NCBI GenBank assembly: GCA_947627915.1 | Contig: CANQXT010000004.1 | Span: 1-45,911 of the forward strand | Reading direction: 5' to 3' | DNA length: 45,911 nt | Source: an uncultured Bacilli bacterium | GTDB lineage: Bacteria; Bacillota_I; Bacilli_A; RF39; UBA660 | Shown: piece by piece, positions 1 through 45,911 of the stretch | Layout of the letters: each line of letters opens with the position of its first letter | Position numbering within the stretch: the first letter of the stretch is position 1 | Notes under the pieces: generated by a model | Databases searched by the model: none | What the model was told of the DNA's origin: nothing | What the model saw: the letters and a program-made list of their open reading frames with translations, nothing else | Translations under genes and position numbers: made by a program

Positions 1-52
1 TCATACACTTTAATGCATAACGCTCATCATGCGCTTTAACTCCTAAGTCCAT
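1..52 (-). CDS. 5' end of an unidentified CDS running off the left edge (MDLGVKAHDERYALKCM...)
   Basis: Open frame on minus strand from ATG at 52 with AGGAA-like RBS upstream; only 17 codons visible. Confidence 0.4.
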   Translation of the reverse strand, partial: MDLGVKAHDERYALKCM

Positions 53-208
53 ACCTAATTAGTTCCTATATTAATTTTCACCAACCATTAACTCTCTATA
101 ATATTTCCTAATTATAATACTTATTCTCCGTTAATTAAACTTAGTTTATCACAACTTATTTTTTTTAGCAATATTTTTTGGCAAATTCGGAATGGACTCC
201 GAAAAAGT

Positions 209-247
209 CAAAAAATGGCAAATTCGGAATAAACTCCGGATTTGCCA
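209..247 (-). terminator. Intrinsic terminator downstream of spoVT
   Basis: Stem TGGCAAAT...ATTTGCCA with inner CGGA/TCCG, followed on minus strand by T6. Confidence 0.65.
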
Positions 248-253
248 TAAACA

Positions 254-760
254 TTATATATCTAATTTTTGAATTATTAGTTTTTGAATTAATTTTGCAT
301 ATTTTAATAGTTCTTCATTTTTTACTTTATTATACACAATAACTAATCCACTTGAATCTATGGAAGTTATTATAGGTAACATCACAAAATAACCCATTTT
401 ATCAAACCAATTATCTTCTTTTTCACTTATTAAATTTTCACGATTATCAATTAAATTTGTTAATTTATCACTAAGTTTATAATCCATTAATTTTAAATTA
501 TTTGAATCTGTGGCAATAACTTTTTCACGGTCTGTTATTATGACATCAACTCCACATATTTGACTAAATATCTCACATAAAATAGTACTAATATTTTTTA
601 TATTTTCAACTTGGGAATATTTTTTTATGATAATTGAGTTATCACTAGTATATATTTCTAATGGTTCACCATCTCTTATTCCTAAGTTATATCTTATTTC
701 TTTGGGAACTACAATTCTTCCTAATTCATCAATTCTTCTAGTAATTCCACTTTTAATCAT
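254..760 (-). CDS. spoVT: Stage V sporulation protein T-like regulator (AbrB N-terminal swapped-hairpin domain plus GAF-like C-terminus)
   Basis: N-terminus MIKSGITRRIDELGRIVVPKEIRYNLGIRDGEPLEIY typical of SpoVT/AbrB; next to mfd as in Bacilli. Confidence 0.85.
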   Translation of the reverse strand: MIKSGITRRIDELGRIVVPKEIRYNLGIRDGEPLEIYTSDNSIIIKKYSQVENIKNISTILCEIFSQICGVDVIITDREKVIATDSNNLKLMDYKLSDKLTNLIDNRENLISEKEDNWFDKMGYFVMLPIITSIDSSGLVIVYNKVKNEELLKYAKLIQKLIIQKLDI

Positions 761-809
761 ATACTACACACTCCTTTTTATAGTGTGAGTAATATTTTAA
801 GATTTATTC

Positions 810-3800
810 TTAATTCTTGACACATTCTTTAATTGCAAGTAATAATTTAACTAAATAATAAACATAATGTTTATCTAAGTTATTATAAAGTAAACTAATT
901 ATGATTTGTTTATTACGATATTTAATATTAAAGTGGTTAGATATACTCATTGTTTCTAATAATAACTTATCACCAGCAATGGTACTTGATAATTCTTCAG
1001 GAAGAGTTATATCTATAGTACGATTATTTTTATCAACTTCTTTAATATTTAATTCTTCACACATATTAGTAAACCATTCTTCATACATATATATTTCCAT
1101 GTCTTGATCTATTTTACCAAAACGATCTTCCAACTCTTCTTTAACTAAATTTAATTTTTCTAAAGAATCAATTTCATTAATTTTTTGGTGAATTTCAATT
1201 TTAATATCTTCATCTTCAACATAATTATCTTTAATATGTGTAGAAACTTCAATTAAGTTTTTATTAGATAAATCTTCTTCTTTAACTTCTTCCCCTTTAG
1301 CTCTAGCCATTTCATCTTCAATTAATTTCATATAATAAGAAAGTCCTACAGCATCAACAAAACCAGCTTGATTACTGCCAAAAATATCTCCAGCCCCACG
1401 AATAGATAAATCACGCATTGCAATCTTATAACCACTACCTAATGCTGTGAATTCTTTAATTGCTTGTAATCTTTTAATTGCTACATCATTAAGCATTTTC
1501 TTTTTATCATAAAGAAGATATGCATAAGCTACTTTATCACTTCTTCCAACTCTTCCTCTTATTTGATAAAGTTGAGATAAGCCAAAATTATCGGCATCAT
1601 AAACAATCAAAGTATTGGCATTAGCAATATCAATGCCATTTTCAATGATTGTAGTACAAATTAAAATATCATATTCATAGTTAACAAAAGCATCCATAAT
1701 ATTTTCAAGTTCTTCTTTAGCCATTTTACCGTGAGCATAACATATTCTTGCTTCTTTAACTAAAGACTTAATTTTATCAACTAAACTATCTAATTTATCA
1801 ACACGATTATAAAGTATAAAAACTTGACCTTTACGACCTAATTCTTTATAAATAGCATCTTTAACCAGTAAATCATCTTCTTCAATAACATAAGTTTGAA
1901 CTGGATATCTATTAACTGGTGGAGTATCAATTATAGATAAATCTCTTAAACCTGATAGGGCCATTTTTAATGTTCTTGGAATAGGTGTTGCTGATAAAGT
2001 TAAAACATTAACATCGTTTTTAAATTCTTTGATTTTTTCTTTATGTTTTACACCAAATCTTTGTTCTTCATCTACAACAAGTAAACCAAGTTTACTAGGT
2101 TTTATATCATCACTTAAAATACGATGCGTACCAACTAAAATATCAATAGAGCCTTTACTTAATTTATCTAATATCTCTTTAGTTTCTTTAGGAGAAGTAA
2201 ATCTATTTAATAATTTTATTTCTACTGGTACATCTTTAAATCTTTCTTTTATAACATTATATTGTTGTTTAGATAAAATAGTTGTGGGACATAAATACAT
2301 AACTTGCATATTATTAATAACTGTTTTAAAGATAGCACGCATTGCAACTTCTGTCTTACCAAAACCAACATCACCACATAATAAACGATCCATTGGTCTT
2401 ACATTATTTAAATCTTTACTTATTTCATATATTGCTTTAGATTGATCTTTAGTTTCGGTATAAGCAAAAGAACTAGCAAATAAAGCTTCTTCTTCATAAT
2501 CTTTATAAGGTATACCTTTAATTTCTGCTCTTTTGGCATATAGTGAAAGTAATTCTTTAGAAATATCTTCAGCTTTACTTTTAATATAATTTTTAGTTTT
2601 ATTCCAACTAGGAGAATTAAGTTTATTAATTTTGGGAGCAACACCATCTTTACTACTATATTTATAAATATTATTTATTTTTTCAACGGGAATATATATT
2701 TTATCATTACCTTCATATAATAATTGAATATAATCTTTAGTGATACTATCTTTGGTTAAAGTAACTAAACCATTATAAATACCAATACCATGCATTGGAT
2801 GAACAATATAATCCCCTTTTTCTAAGTCATTATAATTTTTAATTTTGGTACCGATATGTAAATTACTTTTATATTTATTTTGAATTGTACTATGAATACC
2901 AATATCATGTTCGGAAATACATACTATATTACCTATTATAAATCCTTTACTAATTTCTTGGTGAATAATTTTAGCTCCCGGTATTAATTCTTTAATAGTT
3001 TTAATTTCACTACTTTTAGATAAATAAAAGTAGATATCTTTTTTTTCTTTTAACCATTTATTATAATTATCTTTTAATAATTCAAAGTTTTCATTAAATG
3101 ATGGTACTTCACAAGCAGTAATATCACTTTTATTAGAAATAGTATCTATGTATAATTCATAACTAGGAGTTATTTCTTTTAAATCATACATATATTTTTC
3201 ATTTATATTTTTATCAATATTATATTCATATATTTCTTCACATAATTTTTTATAAGCAACATCAATTTGATTTTTATTTAAATAAATAACTATACCATCA
3301 TTTGTATAATCATAAAGACTACTATTAGAGGTAGTTTTGATTTCATTAAATGGTAATATCTCTATTTTATCGATTTCAGTTGTTGTTCTTTGGGTATTTT
3401 CATCAAAATATCTAATACTTTCAATAGTATTACCAAATAATTCGATTCTAATTGGATGAACTTCATTAATGATATAAATATCAATTATAAATCCTCTTAC
3501 CGAATATTCTCCTGAGGTTGTTACCATTGATTCACGGTTATAACCATAATTTGTTAACTTTTCAATTAATTCATCACGTTTAATATCTATTCCTTTTTCT
3601 AAAGTAATACTATTTACTTCATTTTTATTTGGTAAATATTTTAGATAACCCATTAGATTAGTAACAATTATTTCCTTGCGATGTTTTAAATTCTCTAAAA
3701 CATTTAATCTTCCTAAAGTAAATTCTGGAGATACGGCCACTACTTTAGAAGTAATAAAATCATCCATTAAAAAGATATCTGAATTTTCGTTATGTAATTT

Positions 3801-3965
3801 AATAATATTATATAATTTATTACTTTCATATAAATTACTAGTTACTAATATAATATTTTTATTTTCTTTTTTAAATAATTCAGTAACGTAAAAAGCGATT
3901 AACTCATCTGTTAATCCATATGTAATACTTTTATTATGAAAATTAAAATAACTACTTAAATCCAT
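810..3965 (-). CDS. mfd: Transcription-repair coupling factor Mfd
   Basis: 1051 aa; CarD-like RID (GDYIVHPMHGIGIYNGL), helicase motifs (GDVGFGKTEVAMRAIF, DEEQRFGVKHKEKIK, TLSATPIPRTLKMAL, QIRGRVGRS). Confidence 0.97.
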   Translation of the reverse strand: MDLSSYFNFHNKSITYGLTDELIAFYVTELFKKENKNIILVTSNLYESNKLYNIIKLHNENSDIFLMDDFITSKVVAVSPEFTLGRLNVLENLKHRKEIIVTNLMGYLKYLPNKNEVNSITLEKGIDIKRDELIEKLTNYGYNRESMVTTSGEYSVRGFIIDIYIINEVHPIRIELFGNTIESIRYFDENTQRTTTEIDKIEILPFNEIKTTSNSSLYDYTNDGIVIYLNKNQIDVAYKKLCEEIYEYNIDKNINEKYMYDLKEITPSYELYIDTISNKSDITACEVPSFNENFELLKDNYNKWLKEKKDIYFYLSKSSEIKTIKELIPGAKIIHQEISKGFIIGNIVCISEHDIGIHSTIQNKYKSNLHIGTKIKNYNDLEKGDYIVHPMHGIGIYNGLVTLTKDSITKDYIQLLYEGNDKIYIPVEKINNIYKYSSKDGVAPKINKLNSPSWNKTKNYIKSKAEDISKELLSLYAKRAEIKGIPYKDYEEEALFASSFAYTETKDQSKAIYEISKDLNNVRPMDRLLCGDVGFGKTEVAMRAIFKTVINNMQVMYLCPTTILSKQQYNVIKERFKDVPVEIKLLNRFTSPKETKEILDKLSKGSIDILVGTHRILSDDIKPSKLGLLVVDEEQRFGVKHKEKIKEFKNDVNVLTLSATPIPRTLKMALSGLRDLSIIDTPPVNRYPVQTYVIEEDDLLVKDAIYKELGRKGQVFILYNRVDKLDSLVDKIKSLVKEARICYAHGKMAKEELENIMDAFVNYEYDILICTTIIENGIDIANANTLIVYDADNFGLSQLYQIRGRVGRSDKVAYAYLLYDKKKMLNDVAIKRLQAIKEFTALGSGYKIAMRDLSIRGAGDIFGSNQAGFVDAVGLSYYMKLIEDEMARAKGEEVKEEDLSNKNLIEVSTHIKDNYVEDEDIKIEIHQKINEIDSLEKLNLVKEELEDRFGKIDQDMEIYMYEEWFTNMCEELNIKEVDKNNRTIDITLPEELSSTIAGDKLLLETMSISNHFNIKYRNKQIIISLLYNNLDKHYVYYLVKLLLAIKECVKN

Positions 3966-3984
3966 AATTCTTTCGAGTTTAATT

Positions 3985-4548
3985 TTATTCCTTTCTAGTT
4001 ATATTATTATAATTTTGCTTTGTATATTCAATACCTTTTTTTATAAACATATCAATTATATTATTAAATTCATCTTTATTAGAATTTATTATATCCAATT
4101 CTTCTTTAGGTATTTTAGCTAAAACATATCTATCTACGGGAATTCTTAGATCCTTGCCTATACCTATTTTTAGTCTGGCAAAACCATCACTATTCAATTC
4201 GTGAATAATAGATTTTATACCATTATGTCCACCATCAGAACTATTATTTTTTAATTTATAATTACCAATTTCTAAATCTAAATCATCTTGGATAACTAAA
4301 GTATCTTCCGGGGCAATTTTATAAAAGCTAACGACCTTTTTAACAGCCAATCCTGATAAATTCATAAATGTTTGGGGTTTTATAAATATTACTTGTTCAC
4401 CATCATTATCTGATGTATAAAATTGACTTTCCATTTTATTTTTCCAATCAACTTTACCCAAGTAATTATCTAACATCATAAAACCTATATTATGTCTCGT
4501 ATTCTTATATTCTCGACCTGGATTACCAAGTCCTACTATTAATTTCAT
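3985..4548 (-). CDS. pth: Peptidyl-tRNA hydrolase
   Basis: MKLIVGLGNPGREYKNTRHNIGF...KPQTFMNLSG...DDLDL...GGHNGIKS. Confidence 0.97.
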   Translation of the reverse strand: MKLIVGLGNPGREYKNTRHNIGFMMLDNYLGKVDWKNKMESQFYTSDNDGEQVIFIKPQTFMNLSGLAVKKVVSFYKIAPEDTLVIQDDLDLEIGNYKLKNNSSDGGHNGIKSIIHELNSDGFARLKIGIGKDLRIPVDRYVLAKIPKEELDIINSNKDEFNNIIDMFIKKGIEYTKQNYNNITRKE

Positions 4549-5264
4549 TAGTCCTCCTTAAACATATTTTGATATGTTTTTAAATTTTCGATATTTATAA
4601 TATCACTTATTTTAATTCCCATACTTGAATTTTTAATACATCTAACTAAGACAATAGATGGTTTTAAATCTCTTTTTGTTTTTATTAAACATATATTTTT
4701 AACATTTAAATTATATTTATTAGCATAAATTATTATCTCATCTAATCTAGTTAATCTATGCACTAAATAAAATTCTCCTTTAGTATTTAGATAATTAGAT
4801 GCAATCATAAAAATTTCTTCCAAAGTAATTTTTACTTCATGTCTTGATATTGCTAATTTTTCATTATTATTTATATAACTATTATTATCTACCTTAAAAT
4901 ATGGTGGATTACAAGTAATTATATCATACTTTTTGTTCTTTAGATAATTATTAATTTCTTTTATATCTGCATTATATACATTTATCTGTTTATCTTTAGC
5001 ATTATATAAAATACTTTCTTGAGCTAATTTATATACATCCTCTTGAATTTCTATAGCATCAATTGAAGCGTTAGTCTTCGTTGATAATATTAAGGGAATA
5101 ACAGAATTTCCTGTACATAAATCTAAAATATTCTTCGTCTTATTTGAAATTTTAACATACTCTGCAAGTAAAATTGAATCAATAGAAAATTTAAAACCAT
5201 CTTCATATTGATAAATCTTTAAATTATAATAATCATATAAATCATTTAAAACTTTATTTTTCAT
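4548..5264 (-). CDS. trmN6: tRNA1(Val) adenine-N6 methyltransferase-like (TrmN6/YabB)
   Basis: SAM-MTase with NPPY motif (ITCNPPYFK), DLCTGNSVIPLILS; neighbour of ricT. Confidence 0.8.
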   Translation of the reverse strand: MKNKVLNDLYDYYNLKIYQYEDGFKFSIDSILLAEYVKISNKTKNILDLCTGNSVIPLILSTKTNASIDAIEIQEDVYKLAQESILYNAKDKQINVYNADIKEINNYLKNKKYDIITCNPPYFKVDNNSYINNNEKLAISRHEVKITLEEIFMIASNYLNTKGEFYLVHRLTRLDEIIIYANKYNLNVKNICLIKTKRDLKPSIVLVRCIKNSSMGIKISDIINIENLKTYQNMFKED

Positions 5265-6030
5265 TATTATCTATTTCAACTTCTTCTCTATTACTACCAA
5301 TGATGACCTTACATTTTCTATTTAAAACATCTACACTAGATACTGTACCTTCACCATTAATAGTTTTTATTTTATCTCCAACTGAAGGTAATCCTTTACT
5401 ACATTCTAAATACATTTCATCTTCATATTGTAAACAACATAGTAATCTACCACATACACCATTGATTTTATTAGGATTTAAAGCTAAATTTTGATTTTTT
5501 GCCATATTCATAGATATAGTATCAATATGATTTAAAAAACGAGAACAACATATTGTTTGACCACACACGCCATAGCCACCAATTTTTTTAGCTTTATCTC
5601 TCACCCCAATTTGGCGAAGTTCAATTCTGGTATGGTAAATTGCCGCCAATTTTTTAGCAAGTTCACGGAAATCAATTCTTTCATCTGCTACAAAGCCAAA
5701 TAATAATTGGGTTTTATCAAAATTAAATTCAGCACTTATAACACTCATATTTAAATCTAATTTTTTAACTAATTCTTTACATTTTTCTAGAGCAATTTTA
5801 TTTTCTTTTAATAATTTTAAATAGAAATCTTTATCTTCTTCAGTTGCCACTCTAATAATCTTTTTATAATTATCCGAATTTTTATCTAGATTTAATATAC
5901 TTTCTATTTTGCCATATTGTTGACCATTATCAGTTTCAACAATAACATTACTATTTATTTCCATATCATCTTCGCCTAGAAAATGATATTTCTTACCTTG
6001 TTCTTTAAATACCACATTATATACTTTCAT
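5254..6030 (-). CDS. ricT: PSP1/RicT (YaaT) domain protein
   Basis: Cys-rich signature GGYGVCGQTICCSRFL...NGVCGRLLCCLQYE. Confidence 0.9.
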   Translation of the reverse strand: MKVYNVVFKEQGKKYHFLGEDDMEINSNVIVETDNGQQYGKIESILNLDKNSDNYKKIIRVATEEDKDFYLKLLKENKIALEKCKELVKKLDLNMSVISAEFNFDKTQLLFGFVADERIDFRELAKKLAAIYHTRIELRQIGVRDKAKKIGGYGVCGQTICCSRFLNHIDTISMNMAKNQNLALNPNKINGVCGRLLCCLQYEDEMYLECSKGLPSVGDKIKTINGEGTVSSVDVLNRKCKVIIGSNREEVEIDNNEK

Positions 6031-6877
6031 TATTTATTGACTCCATTTCCAAAACAAATCGATCTAGTAATAATTGAATATTAACATTAAATTTTATTTC
6101 ATTTAATATTTCTATAATTAAATTTACTTTTCTTTCAACATTATTGTAACTTAATTTGTTTAAAAAGTCTAATTGATTTAAAAGTTGATCATTTTTTTTC
6201 TTTTCTAAAATTGTTTTATAAACTTCCAGTATTATTTGCACAATAACTACTATATCTTTTTTTTCATAATTATCTACTATTTCTTTATTCATTAATATTG
6301 CATCGTTATCTTCTTCAATTTGTCTTAAATAATTAACTATAATTTCTAAATAACTTTGATATTCACTATCAGTAATTCCTAGATTTTCAGAAATAGTATT
6401 ATCAAATACTACTTCAATTATTTGACACCTACTTTGAATTGTCGAAATAATATTATTCTTATCTTTAGTTAGAAAGAAACCAATTACATTATCAGATGGT
6501 TCTTCTAAAAATTTTAATATAGTATTAGAAGCTTCTTTATTCATTTTTTCAGCTTCTTTTATAACATAAATAACTTCTTTTGTATATTGAGATTCTTTAG
6601 AGAAAAGATATTTCAATTCCATAATTTGTTCTTTTTTAATAAATTGTCCATCTGGTACAATAACTTTTAAACTAGGAAGATTATTAATATCTATTAGATG
6701 ACATAATGAACATTTATCACAATTATCTTGATATTCATCAATACAAAAAATGCCCTTTATTACTTTTAAAAGGACTTGATAGCATTTTTCAATATTATTT
6801 GTAGAAATTAAATAAGCATGTGATAAATGATTATTTTTATAATATTTTACTAAATTTTCTAATTCTGGTATTTTTAT
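6017..6877 (-). CDS. holB: DNA polymerase III delta' subunit; start extended to ATA 6877 (or ATT 6880)
   Basis: Track ORF 6017..6622 is truncated; the frame extends upstream as IKIPELENLVKYYKNNHLSHAYLISTNNIEKCYQ...CDKCSLCHLI with AGGAGG at 6883-6888 and in-frame TAG at 6887-6889. Confidence 0.85.
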   Translation of the reverse strand: MKIPELENLVKYYKNNHLSHAYLISTNNIEKCYQVLLKVIKGIFCIDEYQDNCDKCSLCHLIDINNLPSLKVIVPDGQFIKKEQIMELKYLFSKESQYTKEVIYVIKEAEKMNKEASNTILKFLEEPSDNVIGFFLTKDKNNIISTIQSRCQIIEVVFDNTISENLGITDSEYQSYLEIIVNYLRQIEEDNDAILMNKEIVDNYEKKDIVVIVQIILEVYKTILEKKKNDQLLNQLDFLNKLSYNNVERKVNLIIEILNEIKFNVNIQLLLDRFVLEMESINNESI

Positions 6878-6886
6878 AATATCCTC

Positions 6887-7087
6887 CTATTTAATCATAT
6901 AGAGGATCGAATATAAAGATAATAAACCAGGAACTCCTAAAAAAGAAGTAATTCCTACTGTATATATATTTATTGGTAAATATATTCCTACTTTATTAAG
7001 AATAACATTTATACCATAAATAGTTCCGAAGGCAAAGACAATTTTTTTTAAGATAATTCCTAGTTTAATTTTCATCAATATCACCAT
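6887..7087 (-). CDS. bofA: BofA-like pro-sigma-K processing inhibitor family protein (start may be internal Met)
   Basis: 66-aa two-TM protein (INIYTVGITSFLGVPGLLSLYSIL) downstream of recR as in Bacilli. Confidence 0.75.
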   Translation of the reverse strand: MVILMKIKLGIILKKIVFAFGTIYGINVILNKVGIYLPINIYTVGITSFLGVPGLLSLYSILYMIK

Positions 7088-7113
7088 TAAAATATATTAC
7101 ATTAATCTATATT

Positions 7114-7716
7114 TTATTCAGATATTGTTTTTCGATCTTCTAATGCTTTATCAAGTGTTATAATATCTAGATAATCAATTTCAGCTCCCATTGGAATACC
7201 ATATGATAATCTAGATATTTTAACATTCTTCTTTTCAAATATTTTTTTTATATATAATGTAGTCGTTTCTCCCTCAATTGAAGACTTTAAAGCTAATATT
7301 AATTCGGGATTTTCTAAATTTTCCACTCTTTTTATTAGTGAAGATAAATTAATATCTTCTGGTCCAATACTATCCATTGGAGAAATTAAACCATTTAAAA
7401 TATGATATACACCATTATATTTACCTGCTTTTTCAAAAGAAAATACACTCTTATAATCTTCAATTACACAAATGAGATTTTTATTTCTATTGGAATCAGC
7501 ACATACATTACATATTTCATTTTCTGTTAAATTTCCACATATAGAACATTTTTTTAATTTTTCTTTACTATCCAATAAAGTTTTGGCAAAATCTTTAACT
7601 TCTTCATCTTTTAGATTTAATGTAGCAAGCGCCATTCTTTCAGCCGATTTTTCACCAACTGTGGGATATTTTTTGAAATAATCAATTAATTTTTGTAATA
7701 AATCAGGATATATCAT
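7114..7716 (-). CDS. recR: Recombination protein RecR
   Basis: FKKYPTVGEKSAERMALATL, Cys4 zinc finger CSICGNLTENEICNVC, Toprim region. Confidence 0.97.
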   Translation of the reverse strand: MIYPDLLQKLIDYFKKYPTVGEKSAERMALATLNLKDEEVKDFAKTLLDSKEKLKKCSICGNLTENEICNVCADSNRNKNLICVIEDYKSVFSFEKAGKYNGVYHILNGLISPMDSIGPEDINLSSLIKRVENLENPELILALKSSIEGETTTLYIKKIFEKKNVKISRLSYGIPMGAEIDYLDIITLDKALEDRKTISE

Positions 7717-7717
7717 A

Positions 7718-8026
7718 CTACATTAACCCATCTAAAGCTCCAGCGTATTGACCTAACTTATCTGTCATTGCTTTATTTATTTGAATAAAGGCATCTTTTG
7801 TTGCAATTTGAATCATATCTGCTAAAACTTCTTTATCTTCTTCAGAAATACTTCCTTCTTTTATTATTTTTACATTTTTTATTACTCTTCCACCTGTAAA
7901 AGTCATTTCTACCCATTCAGATTTACCAGTAAATTCCATTTTTTCTAGTTCATCTTTTTTAGCAGTAATTTCTCTTTGCATTCTTTGAGCTTGTGCCATA
8001 ATATTTTGCATATTCATATACTTCAC
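7718..8026 (-). CDS. ybaB: YbaB/EbfC family nucleoid-associated protein
   Basis: MNMQNIMAQAQRMQREITAKKDELEKMEFTGKS; between dnaX and recR. Confidence 0.95.
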   Translation of the reverse strand: MKYMNMQNIMAQAQRMQREITAKKDELEKMEFTGKSEWVEMTFTGGRVIKNVKIIKEGSISEEDKEVLADMIQIATKDAFIQINKAMTDKLGQYAGALDGLM

Positions 8027-8029
8027 CTC

Positions 8030-9625
8030 CTAAACGATTTCAACTTTTGAAATATCAAAAACATCATTAATTACTGAGGAATTATCAATCTCTTTTTGCT
8101 TTTCTTCCTCTATATATTTATATACCTTTTTTGCTTTTAAATCAAGAATATATTGTTCTTTTTCTTTATTCCATCTATCTTTAGTTAAAAAAATTATTTT
8201 GTAGTCTTTATGACATATTTTAGAAAATAATTTTTCTATTTCTTCAAGCATACCATTAGCAAGATTTACTAAATGGTTATTTAAACAAGTACAGATCAAA
8301 TTTTTAGAAGATGCTGCAACTATTTCACTATCAATTAAAATATTTTTTAATTTTCCTTCTAAATTACTATCATTAAGTAATTTTTGATATTCATCTTTTG
8401 CATCTTCTAGATATGTTCTTTTAGCATCATAGAAACAATTATTTATTCTTATATTAATTAAATTTTCATCTATTTCAGAGTTTTCTTTAACATTTTCATC
8501 GTTATTTGTTATTGATTTATCTTCTATAATATTTGATTCATTTTTTGCTTTTAAAGTTTCTTTTTTTTCTTTTACAACTTCATTTTCCACTTTACTATTA
8601 TTAATTGAAAAATAATTTAATAAAAGCATTTCTAAAATAGTGTAATTATCAACATTTATATTTATTTTATTTAAACTATCAGACAATTCAAATATCATAT
8701 TTTTGTATGAATCAAAATTTAATCTTTCTCTACTACCATGCAACATTATATTTTTTGCTTTTTTACTAATTGATTCAACAATTCTTTTTACTAATGTTTT
8801 ATAATCAACACCTCTAGAACGAAAATCATTTATTATATTGAAAAATTCATCAAAGTTATTTTGTTCAATTGTATCTAATAAGGCATTAATTGTTTTTTGG
8901 GATACAACTTTAATTTGATTTTCTATTAATTCTAAAGTTATTTCACATTCGTTTTTAGATAATTGATCTAATAGACTTAATGCATCTCTTAACCCACCTT
9001 CAGAAACTATTGCAATTTCATTTAAAGCTTCTTCGGTAATTTTAATATTTTCCTTTTTACAAACGTTTGTTAGTAATTCAACAATTTTTTCAACTTTAAT
9101 TTTTTGAAAATCAAATCTTTGACATCTAGACAAAATAGTTATTGGGACGTTTTCAACATTAGTTGTGGCCAATATAAACACTGTATGTGTAGGAGGCTCT
9201 TCTAAAGTTAGCAAAAGAGCATTAAAAGCTTCCATTGTTAACATATGTACTTCATCAATTATATATACCTTATATTTTCCGTTAGTTGGAGTTAATTTTA
9301 TATTATCAATTATTTGTCTAATTTCATTAACTCCGCGGTTTGATGCTGCATCTATTTCAATAATATCTGGATTTTCTTTAAAATTCTTGCAAAACTCACA
9401 TTTACCACATGGTGAACCATTTTCTGGATTAGCACAATTTAAAGCTTTAGCTAATACTTTTGCTGTTGTTGTTTTTCCTGTTCCACGAGGTCCAGAGAAT
9501 ATATAAGCATGTGATACTTGGTTATTTATAATAGAATTTTTTAAAATTTTGGTAATATAGTCTTGGCCTACAATAGAATCGAAATTGTCAGGACGATATT
9601 TTCTGTACAAAACTTTATATTTCAT
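8030..9625 (-). CDS. dnaX: DNA polymerase III subunits gamma/tau
   Basis: YRKYRPDNFDSIVGQDYITKILKNSI...GPRGTGKTTTAKVLAKALNC...CGKCEFC. Confidence 0.97.
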   Translation of the reverse strand: MKYKVLYRKYRPDNFDSIVGQDYITKILKNSIINNQVSHAYIFSGPRGTGKTTTAKVLAKALNCANPENGSPCGKCEFCKNFKENPDIIEIDAASNRGVNEIRQIIDNIKLTPTNGKYKVYIIDEVHMLTMEAFNALLLTLEEPPTHTVFILATTNVENVPITILSRCQRFDFQKIKVEKIVELLTNVCKKENIKITEEALNEIAIVSEGGLRDALSLLDQLSKNECEITLELIENQIKVVSQKTINALLDTIEQNNFDEFFNIINDFRSRGVDYKTLVKRIVESISKKAKNIMLHGSRERLNFDSYKNMIFELSDSLNKININVDNYTILEMLLLNYFSINNSKVENEVVKEKKETLKAKNESNIIEDKSITNNDENVKENSEIDENLINIRINNCFYDAKRTYLEDAKDEYQKLLNDSNLEGKLKNILIDSEIVAASSKNLICTCLNNHLVNLANGMLEEIEKLFSKICHKDYKIIFLTKDRWNKEKEQYILDLKAKKVYKYIEEEKQKEIDNSSVINDVFDISKVEIV

Positions 9626-9658
9626 GATGTTTTCCTTTCTTTTTTATTATATCACGTA

Positions 9659-9690
9659 TAAAAAAAATTAAGAATTATTTTCTTAATTTT
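9659..9690 (-). terminator. Intrinsic terminator overlapping tadA 3' end
   Basis: Minus-strand AATTAAGAA-AATAA-TTCTTAATT followed by T-run. Confidence 0.6.
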
Positions 9691-10094
9691 TTAAAAAATT
9701 TATTCATTAAATCTGTTATTTTTTTATTATATTCATTATTATTATCTATTTGAAAGTAATTTTTCAAATTATTAGTATTTTTCTTTCCAGATAATAGATA
9801 ATAAACATTTTTAATTCTTGATTCATTTATAATATTAACGCACATATTACAAGGTTCTAGCGTTACATAAAGATCACATTCATTTAAACGCCAATCACCA
9901 ATTTTTTTGCTTGCTTTCAGAATAGCATTTATCTCTGCGTGACCAAAAATGTAATATTTTTTCTGACGATTGTTTGATCCTACTGATATTATCTTATTAT
10001 TTTTTACTATCAGAGCACCAACTGGAATTTCGTTGTTAGAATATGATTTTTTAGCAGCATTATATAGTTTTTTAAATATTATATCTTTATTCAT
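9675..10094 (-). CDS. tadA: tRNA-specific adenosine deaminase
   Basis: CDA motifs HAE and PCNMC; Met at 10094 chosen because the track's 41-aa N-terminal extension overlaps the SRP RNA. Confidence 0.92.
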   Translation of the reverse strand: MNKDIIFKKLYNAAKKSYSNNEIPVGALIVKNNKIISVGSNNRQKKYYIFGHAEINAILKASKKIGDWRLNECDLYVTLEPCNMCVNIINESRIKNVYYLLSGKKNTNNLKNYFQIDNNNEYNKKITDLMNKFFKKLRK

Positions 10095-10111
10095 ATTATA
10101 CCTTAAAAAAA

Positions 10112-10183
10112 GCACACACAAATAGGGATTGATGTGGCTGCTGTCTTCCAACTCTGACCAGGTTACAATATATTTGTTGTGCG
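10112..10183 (-). ncRNA. ffs: Signal recognition particle RNA (small bacterial 4.5S type)
   Basis: Minus-strand CGCACAACAAATATATTGTAACCTGGTCAGAGTTGGAAGACAGCAGCCACATCAATCCCTATTTGTGTGTGC: conserved GGTCAG..GGAAG.CAGCAGCC core, closing helix, then T7. Confidence 0.88.
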
Positions 10184-10248
10184 TAATTATATTAACATAT
10201 CTATATAAATAATTCAAGATATATTTCGATTATATTATGTCAACCAAT

Positions 10249-10264
10249 TATTTCCCGGGAAATA
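10249..10264. promoter_or_regulatory. Noc-binding-site-like palindrome (NBS), perfect
   Basis: TATTTCCCGGGAAATA. Confidence 0.85.
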
Positions 10265-10300
10265 TTATTTTTACATTTTCACAGTATTATGTAAACCAAT

Positions 10301-10316
10301 TATTTCCCGGAAAATA
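10301..10316. promoter_or_regulatory. NBS-like palindrome, one mismatch
   Basis: TATTTCCCGGAAAATA. Confidence 0.7.
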
Positions 10317-10357
10317 ATTTATTTATTTTATTTCAATTAATTTAGCTTTATAATCAA

Positions 10358-10373
10358 TGTTTCACGTGAAACA
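10358..10373. promoter_or_regulatory. parS site, perfect
   Basis: TGTTTCACGTGAAACA. Confidence 0.95.
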
Positions 10374-10551
10374 TTGATAAAAATAATTAATTAGTTGGTA
10401 GAAAATAATCTAATCTATATAACAATTTTATTTTTTTGCATTAAAGAAAACATTTTTTAATATTTTTGATTTAACTATTAAAAAATTTTAAAATGCAAAA
10501 ATTATTTTTTTATTTTAGTGTATCTACATTTATCATGTTACGTAAATTAAT

Positions 10552-10567
10552 TATTTCCTAGGAATAT
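10552..10567. promoter_or_regulatory. Degenerate NBS-like site
   Basis: TATTTCCTAGGAATAT in the same flanking context (ATGTTACGTAAATTAAT) as the other NBS copies. Confidence 0.4.
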
Positions 10568-10597
10568 TTTTTTGATTAACTATTTTAATATAATTAA

Positions 10598-10613
10598 TGT
10601 TTCACGTGAAACA
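10598..10613. promoter_or_regulatory. parS site, perfect
   Basis: TGTTTCACGTGAAACA. Confidence 0.95.
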
Positions 10614-10780
10614 TTTAGCATTTACACATTTAAAATTTAAAATTAATTTAAAAATTGTTAAATTAATTCATTATTTTTTTAAAATTAGTAATTATTTAAT
10701 AAAGATATTATAAATGATATAAACAACTAAAATAATAAAACTATGCATTTTATATTTTTAAAACACAATTTTTCAAATAA

Positions 10781-10796
10781 TGTTTCACGTGAAACA
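10781..10796. promoter_or_regulatory. parS site, perfect
   Basis: TGTTTCACGTGAAACA inside a 34-bp perfect palindrome (10772..10805). Confidence 0.95.
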
Positions 10797-10981
10797 TTAT
10801 TTGAATTAAAACATCAATTATTATAATATTTAATAGTAAAGTTAATTATTATTAAATTTATTTAAATCTATCAAATAAATAATTTATAAATCAATTTTAA
10901 TTCTTATCTTACTAAATAATAGATTTTGTTTATACAATAAGCAGTTTTATAGTTTAAAATTTTAAAATTATTTTATATTAA

Positions 10982-10997
10982 TGTTCCACGTGAAACA
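10982..10997. promoter_or_regulatory. parS site, one mismatch
   Basis: TGTTCCACGTGAAACA inside a ~40-bp palindrome with one mismatched pair. Confidence 0.85.
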
Positions 10998-11042
10998 TTA
11001 ATATAAAATTAAATATAAATATTCATAAATAAGTTTAAATAT

Positions 11043-11077
11043 AAAAAAACAACATTTCATATGAAATATTGTTTTTA
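11043..11077. terminator. AT-rich hairpin, candidate gyrA terminator
   Basis: AAAACAACATTTCATATGAAATATTGTTTT; T-run on both strands. Confidence 0.45.
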
Positions 11078-11103
11078 CATTTTTATATATTATGTAAACC
11101 AAT

Positions 11104-11119
11104 TATTTCCCGGGAAATA
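11104..11119. promoter_or_regulatory. NBS palindrome, perfect
   Basis: TATTTCCCGGGAAATA. Confidence 0.85.
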
Positions 11120-11142
11120 ATTTAATTATTATGTCAACCAAA

Positions 11143-11158
11143 TATTTCCCGGGAAATA
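11143..11158. promoter_or_regulatory. NBS palindrome, perfect
   Basis: TATTTCCCGGGAAATA, a few bp from the gyrA stop codon. Confidence 0.85.
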
Positions 11159-11161
11159 TTT

Positions 11162-13723
11162 TTATTGATTATCTTCGTTTTGAATGTCATTAATTTCTTC
11201 AACTTTATCAACAATACTTACTGTAGCAACAGTTTGATTTTCTCTTAATGAAATCAATCTTAAACCTTGTGTTACACGACCTAAAATAGATATTTGTTCA
11301 ACTGGTAATTTAATAGTTATACCCGCATTAGTCATAATAACAACATCTTTATTATCTTCAACTATTTTAGAAGCAACTAAAGTACCATTCTTTTCTGTAA
11401 TATTTAGTGCTAAAACACCTTTACTTCCTCTTTTTGTTTGACGAAAATCAGCAACTTTTGTTCGTTTTCCGTATCCTTTCTCTGTAACTAATAATAACAT
11501 TGAATCTTCTTCAGTAACTTCACAGCAAATACAATCATTTTCCCCTAAGTTAATACCTCTAACACCGGATGCTGTACGTCCCATTACTCTAACTTCGGAT
11601 TCATCAAATTTTACCATTCTACCATTGTTGCTTCCTAATAATATCATATTATTACCTGAAGTTTTCTTAACAGCAATTAACTCATCATTATTTTTTAAGT
11701 TAATACATATCTTACCTGAGTTTCTAATATTATCAAATTCTTTTATATCAGTACGTTTAACAATACCTTTTTTAGTTGCAAATAATAGATATTTAGCTTC
11801 ATCTTCCTTAGTTACCTTAATTATAGTATTAATTTTTTCTCCTTTTTCAATTTGTAATAAATTAATTGCTGGTAAACCTTTAGATTGTCTACTAAATTCT
11901 GGTATTTCATAACCTTTTAAACGATATACTTTTCCTTTATTAGTAAAGAACATAATATAATCGTGAGTTGAAATATTAATTAAATGAGTTACAAAATCTT
12001 CATCCGTAGTCGTTAATCCTTTTATTCCAACTCCACCACGATTTTGAACTTTAAATGTATCATTCTTCGTTCTCTTAATATATCCTTTATCAGTCATAAT
12101 AATCATAGAATCTTCTTCAGGAATTAATGATTCATCTTCTATATAATCAATAGCAGTCATATCAATAGTTGTTCTTCTTTCATCTCCATATTTATCTTTA
12201 ATTTCTAATAATTCTTTTCTAATTATTTCTAACACTTTTTGTTCAGATGCCAATATTGCTTTTAATTCTTCTATTTCTTTCAATAAGGCATTTAACTCTT
12301 CTTCTATCTTATCTCTTTCTAGACCAGTTAAACGACGTAATTTTAATTCTAATATAGCATCAGCTTGGACTTCAGATAAACTAAAGCGACTAATTAATTT
12401 AGCTTTTGCATCAATATCGTCATCTGCAGTTTTAATAATATTAACAACTTCATCAATATTATCTTGAGCTATCTTATAACCTTCTAAAATATGTACTCTT
12501 TTTTCATCTTTTGCTAAGTCAAAACGAGTTCTTCTAATTATGACTTCTTTTTGATGATCTATATACTTAGAAATTATATCTTTTAAGCCAAGTGTTTTTG
12601 GAGTACCATTATCAAGCATTAAAAATATTATACCATAATTAACTTGGAAAGATGTATGTTTATATAAATTATTTAAAATTATTTGAGGATTAGCATCTCT
12701 TTTTAATGTAATAGTTATTTTTACTCCATCTTTTAAATCAGTATGATAATCTGTTATACCATCAATGATTTTGTCTCTTACTAATTCAGCAACTTTTTCT
12801 TTTAATTCTTGGGTATTAACACCATATGGAACTTCAGTTATAGTAATTATATTATGATTATTATGTTCTTCAATAGTTGCTCTACTTCTAATTGTAATTG
12901 AACCACGACCAGTTTCATATGCTTTTTTTATTCCCGAATTACCTAAAATAATACCACCAGTTGGAAAATCAGGTCCTTTTATATATTGCATAAGTCCTAA
13001 TGTATCAATTTCTGGATTATCAATATAAGCAACACATCCATCAATAACCTCACCTAAATTATGAGGTGGAATATTTGTTGCCATACCAACAGCAATTCCC
13101 ATTGAACCATTTACTAAAATATTTGGAAATCTTGATGGTAATACTTTAGGTTCTTCCAACGTTTCATCATAATTAGGAGTCATATCAACAGTATCTTTGT
13201 TGATATCTTTCAATAACTCTAAGGAAATTTTGGCAAGTCTTGCTTCAGTATAACGATAAGCTGCAGCTCCATCTCCTTCGATATTACCAAAGTTTCCGTG
13301 ACCATCAATAAGCATATATCTTTGATTGAAACTTTGAGCTAATCTAACCATTGCTTCATAAATAGATGAATCACCATGTGGATGATAATGTCCCATAACG
13401 TTACCAACTGTTGTAGCTGATTTTCTATGAGGTTTATCAGGGGTATTACCTTCTTCATACATAGACCATAAAATTCTACGATGAACTGGTTTTAATCCAT
13501 CTCTTAAGTCTGGAATAGCTCTTGAAGTAATTACACTCATTGAATAATCTAGAAAAGAATCTTTTACTTCATCAACAATATTATTTTCTTTGTGTGAATC
13601 TCTTTCGTGAAATTCACCACCATAATTATTTTCTGATTGTTCTTCTAATTCATTTTCTATATTATCAGATTCATTATTAGGACTATCATCATTAATTGTT
13701 TTATTTATTTCTTCATTATCCAT
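11162..13723 (-). CDS. gyrA: DNA gyrase subunit A
   Basis: YSMSVITSRAIPDLRDGLKPVHRRILW...; directly downstream of gyrB. Confidence 0.98.
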   Translation of the reverse strand: MDNEEINKTINDDSPNNESDNIENELEEQSENNYGGEFHERDSHKENNIVDEVKDSFLDYSMSVITSRAIPDLRDGLKPVHRRILWSMYEEGNTPDKPHRKSATTVGNVMGHYHPHGDSSIYEAMVRLAQSFNQRYMLIDGHGNFGNIEGDGAAAYRYTEARLAKISLELLKDINKDTVDMTPNYDETLEEPKVLPSRFPNILVNGSMGIAVGMATNIPPHNLGEVIDGCVAYIDNPEIDTLGLMQYIKGPDFPTGGIILGNSGIKKAYETGRGSITIRSRATIEEHNNHNIITITEVPYGVNTQELKEKVAELVRDKIIDGITDYHTDLKDGVKITITLKRDANPQIILNNLYKHTSFQVNYGIIFLMLDNGTPKTLGLKDIISKYIDHQKEVIIRRTRFDLAKDEKRVHILEGYKIAQDNIDEVVNIIKTADDDIDAKAKLISRFSLSEVQADAILELKLRRLTGLERDKIEEELNALLKEIEELKAILASEQKVLEIIRKELLEIKDKYGDERRTTIDMTAIDYIEDESLIPEEDSMIIMTDKGYIKRTKNDTFKVQNRGGVGIKGLTTTDEDFVTHLINISTHDYIMFFTNKGKVYRLKGYEIPEFSRQSKGLPAINLLQIEKGEKINTIIKVTKEDEAKYLLFATKKGIVKRTDIKEFDNIRNSGKICINLKNNDELIAVKKTSGNNMILLGSNNGRMVKFDESEVRVMGRTASGVRGINLGENDCICCEVTEEDSMLLLVTEKGYGKRTKVADFRQTKRGSKGVLALNITEKNGTLVASKIVEDNKDVVIMTNAGITIKLPVEQISILGRVTQGLRLISLRENQTVATVSIVDKVEEINDIQNEDNQ

Positions 13724-13733
13724 TATAAACCTC

Positions 13734-15671
13734 CTAAATATCTAAGTTTTTAACCTTAATAGCATTTTCTTCAATAAATGCTCTTCTTGGTTCTACCTCA
13801 TCACCCATTAATTTTTCAAATATAGCATCAGCTGCAATACAATCACCAACGGTTATTTTTCTTAATGTCCGCTTATTAATATCCATTGTTGTTTCATTTA
13901 ATTCTTCAGCATCCATTTCTCCTAAACCTTTCATACGGGCAATTTCTGCTCTATTTCTAACATTTTCAGGTAAAGATGCTAAATATTCTTCTTTTTCTTG
14001 TTCGTCTAAAACATATTTTCTTGTTTTTCCATGCATTATTCTAAATAATGGAGGTTGAGCAGCATAAACATGGCCAGCTTCCACAATAGGTTTAAAAAAT
14101 CTATAAAATAATGTTAATAATAAAACTCTAATATGAGCACCATCGACATCGGCATCTGTCATTATAATGATTTTATCGTATCTTAATTTAGATAAATCAA
14201 AATATTCGCCAATTCCTGTACCAAATGCTGTAATTATTGTTTTAATTTCTTCATTACCTAAAGCTTTGTCTAAACGTGCTTTTTCAACATTTAAAATTTT
14301 ACCTCTTAAAGGAAGAATAGCTTGTGTCATTGAATCTCTTCCTTCTTTAGCAGAACCACCAGCTGAATCTCCTTCGACTATAAATATTTCAGAAACAGTA
14401 GGATCTTTACTTTTACAATCTGATAATTTACCAAAGAAATTAGTTGTTGCTAAATCACTTTTTCGAGTAGCTTCTCTCGCCTTTTTTGCAGCCATTCTTG
14501 CATCTCTTGCTAATACTGCTTTACCAATAATAATCTTAGCATAATCAGGATTTTCAAGTAAAAATTGTTCAAATCCTTCTGAAAAAACACTATCAGCTAA
14601 ATTTTTAACTTCCGAATTACCTAATCTTCCTTTGGTTTGGCCTTCAAATTGGGGATTTGGATGTTTACAAGAAATAATCATTGTTAATCCTTCTTTAACA
14701 TCATCCTCTTTTAAGTTTTCATCTTTTTCTTTTAATATATTATTTTTTCGAGCATAATTATTAATTACTCTTAATAATGCTCTTTTAACACCATCTTCAT
14801 GAGTACCACCATCGTGAGTATTAATATTATTAACAAAAGAATAAATATTTTCATTATATCCAGTGTTGTATTGCATTGCAACTTCAAAAATAATACCATC
14901 TTTTTCACCATTTAAATGAATTATTTCATCATGAAGTACTGTTTTACCTTGGTTTATAAACTTAACATACTCAGATATACCACCTTCATAAAGGAAAGTT
15001 TCACCAGTTGTATCTTCCATATCCCGATCATCTCTAATAGTAAGTGATAATCCTTTATTTAAAAATGCTAATTCTCTAATTCTTACTTTTAAAGTTTCAT
15101 AATCATAAATATCGGTATCGAATATTTCTGGATCTGGTTTAAATGTTACAGTTGTACCTGTTCTATTTTCTTCACAAGTACCAATTTCTGTTAACTTTTG
15201 AACAGTTTTTCCACCATTTGCAAATTTAGTTTCATATATTTTAGAATTTTTATAAACTGTTACAGTTACCCATTTGGATAAAGCATTAACAACGGAAGCA
15301 CCAACTCCGTGAAGTCCACCACTTACTTTGTAGCCACCTCCACCAAATTTTCCTCCAGCATGTAAAACAGTATATACAGTCTCTACTGTTGATACCCCTG
15401 TTTTTGGATGAATACCAACGGGAATACCACGACCATTATCTCTAACTGTTATTGAATTATCTTTATTTATAATAACTTCTATATGATTACAAAAACCTGC
15501 TAAAGCTTCATCTATCGCATTATCTACGATTTCCCAAACTAAATGATGAAGACCTTTAACATCAGTTGTACCAATATACATCCCTGGTCTTTTTCTTACT
15601 GCTTCTAATCCTTCTAAGACTTGAATATCATCTTCATTATAATGTAAATTTTTATCATCCATTTCCCTCAC
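13734..15671 (-). CDS. gyrB: DNA gyrase subunit B (start may be internal Met, MDDKNLHY)
   Basis: [16 protein letters not shown]...[16 protein letters not shown]...[12 protein letters not shown]. Confidence 0.98.
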
Positions 15672-15686
15672 CCTTTCTTTGATGAA

Positions 15687-16781
15687 CTATAACTTAATTT
15701 CTTTAACATTATCACAATCTTCTATATTAAAAATACTTGCTTTATTTAATAATTTATCATCTATTTTATTTAAATCAGTTGTGGTTATAAATGTTTGAAT
15801 ATTATCTGATAATAATTTTAAAATATTTTTTATTTTTAAATTATCTAAAGCACTAAATAAATCATCTAATATTAAAATAGGATAATTACCTTTTTCTTTA
15901 TATATTAATTCAATTAATGCTAGCTTAAAGGCAAATATAGCATTTTTCTTTTGTCCATTACTACCAATAATAGCTATATCTTTTTTATCTAATAAAAAGA
16001 TTATATCATCATGATGAATACCATACATTGTTTTACCAATAGCCATTTCTTTTTGATAATTCTTTTTATAATTATTAAATATATCATCAGGATCTTTATT
16101 ATAATCAGAGTTATATTTTATAAATAAATCGCCAAATTCAAATATACTTTGATATTTTTTATTTATATATTCATTTATATTATCAATAAAATTTTTTCGA
16201 TATTCATATATTTTTTTACCATATTCAATTAATTTTTTAGTTAATATATCTAAATAATCATAACTTCTATTACCATTAATAAACATTTCTCTTAAATAAA
16301 AATTTCTTTGTTTTAATATTTTATTATAATTATTTAAGAATAATAAATATTCTTTTTTTATACCACATATTTCTATATTTAATAATTTTCTTCTACTAGA
16401 TGGACTTTCTTGAAAAATTATTTGTTCATCTGGTTGTAATAAAACGACATTAATATTAGAAATATACTCACTTAATTTAGATATTATATTATTATCTATT
16501 TTTACTTTTTTACCTTCTTTATTAATTATAACTTCATATTTATTTGTTGTATTGGTTTCTACCTCTCCTTCTATTTTGGTACTAACTTCTCCATTTTTTA
16601 TTAAATTACAATCATTATTATTGCGAAAAGATCTTGTTATTGATAAAACATATATTGCTTCAACTAAATTTGTTTTTCCTACCCCATTATTTCCATAAAT
16701 AATATTTAAAGTATCATTAAAATTTAGATTTAATTTTGTATAGTTGCGAAAATTAATAAGTTTAATATTGTTCAATTTCAT
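15687..16781 (-). CDS. recF: DNA replication and repair protein RecF
   Basis: LINFRNYTKLNLNFNDTLNIIYGNNGVGKTNLVEAIYVLS; Walker B LILDDLFSALD. Confidence 0.95.
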   Translation of the reverse strand: MKLNNIKLINFRNYTKLNLNFNDTLNIIYGNNGVGKTNLVEAIYVLSITRSFRNNNDCNLIKNGEVSTKIEGEVETNTTNKYEVIINKEGKKVKIDNNIISKLSEYISNINVVLLQPDEQIIFQESPSSRRKLLNIEICGIKKEYLLFLNNYNKILKQRNFYLREMFINGNRSYDYLDILTKKLIEYGKKIYEYRKNFIDNINEYINKKYQSIFEFGDLFIKYNSDYNKDPDDIFNNYKKNYQKEMAIGKTMYGIHHDDIIFLLDKKDIAIIGSNGQKKNAIFAFKLALIELIYKEKGNYPILILDDLFSALDNLKIKNILKLLSDNIQTFITTTDLNKIDDKLLNKASIFNIEDCDNVKEIKL

Positions 16782-16871
16782 AATTAAGCCTTCTTTTAAT
16801 CATATTTTAATAAAAAGGATATTTGTGTACTCCTATACCTAAATATAATTATAACATAAATACACTATTTT

Positions 16872-17315
16872 TTAAAGAAATTTTACATTATTTTTAATAT
16901 TTAATTTATTTATTAATTTTAAATAATTTAATAAACTTTTTTCAAAACTATATTTAGAAATATCAACATAAAATTCATTATTTAGACAAGTTATTTTTAA
17001 CTTATCATTAACAACTTCATAATTTAATATTTTATTACCTACTAATAATAAACATTCTTTGCATCTTAAATTATGAATTGGAATTAAAATAATATTTTTA
17101 TCAATAATAATAGGAACTTTATATTTTATATTTAATAATTTTTTAGCAAATTTTTTTCTTCCTTCTAAATTACTTCCATATAATAAACATATATTTTCTA
17201 ATAGATTATTAATTTTTTTGTTGAAAACTACCATCTTTTCAACATCATAAATATATATTTTATTATTTTTCTTTAATAATGCTACTGTACTACTATTAAT
17301 TATACAATTATCCAT
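16872..17315 (-). CDS. ComK-like competence transcription factor family protein
   Basis: LLYGSNLEGRKKFAKKLL..KYKVPIIIDKNIILIPIHNLRCKECLLL matches the ComK pattern GSSxxGRK...KPPIxxD...FPTxSxxxxxCxWI; located between dnaN and recF. Confidence 0.7.
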   Translation of the reverse strand: MDNCIINSSTVALLKKNNKIYIYDVEKMVVFNKKINNLLENICLLYGSNLEGRKKFAKKLLNIKYKVPIIIDKNIILIPIHNLRCKECLLLVGNKILNYEVVNDKLKITCLNNEFYVDISKYSFEKSLLNYLKLINKLNIKNNVKFL

Positions 17316-17384
17316 ATTTCCTCCTGAAATTGGTTAATATTATATTCTATTAATAGCTAATATTTTGTCGAAAAAAGAAAGTTA

Positions 17385-17413
17385 TTAAAAAAAGTTAGCA
17401 TTTTACTAACTTT
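17385..17413 (-). terminator. Intrinsic terminator overlapping dnaN stop
   Basis: Minus-strand AAAGTTAG-TAAAATG-CTAACTTT + T-run. Confidence 0.65.
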
Positions 17414-18531
17414 TAATAAGTTTTTACTGGTAATATTAGTTCAATTAATGATTCATCTTTAACTGATTTTATTAATATTGGTTTATCATCACTATTTATA
17501 AGTAATAATATACTATCATCTTTAATTACTTTTAATGCCTCTAACATATAACGAGAACTAAAAGCAATTTCTAATTTTTCTTTATTACTACAATCGATTG
17601 ATAATTTTTCTTCGGTTTTACCTATTTCACTAGAAGAAGATGACATTATCATTACTTTATTATCGATTAAAACTCGAACTATATTTTTATCTTTGTTAAC
17701 TGCAAGTAATGAAGCTCTATCAACTGCATCATTAAATGCTTTTAAATCTAAATTAATCATATAGGCAAATTCATTAGGAATAAAGTTACTTGTATCAGGA
17801 TAAGTTCCACTTAATAAATTAGTTTGAAATTCAATATTTTTATATTTAAATAATATTTTATTATTAAAGATATGCATTACAACATCTTCATCAGAATCAA
17901 TTATTTTTTCAAGTTCTGTAATACTTTTACCAGGAATTACAATATTAATAGCAGTATTAACAACATTATCTAGTTTTATATTTTTCTTAGCTAAACGATA
18001 TGAATCAGTAGCAATACATTCTAATAAATCACCATTTATTTTTAAATTTATTCCTGTTAATAAGGGTCTTACTTCTTGGGTAGATACAGCATAACTAGTT
18101 TCATTAATTATATTCTTTAAAACATCTGCTTTAATAATTATTGGTTCTTTACTTTCTTCTAAAGTTAAATTTGGATAATCATTTATATCATAACAATTTA
18201 AACTATATTCATTATTATCAGTATATATTTTTAATTTACTTGTTTCTTCAGCTTCAAATGTTATTATATCAGATGGCATTTTTCTTACTATATCTAATAT
18301 ATATTTACTTTGAATTATTAAACATCCTTTATTTTCAATTTTTTTAATTTCTTTTTCTGGAATACTTACTCTAATAGTTAATTCTGAATCACTAGCAAGT
18401 AAACTTAATCCTTCATCATTTAAATCAATCTTAATTCCATTTAATATTGGAATTGTTGTTCTTGTTCCTATTGCTCTACATACGTTAGTTAGAGCTTCTA
18501 ATAAAATATTTTTATCAATAACAAATTTCAT
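17413..18531 (-). CDS. dnaN: DNA polymerase III beta sliding clamp
   Basis: MKFVIDKNILLEALTNVCRAIGTRTTIPILNGIKI...; next to dnaA. Confidence 0.97.
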   Translation of the reverse strand: MKFVIDKNILLEALTNVCRAIGTRTTIPILNGIKIDLNDEGLSLLASDSELTIRVSIPEKEIKKIENKGCLIIQSKYILDIVRKMPSDIITFEAEETSKLKIYTDNNEYSLNCYDINDYPNLTLEESKEPIIIKADVLKNIINETSYAVSTQEVRPLLTGINLKINGDLLECIATDSYRLAKKNIKLDNVVNTAINIVIPGKSITELEKIIDSDEDVVMHIFNNKILFKYKNIEFQTNLLSGTYPDTSNFIPNEFAYMINLDLKAFNDAVDRASLLAVNKDKNIVRVLIDNKVMIMSSSSSEIGKTEEKLSIDCSNKEKLEIAFSSRYMLEALKVIKDDSILLLINSDDKPILIKSVKDESLIELILPVKTY

Positions 18532-18540
18532 TTTCTTCCT

Positions 18541-18654
18541 TCTTTCTTTTTTATATTATTTATTATTATTATAGTGTTAAAAATGTTAATAACTATCTTT
18601 TTCCTTTATTTTTAATAGAAATTAGTGTTAAAAACTATTAAGTTATCAACATTG
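18541..18654. other. Candidate oriC sub-region (dnaA-dnaN intergenic) with DnaA-box-like motifs
   Basis: TTATCAACA at 18643..18651; TGTTAATAA at 18584..18592; AT-rich. Confidence 0.5.
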
Positions 18655-20013
18655 TTATAACTTTGATTTAATTTCTTTTAGCATATCATTTAATGTAACA
18701 TTAGTAATTAATTCACTTTTAATTTTTTCACAACTAGCTACAACTGTTGAATGATCTCGTCCACCAAATTCTTGACCAATCTTTAAGAGATTTTCTTCTG
18801 TTTCAATTCGGCATAAGTACATAGCAATATGTCGAGGTCTTGCTATATTATAACTTCTCTTTTTACTCTTTAAATCCTCTACTGTAATCTTGAAAAAATC
18901 TGCAACTACTTTTTGAATATGCGATATTGTATTTTCTTGATAAATATTAGTATTTACATAATCTTTTATAGCTTCAATAGTAAAATCTAAATTAATTACT
19001 TGTGGTCGCATCATTGCTGTATATGCAAGTAATCTATTAATAGTACCAATTATATGTCTTACATCATTAGGACAAGCATTAGCAATGTATTCTATAACAT
19101 CTTTATTAACTTTATCTTTTATACTTGAATTCTTTAAATGTTGTTTGATTATTTCACATCTAAGTTCAAAGTCAGGTGGATAAATATCAACCGGTAATCC
19201 CCAAGTAAATCGACTTCTAAGTCTATCTTCTATTTTCTTTAAATCATCGGGACTACGATCACTCGATATTATTATTTGTTTATTTGCTTTATATAAAGCT
19301 TCAAAAGTATGAAAGAATTCCTGTTGAGTGCCTTCATTACCTACTAAGAACTGAATATCATCAACGATTAAAACATCAACATTACGATATTTATTCTTAA
19401 AGTTATTAGCATATTCTAAAGTTTCTTTTCCTTTTTCTTTTTTAGATATTTCAACATATTCATCTCGAAAATCATTACTAGTAGTATATAATACTTTTTT
19501 ATTAGAATTTTCGTGAATATAATTTCCTATTGCATACATAAGATGTGTTTTTCCAATTCCACTTCGACCATATATAAATAATGGATTATTTATTGTACTA
19601 GGAGATTGGGCAACATTCATTGCTGAAACAAATGCTAGTCTATTAGATTCTCCAACTATATAATTGTCAAAATTCATTGATGGATCTAGGTTTGTTTCCC
19701 ATTCCGTTGGATTACTAGTATTCTCTTCATTATTATTAATATTTAAAATACTTTTTTCTTCTTCTAATTCATCTTCTGTTAAGAATTTAAATTTATACAT
19801 TTTACCAGTTAGAGATGTTGTTACATCTTCAATTATATCCATATATTGTTGTCTTAACATTGTTTTATGAGTTTGAAGAGGTACTTTAATGACAATTTCA
19901 TCATCATTCATTTCAATCAATTTTAAATCATTAAACCAAATTGAATAAGATCCAGAACTGACTTCTTCTGAAATTTGATGCAAAAATTGTTTAAAAAATT
20001 CGTGTGCTTCCAT
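18655..20013 (-). CDS. dnaA: Chromosomal replication initiator protein DnaA
   Basis: NPLFIYGRSGIGKTHLMYAIGNYI...VDDIQFLVG...GGRDHSTVVASCEKI. Confidence 0.98.
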   Translation of the reverse strand: MEAHEFFKQFLHQISEEVSSGSYSIWFNDLKLIEMNDDEIVIKVPLQTHKTMLRQQYMDIIEDVTTSLTGKMYKFKFLTEDELEEEKSILNINNNEENTSNPTEWETNLDPSMNFDNYIVGESNRLAFVSAMNVAQSPSTINNPLFIYGRSGIGKTHLMYAIGNYIHENSNKKVLYTTSNDFRDEYVEISKKEKGKETLEYANNFKNKYRNVDVLIVDDIQFLVGNEGTQQEFFHTFEALYKANKQIIISSDRSPDDLKKIEDRLRSRFTWGLPVDIYPPDFELRCEIIKQHLKNSSIKDKVNKDVIEYIANACPNDVRHIIGTINRLLAYTAMMRPQVINLDFTIEAIKDYVNTNIYQENTISHIQKVVADFFKITVEDLKSKKRSYNIARPRHIAMYLCRIETEENLLKIGQEFGGRDHSTVVASCEKIKSELITNVTLNDMLKEIKSKL

Positions 20014-20079
20014 ACCTCACCCCACTCTAAATCTATATCCAATTTCATTTTAACTTAAATACTTTTTTATTACAAGAAA

Positions 20080-20330
20080 AATTTTATTTTCAACATACTT
20101 TCAACATCATTTTTTGTAATTAAATTCTATAATACACACATTTATCAACAATTTCAACAAAAATTTATTAACTTCTTAACTTTTAACTTAAAAAAAATAA
20201 AATGTATTTGTGGAAAATGTTGAAAATTTAAAAAATAACGTATTTATCATACTTAACGGGTAATTTTTTTCAACAAAACGATTGTTAATAAAATTAAATT
20301 AAAAAATAAATGTTGAAAACTAATAAGTTA
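20080..20330. other. Candidate oriC (DnaA-box-like cluster between dnaA and rpmH)
   Basis: TTTTCAACA 20087, CTTTCAACA 20098, TTATCAACA 20142, ATTTCAACA 20151, TGTGGAAAA 20209, TGTTGAAAA 20218, TTTTCAACA 20267, TGTTAATAA 20283, TGTTGAAAA 20311. Confidence 0.65.
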
Positions 20331-20375
20331 ATAACATTATTATCCTTAATATATAAATACTTTTATTTAAATTTC

Positions 20376-20405
20376 TTGACATCACCAATTAATTAATATT
20401 ATAAT
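20376..20405 (+). promoter_or_regulatory. Sigma-A-type promoter of rpmH
   Basis: TTGACA - 18 bp - TATAAT. Confidence 0.7.
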
Positions 20406-20437
20406 AAGAACACTAAAGAAAGAGGTGGATTCTAGAA

Positions 20438-20560
20438 ATGAAAAGAACTTATCAACCAAATAAAAGAAAAAAAGCTAAAACATGTGGATTCTTTGCACGT
20501 AAAGGATCAAAAGTTTTAAACAGTAGAAGAAAGAAAGGTCGTAAGGAATTAACAAAATAA
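20438..20560 (+). CDS. rpmH: 50S ribosomal protein L34
   Basis: [51 protein letters not shown]; too short for the ORF track. Confidence 0.97.
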
Positions 20561-20578
20561 TTTCTTACGGGTTTTTTT
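20540..20578 (+). terminator. Intrinsic terminator overlapping rpmH 3' end
   Basis: CGTAAG...CTTACG followed by T7. Confidence 0.65.
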
Positions 20579-20584
20579 AATGAT

Positions 20585-20926
20585 ATGAAAAAAAAAGATG
20601 TAGTTAAATCAAATTTATTATTTAATGAAATAATTGCTAAGGGAGAAAAAATTAGTAATAAATATTTTATTATATATGGATTAAGAAAAGAATTTATTAA
20701 AAATAATTATGGTTTAGCAGTAGGTAAAAAAATAGGTAATGCCGTAACTCGTAATAAAATCAAAAGAAAATTAAGAAATATAATAACAAATAACTATAGT
20801 CTATTTTCAAATTATCATAATTATATTATAATAGTTAAGAAAGAAGTAATTAATTTAAATTACCATGATATGGAAAATGAATTAACTAATTTATTAAAAT
20901 CTAAAGGAGAAATTTATGAAAAATAA
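20585..20926 (+). CDS. rnpA: Ribonuclease P protein component
   Basis: GLAVGKKIGNAVTRNKIKRKLRNI signature; follows rpmH. Confidence 0.96.
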   Translation: MKKKDVVKSNLLFNEIIAKGEKISNKYFIIYGLRKEFIKNNYGLAVGKKIGNAVTRNKIKRKLRNIITNNYSLFSNYHNYIIIVKKEVINLNYHDMENELTNLLKSKGEIYEK

Positions 20927-21962
20927 GATATTAGCATTTATTATTGTAGTTATGGTTTTATTAACAAGTGGATGTGGAGCAAATGACTATATAAAAGATA
21001 ATGATAAAAAAATAGTTCAATATAAAGAAACTGGTCAAAATTTACCTAATAATATATTATGTAAACCAGAACCTGATACAGAATTATATAAAGTTTATGA
21101 ACAATATGATAAAGAATTAAAAATTTCTTTAAGTAAATTACCAACTTGTAGTAAATTTAAATTAAATTCCAATAAATCATCTGGAATTTGGGAAATGATT
21201 TTTGTTAAACCCCTTGCCTATTTAATTTTAAAATTAGGTAGTTTAGTTGGTAATATGGGTATATCATTAATTATTGTTGGTTTATTAATAAGATTAATAT
21301 TATTACCTTTTTCATACAAAACGCAAAAACAAAGTAAGAATATGCAAAAAGTTCAACAAGAAATGCAAAAAATTGAATTTAAATATCGGGGACGTGAAGA
21401 TCGAGATTCATTAATGCTTAAGAGTCAAGAAATGATGGAAGTATATAAAAAATATAATATTAAACCAATGTCTGGTTGTTTAATATCATTCTTACAATTA
21501 CCATTATTCTTTGCTTTCTTACAAGCAATTAATCGTGTTCCAGCAATATTTGAAGATACTTTATTAGGATTTAATTTAGGTATGACTCCATATGTAGGAT
21601 TATCCAAAGGAAATTATCTTTATTTAATTTTAATTGTTTTAATTGCTTTATCTACTTATTTTTCATTTAAATATACAATGAATTCAACTGCGCAAATGAC
21701 TGATAATAAAGAAATGACTAATCAAATGAATTCAATGACTACAATAATGGTCGTAATAATTACTCTTACATCATTCTCATTATCAACGGCATTATCCTTC
21801 TATTGGATTACAACATATGCATTTATAGCTATTCAAACATATTTATTTAAGAGGTTATCTGGTGAAACTAAAAATAAAAAAGATAAAAAGGATAATAAAA
21901 ATAAAAAAATAAAAGATAAATTAGAAATTAAAAGAGGTCTTAAGTATGGAAATAATAATTAA
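20916..21962 (+). CDS. yidC: Membrane protein insertase YidC/OxaA/SpoIIIJ (lipoprotein)
   Basis: Lipobox LLTSGC; GNMGISLIIVGLLIRLILLPF...GCLISFLQLPLFFAFLQAI. Confidence 0.95.
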   Translation: MKNKILAFIIVVMVLLTSGCGANDYIKDNDKKIVQYKETGQNLPNNILCKPEPDTELYKVYEQYDKELKISLSKLPTCSKFKLNSNKSSGIWEMIFVKPLAYLILKLGSLVGNMGISLIIVGLLIRLILLPFSYKTQKQSKNMQKVQQEMQKIEFKYRGREDRDSLMLKSQEMMEVYKKYNIKPMSGCLISFLQLPLFFAFLQAINRVPAIFEDTLLGFNLGMTPYVGLSKGNYLYLILIVLIALSTYFSFKYTMNSTAQMTDNKEMTNQMNSMTTIMVVIITLTSFSLSTALSFYWITTYAFIAIQTYLFKRLSGETKNKKDKKDNKNKKIKDKLEIKRGLKYGNNN

Positions 21963-22554
21963 AGAAGGAAAAGTATTAGAAGAAGTATTAGAAACAATTT
22001 GTAATGATTATAATGTTACAAAAGATGATTTCTATTATCACTATACAGAAAAGAAAAATGGTTTATTTAATAAAAATACAACCGTAGAAGTTAAAGCTTA
22101 TTTAAAAAAAGATTTACTAGAATATACTAAAGAATATTTAGAAGAATTACTTACTAATATGGGATTAAAAGTTAATTTTGAAACTAAAATGCGTGAAGAT
22201 AGTATGTATATAAAAATTTATTCTGATAATAATTCAGTTATTATTGGAAAGGGTGGTAATACTTTAAAAGCTTTAGAAGTAATAGTAAGACAAAAATTAA
22301 ATACAGCATTTAATGTTCGTCCATATATTTGTTTAGATGTTGAAGATTATCGTGAAAAACAACAAAGAAGATTAGAAAGACTTGCTAAAAATTTAGCTAA
22401 AGATGTTGTTAGAACTAATGTTGAAGTTCATTTAGAAAATATGAATGCTTATGATAGAAGAATAATTCATAATGCTTTAACTAACTTTAAAGGTGTAAGT
22501 ACAGTTAGTGAAGGTGAAGAACCAAATAGACATGTAATTATTAAACCAGAATAG
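21946..22554 (+). CDS. jag: Jag/KhpB RNA-binding protein (Jag-N, KH, R3H)
   Basis: IIGKGGNTLKALEVIVRQKLN...; R3H-like NAYDRRIIHNALTNFKGVSTVSEGEEPNRHVIIKP. Confidence 0.95.
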   Translation: MEIIIKEGKVLEEVLETICNDYNVTKDDFYYHYTEKKNGLFNKNTTVEVKAYLKKDLLEYTKEYLEELLTNMGLKVNFETKMREDSMYIKIYSDNNSVIIGKGGNTLKALEVIVRQKLNTAFNVRPYICLDVEDYREKQQRRLERLAKNLAKDVVRTNVEVHLENMNAYDRRIIHNALTNFKGVSTVSEGEEPNRHVIIKPE

Positions 22555-22576
22555 TAAACAACAAGGAGGGTTTTAT

Positions 22577-23257
22577 ATGGATAATTATACAAAATTAAGT
22601 ATAGAAATATTACAAAAAAATATAGATAACTTAAAAAAGGTTAGAGAAAATGAAAAAAGTATAAAAGATGAAGAAAATAAAATTAATATAATAGATAGTG
22701 AATTAATAGAAATAAAAAATGATCGAGAAAGAATAAATAATAAATTATCTAAATTAAACAATTATAAAAAGAATCATAAAAAATTAGTTGAATTTTTATT
22801 ATTAGTCCACGCTTTTATTTTTGTTGGTGGTATAATATATTTTAATCTTGCTGAATTTAGTTTAAATGGAAGTTTATTATCTTTAAAAGAAAGTTTAGTA
22901 TTTAGTTTTATGTTTCAAATACTTATCTTAATAGGGACTATTCCAGGTTATTATCTTTGTAAAAAGAAATTTATAGATAGCGATTATACTAAAGAAGAAT
23001 TAGATGATACGTTAAAAACTATTGATGGAGATATTAAATCTTTAACAATTAAAAAAGAACAAAAATTAACTAATATAGAATCTTTAAAATTAGAAATGCA
23101 AACTTTATTAAATCAAGAACAAGAAAATATTGAAGAAGTTTCAAATATATTAAATGCTAGGGATAATGCCATTAATCAAAATATTATGGATATAGAAACA
23201 TTTGATAATAAGTTAAATAATAGTTTTGATGAAAAGAAATTAAAATTAGAAAAATAA
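22577..23257 (+). CDS. Hypothetical coiled-coil membrane protein with two central TM segments
   Basis: Long ORF with RBS AAGGAGGG; Lys/Glu-rich coiled coils flank two hydrophobic segments. Confidence 0.75.
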   Translation: MDNYTKLSIEILQKNIDNLKKVRENEKSIKDEENKINIIDSELIEIKNDRERINNKLSKLNNYKKNHKKLVEFLLLVHAFIFVGGIIYFNLAEFSLNGSLLSLKESLVFSFMFQILILIGTIPGYYLCKKKFIDSDYTKEELDDTLKTIDGDIKSLTIKKEQKLTNIESLKLEMQTLLNQEQENIEEVSNILNARDNAINQNIMDIETFDNKLNNSFDEKKLKLEK

Positions 23258-23276
23258 ATATTAAGAGGTTTATTTT

Positions 23277-23822
23277 ATGTATTTAAAAAAGTTAGAAAGT
23301 TATATAAATGATAATTTAAAATATGATGATTATAAAGAAATGATTAATTATCATTTAAAATTATATTTATCATTTTTCTTAAAAGATGATTATAATTTAA
23401 AAAATATTAATATAAGTTACGAAGATTATTATAAATGTACAAATATTAATTTATATTTTGAAAATTATAAAGTTATTTTTTGGTTTAGAGAAAAACATTG
23501 TTGTAATGTATTATTTGAATTTATGAATGATAATATCAAAATAAGTAGTAGTTTATTACCAAAATTTGGTGTAGAGTATGTAGAAAATGATTGTTATTAT
23601 AAATTTGGTGAAATAAAGGTAGTTAAAGATAGTGTAATTGATATTAAAGAACTTCAAGTATCTAAATTTGATTTTGCAAATTCTGCATTTGAAACATTTA
23701 CTGTCGACATTCCTAAAATAGAAGCTGAAAATAATATTAGTATTATTTATCAAATTATAGATATTATAAAAATGAAAAATAGAAATTATATGGTAAGAAA
23801 TAGAGAAAAATTTAAATTATAA
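23277..23822 (+). CDS. Hypothetical protein
   Basis: Long ORF with RBS AAGAGG, co-directional with neighbours. Confidence 0.7.
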   Translation: MYLKKLESYINDNLKYDDYKEMINYHLKLYLSFFLKDDYNLKNINISYEDYYKCTNINLYFENYKVIFWFREKHCCNVLFEFMNDNIKISSSLLPKFGVEYVENDCYYKFGEIKVVKDSVIDIKELQVSKFDFANSAFETFTVDIPKIEAENNISIIYQIIDIIKMKNRNYMVRNREKFKL

Positions 23823-23829
23823 AAACGTT

Positions 23830-23856
23830 AAAATAGTAATTTAGTTACTATTTTTT
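23830..23856 (+). terminator. Intrinsic terminator
   Basis: AAAATAGTAA-TTTAG-TTACTATTTT + T. Confidence 0.65.
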
Positions 23857-23904
23857 AATGCAATTAAATGTAATTTGTGCTAATATATTGCCGGGTGGTT
23901 ATCT

Positions 23905-25245
23905 ATGGAAGATACTATATGTGCAATTTCAACTGCTAAAGGAGTTGGAGCTATTTCAATAATTAGAATTAGTGGTAAAGATGCTTTTAAAATTATAAAT
24001 AAAATATATAAAGGAAAAGATTTAAATAAAGTAGAAAGTAACACAATTAATTATGGTTATATTTATGATAAAGATGAATTAATTGATGAAGTATTAGTAA
24101 GTATATTAAAATCACCAAAAACATATACAATGGAAGATATTGTGGAAATTAATTCTCACGGTGGAATAAATACTACAAATAGAATTTTAGAATTAGTTTT
24201 AGAAAATGGGGCAAGACTTGCTGAACCTGGCGAATTTACTAAAAGAGCATTTTTAAATGGTCGAATAGATTTAACAAAAGCTGAAGCAGTTAATGATCTA
24301 ATCAATGCTAAAAGTGATTTAGCAAGAAAAGTAGCATTAAATAATATTAAAGGTAATTTATATAATAAGATTAAATCATTAAGAAATAGTATTGGAGAAT
24401 TAATGGCTAATATTGAAGTAAATATTGATTATCCAGAATATGAAGATATTGAAGTAATAACTAATGAAATATTAAAACCAAAATTAAATAAGATAAAAGA
24501 AGAAATAAAAATAATCTTAAATAATACTAAAAATGCTAAACTTATAAATAATGGCATAAATGTTGCTTTAATAGGTAGACCAAATACCGGAAAGAGTAGT
24601 ATTTTAAATAAATTTCTAGATGAAGAGAAAGCAATTGTTACAAATATTCCCGGAACAACAAGAGATATTGTTGAAGGTAGTATAACTTTAGATGGTTTTG
24701 AAATTAATTTTATTGATACAGCAGGAATTAGAGAAACAAGTGATGTTGTTGAAAAAATTGGAGTAGAGAAGAGTAAACAAGCTACAAAGGATGCGGATAT
24801 AGTTATTGTGGTTTTAAATAATAATGAAAAGTTAACTAAAGAAGATGAAGAATTAATTAATTTAGTTCCTGAAAATAAAAGAATTATATTTGTTAATAAG
24901 AATGATTTAGAAAATAAATTAGAATTAAAAGATGAATATGTTTTAGGAAATACAATTGATTATAGTGGAATAGATAATTTAAAAAACGCTATTAAAGATA
25001 AATTAAATTTAGATAATATTATGGTTAGTGATATGACTTATATGTCTAATATAAGAGAAATAGATTTATTAAAGAAAGCACTAAATAATATTCAAAGTGC
25101 GATAACTAATTTAAATTCTATGCCTATAGATATGTTAGAAATAGATATCAGTAATGCTTGGAATAATTTAGGTGAAATAATAGGCGAAGTTTATCAAGAT
25201 GAATTATTAGATATCTTATTTAGTAATTTTTGCGTAGGAAAGTAA
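23905..25245 (+). CDS. mnmE: tRNA uridine-5-carboxymethylaminomethyl modification GTPase
   Basis: GRPNTGKSSILNKFL, DTAGIRET, C-terminal CVGK. Confidence 0.97.
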   Translation: MEDTICAISTAKGVGAISIIRISGKDAFKIINKIYKGKDLNKVESNTINYGYIYDKDELIDEVLVSILKSPKTYTMEDIVEINSHGGINTTNRILELVLENGARLAEPGEFTKRAFLNGRIDLTKAEAVNDLINAKSDLARKVALNNIKGNLYNKIKSLRNSIGELMANIEVNIDYPEYEDIEVITNEILKPKLNKIKEEIKIILNNTKNAKLINNGINVALIGRPNTGKSSILNKFLDEEKAIVTNIPGTTRDIVEGSITLDGFEINFIDTAGIRETSDVVEKIGVEKSKQATKDADIVIVVLNNNEKLTKEDEELINLVPENKRIIFVNKNDLENKLELKDEYVLGNTIDYSGIDNLKNAIKDKLNLDNIMVSDMTYMSNIREIDLLKKALNNIQSAITNLNSMPIDMLEIDISNAWNNLGEIIGEVYQDELLDILFSNFCVGK

Positions 25246-25253
25246 GTGATTTT

Positions 25254-27113
25254 ATGTATGATGTAATAGTAGTAGGTGGAGGACATGCTGGTTGTGAAGC
25301 ATCAAATATAAGTGCCAAACTAGGAATGAAGACACTTCTTTTAACAATGAATAAAAAAAATATTGCCGATATGCCTTGCAATCCTTCCATTGGCGGAGTT
25401 GCTAAAGGAATAATTGTAAGAGAAATAGATGCTTTAGGTGGCCTTATGGGAGTAGTCGCAGATAAAAGTCATTTTCAAATAAAAATGCTTAATAATTCTA
25501 AAGGTCCTGCCGTAAGAAGTTTACGTTGTCAAGCTGATAAAAGAGTATATCCTAAAGTAATGCTTGAATATTTAGAGAGTAATCCTAATTTAGAAATAAA
25601 AGAAGCTTTAGTAGAAGATTTAATAATAGAAAATAATACTGTTAAAGGAGTAATACTTAGCGATAATACAAAAATATATAGTAAAACAGTTATCTTAACA
25701 ACTGGAACATACTTAAAAGCTTCTATATTAGTTGGTAGTACAAAAAAAGATGAAGGTCCTCATGGAGAAGGAAGAAGTAATACTTTAAGTGATAAATTAA
25801 AAGAATATGGTTTAGAAATAATTAGATTAAAAACAGGTACACCACCTCGAATAGCAAAAGATAGTATTGATTTTAGTAAATTAAAAGAAGAACTTGGTGA
25901 TGATACTTACTATACATTTAGTCATGATATTAAACCAGTATATGATATAAATAAACAACAAAAATGTTATCTTTTATATACAAATGCATTAACTCATCAA
26001 ATAATTAGAGATAATTTAACTAAGTCAGCAATGTATGGTGGTTATGTTACGGGAACAGGTCCTAGATATTGTCCATCTATTGAAGATAAAATAGTTCGTT
26101 TTAGTGATAAAGAAAGACATCAATTATTTTTAGAACCAGAAAGCATTTATTATGATGAATGGTATTTACAAGGTTTTTCTACTAGTATGCCAGTAGATGT
26201 TCAAGAAAAATTAGTTCATAGTTTGGAAGGATTAGAACATGCCAAAATTACAAAATATGCGTATGCAATTGAATATGATGCGATTAATCCCTTACAAATG
26301 CATCCATCTTTAGAAAATAAGATTATTCATAATTTATTTACTGCGGGTCAAATAAATTGTACAAGTGGTTATGAAGAAGCGGCTGGTCAAGGTTTAATCG
26401 CTGGTATTAATGCCGTGCAAAAAATACTTGATACAGAACCATTAATATTAAAAAGAGATGAAGCCTATATTGGGGTATTAATCGATGATTTAGTAACCAA
26501 AGGAATAAAAGATCCTTATCGTATGCTTACCAGTAGAGCGGAATTTCGTCTAATATTAAGACATGATAATGCTGATTTAAGACTTCGAGATATTGCTTAT
26601 AAATATCATACAATTAATGATGAACAATATGAAAGATTACAACAAAAGAAAAAAGATATTGCTAATTTAATAAAAGAAATAAAAAATACTAAATTAGAGT
26701 TAAATGAAGAAATAAAAAAAGACTTTATTAATAATAATTTTAGTGTTCCTTTAAGAAATTTATCTTATGAAGAATTATTAAGAAGACCAGAAATAACTTT
26801 TAACTTTTTAAATAATTATCATCATTTTAATTATAATAAAGATGTTTTAGAACAAGTGGAAATATTAATAAAATATGAAGGATATATAAATAAAGCTTTA
26901 AAAGAAAGTGCTAAATTAAAGAAAATAGAAGAAAAAGAGATACCAGAAAATATCGATTATACGAAGATTAAAAATTTAGCAAGTGAAGCAAGACAAAAAT
27001 TAAGTGAAATAAGACCAAGAACAATTGCTCAAGCTTCAAGAATAAGTGGGGTAAATCCTAGTGATATTACGATTTTATCTCTTTATTTAAAAAAGGAGTA
27101 TAACAATGACTAA
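25254..27113 (+). CDS. mnmG: tRNA uridine-5-carboxymethylaminomethyl modification enzyme MnmG (GidA)
   Basis: MYDVIVVGGGHAGCEAS, CNPSIGGVAKG; track start at 25230 trimmed to Met at 25254. Confidence 0.97.
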   Translation: MYDVIVVGGGHAGCEASNISAKLGMKTLLLTMNKKNIADMPCNPSIGGVAKGIIVREIDALGGLMGVVADKSHFQIKMLNNSKGPAVRSLRCQADKRVYPKVMLEYLESNPNLEIKEALVEDLIIENNTVKGVILSDNTKIYSKTVILTTGTYLKASILVGSTKKDEGPHGEGRSNTLSDKLKEYGLEIIRLKTGTPPRIAKDSIDFSKLKEELGDDTYYTFSHDIKPVYDINKQQKCYLLYTNALTHQIIRDNLTKSAMYGGYVTGTGPRYCPSIEDKIVRFSDKERHQLFLEPESIYYDEWYLQGFSTSMPVDVQEKLVHSLEGLEHAKITKYAYAIEYDAINPLQMHPSLENKIIHNLFTAGQINCTSGYEEAAGQGLIAGINAVQKILDTEPLILKRDEAYIGVLIDDLVTKGIKDPYRMLTSRAEFRLILRHDNADLRLRDIAYKYHTINDEQYERLQQKKKDIANLIKEIKNTKLELNEEIKKDFINNNFSVPLRNLSYEELLRRPEITFNFLNNYHHFNYNKDVLEQVEILIKYEGYINKALKESAKLKKIEEKEIPENIDYTKIKNLASEARQKLSEIRPRTIAQASRISGVNPSDITILSLYLKKEYNND

Positions 27114-27819
27114 AGAAGAATTTATTGTATCTTTAGAAGATTTAAAGATAAATTATAATAATGAAATGTTAGAAAAATTAGATATATATAAAAATTATTT
27201 ACAAGAATATAATATACATACTAATTTAACTAGAATAATTGAAGATAAAGATATTTATTTAAAACATTTTTATGATTCTTTAACTATTGTTAAAGCATTA
27301 GATTTAAATAATATTAATAATTTATTAGATGTTGGTAGTGGGGCAGGATTACCAGGAATAGTTATTAAAATATTTTATCCTCATATTGAAGTTACTTTAA
27401 TTGACTCAAATAATAAAAAGACAAAGTTTTTAGAAAGTTTAGTCCAAAAACTAAATCTTGATGTGCAAATAATTAATGATCGAGTAGAAAAATACGCTAT
27501 AAATAATTTAAATAAATTTGACGTGGTAACAGCTAGAGCAGTAGCTAACTTAAGAGTATTAAGTGAATTATGTTTACCTCTTGTTAAAACAAATGGTTTA
27601 TTTATTGCTCTAAAAGGAAGTATAACGGATGAGTTAAAAGAATCTTTAGATACAATAGATATTTTAAATAGTAAAATAGAGAATATTATTGAATTTAAAT
27701 TATATCAAAATGATTTAATAAGGAATTTAGTTGTTATCAAAAAACTACAAGATACACAACTTAATAACTTAAGAACATATGATAAAATTTTAAAATATCC
27801 TCTTGTAAAAAGAAAATAA
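27106..27819 (+). CDS. rsmG: 16S rRNA (guanine527-N7)-methyltransferase
   Basis: LLDVGSGAGLPGIVIKI; follows mnmG. Confidence 0.96.
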   Translation: MTKEEFIVSLEDLKINYNNEMLEKLDIYKNYLQEYNIHTNLTRIIEDKDIYLKHFYDSLTIVKALDLNNINNLLDVGSGAGLPGIVIKIFYPHIEVTLIDSNNKKTKFLESLVQKLNLDVQIINDRVEKYAINNLNKFDVVTARAVANLRVLSELCLPLVKTNGLFIALKGSITDELKESLDTIDILNSKIENIIEFKLYQNDLIRNLVVIKKLQDTQLNNLRTYDKILKYPLVKRK

Positions 27820-27851
27820 ATAATGTAGAATTAAGTATAGAGGTAAGGGGC

Positions 27852-28838
27852 ATGATAAGTGTGAAGAATGAATCACAAGTTTTAAATTTACCAATTGAGG
27901 ATATTATACCCAATCGTTTTCAACCACGCTTAAATTTTGATGATAACGGTTTAAAAGAGTTAGCAGCGTCAATTAAAGAGCATGGCATAATTCAACCATT
28001 AGTAGTTAGAAAAATTGGCGAAAAGTATGAAATAATTGCAGGTGAAAGAAGATATAAAGCATCTAAAATGGCAGGTCTTAGTGAAATTCCTGCTATTGTA
28101 ACGCAAATGGATGATAAGAAAAGTGCTGAAGCTGCTATTATAGAAAATATTCAAAGAAAAGATTTATCAGCAATTGAGGAAGCAAAATCTTATGAAGCTC
28201 TTTTAGATAAAGGATATACTACACAAGATAAATTAGCCCAACAAATGGGTTTAAGTCAATCAGCAATATCTAATAAATTGAGACTCTTATCTTTATCCGA
28301 TAATGTTCAAAAAGCTTTAATGGAATCTAAAATATCTGAAAGACATGCTCGAAGTTTATTACAATTAAAAACACATGAGGAACAAGATGAATGGTTAAAA
28401 ATAATTATCGATGAAAGATTAACTGTTAAAGAACTTGATGAAAGACTTAAAGGTAATAAAAAGAAAGAAGATGATTCTTTGTTAAATTTAAATAAAAATA
28501 ATGATAGTAGTGATAAACCAGGTATTAATTTAGTCTTTGATGAAAAACCAATACCTAATAAATTCTTTAATTTTTTAGAAGATGAAGAAGCTAATATGAC
28601 TATGACTGAGAAAACAGATGTTACCGATACACCAACTAATGAATTTAAAATGGAATCTAATGATGATGTCGAAATGTTAGATTTTGTTCCAGCTATACCT
28701 AAAAAAGATATGACAATTGCTATTGAATTAGTAGAAAAATTAAAAAATGATTTAAAAGCAAATAATTTTCAAGTATCTGTTTTAGAAGATAATAGTGATG
28801 ATGAATTAAAATATAAAATAATCATAAGTAAAAATTAA
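27852..28838 (+). CDS. noc: ParB/Noc family nucleoid occlusion-like protein
   Basis: ParB N-domain IIAGERRYKA, AAIIENIQRKDLSAIEEAKSY; HTH LSQSAISNKLRLLSL...ISERHARSLL is Noc-like; position after rsmG as for noc. Confidence 0.8.
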   Translation: MISVKNESQVLNLPIEDIIPNRFQPRLNFDDNGLKELAASIKEHGIIQPLVVRKIGEKYEIIAGERRYKASKMAGLSEIPAIVTQMDDKKSAEAAIIENIQRKDLSAIEEAKSYEALLDKGYTTQDKLAQQMGLSQSAISNKLRLLSLSDNVQKALMESKISERHARSLLQLKTHEEQDEWLKIIIDERLTVKELDERLKGNKKKEDDSLLNLNKNNDSSDKPGINLVFDEKPIPNKFFNFLEDEEANMTMTEKTDVTDTPTNEFKMESNDDVEMLDFVPAIPKKDMTIAIELVEKLKNDLKANNFQVSVLEDNSDDELKYKIIISKN

Positions 28839-28853
28839 CTTATGATTTTTTTT
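28820..28853. terminator. Bidirectional terminator between convergent noc and PBP genes
   Basis: AATCATAAGT...ACTTATGATT + T-run. Confidence 0.6.
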
Positions 28854-30774
28854 AATATACTGGTTCACTTCCTTTTAAAAAGTAATATATAGTAGCTTTG
28901 TTTTTATCATTAGTGGGTTTTCCAGATATAGCATCTAAAATAACCCCAACGACATCTTTTGGCGTATCATACCAATTATCTGGATAATCTTTTTGAATAC
29001 TTTCCATTGTATCGGCCCAAATATTTTTAGTTAAATAACTATAATTTTTATCAAATTCTCTATTATCATCATAACCAATCCAAACTAACATTAAATCATC
29101 TTTATTATATCCCACAACCCAATGATCAGTGGCTGTAGTACCTGTTTTAATTGCATATTTTCGACTAAGTTTAGAAGCAATAGTGGATGCTGTAGCAACT
29201 GTATAATCTTTAAAAACACTATTAGTGGTATTAGCAAGTAATTCATTTAAAATATAAACATAATTAGGATTTAAAACTAAACTATTTTTTTGTTCTTTAT
29301 TATATATTACATTTCCTTTATTATCTTCAATCTTTCTAATAAAGTATAATTCTTTCTTATAACCACCACTAGCTAAAGTAGCATACCCAGTAGCATAATC
29401 AATTATGTTTATTTCGCCAGTACCTAAAGCTAGTGATGGAATAGATGGTAAATCTTCTTTAATTCCTGCTTTTTTAGCTGTTTTAACTAATTCATCAGTT
29501 CCTAAAAAAAGATTAGTTTTAACTGCATAAATATTATCAGAAAAGGCAATGGCTGCTCCCATTGTAATATCTTTATTCGCATATTTATTACCATAATTAA
29601 TTGGAGCATATGTTTTTTTGTCATCAGTATTAAAGATTGTAAATTCACTTTTAAAAAGACTTGTTGCAGTTAAATTATTTTCTAAAGCCGTATAGTATAA
29701 AAAAGATTTCATTGTTGATCCTACTTGTCTTTTAGAAGATACAGCTCGATTATATTCACTTAAACCATAATCCATTCCTCCCGTTAAAGCTTCAATTTTT
29801 CCTGATTCCGGATCGACAATAATACTTGATACTTGCATTTCTTTTTCCTCCTGCATATTGCTTAATATTTTTTCTTCTAAAGTCTTTTGTTTTTCCATAT
29901 CTAAATTAGTATATATTTTAAGCATCCCTTCTTCTAATACTTTTTTATTTATGCCTAATTTTTCTAATTCATGATAAACAGCATCTTGATAATACATAAG
30001 CATTTGTAAATGTTGTTCATTTTCTTTACCATATATTTCAATATTATTTAAATCTAAATTATCATAAGTTTCTTGGGTAATATAATTATTATTTAAAAGA
30101 GTTTTAGCTACTACTAAACTTCTTTTTAAAGATTCTTCTTTATTTGAAACAGGATTATATTTATTTGGACTTTTTGGTATACCTGCTAATATGATAGCTT
30201 CTTCTAAAGTTAAATCTTTAACATCTTTATTAAAATAAAACATTGAGGCATTACTAACGCCATAATTACCATTACCATAATTTATAGTATTTAAATAAGC
30301 TTCTAATATATCATCTTTGTCATATTGTAATTCAACAATAACAGTTAAGAAAGCTTCTTTTATTTTTCTAATCCAATTAGTATCAAAATCAAGATATAAG
30401 TTTTTAACAAGTTGTTGAGTTATAGTAGATGCTCCCTGAACTATATGACCATTTTTAATATTTTTAAACATAGCTTTACTAATTCTTAAAATATCAAAAC
30501 CATGATGGTTATAAAACTTCTTATCTTCAATAGATATAACGGCATTAATTAAATTTTCATTAATATCTTCTAAATCTACCCATTTACTTGTACTACTTCC
30601 TTGATATACTAAATTATCTTTATTATCATATAAATAATAAGTACCATTATTAGTTATATTTAATTTAGGTATAATTAAAGCATAAATATTAATACCTAAA
30701 TATAATACTAAGATACTAAATAATAGGAAAAAAATTACTTTTCCCAAACTTTTTAATATTTGCAAATGTATCAC
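28852..30774 (-). CDS. Class A penicillin-binding protein (transglycosylase/transpeptidase)
   Basis: GT51 motifs EDKKFYNHHGFD, GASTITQQLVKNLYL; transpeptidase SSKRQVGSTMKSF, SDN, KTGTT. Confidence 0.95.
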   Translation of the reverse strand: MIHLQILKSLGKVIFFLLFSILVLYLGINIYALIIPKLNITNNGTYYLYDNKDNLVYQGSSTSKWVDLEDINENLINAVISIEDKKFYNHHGFDILRISKAMFKNIKNGHIVQGASTITQQLVKNLYLDFDTNWIRKIKEAFLTVIVELQYDKDDILEAYLNTINYGNGNYGVSNASMFYFNKDVKDLTLEEAIILAGIPKSPNKYNPVSNKEESLKRSLVVAKTLLNNNYITQETYDNLDLNNIEIYGKENEQHLQMLMYYQDAVYHELEKLGINKKVLEEGMLKIYTNLDMEKQKTLEEKILSNMQEEKEMQVSSIIVDPESGKIEALTGGMDYGLSEYNRAVSSKRQVGSTMKSFLYYTALENNLTATSLFKSEFTIFNTDDKKTYAPINYGNKYANKDITMGAAIAFSDNIYAVKTNLFLGTDELVKTAKKAGIKEDLPSIPSLALGTGEINIIDYATGYATLASGGYKKELYFIRKIEDNKGNVIYNKEQKNSLVLNPNYVYILNELLANTTNSVFKDYTVATASTIASKLSRKYAIKTGTTATDHWVVGYNKDDLMLVWIGYDDNREFDKNYSYLTKNIWADTMESIQKDYPDNWYDTPKDVVGVILDAISGKPTNDKNKATIYYFLKGSEPVY

Positions 30775-30862
30775 CTAAAATTATTATGTAAAAAAATATT
30801 AATTTTATGTTGAATTTATATAGATGTTATGTTATAGTTTTTAGGAATAAAGGAGTGATTAT

Positions 30863-31204
30863 ATTAAAAGGAATATAGATTGGTTATTATATAATAATAA
30901 TGAATTAATAATAAATAATAAGAATGTTAATTGTATTTTTAAAAATAATATAATAGAATATAAAGAAAATGATGGTAGTATAAATTATGTCAATTTAGAT
31001 AATAAAGAATATATAAGAGAAAATAAAGCAATATATTTTAAAGTTGATTTTAATAATTTAGAATTTACCTATATTTTAAAAGAATTAGATCATAAAATAG
31101 TAGCACCATTAAAGAATGGTCATATTAATATAAGTGATAAGAATATTGATATGTTATATGCTTTAGAAGATGAAGATAAGAAAATTATAATCAATATATT
31201 ATAG
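30863..31204 (+). CDS. 113-aa protein, possibly DUF1934/YwiB-like, with apparent ATT start
   Basis: Frame IKRNIDWLLYNNNELIINNKNVNCIFKNNIIEYKENDG...NIL* open from in-frame TAA just upstream; AAAGGAG 7 nt before ATT; no ATG/GTG/TTG near the 5' end; located before rpoE. Confidence 0.65.
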   Translation: MKRNIDWLLYNNNELIINNKNVNCIFKNNIIEYKENDGSINYVNLDNKEYIRENKAIYFKVDFNNLEFTYILKELDHKIVAPLKNGHINISDKNIDMLYALEDEDKKIIINIL

Positions 31205-31250
31205 TAATAATATATTATATAGCATATAATGATTAGAAAAGGAGAAAATT

Positions 31251-31688
31251 ATGAATTTAAAAGAATTATCAAAAGAAGAATTACAGACTATGGGATATGA
31301 TGAAATAGCATATTTAGTTTTAGAAAATAATAAAAAGAAAATGAAATTATTAGATTTATTTAAAAAAGTTTGTGCTGTATTAGAATTACCTGAAAATACA
31401 GTTGAAGATAGAATAACTGACTTTTTTGAATTATTATCTATTAATAAAAAATTTATATTATTAAAAAATGGTTATTGGGATTTAGCTATTAACCATAAAC
31501 AAGATATCGTAGTAGAAGATGAAGAAGATGATAATACCGAAGAAGAATCATTTGATGATGAAGATGAAGTAATGGAAGAAAAAGAAGAAGATATTTTCTA
31601 TGATGATGATTTAGATGATTCTGATGAAGATGACGATGATCTTAAAGATTTAGTTATTATGGATGAAGATGAAAATATTCAAGAATAG
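31251..31688 (+). CDS. rpoE: DNA-directed RNA polymerase delta subunit
   Basis: N-terminal MNLKELSKEELQTMGYDEIAYLVLENNKKKMKLLDLF...NGYWDL; long Asp/Glu-rich tail. Confidence 0.9.
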   Translation: MNLKELSKEELQTMGYDEIAYLVLENNKKKMKLLDLFKKVCAVLELPENTVEDRITDFFELLSINKKFILLKNGYWDLAINHKQDIVVEDEEDDNTEEESFDDEDEVMEEKEEDIFYDDDLDDSDEDDDDLKDLVIMDEDENIQE

Positions 31689-31730
31689 GTATATATTATA
31701 AGAATAAAATAATTAAATGAATATATAAAT

Positions 31731-31767
31731 AATGAAACTTTTAATGAGACATTTAGTTTCATTTTTT
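31731..31767 (+). terminator. Intrinsic terminator after rpoE
   Basis: AATGAAACT...AGTTTCATT + T-run. Confidence 0.65.
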
Positions 31768-31783
31768 AATCTAAAGGAGTTTT

Positions 31784-32659
31784 ATGAAAAAGATAATAAA
31801 TAATCTAGCTATAAAAACAAGTGTTATCACAATTATAATTAATTTATTTCTATTTATAATTAAATTAATATTGGGATTAATTTCCCATTCTAAAAGTTTA
31901 GTATCCGATGCTATTCATTCTTTAAGTGATGTTTTTACAACCATAATTGTTATTTTTGGTTTTATAGTATCTAGTAGAGAAGCAGATGAAAATCATCCAT
32001 ATGGTCATGAAAGAATTGAAAGTGCTTTTGCTATTGTTTTAGCATTTATTCTTTTAATAACTGGTGTATATATAGGTTATGAAGGACTAATATCTCTTGT
32101 TAATCCAAGTAAAATAGTAGTTCCAAGTTTAATAGGTTTAATCGGGGCTATTTTATCTATATTAGTAAAAGAAATTATGTATCAATATACGATTCGTATT
32201 GCTAAGAAATTAAATTCTCCATCCCTAAAAGGTGATGCTTGGCACCATCGTAGTGATGCCATTTCTTCTTTAGGTTCCCTAGTAGGTATTTTAGGAGCTC
32301 ACTATGGTTTACCTATTCTAGATCCTTTAATTTGTTTATTTATCTGTCTTTTAATTATTAAAACCTCAATTGATATCTTTATTAGTGCTTTAAGTGGTAT
32401 GTTAGATACAGCGTGTGATAAAGAAACGGAAAATGCTATTTTAAAAACAATTATTGATAGTAATAAAAAGTTTCAAGTAATAGATTTAAAAACAAGATTA
32501 TTTGGTAGTAAAATATATATTGATTTAATAATATCTATGGATGGTAATACAACTTTAAAAAATGTGGATAAAGTACGAGTAAAATTACACGATGAAATAG
32601 AAGCTAAGTTTAATCTTGTTAAACACATTAATATTAAAGTTATTCCTAATGAAAAATAA
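31784..32659 (+). CDS. Cation diffusion facilitator family transporter
   Basis: SLVSDAIHSLSDVFTT, HPYGHERIE, GDAWHHRSDAISSLGSL. Confidence 0.93.
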   Translation: MKKIINNLAIKTSVITIIINLFLFIIKLILGLISHSKSLVSDAIHSLSDVFTTIIVIFGFIVSSREADENHPYGHERIESAFAIVLAFILLITGVYIGYEGLISLVNPSKIVVPSLIGLIGAILSILVKEIMYQYTIRIAKKLNSPSLKGDAWHHRSDAISSLGSLVGILGAHYGLPILDPLICLFICLLIIKTSIDIFISALSGMLDTACDKETENAILKTIIDSNKKFQVIDLKTRLFGSKIYIDLIISMDGNTTLKNVDKVRVKLHDEIEAKFNLVKHINIKVIPNEK

Positions 32660-32719
32660 ATTGACAATGATATAGAAGTAGTATTAAAATATTTCCTAAT
32701 TGAAAGGGAATATTTTTTT

Positions 32720-33301
32720 ATGAAAAATAAATTATCTTTAATAAATAAAGAAGTTGAAAAACAAAACTTAAGATTAAAAGAATTAGAAGAAAAATATGCT
32801 AATGTAAATGTTGATAAAGAATTATTTAGGATAAAAAATTTAGATGAAAAATTAGATTATACTTTGATTCAAGCAGAAATAAGAACTGAATTGTCTAAAC
32901 AATATGATTATATAAGTGAAAATTGTAGTAATAGAGCATTTAAATATATTGTTACATCTTTTATAAACCTATTTATTACTTTATTATTAGCTAGATTAAG
33001 TGGTCTTAATTTTATAGTTGATTTTATGATGTTTATAACTATATTTACAACTATGGAAAGTGTTTTTAATAAGGTAGTTGAGTGTATATTTAATAATAAA
33101 GCAATATATGAAAGAGAAAAAATTACATATTATAATAACTTTTTTATGAGTTGTTCATTAGAAAAAGAATTATTATTAAAAGATGAAAATACCCATATAA
33201 TTGAAGATAATTTAATTGATGATACTTTTGATTATAATTTAGTAAAAAATAATTTATTTACTGATAAAGATAAAACTTTAACAAGAAAAAAATTTAAATA
33301 A
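32720..33301 (+). CDS. Hypothetical membrane protein
   Basis: Complete ORF, coiled-coil N-terminus and central TM hairpin; AT-rich hairpin upstream. Confidence 0.7.
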   Translation: MKNKLSLINKEVEKQNLRLKELEEKYANVNVDKELFRIKNLDEKLDYTLIQAEIRTELSKQYDYISENCSNRAFKYIVTSFINLFITLLLARLSGLNFIVDFMMFITIFTTMESVFNKVVECIFNNKAIYEREKITYYNNFFMSCSLEKELLLKDENTHIIEDNLIDDTFDYNLVKNNLFTDKDKTLTRKKFK

Positions 33302-33318
33302 ATTAAGGAGATAGCATT

Positions 33319-33963
33319 ATGAAACAAGTACAAATTGATAATTTTAAAAAAGTTAATAAAGAAGTCGAAAATAAAATAAAAACAGATTATAATAATATTA
33401 CTTTAGATGAAATAATAGAATTATATAATACTACAGTTACTAATGAATATTTCCAAGAAGATATGACTTTAAAAGAAAAAGTTAATTTTTTAGTTAATCA
33501 AATGACTTATTATATATATGATTATACTGTATATGAAGAAAAAGTCCAAAAGAATATTGCTAGATCTAAAAAATACTGGAATATATCTATTACTTTAGCT
33601 ATTTTATTTTTAATTAATTCTTTATTAGGAATATTAAGCTTAGGTATAATACTTGCTATAGGAATGGTAGGATCTTACTTTATTAGTCTTATTAATAAAA
33701 TATTAGAACTAATTAATGGTAATAAATTTGACGAAAATTCGATGGGTATTGAATATATATCTCACTTATTAAAAAGTGCTACGATTGAGTTAAAAAGAGA
33801 AGAAAAGAAAGAAATTGAAAATGTTGATAATTTAAAGGCCACAATAACTGATGAAAAATATGAAATTTCATATAGTTTTGATCGTCAAAATTTAGATATA
33901 AAAATAAAAGAAAAAGAAAATGATAATTTAGTTGGTAATTATAAACTAGTTAGACATAAATAA
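33319..33963 (+). CDS. Hypothetical membrane protein
   Basis: Complete ORF with RBS AAGGAGA; two central TM segments. Confidence 0.75.
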   Translation: MKQVQIDNFKKVNKEVENKIKTDYNNITLDEIIELYNTTVTNEYFQEDMTLKEKVNFLVNQMTYYIYDYTVYEEKVQKNIARSKKYWNISITLAILFLINSLLGILSLGIILAIGMVGSYFISLINKILELINGNKFDENSMGIEYISHLLKSATIELKREEKKEIENVDNLKATITDEKYEISYSFDRQNLDIKIKEKENDNLVGNYKLVRHK

Positions 33964-33984
33964 TTTTTTAAACTATCGTTTTAA

Positions 33985-34013
33985 TTGCGAACATATAATT
34001 AAAATGATATAAT
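33985..34013 (+). promoter_or_regulatory. Sigma-A-type promoter upstream of prfA
   Basis: TTGCGA - 17 bp - TATAAT. Confidence 0.6.
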
Positions 34014-34034
34014 TTTTAACGAAAGAGTGATATT

Positions 34035-35102
34035 ATGTTTGAAAGATTAAATGATATTGTAAAAAAGTATGAAGAGTTAAAAGTTGAATTAACAAAAGAA
34101 GAAGTTTTAACTGATTATAATAAGTTAAAAAAACTTTCGAAAGAACAAAGTGATTTAGAAGAAATTGTTAATAAATATGAAGAATATAAAATGGCTAAGA
34201 ATGCTCTTACGGAAGCCGAATCTTTAGTTAATGATCCTGAATTTAAAGAGATAGCTTTAGGTGAAGTAGAAACATTAACTGAAAAATTAAAAACTCTTAA
34301 TAGTGAACTAGAGATTTTATTAGTACCTAAAGATGAAAATGATGGTAAGAATGTAATTATGGAAATAAGAGGAGCCGCTGGTGGAGATGAAGCTAATATC
34401 TTTGCTGGTGATTTATTTAGAATGTATTCTTATTATGCTGAAGAAAATGGTTGGAAAATTGAAGTATTAAATTCTATTGAAGGTGCTAGTGGAGGATATT
34501 CCCAAATTGAATATATGGTTAAAGGAGATAATGTATATTCAAAATTAAAATATGAAAGTGGTTCCCATCGTGTTCAAAGAGTACCGGAAACAGAAACTCA
34601 AGGAAGAGTTCATACTTCAACGGCAACTGTTTTAGTTATGCCAGAAGTTGAAGATGTTGATATTGAAGTTAAAGAAAGTGATTTAAAAATAGATGTTTAC
34701 CATTCAAGTGGTGCTGGTGGTCAATCAGTTAATACTTCTAATTCAGCAGTACGTATAACTCATATTCCAACTGGTGTAGTAGTAGCATGTCAAACCGAAA
34801 GAAGTCAACTTAAAAATAAAGAAAATGCCATGCGTCTATTAAAAATTAAGTTACACGATGAAATGAAGCAAAAACAAGAACAAGAAGTTGGAGCAGAAAG
34901 AAAAAGTAAAATCGGTACTGGTGATCGTTCTGAAAAAATAAGAACTTATAATTATCCTCAAAATAGAGTAACAGACCATCGTATTAATTTTTCTATTATG
35001 GAACTTGATCGAGTTATGGATGGTAATTTATCTCCAATTATTGAAGCCTTAATAACTGAAGATTTAAGACGTAAACTTGAAGGTAATAAAGAAAGTTTAT
35101 AA
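34035..35102 (+). CDS. prfA: Peptide chain release factor 1
   Basis: GGQ motif SSGAGGQSVNTSNSAVRITHIPTG; PETETQGRVHTSTATV (RF1 PxT region). Confidence 0.97.
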   Translation: MFERLNDIVKKYEELKVELTKEEVLTDYNKLKKLSKEQSDLEEIVNKYEEYKMAKNALTEAESLVNDPEFKEIALGEVETLTEKLKTLNSELEILLVPKDENDGKNVIMEIRGAAGGDEANIFAGDLFRMYSYYAEENGWKIEVLNSIEGASGGYSQIEYMVKGDNVYSKLKYESGSHRVQRVPETETQGRVHTSTATVLVMPEVEDVDIEVKESDLKIDVYHSSGAGGQSVNTSNSAVRITHIPTGVVVACQTERSQLKNKENAMRLLKIKLHDEMKQKQEQEVGAERKSKIGTGDRSEKIRTYNYPQNRVTDHRINFSIMELDRVMDGNLSPIIEALITEDLRRKLEGNKESL

Positions 35103-35103
35103 G

Positions 35104-35823
35104 ATGTCTTTAGAAGAATTATTAAAAAAGTATTTGCCTGAAAATAAATTAGAAGATGGATTAAAACGTTTAAATAATGGTGAACCAGTCCAATACATTA
35201 TTGGAAATGTTGAATTTTATAATTGTCTTATAAATGTTAATCGTCATGTTTTAATACCTCGTTTTGAAACAGAATATTTAGTCCAAAAAACAATTAAATA
35301 TTTACAAGAATTAAATATAATAAATCCTAGTATATTAGATATTGGTACAGGTAGTGGTTGTATTAGTATTGCTTTAAAAAAAAATATTAATTGTTTAGTT
35401 GAAGCTATAGATATAAGTAATGATGCTATAACGGTTGCTAACGATAATGCCAAGATGAATAATGTTGAAATTAATTTTATGGTAAAGGACATTAATAAAT
35501 TTGAAACATCTTCTAAATATGATTTAATTATTAGTAATCCACCTTATGTTTCTTATAATAAAAAAGTAGATGAAAAGACTAAATATGAACCTCAAAATGC
35601 TATATTTGCTAAAGAAGATGGTTTATATTTTTATAAAATTATCTTAGAAAAATTACATAATAATTTAAATATTAATCATTTAATTGCTTTTGAAATAGAT
35701 GATAAACAGGGAAATAAAATAAAAGAATTAGTTCAAAAATATTTACCCAATGATTGTGTTAAAATCGAAAAAGACTATAATAATTATGAGAGATATTTAT
35801 TTATAAGTAATAAAAAGATATAG
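35104..35823 (+). CDS. prmC: Release factor glutamine N5-methyltransferase
   Basis: IPRFETEYLV, LDIGTGSGCISIAL, NPPYV; track start 35077 trimmed to MSLEELL at 35104. Confidence 0.95.
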   Translation: MSLEELLKKYLPENKLEDGLKRLNNGEPVQYIIGNVEFYNCLINVNRHVLIPRFETEYLVQKTIKYLQELNIINPSILDIGTGSGCISIALKKNINCLVEAIDISNDAITVANDNAKMNNVEINFMVKDINKFETSSKYDLIISNPPYVSYNKKVDEKTKYEPQNAIFAKEDGLYFYKIILEKLHNNLNINHLIAFEIDDKQGNKIKELVQKYLPNDCVKIEKDYNNYERYLFISNKKI

Positions 35824-35830
35824 TAGTGTT

Positions 35831-35859
35831 AAATGTTGGTTGTTCCCAACATTTTTTTA
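35831..35859 (+). terminator. Intrinsic terminator after prmC
   Basis: AAATGTTGG-TTGTT-CCCAACATTT + T-run. Confidence 0.65.
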
Positions 35860-35903
35860 GCGAAAACTTGACACCGGGGGGGGTATTATATAATTATCTT
35901 ATA
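35847..35903 (+). repeat. 57-bp direct repeat, copy 1 (terminator arm + promoter with G8 spacer)
   Basis: CAACATTTTTTTAGCGAAAACTTGACACCGGGGGGGGTATTATATAATTATCTTATA; one mismatch to copy 2. Confidence 0.95.
35868..35894 (+). promoter_or_regulatory. Promoter with homopolymeric G8 in a 15-bp spacer
   Basis: TTGACA-CCGGGGGGGGTATTA-TATAAT. Confidence 0.75.
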
Positions 35904-35924
35904 GTAAGGGTAAGATGATTAATA

Positions 35925-37196
35925 ATGAAAAGTATTAACAAAAAAATAATAGTAACTATATTAGTAATCATAGAGATAATGTTAATAAATATAACATATA
36001 AATCATATAGTAATCGAATAATAGATGAAAAAGAAATAGAAAATAAAAGAGTAGCTATAAAAGTAGATAATGGAAATAATGAATATAAAGATAGTGAAAC
36101 ATTACCTGGAAGAGGATATGTATTAAATACAGAATTAACAGAATGTTTAGATATAGAAGGAAATAAAATAGAAAATATAAAATTAGATAGTAATGGAGAA
36201 AATATAACCATAACAGGAAGATATACAAGTTATTGTACAATATATTATTATTTACCAGAAAATAGAGAATATGACTATATAGGAGATTATCAAGTATTTA
36301 TAGCTCCAAAAGAAGGTAATTATAAAATAGAATTATGGGGAGCAAGTGGTGGTGGTGTTAATGGTGGAAAAGGAGCATATACGAAAGGAACAATTCGTTT
36401 AAATCAAAATGATAAATTGTATATTTATGTAGGTCAAATCGGAACATATAAAGCTTGGGCCTTTAATGGAGGTGGCCCAGGAGAATCAAATGGAGGAGGA
36501 GCAACTGATGTAAGATTAAATATATCTAATACTGGTAATTGGGATGATTTTGATTCCTTAAAATCCAGAATAATGGTTGCCTCAGGTGGAGGCGGAGGTA
36601 CAAATAATTCAAATATAGATTATACTAAATCCTACCAAAGAGGAGATGGAGGTACTTTATCAGGAATAGATGCAAGATTTTGTGCAGAATATCTTATTAA
36701 TGTACCATGCTCATATGATTTTAGTGGTCACGGAGGTTCTCAAACATCTGGTGGAAAACAAGGAGAAAAATTTAATAATGTTGTTGATCCATATGAAACA
36801 ATAGAAATGACTGGAAAATTTGGTAAAGGAGGATATGCTAGAAATTCACTTAATTTTGAATATACATCATCTGGTGGAGGAGGAGGTTACTATGGTGGTG
36901 GTCACGGAAATCATCCAGGTAATTCATGGACTGGTGGAGGCGGAGGTTCATCATATATCTCTGGTCACGAAGGTTGTGTAGCAATAAAAGAAGAATCAAC
37001 TGAAGAAAATGTTCAACCAAAAGATGGATGTACAGATGGAACAAAAGATATAAATTGCTCATACCATTATAGTAACAAAATATTTACAGAAACAGAAATG
37101 AAAGCAGGAAACGAAGAAATGCCAACTCATAGTGGTGATGGAAATATGACAGGTAATACTGGAAATGGTTATGCTAAAATAACATTTGTTAATTAA
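35925..37196 (+). CDS. Membrane-anchored surface protein: two-Cys module plus glycine-rich domain
   Basis: N-terminal signal anchor; PGRGYVLNTELTECLD...YTSYCTIYY; then GDYQVFIAPKEGNYKIELWGASGGGVNGGKGAYTKGTIRL and GGGGGG-rich segments. Confidence 0.8.
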   Translation: MKSINKKIIVTILVIIEIMLINITYKSYSNRIIDEKEIENKRVAIKVDNGNNEYKDSETLPGRGYVLNTELTECLDIEGNKIENIKLDSNGENITITGRYTSYCTIYYYLPENREYDYIGDYQVFIAPKEGNYKIELWGASGGGVNGGKGAYTKGTIRLNQNDKLYIYVGQIGTYKAWAFNGGGPGESNGGGATDVRLNISNTGNWDDFDSLKSRIMVASGGGGGTNNSNIDYTKSYQRGDGGTLSGIDARFCAEYLINVPCSYDFSGHGGSQTSGGKQGEKFNNVVDPYETIEMTGKFGKGGYARNSLNFEYTSSGGGGGYYGGGHGNHPGNSWTGGGGGSSYISGHEGCVAIKEESTEENVQPKDGCTDGTKDINCSYHYSNKIFTETEMKAGNEEMPTHSGDGNMTGNTGNGYAKITFVN

Positions 37197-37224
37197 CTCG
37201 TCAACGAAGACGATATAAAATAGA

Positions 37225-37266
37225 AACTTAACCCTGAAAGAGAATAACTCTCTTTCTTTTTAAGTT
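37225..37266 (+). terminator. Intrinsic terminator after glycine-rich protein gene
   Basis: GAAAGAG...CTCTTTC + T5, outer AACTTAA/TTAAGTT. Confidence 0.6.
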
Positions 37267-37308
37267 AAAGTTCGTCAAAATAAGACAAAATATGTCAAAA
37301 TTATCCCC

Positions 37309-37337
37309 TTTACAAAAAGGGAATTATGTAATTTAAT
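37309..37337 (+). promoter_or_regulatory. Candidate promoter of the small toxin-like ORF
   Basis: TTTACA - 17 bp - TTTAAT. Confidence 0.45.
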
Positions 37338-37419
37338 AGTAACTTGAAGTGTTGAACTGGCGCCGCCGAATCAATTTTTTCTCAGGGGGTTTCCTTTTGA
37401 GGGAGGTGGGTGAAGTAAG

Positions 37420-37527
37420 ATGAAAACAAGAAATTTAATAAAAGTATTGCTAGTAATTATTTTTCTACTATTAGTTGTGATATTAGAAAAAGACGCCGTC
37501 CGAATATTTGAATTAATATTCGGATAG
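37420..37527 (+). CDS. 35-aa hydrophobic peptide, candidate type I toxin
   Basis: MKTRNLIKVLLVIIFLLLVVILEKDAVRIFELIFG*; GGGAGGTGGG upstream; stop codon inside a strong hairpin. Confidence 0.6.
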   Translation: MKTRNLIKVLLVIIFLLLVVILEKDAVRIFELIFG

Positions 37528-37566
37528 CGTCAGTCTATAAATAGGCGGCGTGAAATTCACACTTCC
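37487..37566 (-). ncRNA. Candidate antisense RNA (antitoxin-like) overlapping the 3' half of the small ORF
   Basis: Minus-strand TTGTAC-17-TATACT at 37601..37573, then GACGC-UAU-CCGAAUAUU-loop-AAUAUUCGG-ACG-GCGUC + U5 ending ~37487. Confidence 0.5.
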
Positions 37567-37582
37567 TACTTTAGTATATCTC

Positions 37583-37610
37583 AAAAATGTTGATTGTACA
37601 ACATTTTTTT
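37583..37610 (+). terminator. Intrinsic terminator after small ORF
   Basis: AAATGTTG-ATTGTA-CAACATTT + T-run. Confidence 0.6.
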
Positions 37611-37655
37611 AACGAAAACTTGACACCGGGGGGGGTATTATATAATTATCTTATA
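37599..37655 (+). repeat. 57-bp direct repeat, copy 2
   Basis: CAACATTTTTTTAACGAAAACTTGACACCGGGGGGGGTATTATATAATTATCTTATA. Confidence 0.95.
37620..37646 (+). promoter_or_regulatory. Promoter with homopolymeric G8 in a 15-bp spacer, copy 2
   Basis: TTGACA-CCGGGGGGGGTATTA-TATAAT. Confidence 0.75.
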
Positions 37656-37711
37656 AAATAGAGAGAAGCAAAATAGATAAAAGTTATCAACATAAAAGAA
37701 AGGGTTAAGTA

Positions 37712-38686
37712 ATGAAGAAGATAATTATAGGAGTACTAGTAATAATAGAAATATTTTCTTTATATATGATGTATCAAAGTAATGAAACCAAAAAATTAAA
37801 TGAAGTAAATATAAAAGATAATAAAATAAATAAAAATACTTTTGCCATATATTGGGATGAAAAAGGAACTGGAACATATACAGAATATACTGAAGAATTA
37901 TTGCCTAGTGAAGGTTATCATTTAAATTATTATAAATCAGAATGTTTAGATGTTGAAGGCAATAAAATAGCAAATACAATAAATTATAATAATGGAAATA
38001 TAACATTAAATAGTAAATATACTAGTTATTGTACTTTATATTATGATATGGAAACATATTTTGAAGATTTAAGTGGTAATAATAGAGGTATATCTATAGA
38101 TAAAGATAATGTTACAATAACTGATGAAGGTATAAGTATAAATACAGATGAGATAGAAACTAATATTTCACCACAAGAATTAAGTAATACATTTTCAGTT
38201 GTAACTAGATTTAAAATAAATGATTCTTTGGATGTTTCTAGTTATGAAGCAGTACTTTATCATGGAATATATAGAAGTAATTCTACTGTTTCTTCTGATT
38301 ATGAAAGTCATCATCAACTTACAATTGTATACTACGATAATATATGCCATATATATACAGAATTTGGTATTGGTGATGGGCATATAAATTGTTATGGAAA
38401 TAATATAGAAAAAAATGTATTTTATACAATTACAATAGTCTATGATAATGGAACAATAAAATTTTATAACAATGGTAATTTAGAAAATACAACTAATATG
38501 AATCAAAAATGGATAATTCCAATAGATAATTATAAATTAGGTTCTTTAAATACATTCTCAGATTTCTTAATCTATAATAGAGTACTAACAGATGAAGAAA
38601 TAAAAGATAATTTTTCTAATACCATAGATTTGTATAAAATTAATAAACAAGATTTAGCTGTATTTTATAAATTTTCAAATTTTTAA
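37712..38686 (+). CDS. Membrane-anchored surface protein: two-Cys module plus LamG/concanavalin-like domain
   Basis: Signal anchor; PSEGYHLNYYKSECLD...YTSYCTLYY; LamG-like tail SNTFSVVTRFKIND...GTIKFYNNGNLE...DFLIYNRVLTDEEIKDNF. Confidence 0.8.
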   Translation: MKKIIIGVLVIIEIFSLYMMYQSNETKKLNEVNIKDNKINKNTFAIYWDEKGTGTYTEYTEELLPSEGYHLNYYKSECLDVEGNKIANTINYNNGNITLNSKYTSYCTLYYDMETYFEDLSGNNRGISIDKDNVTITDEGISINTDEIETNISPQELSNTFSVVTRFKINDSLDVSSYEAVLYHGIYRSNSTVSSDYESHHQLTIVYYDNICHIYTEFGIGDGHINCYGNNIEKNVFYTITIVYDNGTIKFYNNGNLENTTNMNQKWIIPIDNYKLGSLNTFSDFLIYNRVLTDEEIKDNFSNTIDLYKINKQDLAVFYKFSNF

Positions 38687-38743
38687 ATTCTCTTTCTTGT
38701 ATAAAATTATTATTATTAAAACAATATATACTTGGTGATAAGT

Positions 38744-39253
38744 ATGAAAAAAATAATAATAATTTTATTTTTTATTGTTGTTGGATTAGTATTAGTTAAT
38801 GAAAAAGAAAATATATTAATACCTGATAATGCTATAAGATTTAGAATAATAGCTAATAGTAATTCTAATGAAGATCAAGAATTAAAAAGAACAATAAAAA
38901 AAGATGTTGAAAAAGAACTATTTACTTTATTAAAAGATGTTAATAATATTAATGATGCTAGAGAAGTTATAAATAATAATCTTAATAAAATTGATAATAT
39001 TGTTAAGAGTTATAATGTTTCTTATGATATTAATTATGGTAATAATTATTTTCCTTCTAAAGAATATAAAGGAGTAACTTATGATGAAGGTAATTATGAA
39101 AGTTTAGTAATAAAATTAGGTAGTGGTTTAGGAGATAATTGGTGGTGTGTTTTATTTCCTCCATTATGTTTATTAGATGAACAAAATAATCTTAATAATT
39201 ATGAATATGAATTTTATACTAATAAAATTATTAATAAATTTATAAATAAATAA
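38744..39253 (+). CDS. spoIIR: Stage II sporulation protein R
   Basis: IRFRIIANSNSNEDQELKRTIKKDV...GDNWWCVLFPPLCLLDE; follows prfA/prmC as in Bacilli; start moved to ATG 38744. Confidence 0.9.
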   Translation: MKKIIIILFFIVVGLVLVNEKENILIPDNAIRFRIIANSNSNEDQELKRTIKKDVEKELFTLLKDVNNINDAREVINNNLNKIDNIVKSYNVSYDINYGNNYFPSKEYKGVTYDEGNYESLVIKLGSGLGDNWWCVLFPPLCLLDEQNNLNNYEYEFYTNKIINKFINK

Positions 39254-39274
39254 TATAATTTATTGGGTGATAAT

Positions 39275-39808
39275 GTGTCTATAGTTTTAACTCTCTTTTT
39301 AATTGGTTTATCTTTATCTATGGACACATTTTCTTTATCTTTAAGTATAGGTTCATTTGATATATCCAAAAAGAAAATGTTAATTCTTAGTAGTATTATT
39401 GGAATTATGCATTTTTTTATGCCTTTGCTAGGTAATATTTTTGGTAAAAAAATAATTATGTTTTTAAATATTAAGGCTAATTTTCTTTTAGGGATTATTC
39501 TTTTATTTATTGCTGTAGAAATGATTATTGATTTAATTAAAAAAGAAGATAAATTTTTTTCTTTAAATCTTTTTAATATGTTATTAATAAGTATATCGGT
39601 AAGTTTAGATAGTTTGTCAACAGGTTTTGGTTTAAGTGCTATTACGAAAGATATTCTAGTTGCAGGTTTTATTTTCAGTATATGTGCTTTTTCTTTTACT
39701 TATTTAGGTTTATTAATTGGTAAGTATTCTAATGAGAAGTTAGGAATATATGGTAATATTTTAGGTATTATATTATTGATAATTATTAGTCTTATTCATT
39801 TAATTTAA
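39275..39808 (+). CDS. mntP: MntP/YtaF family membrane protein (putative manganese efflux)
   Basis: GLSLSMDTFSLSLSIG...SISVSLDSLSTGFGLS; GTG start after GGGTGAT proposed. Confidence 0.8.
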   Translation: MSIVLTLFLIGLSLSMDTFSLSLSIGSFDISKKKMLILSSIIGIMHFFMPLLGNIFGKKIIMFLNIKANFLLGIILLFIAVEMIIDLIKKEDKFFSLNLFNMLLISISVSLDSLSTGFGLSAITKDILVAGFIFSICAFSFTYLGLLIGKYSNEKLGIYGNILGIILLIIISLIHLI

Positions 39809-39857
39809 AAATGAATAAAAATTATTAAATGAAAACAATATATAATTAGTGATAATT

Positions 39858-40478
39858 ATGAAAGAAAAAATAGAATATATAAAAAGAATATTAAATAAAA
39901 ATAGAAAAAAATATTTAAGTATATTAATCTTATTAATAATAATTAATTTGTTATTAATTAATATTTATTTAACTTATTCTTATTATAAAGATGAAGATGG
40001 ATTTCCCTTTATTCAAGCAACTGTTAGTGATAAAATTTTAGGAGATAATGACTTTGTCTTACTTGTATTTGTCGAAAATGTTTCCAATACAGGAATAGGT
40101 ACAGGTGAATATCATTTAGCCTATGGTATACCACAAGTTGGTTATAGTTATAACAATCATTCTTGTCGTTTTGATTCTAATTTACAATATGATGATACAA
40201 GTAAAACAGTAAGTGTAGTGGCTAATAAAAGAGATGTATGTTCTATTTATTTTGACTTAGCTATAAATCAAGATTTAAATGTTAAAGTTTTATTAGAAAC
40301 AAATCCTGGCAGCAATACATATGAATTAGCTAATACTATACCTTCATCTGGTTATACATATAGTCATTATGATTGTACTAATAATAGTAATATAACATAC
40401 GATGATAATACTAAAAAAATAACTTTAACAAGTATTCAAAAAGATTATTGTAATATCTATTTTAAAAAGAGCGAATAG
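39858..40478 (+). CDS. Membrane-anchored protein with two copies of the two-Cys module
   Basis: TM anchor; PQVGYSYNNHSCRF...DVCSIYF and PSSGYTYSHYDCTN...DYCNIYF; start moved to ATG 39858. Confidence 0.75.
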   Translation: MKEKIEYIKRILNKNRKKYLSILILLIIINLLLINIYLTYSYYKDEDGFPFIQATVSDKILGDNDFVLLVFVENVSNTGIGTGEYHLAYGIPQVGYSYNNHSCRFDSNLQYDDTSKTVSVVANKRDVCSIYFDLAINQDLNVKVLLETNPGSNTYELANTIPSSGYTYSHYDCTNNSNITYDDNTKKITLTSIQKDYCNIYFKKSE

Positions 40479-40485
40479 GGTATAT

Positions 40486-40638
40486 ATGAAAAAAATAGCA
40501 AAGATAATTTTTATTTCTTGGACAATTATTTTAATAAGTATATTTTATATTATAATTAATCATTTTTTTAGTAATGATATTATTTATCCATACAATATAA
40601 ACTTCTATGAATATTTAAAAATAATATTTGTTATTTAA
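40486..40638 (+). CDS. 50-aa membrane peptide
   Basis: MKKIAKIIFISWTIILISIFYIIINHFFSNDIIYPYNINFYEYLKIIFVI; clear RBS absent. Confidence 0.4.
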   Translation: MKKIAKIIFISWTIILISIFYIIINHFFSNDIIYPYNINFYEYLKIIFVI

Positions 40639-40659
40639 GATAAAAAACACCCATTAATA

Positions 40660-40688
40660 TTGACAAAGCCCTCTAAAAAAAGTATGAT
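40660..40688 (+). promoter_or_regulatory. Sigma-A-type promoter upstream of murA
   Basis: TTGACA - 17 bp - TATGAT. Confidence 0.75.
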
Positions 40689-40838
40689 AAATCTAAGAAA
40701 AGGTTTAAATGCCTTAGTATTAAATTTTTAAAACAGCACTTAGTTATTATATAGCACAAAAACCTAGTTTTTTTCATAAATAATAATAAAGGTACTTTCA
40801 TATGAATTTATCTTGTGTATGTTTATAGAGGGATGAGT

Positions 40839-42092
40839 ATGGAAAGAATTGTTATAGAGGGTGGATTTCCACTTAAAGGAACGATTACTATTAGTGGCGC
40901 TAAAAATAGTGCAGTGGCTTTAATACCTGCTGCTTTATTAGCAAATGATGTATGTACAATTAAAAATGTACCAAATATAACAGATCGTGATGCACTTTTT
41001 GATATTATTAAATGGTTAGGTTGTACTATTGAACAAAAAGATGGCATTATCAAAATTGATCCACGTAATTTAAAAAATATTTTAATAACTGAAGAATTAA
41101 GTATTAGATTAAGAGCATCTTATTATTTTATGGGTGTCTTACTAGGTAAATATAAACATGTTGAAATGTATTTCCCTGGTGGATGTAATATTGGCTCAAG
41201 ACCTATTGATATTCATTTAGATGGTTTTAAAACTTTAGGAGCTAAAATAACTAAAAAAGGTCATAAATACATTTTAGATGCTAAAGAACTTAAGGGAAAT
41301 GAAATTAATTTAAAGTTTGCAAGTGTTGGAGCAACGATAAATATTATGTTTGCGGCAGTATATGCTAAAGGAAGAACAATTATTAAGAATGCTGCTAAAG
41401 AAGTAGAAATAATAAATATTATGGATTTCTTAAATAATATGGGTGCTAAAATTAGTGGTGCTGGTACAGATACAATTGTTATTGATGGTGTTGAAGAATT
41501 AAAAGGTGCCGAAATAACGGTTATTCCTGATCGTATTGAAGCTGGAACATATATTCTAATGGGGGCTTTACTTGGAGATAATTTAAAAATAGATGGTATA
41601 ATACCAGAACATAATCAAGCACTTTTAAATAAATTAAAAGAAATGGGTGTTGATTTTAAAATTAGTGAACATAGTATTGTAATTAATAAATGTGAAAATT
41701 TTAAACCAGTAAATGTTCGAACAGAGGTATATCCAGGATTTCCAACTGATTTAAATCAACCAATGAGTATTCTAATGACGCAAGCAAATGGAACTTGTGT
41801 GATGGAAGAAACTATATGGGAAAAAAGAATTGGTCATTATCCATATTTACAAAAATTAGGAGCTAATATTGAATTAGATGGTAATAAAGCTACTATTAAA
41901 GGAAAAACAGAATTAAAAGGTACAGATACAAATGCAACTGATTTGAGAGCTGGAGCGGCCTTAATTTTAGCAGGATTAATTGCCAGTGGAACAACAACAA
42001 TTAATGATATTGATTATATTTTAAGAGGATATGAAAATATTATTTTAAAATTAAGTAATGTCGGTGCTAAAATTAAAATAGAACAAATATAA
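40839..42092 (+). CDS. murA: UDP-N-acetylglucosamine 1-carboxyvinyltransferase
   Basis: MERIVIEGGFPLKGTITISGAKNSAVALIPAALL; PGGCNIGSRPID; start trimmed from 40815. Confidence 0.96.
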   Translation: MERIVIEGGFPLKGTITISGAKNSAVALIPAALLANDVCTIKNVPNITDRDALFDIIKWLGCTIEQKDGIIKIDPRNLKNILITEELSIRLRASYYFMGVLLGKYKHVEMYFPGGCNIGSRPIDIHLDGFKTLGAKITKKGHKYILDAKELKGNEINLKFASVGATINIMFAAVYAKGRTIIKNAAKEVEIINIMDFLNNMGAKISGAGTDTIVIDGVEELKGAEITVIPDRIEAGTYILMGALLGDNLKIDGIIPEHNQALLNKLKEMGVDFKISEHSIVINKCENFKPVNVRTEVYPGFPTDLNQPMSILMTQANGTCVMEETIWEKRIGHYPYLQKLGANIELDGNKATIKGKTELKGTDTNATDLRAGAALILAGLIASGTTTINDIDYILRGYENIILKLSNVGAKIKIEQI

Positions 42093-42113
42093 TGTAGAGA
42101 AATCTACATTTTT
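42091..42113 (+). terminator. Intrinsic terminator after murA
   Basis: AATGTAGA-GAAA-TCTACATT + T-run. Confidence 0.65.
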
Positions 42114-42127
42114 ATTTGGTGATAATA

Positions 42128-42805
42128 TTGAAAAGAAGAACAAAATTATTTTTAATAATTATAATTAGTATATTAATAACTTATTTTATTTATTTTTTTA
42201 ATCGTGAAAATAAAATAAATATTGTTTCTTTAGGAGATGGTATTTCAAGTGGTGAAACTTCTTATAATATTGATGGTCTTAGTTATAACGATTATTTAAA
42301 AGAATATTTTAAAAGTAAAAAATTATTAAAAAATTATAATGAAGATTATAGTTATAAAAATTATTTATTAAAAGAATTATTAAATGATCTTGAATTAAAT
42401 AAATTAAATAATCAAAAAAGAATTAAACAATTAATTCATAATGCTTCAATTATTACTATAGCTATTGGGGAAGAAGAATTAACGAAAAAAGCCATAACTA
42501 ATGATTTAAATACTAAATCTATTGAAGAATTTATTATTAATTATGAAAAATTGATTAAGAACATAAAAGATATTTCAGAAAGTAATATATTTATTATTGG
42601 TCTTTATCATAATAAATATTTAACTATGCAAGATACCATTCTTATTAATGCTAGTTTAAATAACATTGCTTCTAAATATAAAGTTAATTATATAGATATT
42701 AGTGATTTATTAAATAATAAAGATTATTTTCTTCATAAAGATGATTATTATTTTAATTATCAAGCTCATAAAGAAATAGCAATAAAAATTTTAAATTTAC
42801 TCTAA
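42128..42805 (+). CDS. SGNH/GDSL hydrolase-like membrane-anchored protein
   Basis: NIVSLGDGISSGETSY (block I), TIAIGEEE (GxxE-like block III), C-terminal DDYYFNYQAHKEIA; probable TTG start after GGTGAT. Confidence 0.7.
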   Translation: MKRRTKLFLIIIISILITYFIYFFNRENKINIVSLGDGISSGETSYNIDGLSYNDYLKEYFKSKKLLKNYNEDYSYKNYLLKELLNDLELNKLNNQKRIKQLIHNASIITIAIGEEELTKKAITNDLNTKSIEEFIINYEKLIKNIKDISESNIFIIGLYHNKYLTMQDTILINASLNNIASKYKVNYIDISDLLNNKDYFLHKDDYYFNYQAHKEIAIKILNLL

Positions 42806-42839
42806 TCGTAATTTTTGACTTGCAGTATTTGGAATATAT

Positions 42840-42906
42840 GTTATAATACTAAAGAACGGAGAAAGTTTCTATACTAAAAAATTAGTATGGCGAAAGGAGA
42901 AAAAGA
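42840..42906 (+). promoter_or_regulatory. rpmE leader with -10 TATAAT and AT-rich hairpin (candidate L31 leader)
   Basis: GTTATAATACTAAAGAACGGAGAAAGTTTCTATACTAAAAAATTAGTATGGCGAAAGGAG: CATACTAA/TTAGTATG-type hairpin between promoter and RBS. Confidence 0.4.
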
Positions 42907-43110
42907 ATGAGAGCAAATATCCATCCAGAATTAAAAGATGCTGTTGTTAAATGTACTTGTGGTGCTACATTTAAAACTAAATCTGTAAAAGATGAAATCC
43001 ATGTTGAAGTTTGTAGTGAATGTCATCCATTCTATACAGGAGCACAAGGAAAAGCAAAGAAAACTGGAAATATTGAAAAATTCAATAAAAAATATGGTTT
43101 TGATAAATAG
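42907..43110 (+). CDS. rpmE: 50S ribosomal protein L31 (Cys-containing type)
   Basis: [26 protein letters not shown]...[15 protein letters not shown]. Confidence 0.97.
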
Positions 43111-43131
43111 AAAGAGGAATCTTTCTTTTTT
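43110..43131 (+). terminator. Intrinsic terminator after rpmE
   Basis: GAAAGA-GGAA-TCTTTC + T6. Confidence 0.7.
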
Positions 43132-43173
43132 GTTTTAATAATGTTAAAATATAGGCAAGAAGGAGAGTTAGAT

Positions 43174-44757
43174 ATGAAAAAGAATATAATTACAATAATT
43201 TGTACACTAATATTTACTTTAGTATTTTATTATTTTGTTTTACCCCCAATTAATTTAAGTAGTCCTTTATTTTGGTTTTTCATCTTTGCTATCGTTTTAG
43301 TATACAATTTTATTTCTGTATTATTTAGTGATGTTTCCGTTAAAACTAAAAAATTAAGAATTAATACAATAAATTATGTATTACCAATTTGTTTAGCATG
43401 TATACTTATAGTAATTCTATTAGTAAACTTTATTTGTTCCCCAATTTTTAATGCTAAAAGTTATAGCCAAAGAATAAAAGTATCTGAAAATCATGAATTT
43501 ATAAAAGATGTTTCGCCAGTTGATTTTTCTAAAACCCCTTTAATTGATAAAGATAGTAGTGAAAAACTAGGAGATCGTAAAATGGGTGAATTTACGACTT
43601 GGGTAAGTCAATTTTATGTTAGTGATTTATATACGCAAATTAATTATAATAATGAAATAATACGAGTTACTCCAATTGAATATGTAGATATAATTAAATA
43701 TTTTGCTAATCGTGATGAAGGAATTAAAGGTTATATTAAAGTTAATTCTGTTGATGGTACAGCTAATTTAGTTACGTTAGATAAGGGTATGAAATATTTA
43801 CCTAGTGCTTACTTTTTTGAAGATTTAAATCGAAAATTAAGATTAAGTTATCCAACAACTATTTTTGATGAAGCAACTTTTGAGATAGATAATGATGGTA
43901 ATCCATATTGGATTGTACCAACAATTAAATATACAGGTATAGGTTTAAAGAAAGAAATAACTGGAGCAGTAATTTTAGATCCAATTACTGGTGAAAGTAA
44001 AAAATATCAAAAAGAAGATGTTCCTACTTGGGTAGATCATTTATATAGTGCTGATTTAATAATTGAACAAATAGATAACTGGGGAGAATATCGTAATGGT
44101 TTCTTTAACTCAATATTTGGTCAAAAAGATGTTATTAATACAACTGAAGGTTATAATTATTTAGTTATGGATGATGATGTATATTTATATACTGGTATTA
44201 CTTCTGTATCTAGTGATGAATCTAATTTAGGATTTGTACTAGTTAATTTAAGAACCAAAGAAACAAATTATTATTTATGTCCAGGAGCAGAAGAATTTAG
44301 TGCGATGGCCTCTGCAGAAGGTTTAGTTCAAGAAAAAGAATATGAAGCATCATTCCCATTATTAATTAATTTAAATAATAAACCAACATATTTATTAAGT
44401 TTAAAAGATAATGCCGGTTTAGTTAAAATGTATGCTTTTATTGATGTAGCTGATTATCAAAAAGTAGTAGTAAGTGATGCATCTTTAGGTATAGAAGCTG
44501 CTAAAGAAAAATATTTAAGTGAAAATAATGTTGTTGATGATAGTACTTTAAAGACAAAAGAAATAACAATTAAAAAGATTACTAATGCAGTTATAGATAG
44601 TAATACAATTTATTATATAACTGATACAGATAATAATTTATATTATGTAGATATAAAAGTTAATCGTTACTTATTACCATTCTTAGAAAAAGAAGATAAA
44701 GTAAATATTAGTTATATTGAAGGAGATATATCACAAATTAGAAGTTTAACAAAATAA
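43174..44757 (+). CDS. Conserved hypothetical multi-TM membrane protein with large C-terminal domain
   Basis: MKKNIITIICTLIFTLVFYYFVLPPINLSSPLFWFFIFAIVLVYN...; start trimmed to ATG with RBS GAAGGAGAG. Confidence 0.75.
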   Translation: MKKNIITIICTLIFTLVFYYFVLPPINLSSPLFWFFIFAIVLVYNFISVLFSDVSVKTKKLRINTINYVLPICLACILIVILLVNFICSPIFNAKSYSQRIKVSENHEFIKDVSPVDFSKTPLIDKDSSEKLGDRKMGEFTTWVSQFYVSDLYTQINYNNEIIRVTPIEYVDIIKYFANRDEGIKGYIKVNSVDGTANLVTLDKGMKYLPSAYFFEDLNRKLRLSYPTTIFDEATFEIDNDGNPYWIVPTIKYTGIGLKKEITGAVILDPITGESKKYQKEDVPTWVDHLYSADLIIEQIDNWGEYRNGFFNSIFGQKDVINTTEGYNYLVMDDDVYLYTGITSVSSDESNLGFVLVNLRTKETNYYLCPGAEEFSAMASAEGLVQEKEYEASFPLLINLNNKPTYLLSLKDNAGLVKMYAFIDVADYQKVVVSDASLGIEAAKEKYLSENNVVDDSTLKTKEITIKKITNAVIDSNTIYYITDTDNNLYYVDIKVNRYLLPFLEKEDKVNISYIEGDISQIRSLTK

Positions 44758-44780
44758 TTTGGAAAGGTTTAGAAAATAAA

Positions 44781-45855
44781 ATGTTAGAAAATATTAAAAA
44801 TGATTTACTTGTTATTGGGAGGTCTCTTTGACATTCCTAAATTAGAAAATAGAATTAAAGAATTAGAAAGTAAAATTAATACTGAAAATTTTTGGAATGA
44901 TTATGAAGAAGCAAATAAAGTAAATAGTGAATATAGTAATTTAAAAAAGAAAGTTCATAAATATAATACTTTATTAGAGTCCATAAATACTTTAGAGTTA
45001 TTAAAAGATGAATTAAATGAAGATGAATATAATAAAGAATTAGATAGTATTCAAAAAGAATGTACTATTTTAGAAAAAGAAACACATTTAAATGGCGAAT
45101 ATGATAGTTTAAATTGTTATTTAGAAATTCATCCTGGGGCTGGTGGTACAGAATCTTGTGATTGGGCTTCAATGCTTTTAAGAATGTATGAAAGATTTTG
45201 TGAAAAATATAATTATACTTATGAAATAATTTATGAAGGTGCTGGGGAAGAAGCGGGAATTAAATCAGCAACTATTTTAATAAAAGGTGAAAATGCCTAT
45301 GGTTATTTAAAAAGAGAAACTGGGGTTCATCGTTTAGTAAGAATTAGTCCTTTTGATGCTGGTAAAAGAAGACATACTTCTTTTGCATCTGTTACGGTTA
45401 CACCTGAATTTAATGATACACCAAATATTGAAATTAAAGAAGAGGATTTAAAAATAGATGTTTATCATTCTAGTGGAGCTGGTGGTCAATCAGTTAATAC
45501 TTCTAATTCTGCTGTCAGAATTACACACTTACCTAGTAAAATAGTCGTATCTTGTCAAGTAGAAAGAAGTCAACTTAAGAATAAAGAGATGGCTTTAAAA
45601 ATGTTAAAAAATAAATTATATGAAATATATTTAAAAGAACAAGATGAAAAAAAGAATGCTTTAAAAGAAAATCAAAAGAATATTGACTTTGGTAGTCAAA
45701 TAAGAAGTTACATTTTAGAACCTTATAAATTAGTTAAAGATAATCGAAGTAATTTTGAAGATAATGATCCTGAAAAATTATTAGATGGTGATATTTATAA
45801 TATGTTAGATTATAATTTAAAAAATATAAAATGGCAGAAAAAAAGAGCAAATTAA
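44781..45855 (+). CDS. prfB: Peptide chain release factor 2 with programmed +1 frameshift (44781..44828 then 44830..45855)
   Basis: MLENIKNDLLVIGRSL then CTT-TGA-C shift site at 44826..44832 with upstream GGGAGG; continues DIPKLENRIKELE...SSGAGGQSVNTSNSAVRITHLPS. Confidence 0.95.
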
Positions 45856-45911
45856 TTTAAAAGAGTAAACTTTATGAAATTTAAGAATAAAAATTTTATA
45901 AAGTTTTTTTT

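Follow-up and report, generated by a model that had tools for sequence, protein, structure and literature searches.

Intermixed parS and NBS sites beside gyrA suggest a composite, origin-proximal centromere for ParB and Noc in a family of uncultured Bacilli

The parS/NBS locus beside gyrA

In the window, by which we mean the whole stretch of 45,911 nucleotides of DNA analysed here, four parS and four NBS (the sites of Noc) lie between the small bacterial SRP RNA (10097..10193, - strand; RF00169, 50.6 bits) and the 3' end of gyrA (11162..13723, - strand; NF004043, 1135 bits). A motif search found them, going toward gyrA, in the order N N P P P P N N (N for NBS, P for parS): NBS 1 (TATTTCCCGGGAAATA, 10249..10264, exact), NBS 2 (TATTTCCCGGAAAATA, 10301..10316, one mismatch), parS 1 (TGTTTCACGTGAAACA, 10358..10373, exact), parS 2 (10598..10613, exact), parS 3 (10781..10796, exact), parS 4 (TGTTCCACGTGAAACA, 10982..10997, one mismatch), NBS 3 (11104..11119, exact) and NBS 4, the outermost toward gyrA (11143..11158, exact), with three of the four sites of each type being exact copies. 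The NBS were scored as a 14-mer starting at 10250, 10302, 11105 and 11144, the 16-mer beginning 1 nt earlier, and for parS only 0.16 matches at ≤3 mismatches are expected by chance from shuffled sequence. A sequence-only reading of the same DNA had described this cluster, and its coordinates and order agree with ours; the NBS pairs that it placed at both ends are present as well, although the second NBS carries its one mismatch. Its additional degenerate NBS, a decayed NBS-like palindrome (TATTTCCTAGGAATAT, 10552..10567), was dropped as evidence, given that 5 of its 16 positions differ from the 16-mer and that alone it is not significant; the left flank of this palindrome is similar to the flank of the real NBS.

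When both motifs were counted through the whole of this organism's own genome (1.29 Mb in 90 contigs, 92% complete), no further parS or NBS was found at ≤2 mismatches, and NBS is therefore not dispersed through that genome. Between the locus and dnaA (18655..20013, - strand, by tblastn orthology; 7.5-9 kb from the locus) lie gyrA, gyrB, recF and dnaN, and oriC is probably beside dnaA. The earlier proposal of a locus near the origin that combines ParB and Noc sites is borne out, the locus being within about 9 kb of dnaA and conserved.

All four NBS of the window carry a conserved 13-bp flank, TTATGTNAACCAA, on their tadA side, a feature absent from the sequence-only reading, in the form of TTATGTCAACCAA before NBS 1 (10235..10247, + strand) and NBS 4 (11129..11141, + strand), and of TTATGTAAACCAA before NBS 2 (10287..10299, + strand) and NBS 3 (11090..11102, + strand). 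In the genus, the flank accompanies 43 of 86 NBS of the gap (in the loci of 15 genomes), standing on the tadA side only in 33 cases, on the gyrA side only in 2, and on both sides in 8, where a long palindrome results. We considered TTATGTNAACCAA as an independent element and rejected it, because it is almost never found away from NBS (a single exact copy without a nearby NBS in 647 kb of extracted regions) and never beside parS.

The Noc-lineage protein and its partner ParB

Two ParB_N proteins are encoded in this genome. The first, a Noc-lineage ParB paralogue (27852..28838, + strand), is located after mnmE-mnmG-rsmG and keeps the CTP and HTH domains, besides having a long linker with the motif PNKFFNFLEDE. 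In a phylogenetic tree, this protein and its family relatives group with the Noc of B. subtilis and Geobacillus, and the second protein, from contig C18, groups with ParB (support 100/98). Of the Noc specificity set Q, K, K, R defined by Jalal et al. 2020 (PMC7383237), the window protein has Q136, K142 and R164, with S147 at the third position, the position-184 lysine of known Noc proteins being S here; K or R at 179 or 184 has been described as permissive (PMC7383237). TIGR04285 (nucleoid_noc) is still its best-scoring model, and because the score of 274.7 bits is under the curated cut-off of 315, the protein is best classed as belonging to the Noc lineage but not as a standard member of it.

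The second protein is a ParB with the ParA-binding motif ALGRGLEQLF, and its gene adjoins that of a ParA-type ATPase; neither gene is within the window. ParB proteins of the genus (L108, L279-L284) keep R173 and have S in place of G201, a residue described as invariant in ParB, and their parS is nonetheless canonical. Near parA-parB in L108 (genome G000, contig C18), we also noticed by eye a putative reverse-transcriptase-like ORF of 353 aa.

Conservation in the genus

The genus was sampled in 38 genomes for parS and 37 for NBS, with the tadA-gyrA gap readable in 35; these, like all genomes compared in this work, are fragmented metagenome assemblies. This gap contains 112 of the 113 parS of the genus and 86 of its 120 NBS. 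As many as 112 of the 120 NBS are inside the extracted regions of ≤20 kb, and those of them outside the gap mostly recur at two places, namely between orf147 and dnaN and upstream of recR, all of them no more than about 10 kb away. The number, order and spacing of sites differ between genomes of the genus. The NBS 16-mer itself is near-invariant (100 of 112 exact), and in the closest genome pairs the sites are 98-100% identical versus 63-90% for the spacers between them. Two pairs of more distant genomes have lower site identities, 73% and 93%, which fits a gain and loss of sites.

Spread in the family and beyond

For the family, a strict close-pair pattern of exact parS and NBS cores no more than about 72 bp apart gave hits in 56 of the 288 genomes, representing 28 of the 102 genera, a count that must be too low, since the window's own genome fails this pattern. 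In a class-wide sample, close pairs occurred in 13 of 47 genomes of the family (by row count) versus 1 of 247 in other families of Bacilli (Fisher 8e-11, computed with 46 and 248). A scan of named genomes returned at least 115 stretches with a close parS/NBS pair, the record titles among the matches listed being uncultured Bacilli, Tenericutes, Erysipelotrichaceae, Clostridia or similar, with Candidatus Onthousia and Scybalousia also among the matches listed, and nearly all the loci among these matches sit between dnaX/tadA and gyrA. At least 16 loci of six or more sites alternate parS and NBS perfectly, and the longest alternating arrays among the matches listed are L160 (25 sites), L137 (22), and L159 and L187 (18 each). 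The scanned loci were selected by the presence of a close pair, which in part predetermines the alternation statistic but does not account for the long regular arrays. Different genera arrive at the mix of parS and NBS through different spacings, in which no common helical period between neighbouring sites was apparent by eye, and site counts from related genomes are not independent events.

Outside the genus, 73 NBS were located in 24 genera, 44 of them on the noc contig at no more than 26.1 kb from the gene, and the remaining 29 on other contigs, mostly of unplaced position. Given that 44 of 73 are within this distance of noc, the NBS of these organisms are read as few and near the origin where this is checkable, rather than scattered. 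The family itself appears as a large group of uncultured gut bacteria that share intermixed ParB and Noc sites at the side of the origin.

NBS depend on Noc and on its NBS-reading glutamine

Among 60 genomes of 60 genera, NBS was found in 50 of 55 genomes with Noc versus 1 of 5 without it (p=0.0012). In addition, the NBS-reading glutamine has been lost in 3 of 80 Noc proteins, those of G002 (L), G120 (V) and G080 (E), and NBS is missing from all three of these genomes versus 3 of the other 77, for which a hypergeometric calculation by hand, with kinship ignored, gives about 2e-4; the Noc proteins of G002 and G120 are in one part of the tree, and so these two may not be independent losses. The three other genomes, G099, G124 and G146, keep the glutamine, and no NBS was found in them at ≤1 mismatch; the stretches extracted from them lie away from the gyrA locus. 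Taken together, these co-variations indicate that NBS is dependent on Noc and on its NBS-reading residue. Besides parS, no replacement site was found for the altered Noc of G002.

A separate observation comes from G120, which lacks NBS and has a Noc with a changed helix, and whose tadA-gyrA gap (L276, 9958-10976) contains nine copies of an altered parS, GTTACACGTGTAAC, with two symmetric changes. It is possible that this array is a natural change of centromere specificity.

The missing membrane anchor and nucleoid occlusion

Noc is the textbook link of chromosome position to division in Firmicutes, and this role rests on scattered sites together with a membrane helix. In B. subtilis, the first ten residues of Noc form an amphipathic helix required for membrane binding and function (PMC4331003), and this N-terminus was confirmed in PDB 7ol9. 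In all 80 Noc proteins of the family, PNRFQPR is preceded by only 14-22 residues (39 in B. subtilis). For 70 of these proteins, a stop lies no more than 30 residues upstream, too close for a longer N-terminus; an N-terminal amphipathic membrane helix was found in none of the 80. Textbook occlusion by Noc is not supported in this family as we read it, because this helix is missing and the sites do not span the chromosome. Of the combined segregation and occlusion centre suggested earlier, what is supported is the combination of sites, with Noc and a ParB beside ParA both encoded, and what is not supported is the occlusion.

A classical occlusion with the anchor relocated would be another way to read these proteins, with NKFFNFLEDE of the linker forming an internal amphipathic helix, through which Noc would still bring origin DNA to the membrane and exclude the Z ring from that region. 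A comparable peptide is SRFFGLGEKE of the B. subtilis N-terminus. MinC was looked for in 38 genomes of the genus and found in none, with 6 of 14 control genomes yielding it, so another control of the division site might be needed. Family Noc proteins have long, variable linkers, with PNKFFNFLEDE conserved in the window's genus and weaker FFN versions in roughly one in three of the other genera read, but the motif is absent from many Noc proteins of the family, and it is acidic, with a single lysine. An AlphaFold model of the window Noc gives its ParB-like domains with high confidence and only a short, poorly supported helix at 240-246 of the linker. Moreover, the 1-8 sites, beside the origin only where this could be checked, are too few for occlusion to cover the nucleoid, and we regard a relocated anchor as doubtful.

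A composite loading centre for two clamps

Both site types, their confinement and conservation, the presence of a ParB and a Noc lineage, and the way NBS depend on Noc and its NBS-reading residue are seen in the sequence, and on them we build the following proposal. The locus is very likely a composite loading centre for both proteins, and it is likely, with somewhat more reserve, that the whole 0.93-kb region is a composite origin-proximal centromere where two clamps are loaded and where the role of Noc is restricted to the origin. ParB and Noc are known as CTP-dependent sliding clamps (PMC8429893). In the proposed mechanism, ParB would load at parS and the Noc-lineage protein at NBS, the two being interleaved 16-bp palindromes, with each protein nucleating at its own site, closing on CTP and sliding, so that both clamp populations would share a few kilobases beside oriC, and with ParA as the partner of ParB at the locus. 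Since this Noc is not spread over the chromosome and is without the N-terminal helix, it would most likely have a second, origin-restricted function, and its long C-terminal linker, for example through the FFNFLEDE motif, may recruit a partner or the membrane. Because parS and NBS are intermixed at one spot and the membrane anchor is missing, the task of Noc is probably at the centromere and not the protection of the chromosome as a whole. That its role is specifically the tethering or positioning of the origin is a tentative suggestion. Whether one reduced-genome family of Bacilli has a new type of bacterial centromere, with Noc turned from a division guard of the entire chromosome into an integral second clamp and with NBS alternating with parS, in some loci as regular arrays of as many as 25 sites, is in our judgement evenly balanced.

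The ParB-parS part of this system shares with Spo0J/ParB-parS of B. subtilis an identical 16-bp parS consensus, a ParB beside ParA and sites near the origin, and differs from it in having nearly all parS within about 1 kb beside gyrA and intermixed with NBS. With the Noc-NBS system of B. subtilis and Geobacillus it has in common the identical NBS 16-mer, a gene after rsmG, the Noc clade, and the Q/K/R specificity and CTP-fold residues. In contrast to that system, it has 1-8 origin-near sites instead of NBS scattered round the chromosome as in B. subtilis (PMC4331003), no N-terminal membrane helix, a replaced position-184 lysine, a long linker and, in the genus, undetected MinC. S. aureus Noc shares the NBS core and an enrichment of sites toward the origin, with 41 binding loci over about 1.4 Mb (PMC5540599), and in the literature examined no nesting of parS and NBS is described for it. 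We found no published report of nested parS and NBS at all in a search that left subscription journals and preprints outside its scope.

Here, then, is a whole family with Noc and exact NBS, yet without scattered sites or the membrane helix, and with the sites merged into what would be a centromere. Its members provide natural experiments (Noc lost, a specificity residue of Noc lost, and one altered parS) for asking how DNA specificity and function are divided among ParB paralogues, and the family raises the directly testable question of how two sliding clamps act on the same DNA.

Other readings of the NBS

In all 34 genus loci that contain parS as well as NBS, the site nearest to gyrA is an NBS, where shuffling would give 14.7 such loci, and NBS stand at both margins of 22 of the 34, versus 4.7 by shuffling, the shared ancestry of these species making the shuffles overstate independence. 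Such brackets are what one would expect of a boundary, with Noc bound at the marginal NBS blocking the way of sliding ParB clamps into gyrA and the adjacent operons. However, the bracket is no rule among the listed loci of other genera, where many end with parS toward gyrA and many arrays merely alternate, and B. subtilis Noc with CTP itself slides off NBS (PMC8429893), all of which makes a boundary function unlikely.

Equally improbable, to our mind, is a control of replication in which Noc loaded beside oriC restrains initiation, as in S. aureus. The precedent of S. aureus Noc exists (PMC5540599), the sites are 1-10 kb from dnaA, and an NBS recurs in the orf147-dnaN gap of many genomes, but the S. 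aureus effect is not ascribed to DNA binding alone and belongs to a Noc with its many binding loci, and no tie of this Noc to DnaA is seen here.

The CCCGGG palindromes might, instead of being protein sites, end the transcription of gyrA and its neighbours, and the NBS pair adjoining gyrA does fold, as RNA, into a strong hairpin (-32.5 kcal/mol, z=-5.3). Yet the 16-mer is fixed in sequence and not merely self-complementary, NBS also stand in the middle of the gap alternating with parS and are gone when Noc or its glutamine is lost, and a scan for terminators calls none of these NBS. We rejected this very improbable reading as the main explanation. Chance, or a passive tandem duplication without function, has a negligible probability: some arrays are clearly duplicated units, but chance is excluded by the shuffles and the genome-wide confinement, and passive duplication is opposed by sites that outlast their spacers and by spacings that differ among genera.

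As a minor observation at the start of the window, a SpoVT/AbrB-like protein is encoded at 254-760 (TIGR02851, 98.7 bits, below the cut-off) in this small genome.

Follow-up and report, generated by a model that had tools for sequence, protein, structure and literature searches.

The window, by which we mean the whole stretch of 45,911 nucleotides analysed here, is contig 4 of a 1.29-Mb, 90-contig MAG of an uncultured Bacilli bacterium. Between prmC and spoIIR (window 35077-39253) it encodes two predicted surface proteins, and these genes, their promoters and the hairpins described below lie on the forward strand. The first gene (35925..37196) encodes a 423-aa protein with an N-terminal hydrophobic anchor (19-residue hydropathy mean up to 2.1), a shared module and an ALK/LTK-type glycine-rich domain. 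An earlier note on this DNA had predicted a membrane-anchored glycine-rich product, a description borne out by the hydrophobic N-terminal segment and a match to PF12810 (E 9.7e-46). The product of the second gene (37712..38686; 324 aa) starts with the same N-terminal module and ends in a concanavalin/laminin-G-like domain (PF13385). The open reading frames are clean under translation table 11, so that a recoded genome (table 4) need not be invoked.

The promoter of the first gene (copy 1) consists of the -35 hexamer TTGACA (35868-35873), the bases CC, a run of eight Gs (35876-35883), the bases TATTA and the -10 hexamer TATAAT (35889-35894), with a spacer of 15 bp. The earlier note had reported consensus hexamers around a 15-bp spacer with a G8 run, which is exact (35868-35894), and its arithmetic, by which G8, G9 and G10 correspond to spacers of 15, 16 and 17 bp, holds as well. 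Copy 2 (TTGACACC-G8-TATTATATAAT, 37620-37646, with the G run at 37628-37635) precedes the second gene and is letter-identical to copy 1. The two runs give four overlapping G7 matches in the window (0.15 expected). In 100 dinucleotide shuffles of the window this number was never reached, and a chance origin of the poly-G promoters was rejected. Reversed-pattern controls gave no matches in almost all genomes scanned.

A terminator-like hairpin with a T run is found directly 5' of each copy. The first (35833..35858; fold -10 kcal/mol, z -3.9) marks the end of the prfA-prmC unit and abuts copy 1; the second (37583..37610; fold -7.8 kcal/mol, z -3.2) precedes copy 2. Neither hairpin is in the list produced by a consensus scan, which also offered TTGACA and AATTAT, 18 bp apart, as an alternative promoter pair. 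Judging from its predicted fold, the hairpin at 35833..35858 appears to shield the first surface gene from read-through, and, given the position of the two hairpins, each gene with its promoter seems to form an insulated unit. In Rfam, the leader matched nothing but an animal scaRNA family, with a score below threshold, and a known RNA was rejected. Promoter, leader and N-terminal module together form a block common to the family copies (35864..36240), as seen in alignments with C83, C35 and C23, and the sequences diverge after it.

The prmC-spoIIR gap, compared between the window and L252-L281, is an insertion hot spot: a spoIIR-like gene directly follows prmC in five genomes (G002, G007, G020, G022 and G025), and different surface-protein or other genes occupy the gap elsewhere. 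Between the tandem poly-G surface genes (window 37356-37560) there is also a repeat of ~200-250 bp with GGCGCCGCC...GGCGGC ends, of which five copies were seen and which is present at L015, L018, L025 and L028 as well. This repeat holds a 35-aa hydrophobic ORF (37421 onwards) with only a weak Pfam match, to DUF6903, and is reminiscent of type I toxin loci.

Pattern searches of the genome, on which all counts given here for it are based, identified 38 copies of the promoter when up to two mismatches were allowed. The genome contains 43 runs of at least seven Gs, 42 of which are located in near-identical -35/-10 spacers and one in a coding region; C-tract versions were searched for in this genome. 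The 39 complete spacer runs are flanked by TTGACACC in 35 cases, by TTGACTCTC in two, and by TTGACACTC and TTGATTTTC in one each, and three further copies of the same promoter are cut by contig ends (C25, C49 and C83). Contigs often stop near poly-G promoters, as expected of a repeat. The TTGACA hexamer is the same in 35 complete copies, TATAAT is kept in the copies and in relatives, and wherever the downstream core TATTATATAATTATCTTATA occurs exactly in this genome (35 copies), it comes after a run of at least seven Gs. Both copies noticed earlier are real, but they are two of approximately 42 in the genome. The complete runs comprise one G7, 34 G8, three G9 and one G10.

The lone run outside a spacer is a G9 (G000:C33:3057-3065, L214) near the start of a 183-aa hexapeptide-repeat gene of the acetyltransferase type, and it is in frame in the assembly. 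This run is a candidate frame-shift switch that would turn a gene for surface-sugar modification on and off.

The main promoter type is followed by 31 readable ORFs, all of which encode anchored proteins with one common N-terminal module, that is, a short positive stretch and a single hydrophobic stretch followed by a module of ~110 residues. The products that the poly-G promoters control are presumably exposed on the surface. The C-terminal parts diverge and are either glycine-rich (PF12810, ALK_LTK_GRD) or laminin-G/concanavalin-like (PF13385); other family members end in a MYRYQG...RPVFYL module without a Pfam match or are represented by a short form of ~146 aa. Many poly-G promoters precede such short forms of 146-151 aa (L013, L014, L015, L018, L019, L021, L029 and L033), which consist almost solely of the N-terminal module and end in ...NRT(N/S)CT(N/D)IQCAIDELYKA(N/S)(F/Y). 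These may already be complete, or they may be acceptors to which new C-terminal modules are added. The N-terminal module was detected in all 38 genomes of the genus that were searched, with 3 to 57 copies in each and 41 in this genome. In several species, promoters lacking a G run also precede it, which means that the gene family is not invariably tied to the poly-G promoter.

With the patterns used, poly-G spacer promoters were detected in 27 of the 38 genomes of the genus, 20 of which have at least four copies. Among 288 genomes across the order, 17 genomes of the same family outside the genus have at least one such promoter, and five further genera of the family carry 3 to 36 copies per genome. 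The bases that flank the run are lineage-specific, but all promoters follow one layout, in which TTGAC is followed by 0-4 bases, a run of G8-G10, 5-8 bases that are mostly AT-rich, and TATAAT. This class of poly-G spacer promoters, with up to ~40 copies per genome, is widespread in one family of uncultured Bacilli of the gut and serves surface-protein genes. Those relatives that have names are uncultured Bacilli from 'Lapin' (rabbit) samples.

Several matches were found farther afield. A few distant MAGs, including Elusimicrobiota and Candidatus Paceibacterota records, possess poly-G spacer promoters of G8-G10 in front of apparent secreted or surface proteins (L139, L116, L157, L159, L130 and L163), which suggests repeated independent origin of poly-G promoters. 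One locus (L219, G035:C4) consists of a tandem array of genes for C-terminally anchored surface-type proteins of 722-1262 aa with a weak VWA match, the first ORF being cut by the end of the locus; each gene of the array stands behind TTGACC-G8-10-TATAAT, a different promoter design with a different gene family. Matches in an Oscillospiraceae MAG (L141, transporter-like ORF) and at L035 were judged to be due to chance. Viral carriage was rejected, the single IMG/VR match being a G6 run before a 100-aa ORF that was judged unrelated.

Tract length varies between copies whose surroundings do not. The copy at C83 (G9) and the window copy (G8) have no substitution in the 167 bp after the tract, and C83 (G9) and C35 (G8) are identical over 257 bp after it. 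In G004, 25 promoters agree in all other core bases and comprise 12 with G8 and 13 with G9, and the 38 promoters of one flank type in G034 range from G6 to G10. The orthologous prmC slot has G8/G8 in this genome, G10/G8 in G034 and G8 in G035. Across 342 promoters in 19 genomes other than this one, there are two G6, 17 G7, 208 G8, 100 G9, 14 G10 and one G11, and runs of G5-G10 were recorded in a set of 173 copies from 11 genomes, so that lengths in relatives extend from G5 to G11. A pattern that permitted interruptions recovered no interrupted run among these 173 copies. Differences in tract length without flanking substitutions indicate that indels in the tract outpace substitutions around it. 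As far as these comparisons of assembled copies tell, tract length is hypervariable, whereas the rest of the promoter is homogenised, and the pattern of lengths among copies and species is that expected from slippage. For each locus, a MAG consensus reports a single tract length, and lengths may have been merged or misplaced when the repeated promoters were assembled; most of them should, however, be anchored by the sequence 20-40 bp upstream, which is mostly unique.

The spacing of the poly-G promoters differs from that of ordinary promoters in the same genomes. In ~1.24 Mb of loci, TTGACN/TATAAT pairs without poly-G peak at 17 bp, with 8, 18 and 7 sites at 16, 17 and 18 bp and 2, 2 and 0 sites at 14, 15 and 19 bp, whereas 123 of the 342 poly-G promoters have spacers of 15 bp, 176 of 16 bp and 10 of 17 bp; the mode is 15 bp in this species and 16 bp in several others. 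Such promoters would be kept one or two bases below the optimum, a spacing at which the gain or loss of one G should have its largest effect, and we infer that G8 (15 bp) is a low state and that G9 and G10 are high states. The same figures can be read differently, with the run as a stiff, differently twisted structural spacer for which 15-16 bp is optimal, the promoters being constitutive or otherwise regulated and one-base changes nearly neutral. Poly-G DNA geometry could shift the spacing optimum, and the recurrence of 15-16 bp across many lineages, against the ordinary 17 bp, may reflect compensation instead of a poised switch. We consider this explanation unlikely because it neither explains the association of the run with surface-protein genes nor accounts for the absence of interrupted, equally stiff runs; moreover, the poly-G promoter of Treponema pallidum TP0126 works best at 17 bp (PMC7864442).

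Another possibility is that the run is a regulator site of fixed length within an ordinary regulon, its length differences being noise. Operators of CsoR/RcnR-type repressors contain G runs, and this genome encodes a CsoR-family protein; the G8 mode is tight in many species and the run is always beside the -35 box. However, the bases beside the run vary among lineages and copies while the pure run stays, and a binding site would tolerate some substitutions, yet none of the 173 copies has an interrupted run. In addition, the csoR locus has no run beyond G5/C5. Assignment of the poly-G promoters to CsoR/RcnR operators is accordingly disfavoured, and a regulator site of any kind appears quite improbable. 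Still less credible is the proposal that the block of promoter and N-terminus serves mainly as a recombination handle by which gene conversion spreads C-terminal modules and promoter alleles, so that differences in length would travel by recombination with no slippage switch: the copies are indeed near-identical from AAAACTTGACA through the N-terminal module before they diverge, and species differ in whether the prmC-spoIIR slot holds any genes and in which ones, but recombination accounts for this homogeneity and not for length differences confined to the tract or for the retention of a pure G run. Recombination or a structural spacer may also operate together with slippage.

We therefore favour the reading, with a probability of about 0.74, that the promoter in the window belongs to a family of phase-variable promoters dispersed over the genome. 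Every member would be a housekeeping-type promoter with a pure run of ~8-10 Gs beside the -35 box. Slipped-strand mispairing would add or remove a G and move the -35/-10 spacing among ~14, 15, 16 and 17 bp, and this shift would alter transcription of the surface-protein gene behind the promoter. Slippage within populations and the control of expression by tract length are thus the presumed parts of this scheme. As a genomic signature, the predicted phase variation is strongly supported. Counting against it are the tight clustering of lengths (34 of 39 complete runs are G8 in this genome, and the length is nearly invariant in G230 and G233) and the fact that some family genes are under ordinary promoters in other species. 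A further point against it is the presence of MutS, which would slow slippage: MutS_I was found in an 856-aa open frame of this genome, and lack of mismatch repair was accordingly discarded as the driver of slippage.

The poly-G promoters share with porA and TP0126 a pure homopolymer between good -35 and -10 hexamers. In Neisseria meningitidis porA, expression is graded with the length of a poly-G tract between -10 and -35 (PMC3639595). Like the promoters described here, that of porA belongs to a surface-protein gene and has a spacer with a pure run of Gs, but porA is one gene per genome as opposed to ~40 copies here, and the proteins and the phylum are unrelated. For T. pallidum, TP0126 is most active when the run gives a distance of 17 bp, and tprL has 7-11 Gs, mostly 9, with one length dominating the population and G8 more active than G10 (PMC7864442). 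This tight distribution shows that phase variation is compatible with one predominant length. The likeness to TP0126 and the tpr genes extends to poly-G runs of similar length in surface-protein promoters. The poly-G promoters of T. pallidum occupy a handful of loci and are individually different, unlike the single homogenised promoter with a common leader and N-terminus described here. In Mycoplasma hyorhinis, a poly-A tract is present in every vlp promoter (PMC10502178). As in the vlp system, each gene of a multigene surface family has its own homopolymer-bearing promoter. The vlp genes form a clustered locus of few genes that encode lipoproteins behind poly-A tracts, whereas the promoters studied here have poly-G and are dispersed over the genome and over several genera. 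A vlp-type system was rejected, since the tract consists of G and the sequences examined have no lipobox cysteine after the hydrophobic stretch. The promoter class is thus already known (porA, TP0126, vlp), and what appear to be new are the organism and the scale; we found no report on these promoters in this lineage in the limited literature covered.

Independent switching of ~40 genes would lead the cells of a population to display surface proteins in many combinations. We give somewhat better than even odds to the broader proposal of a genome-wide combinatorial coat of ~10-40 modular anchored proteins, each with its own slippage-switched poly-G promoter set below the optimum, in which promoter and N-terminus are homogenised and cassettes move through hot-spot slots. 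If true, this coat would rank with the larger known repertoires of promoter-type phase variation, and its bearers are uncultured gut Bacilli that are not known as pathogens. The ~40 near-identical natural promoters per genome, which differ almost only in spacer length, constitute a ready-made experiment on spacing and transcription, and the presence of tens of poly-G surface-gene promoters in a gut family makes phase variation directly testable with existing metagenome reads. If confirmed, the system would illustrate a way in which symbionts of the gut could vary their coat to counter antibodies or phages.
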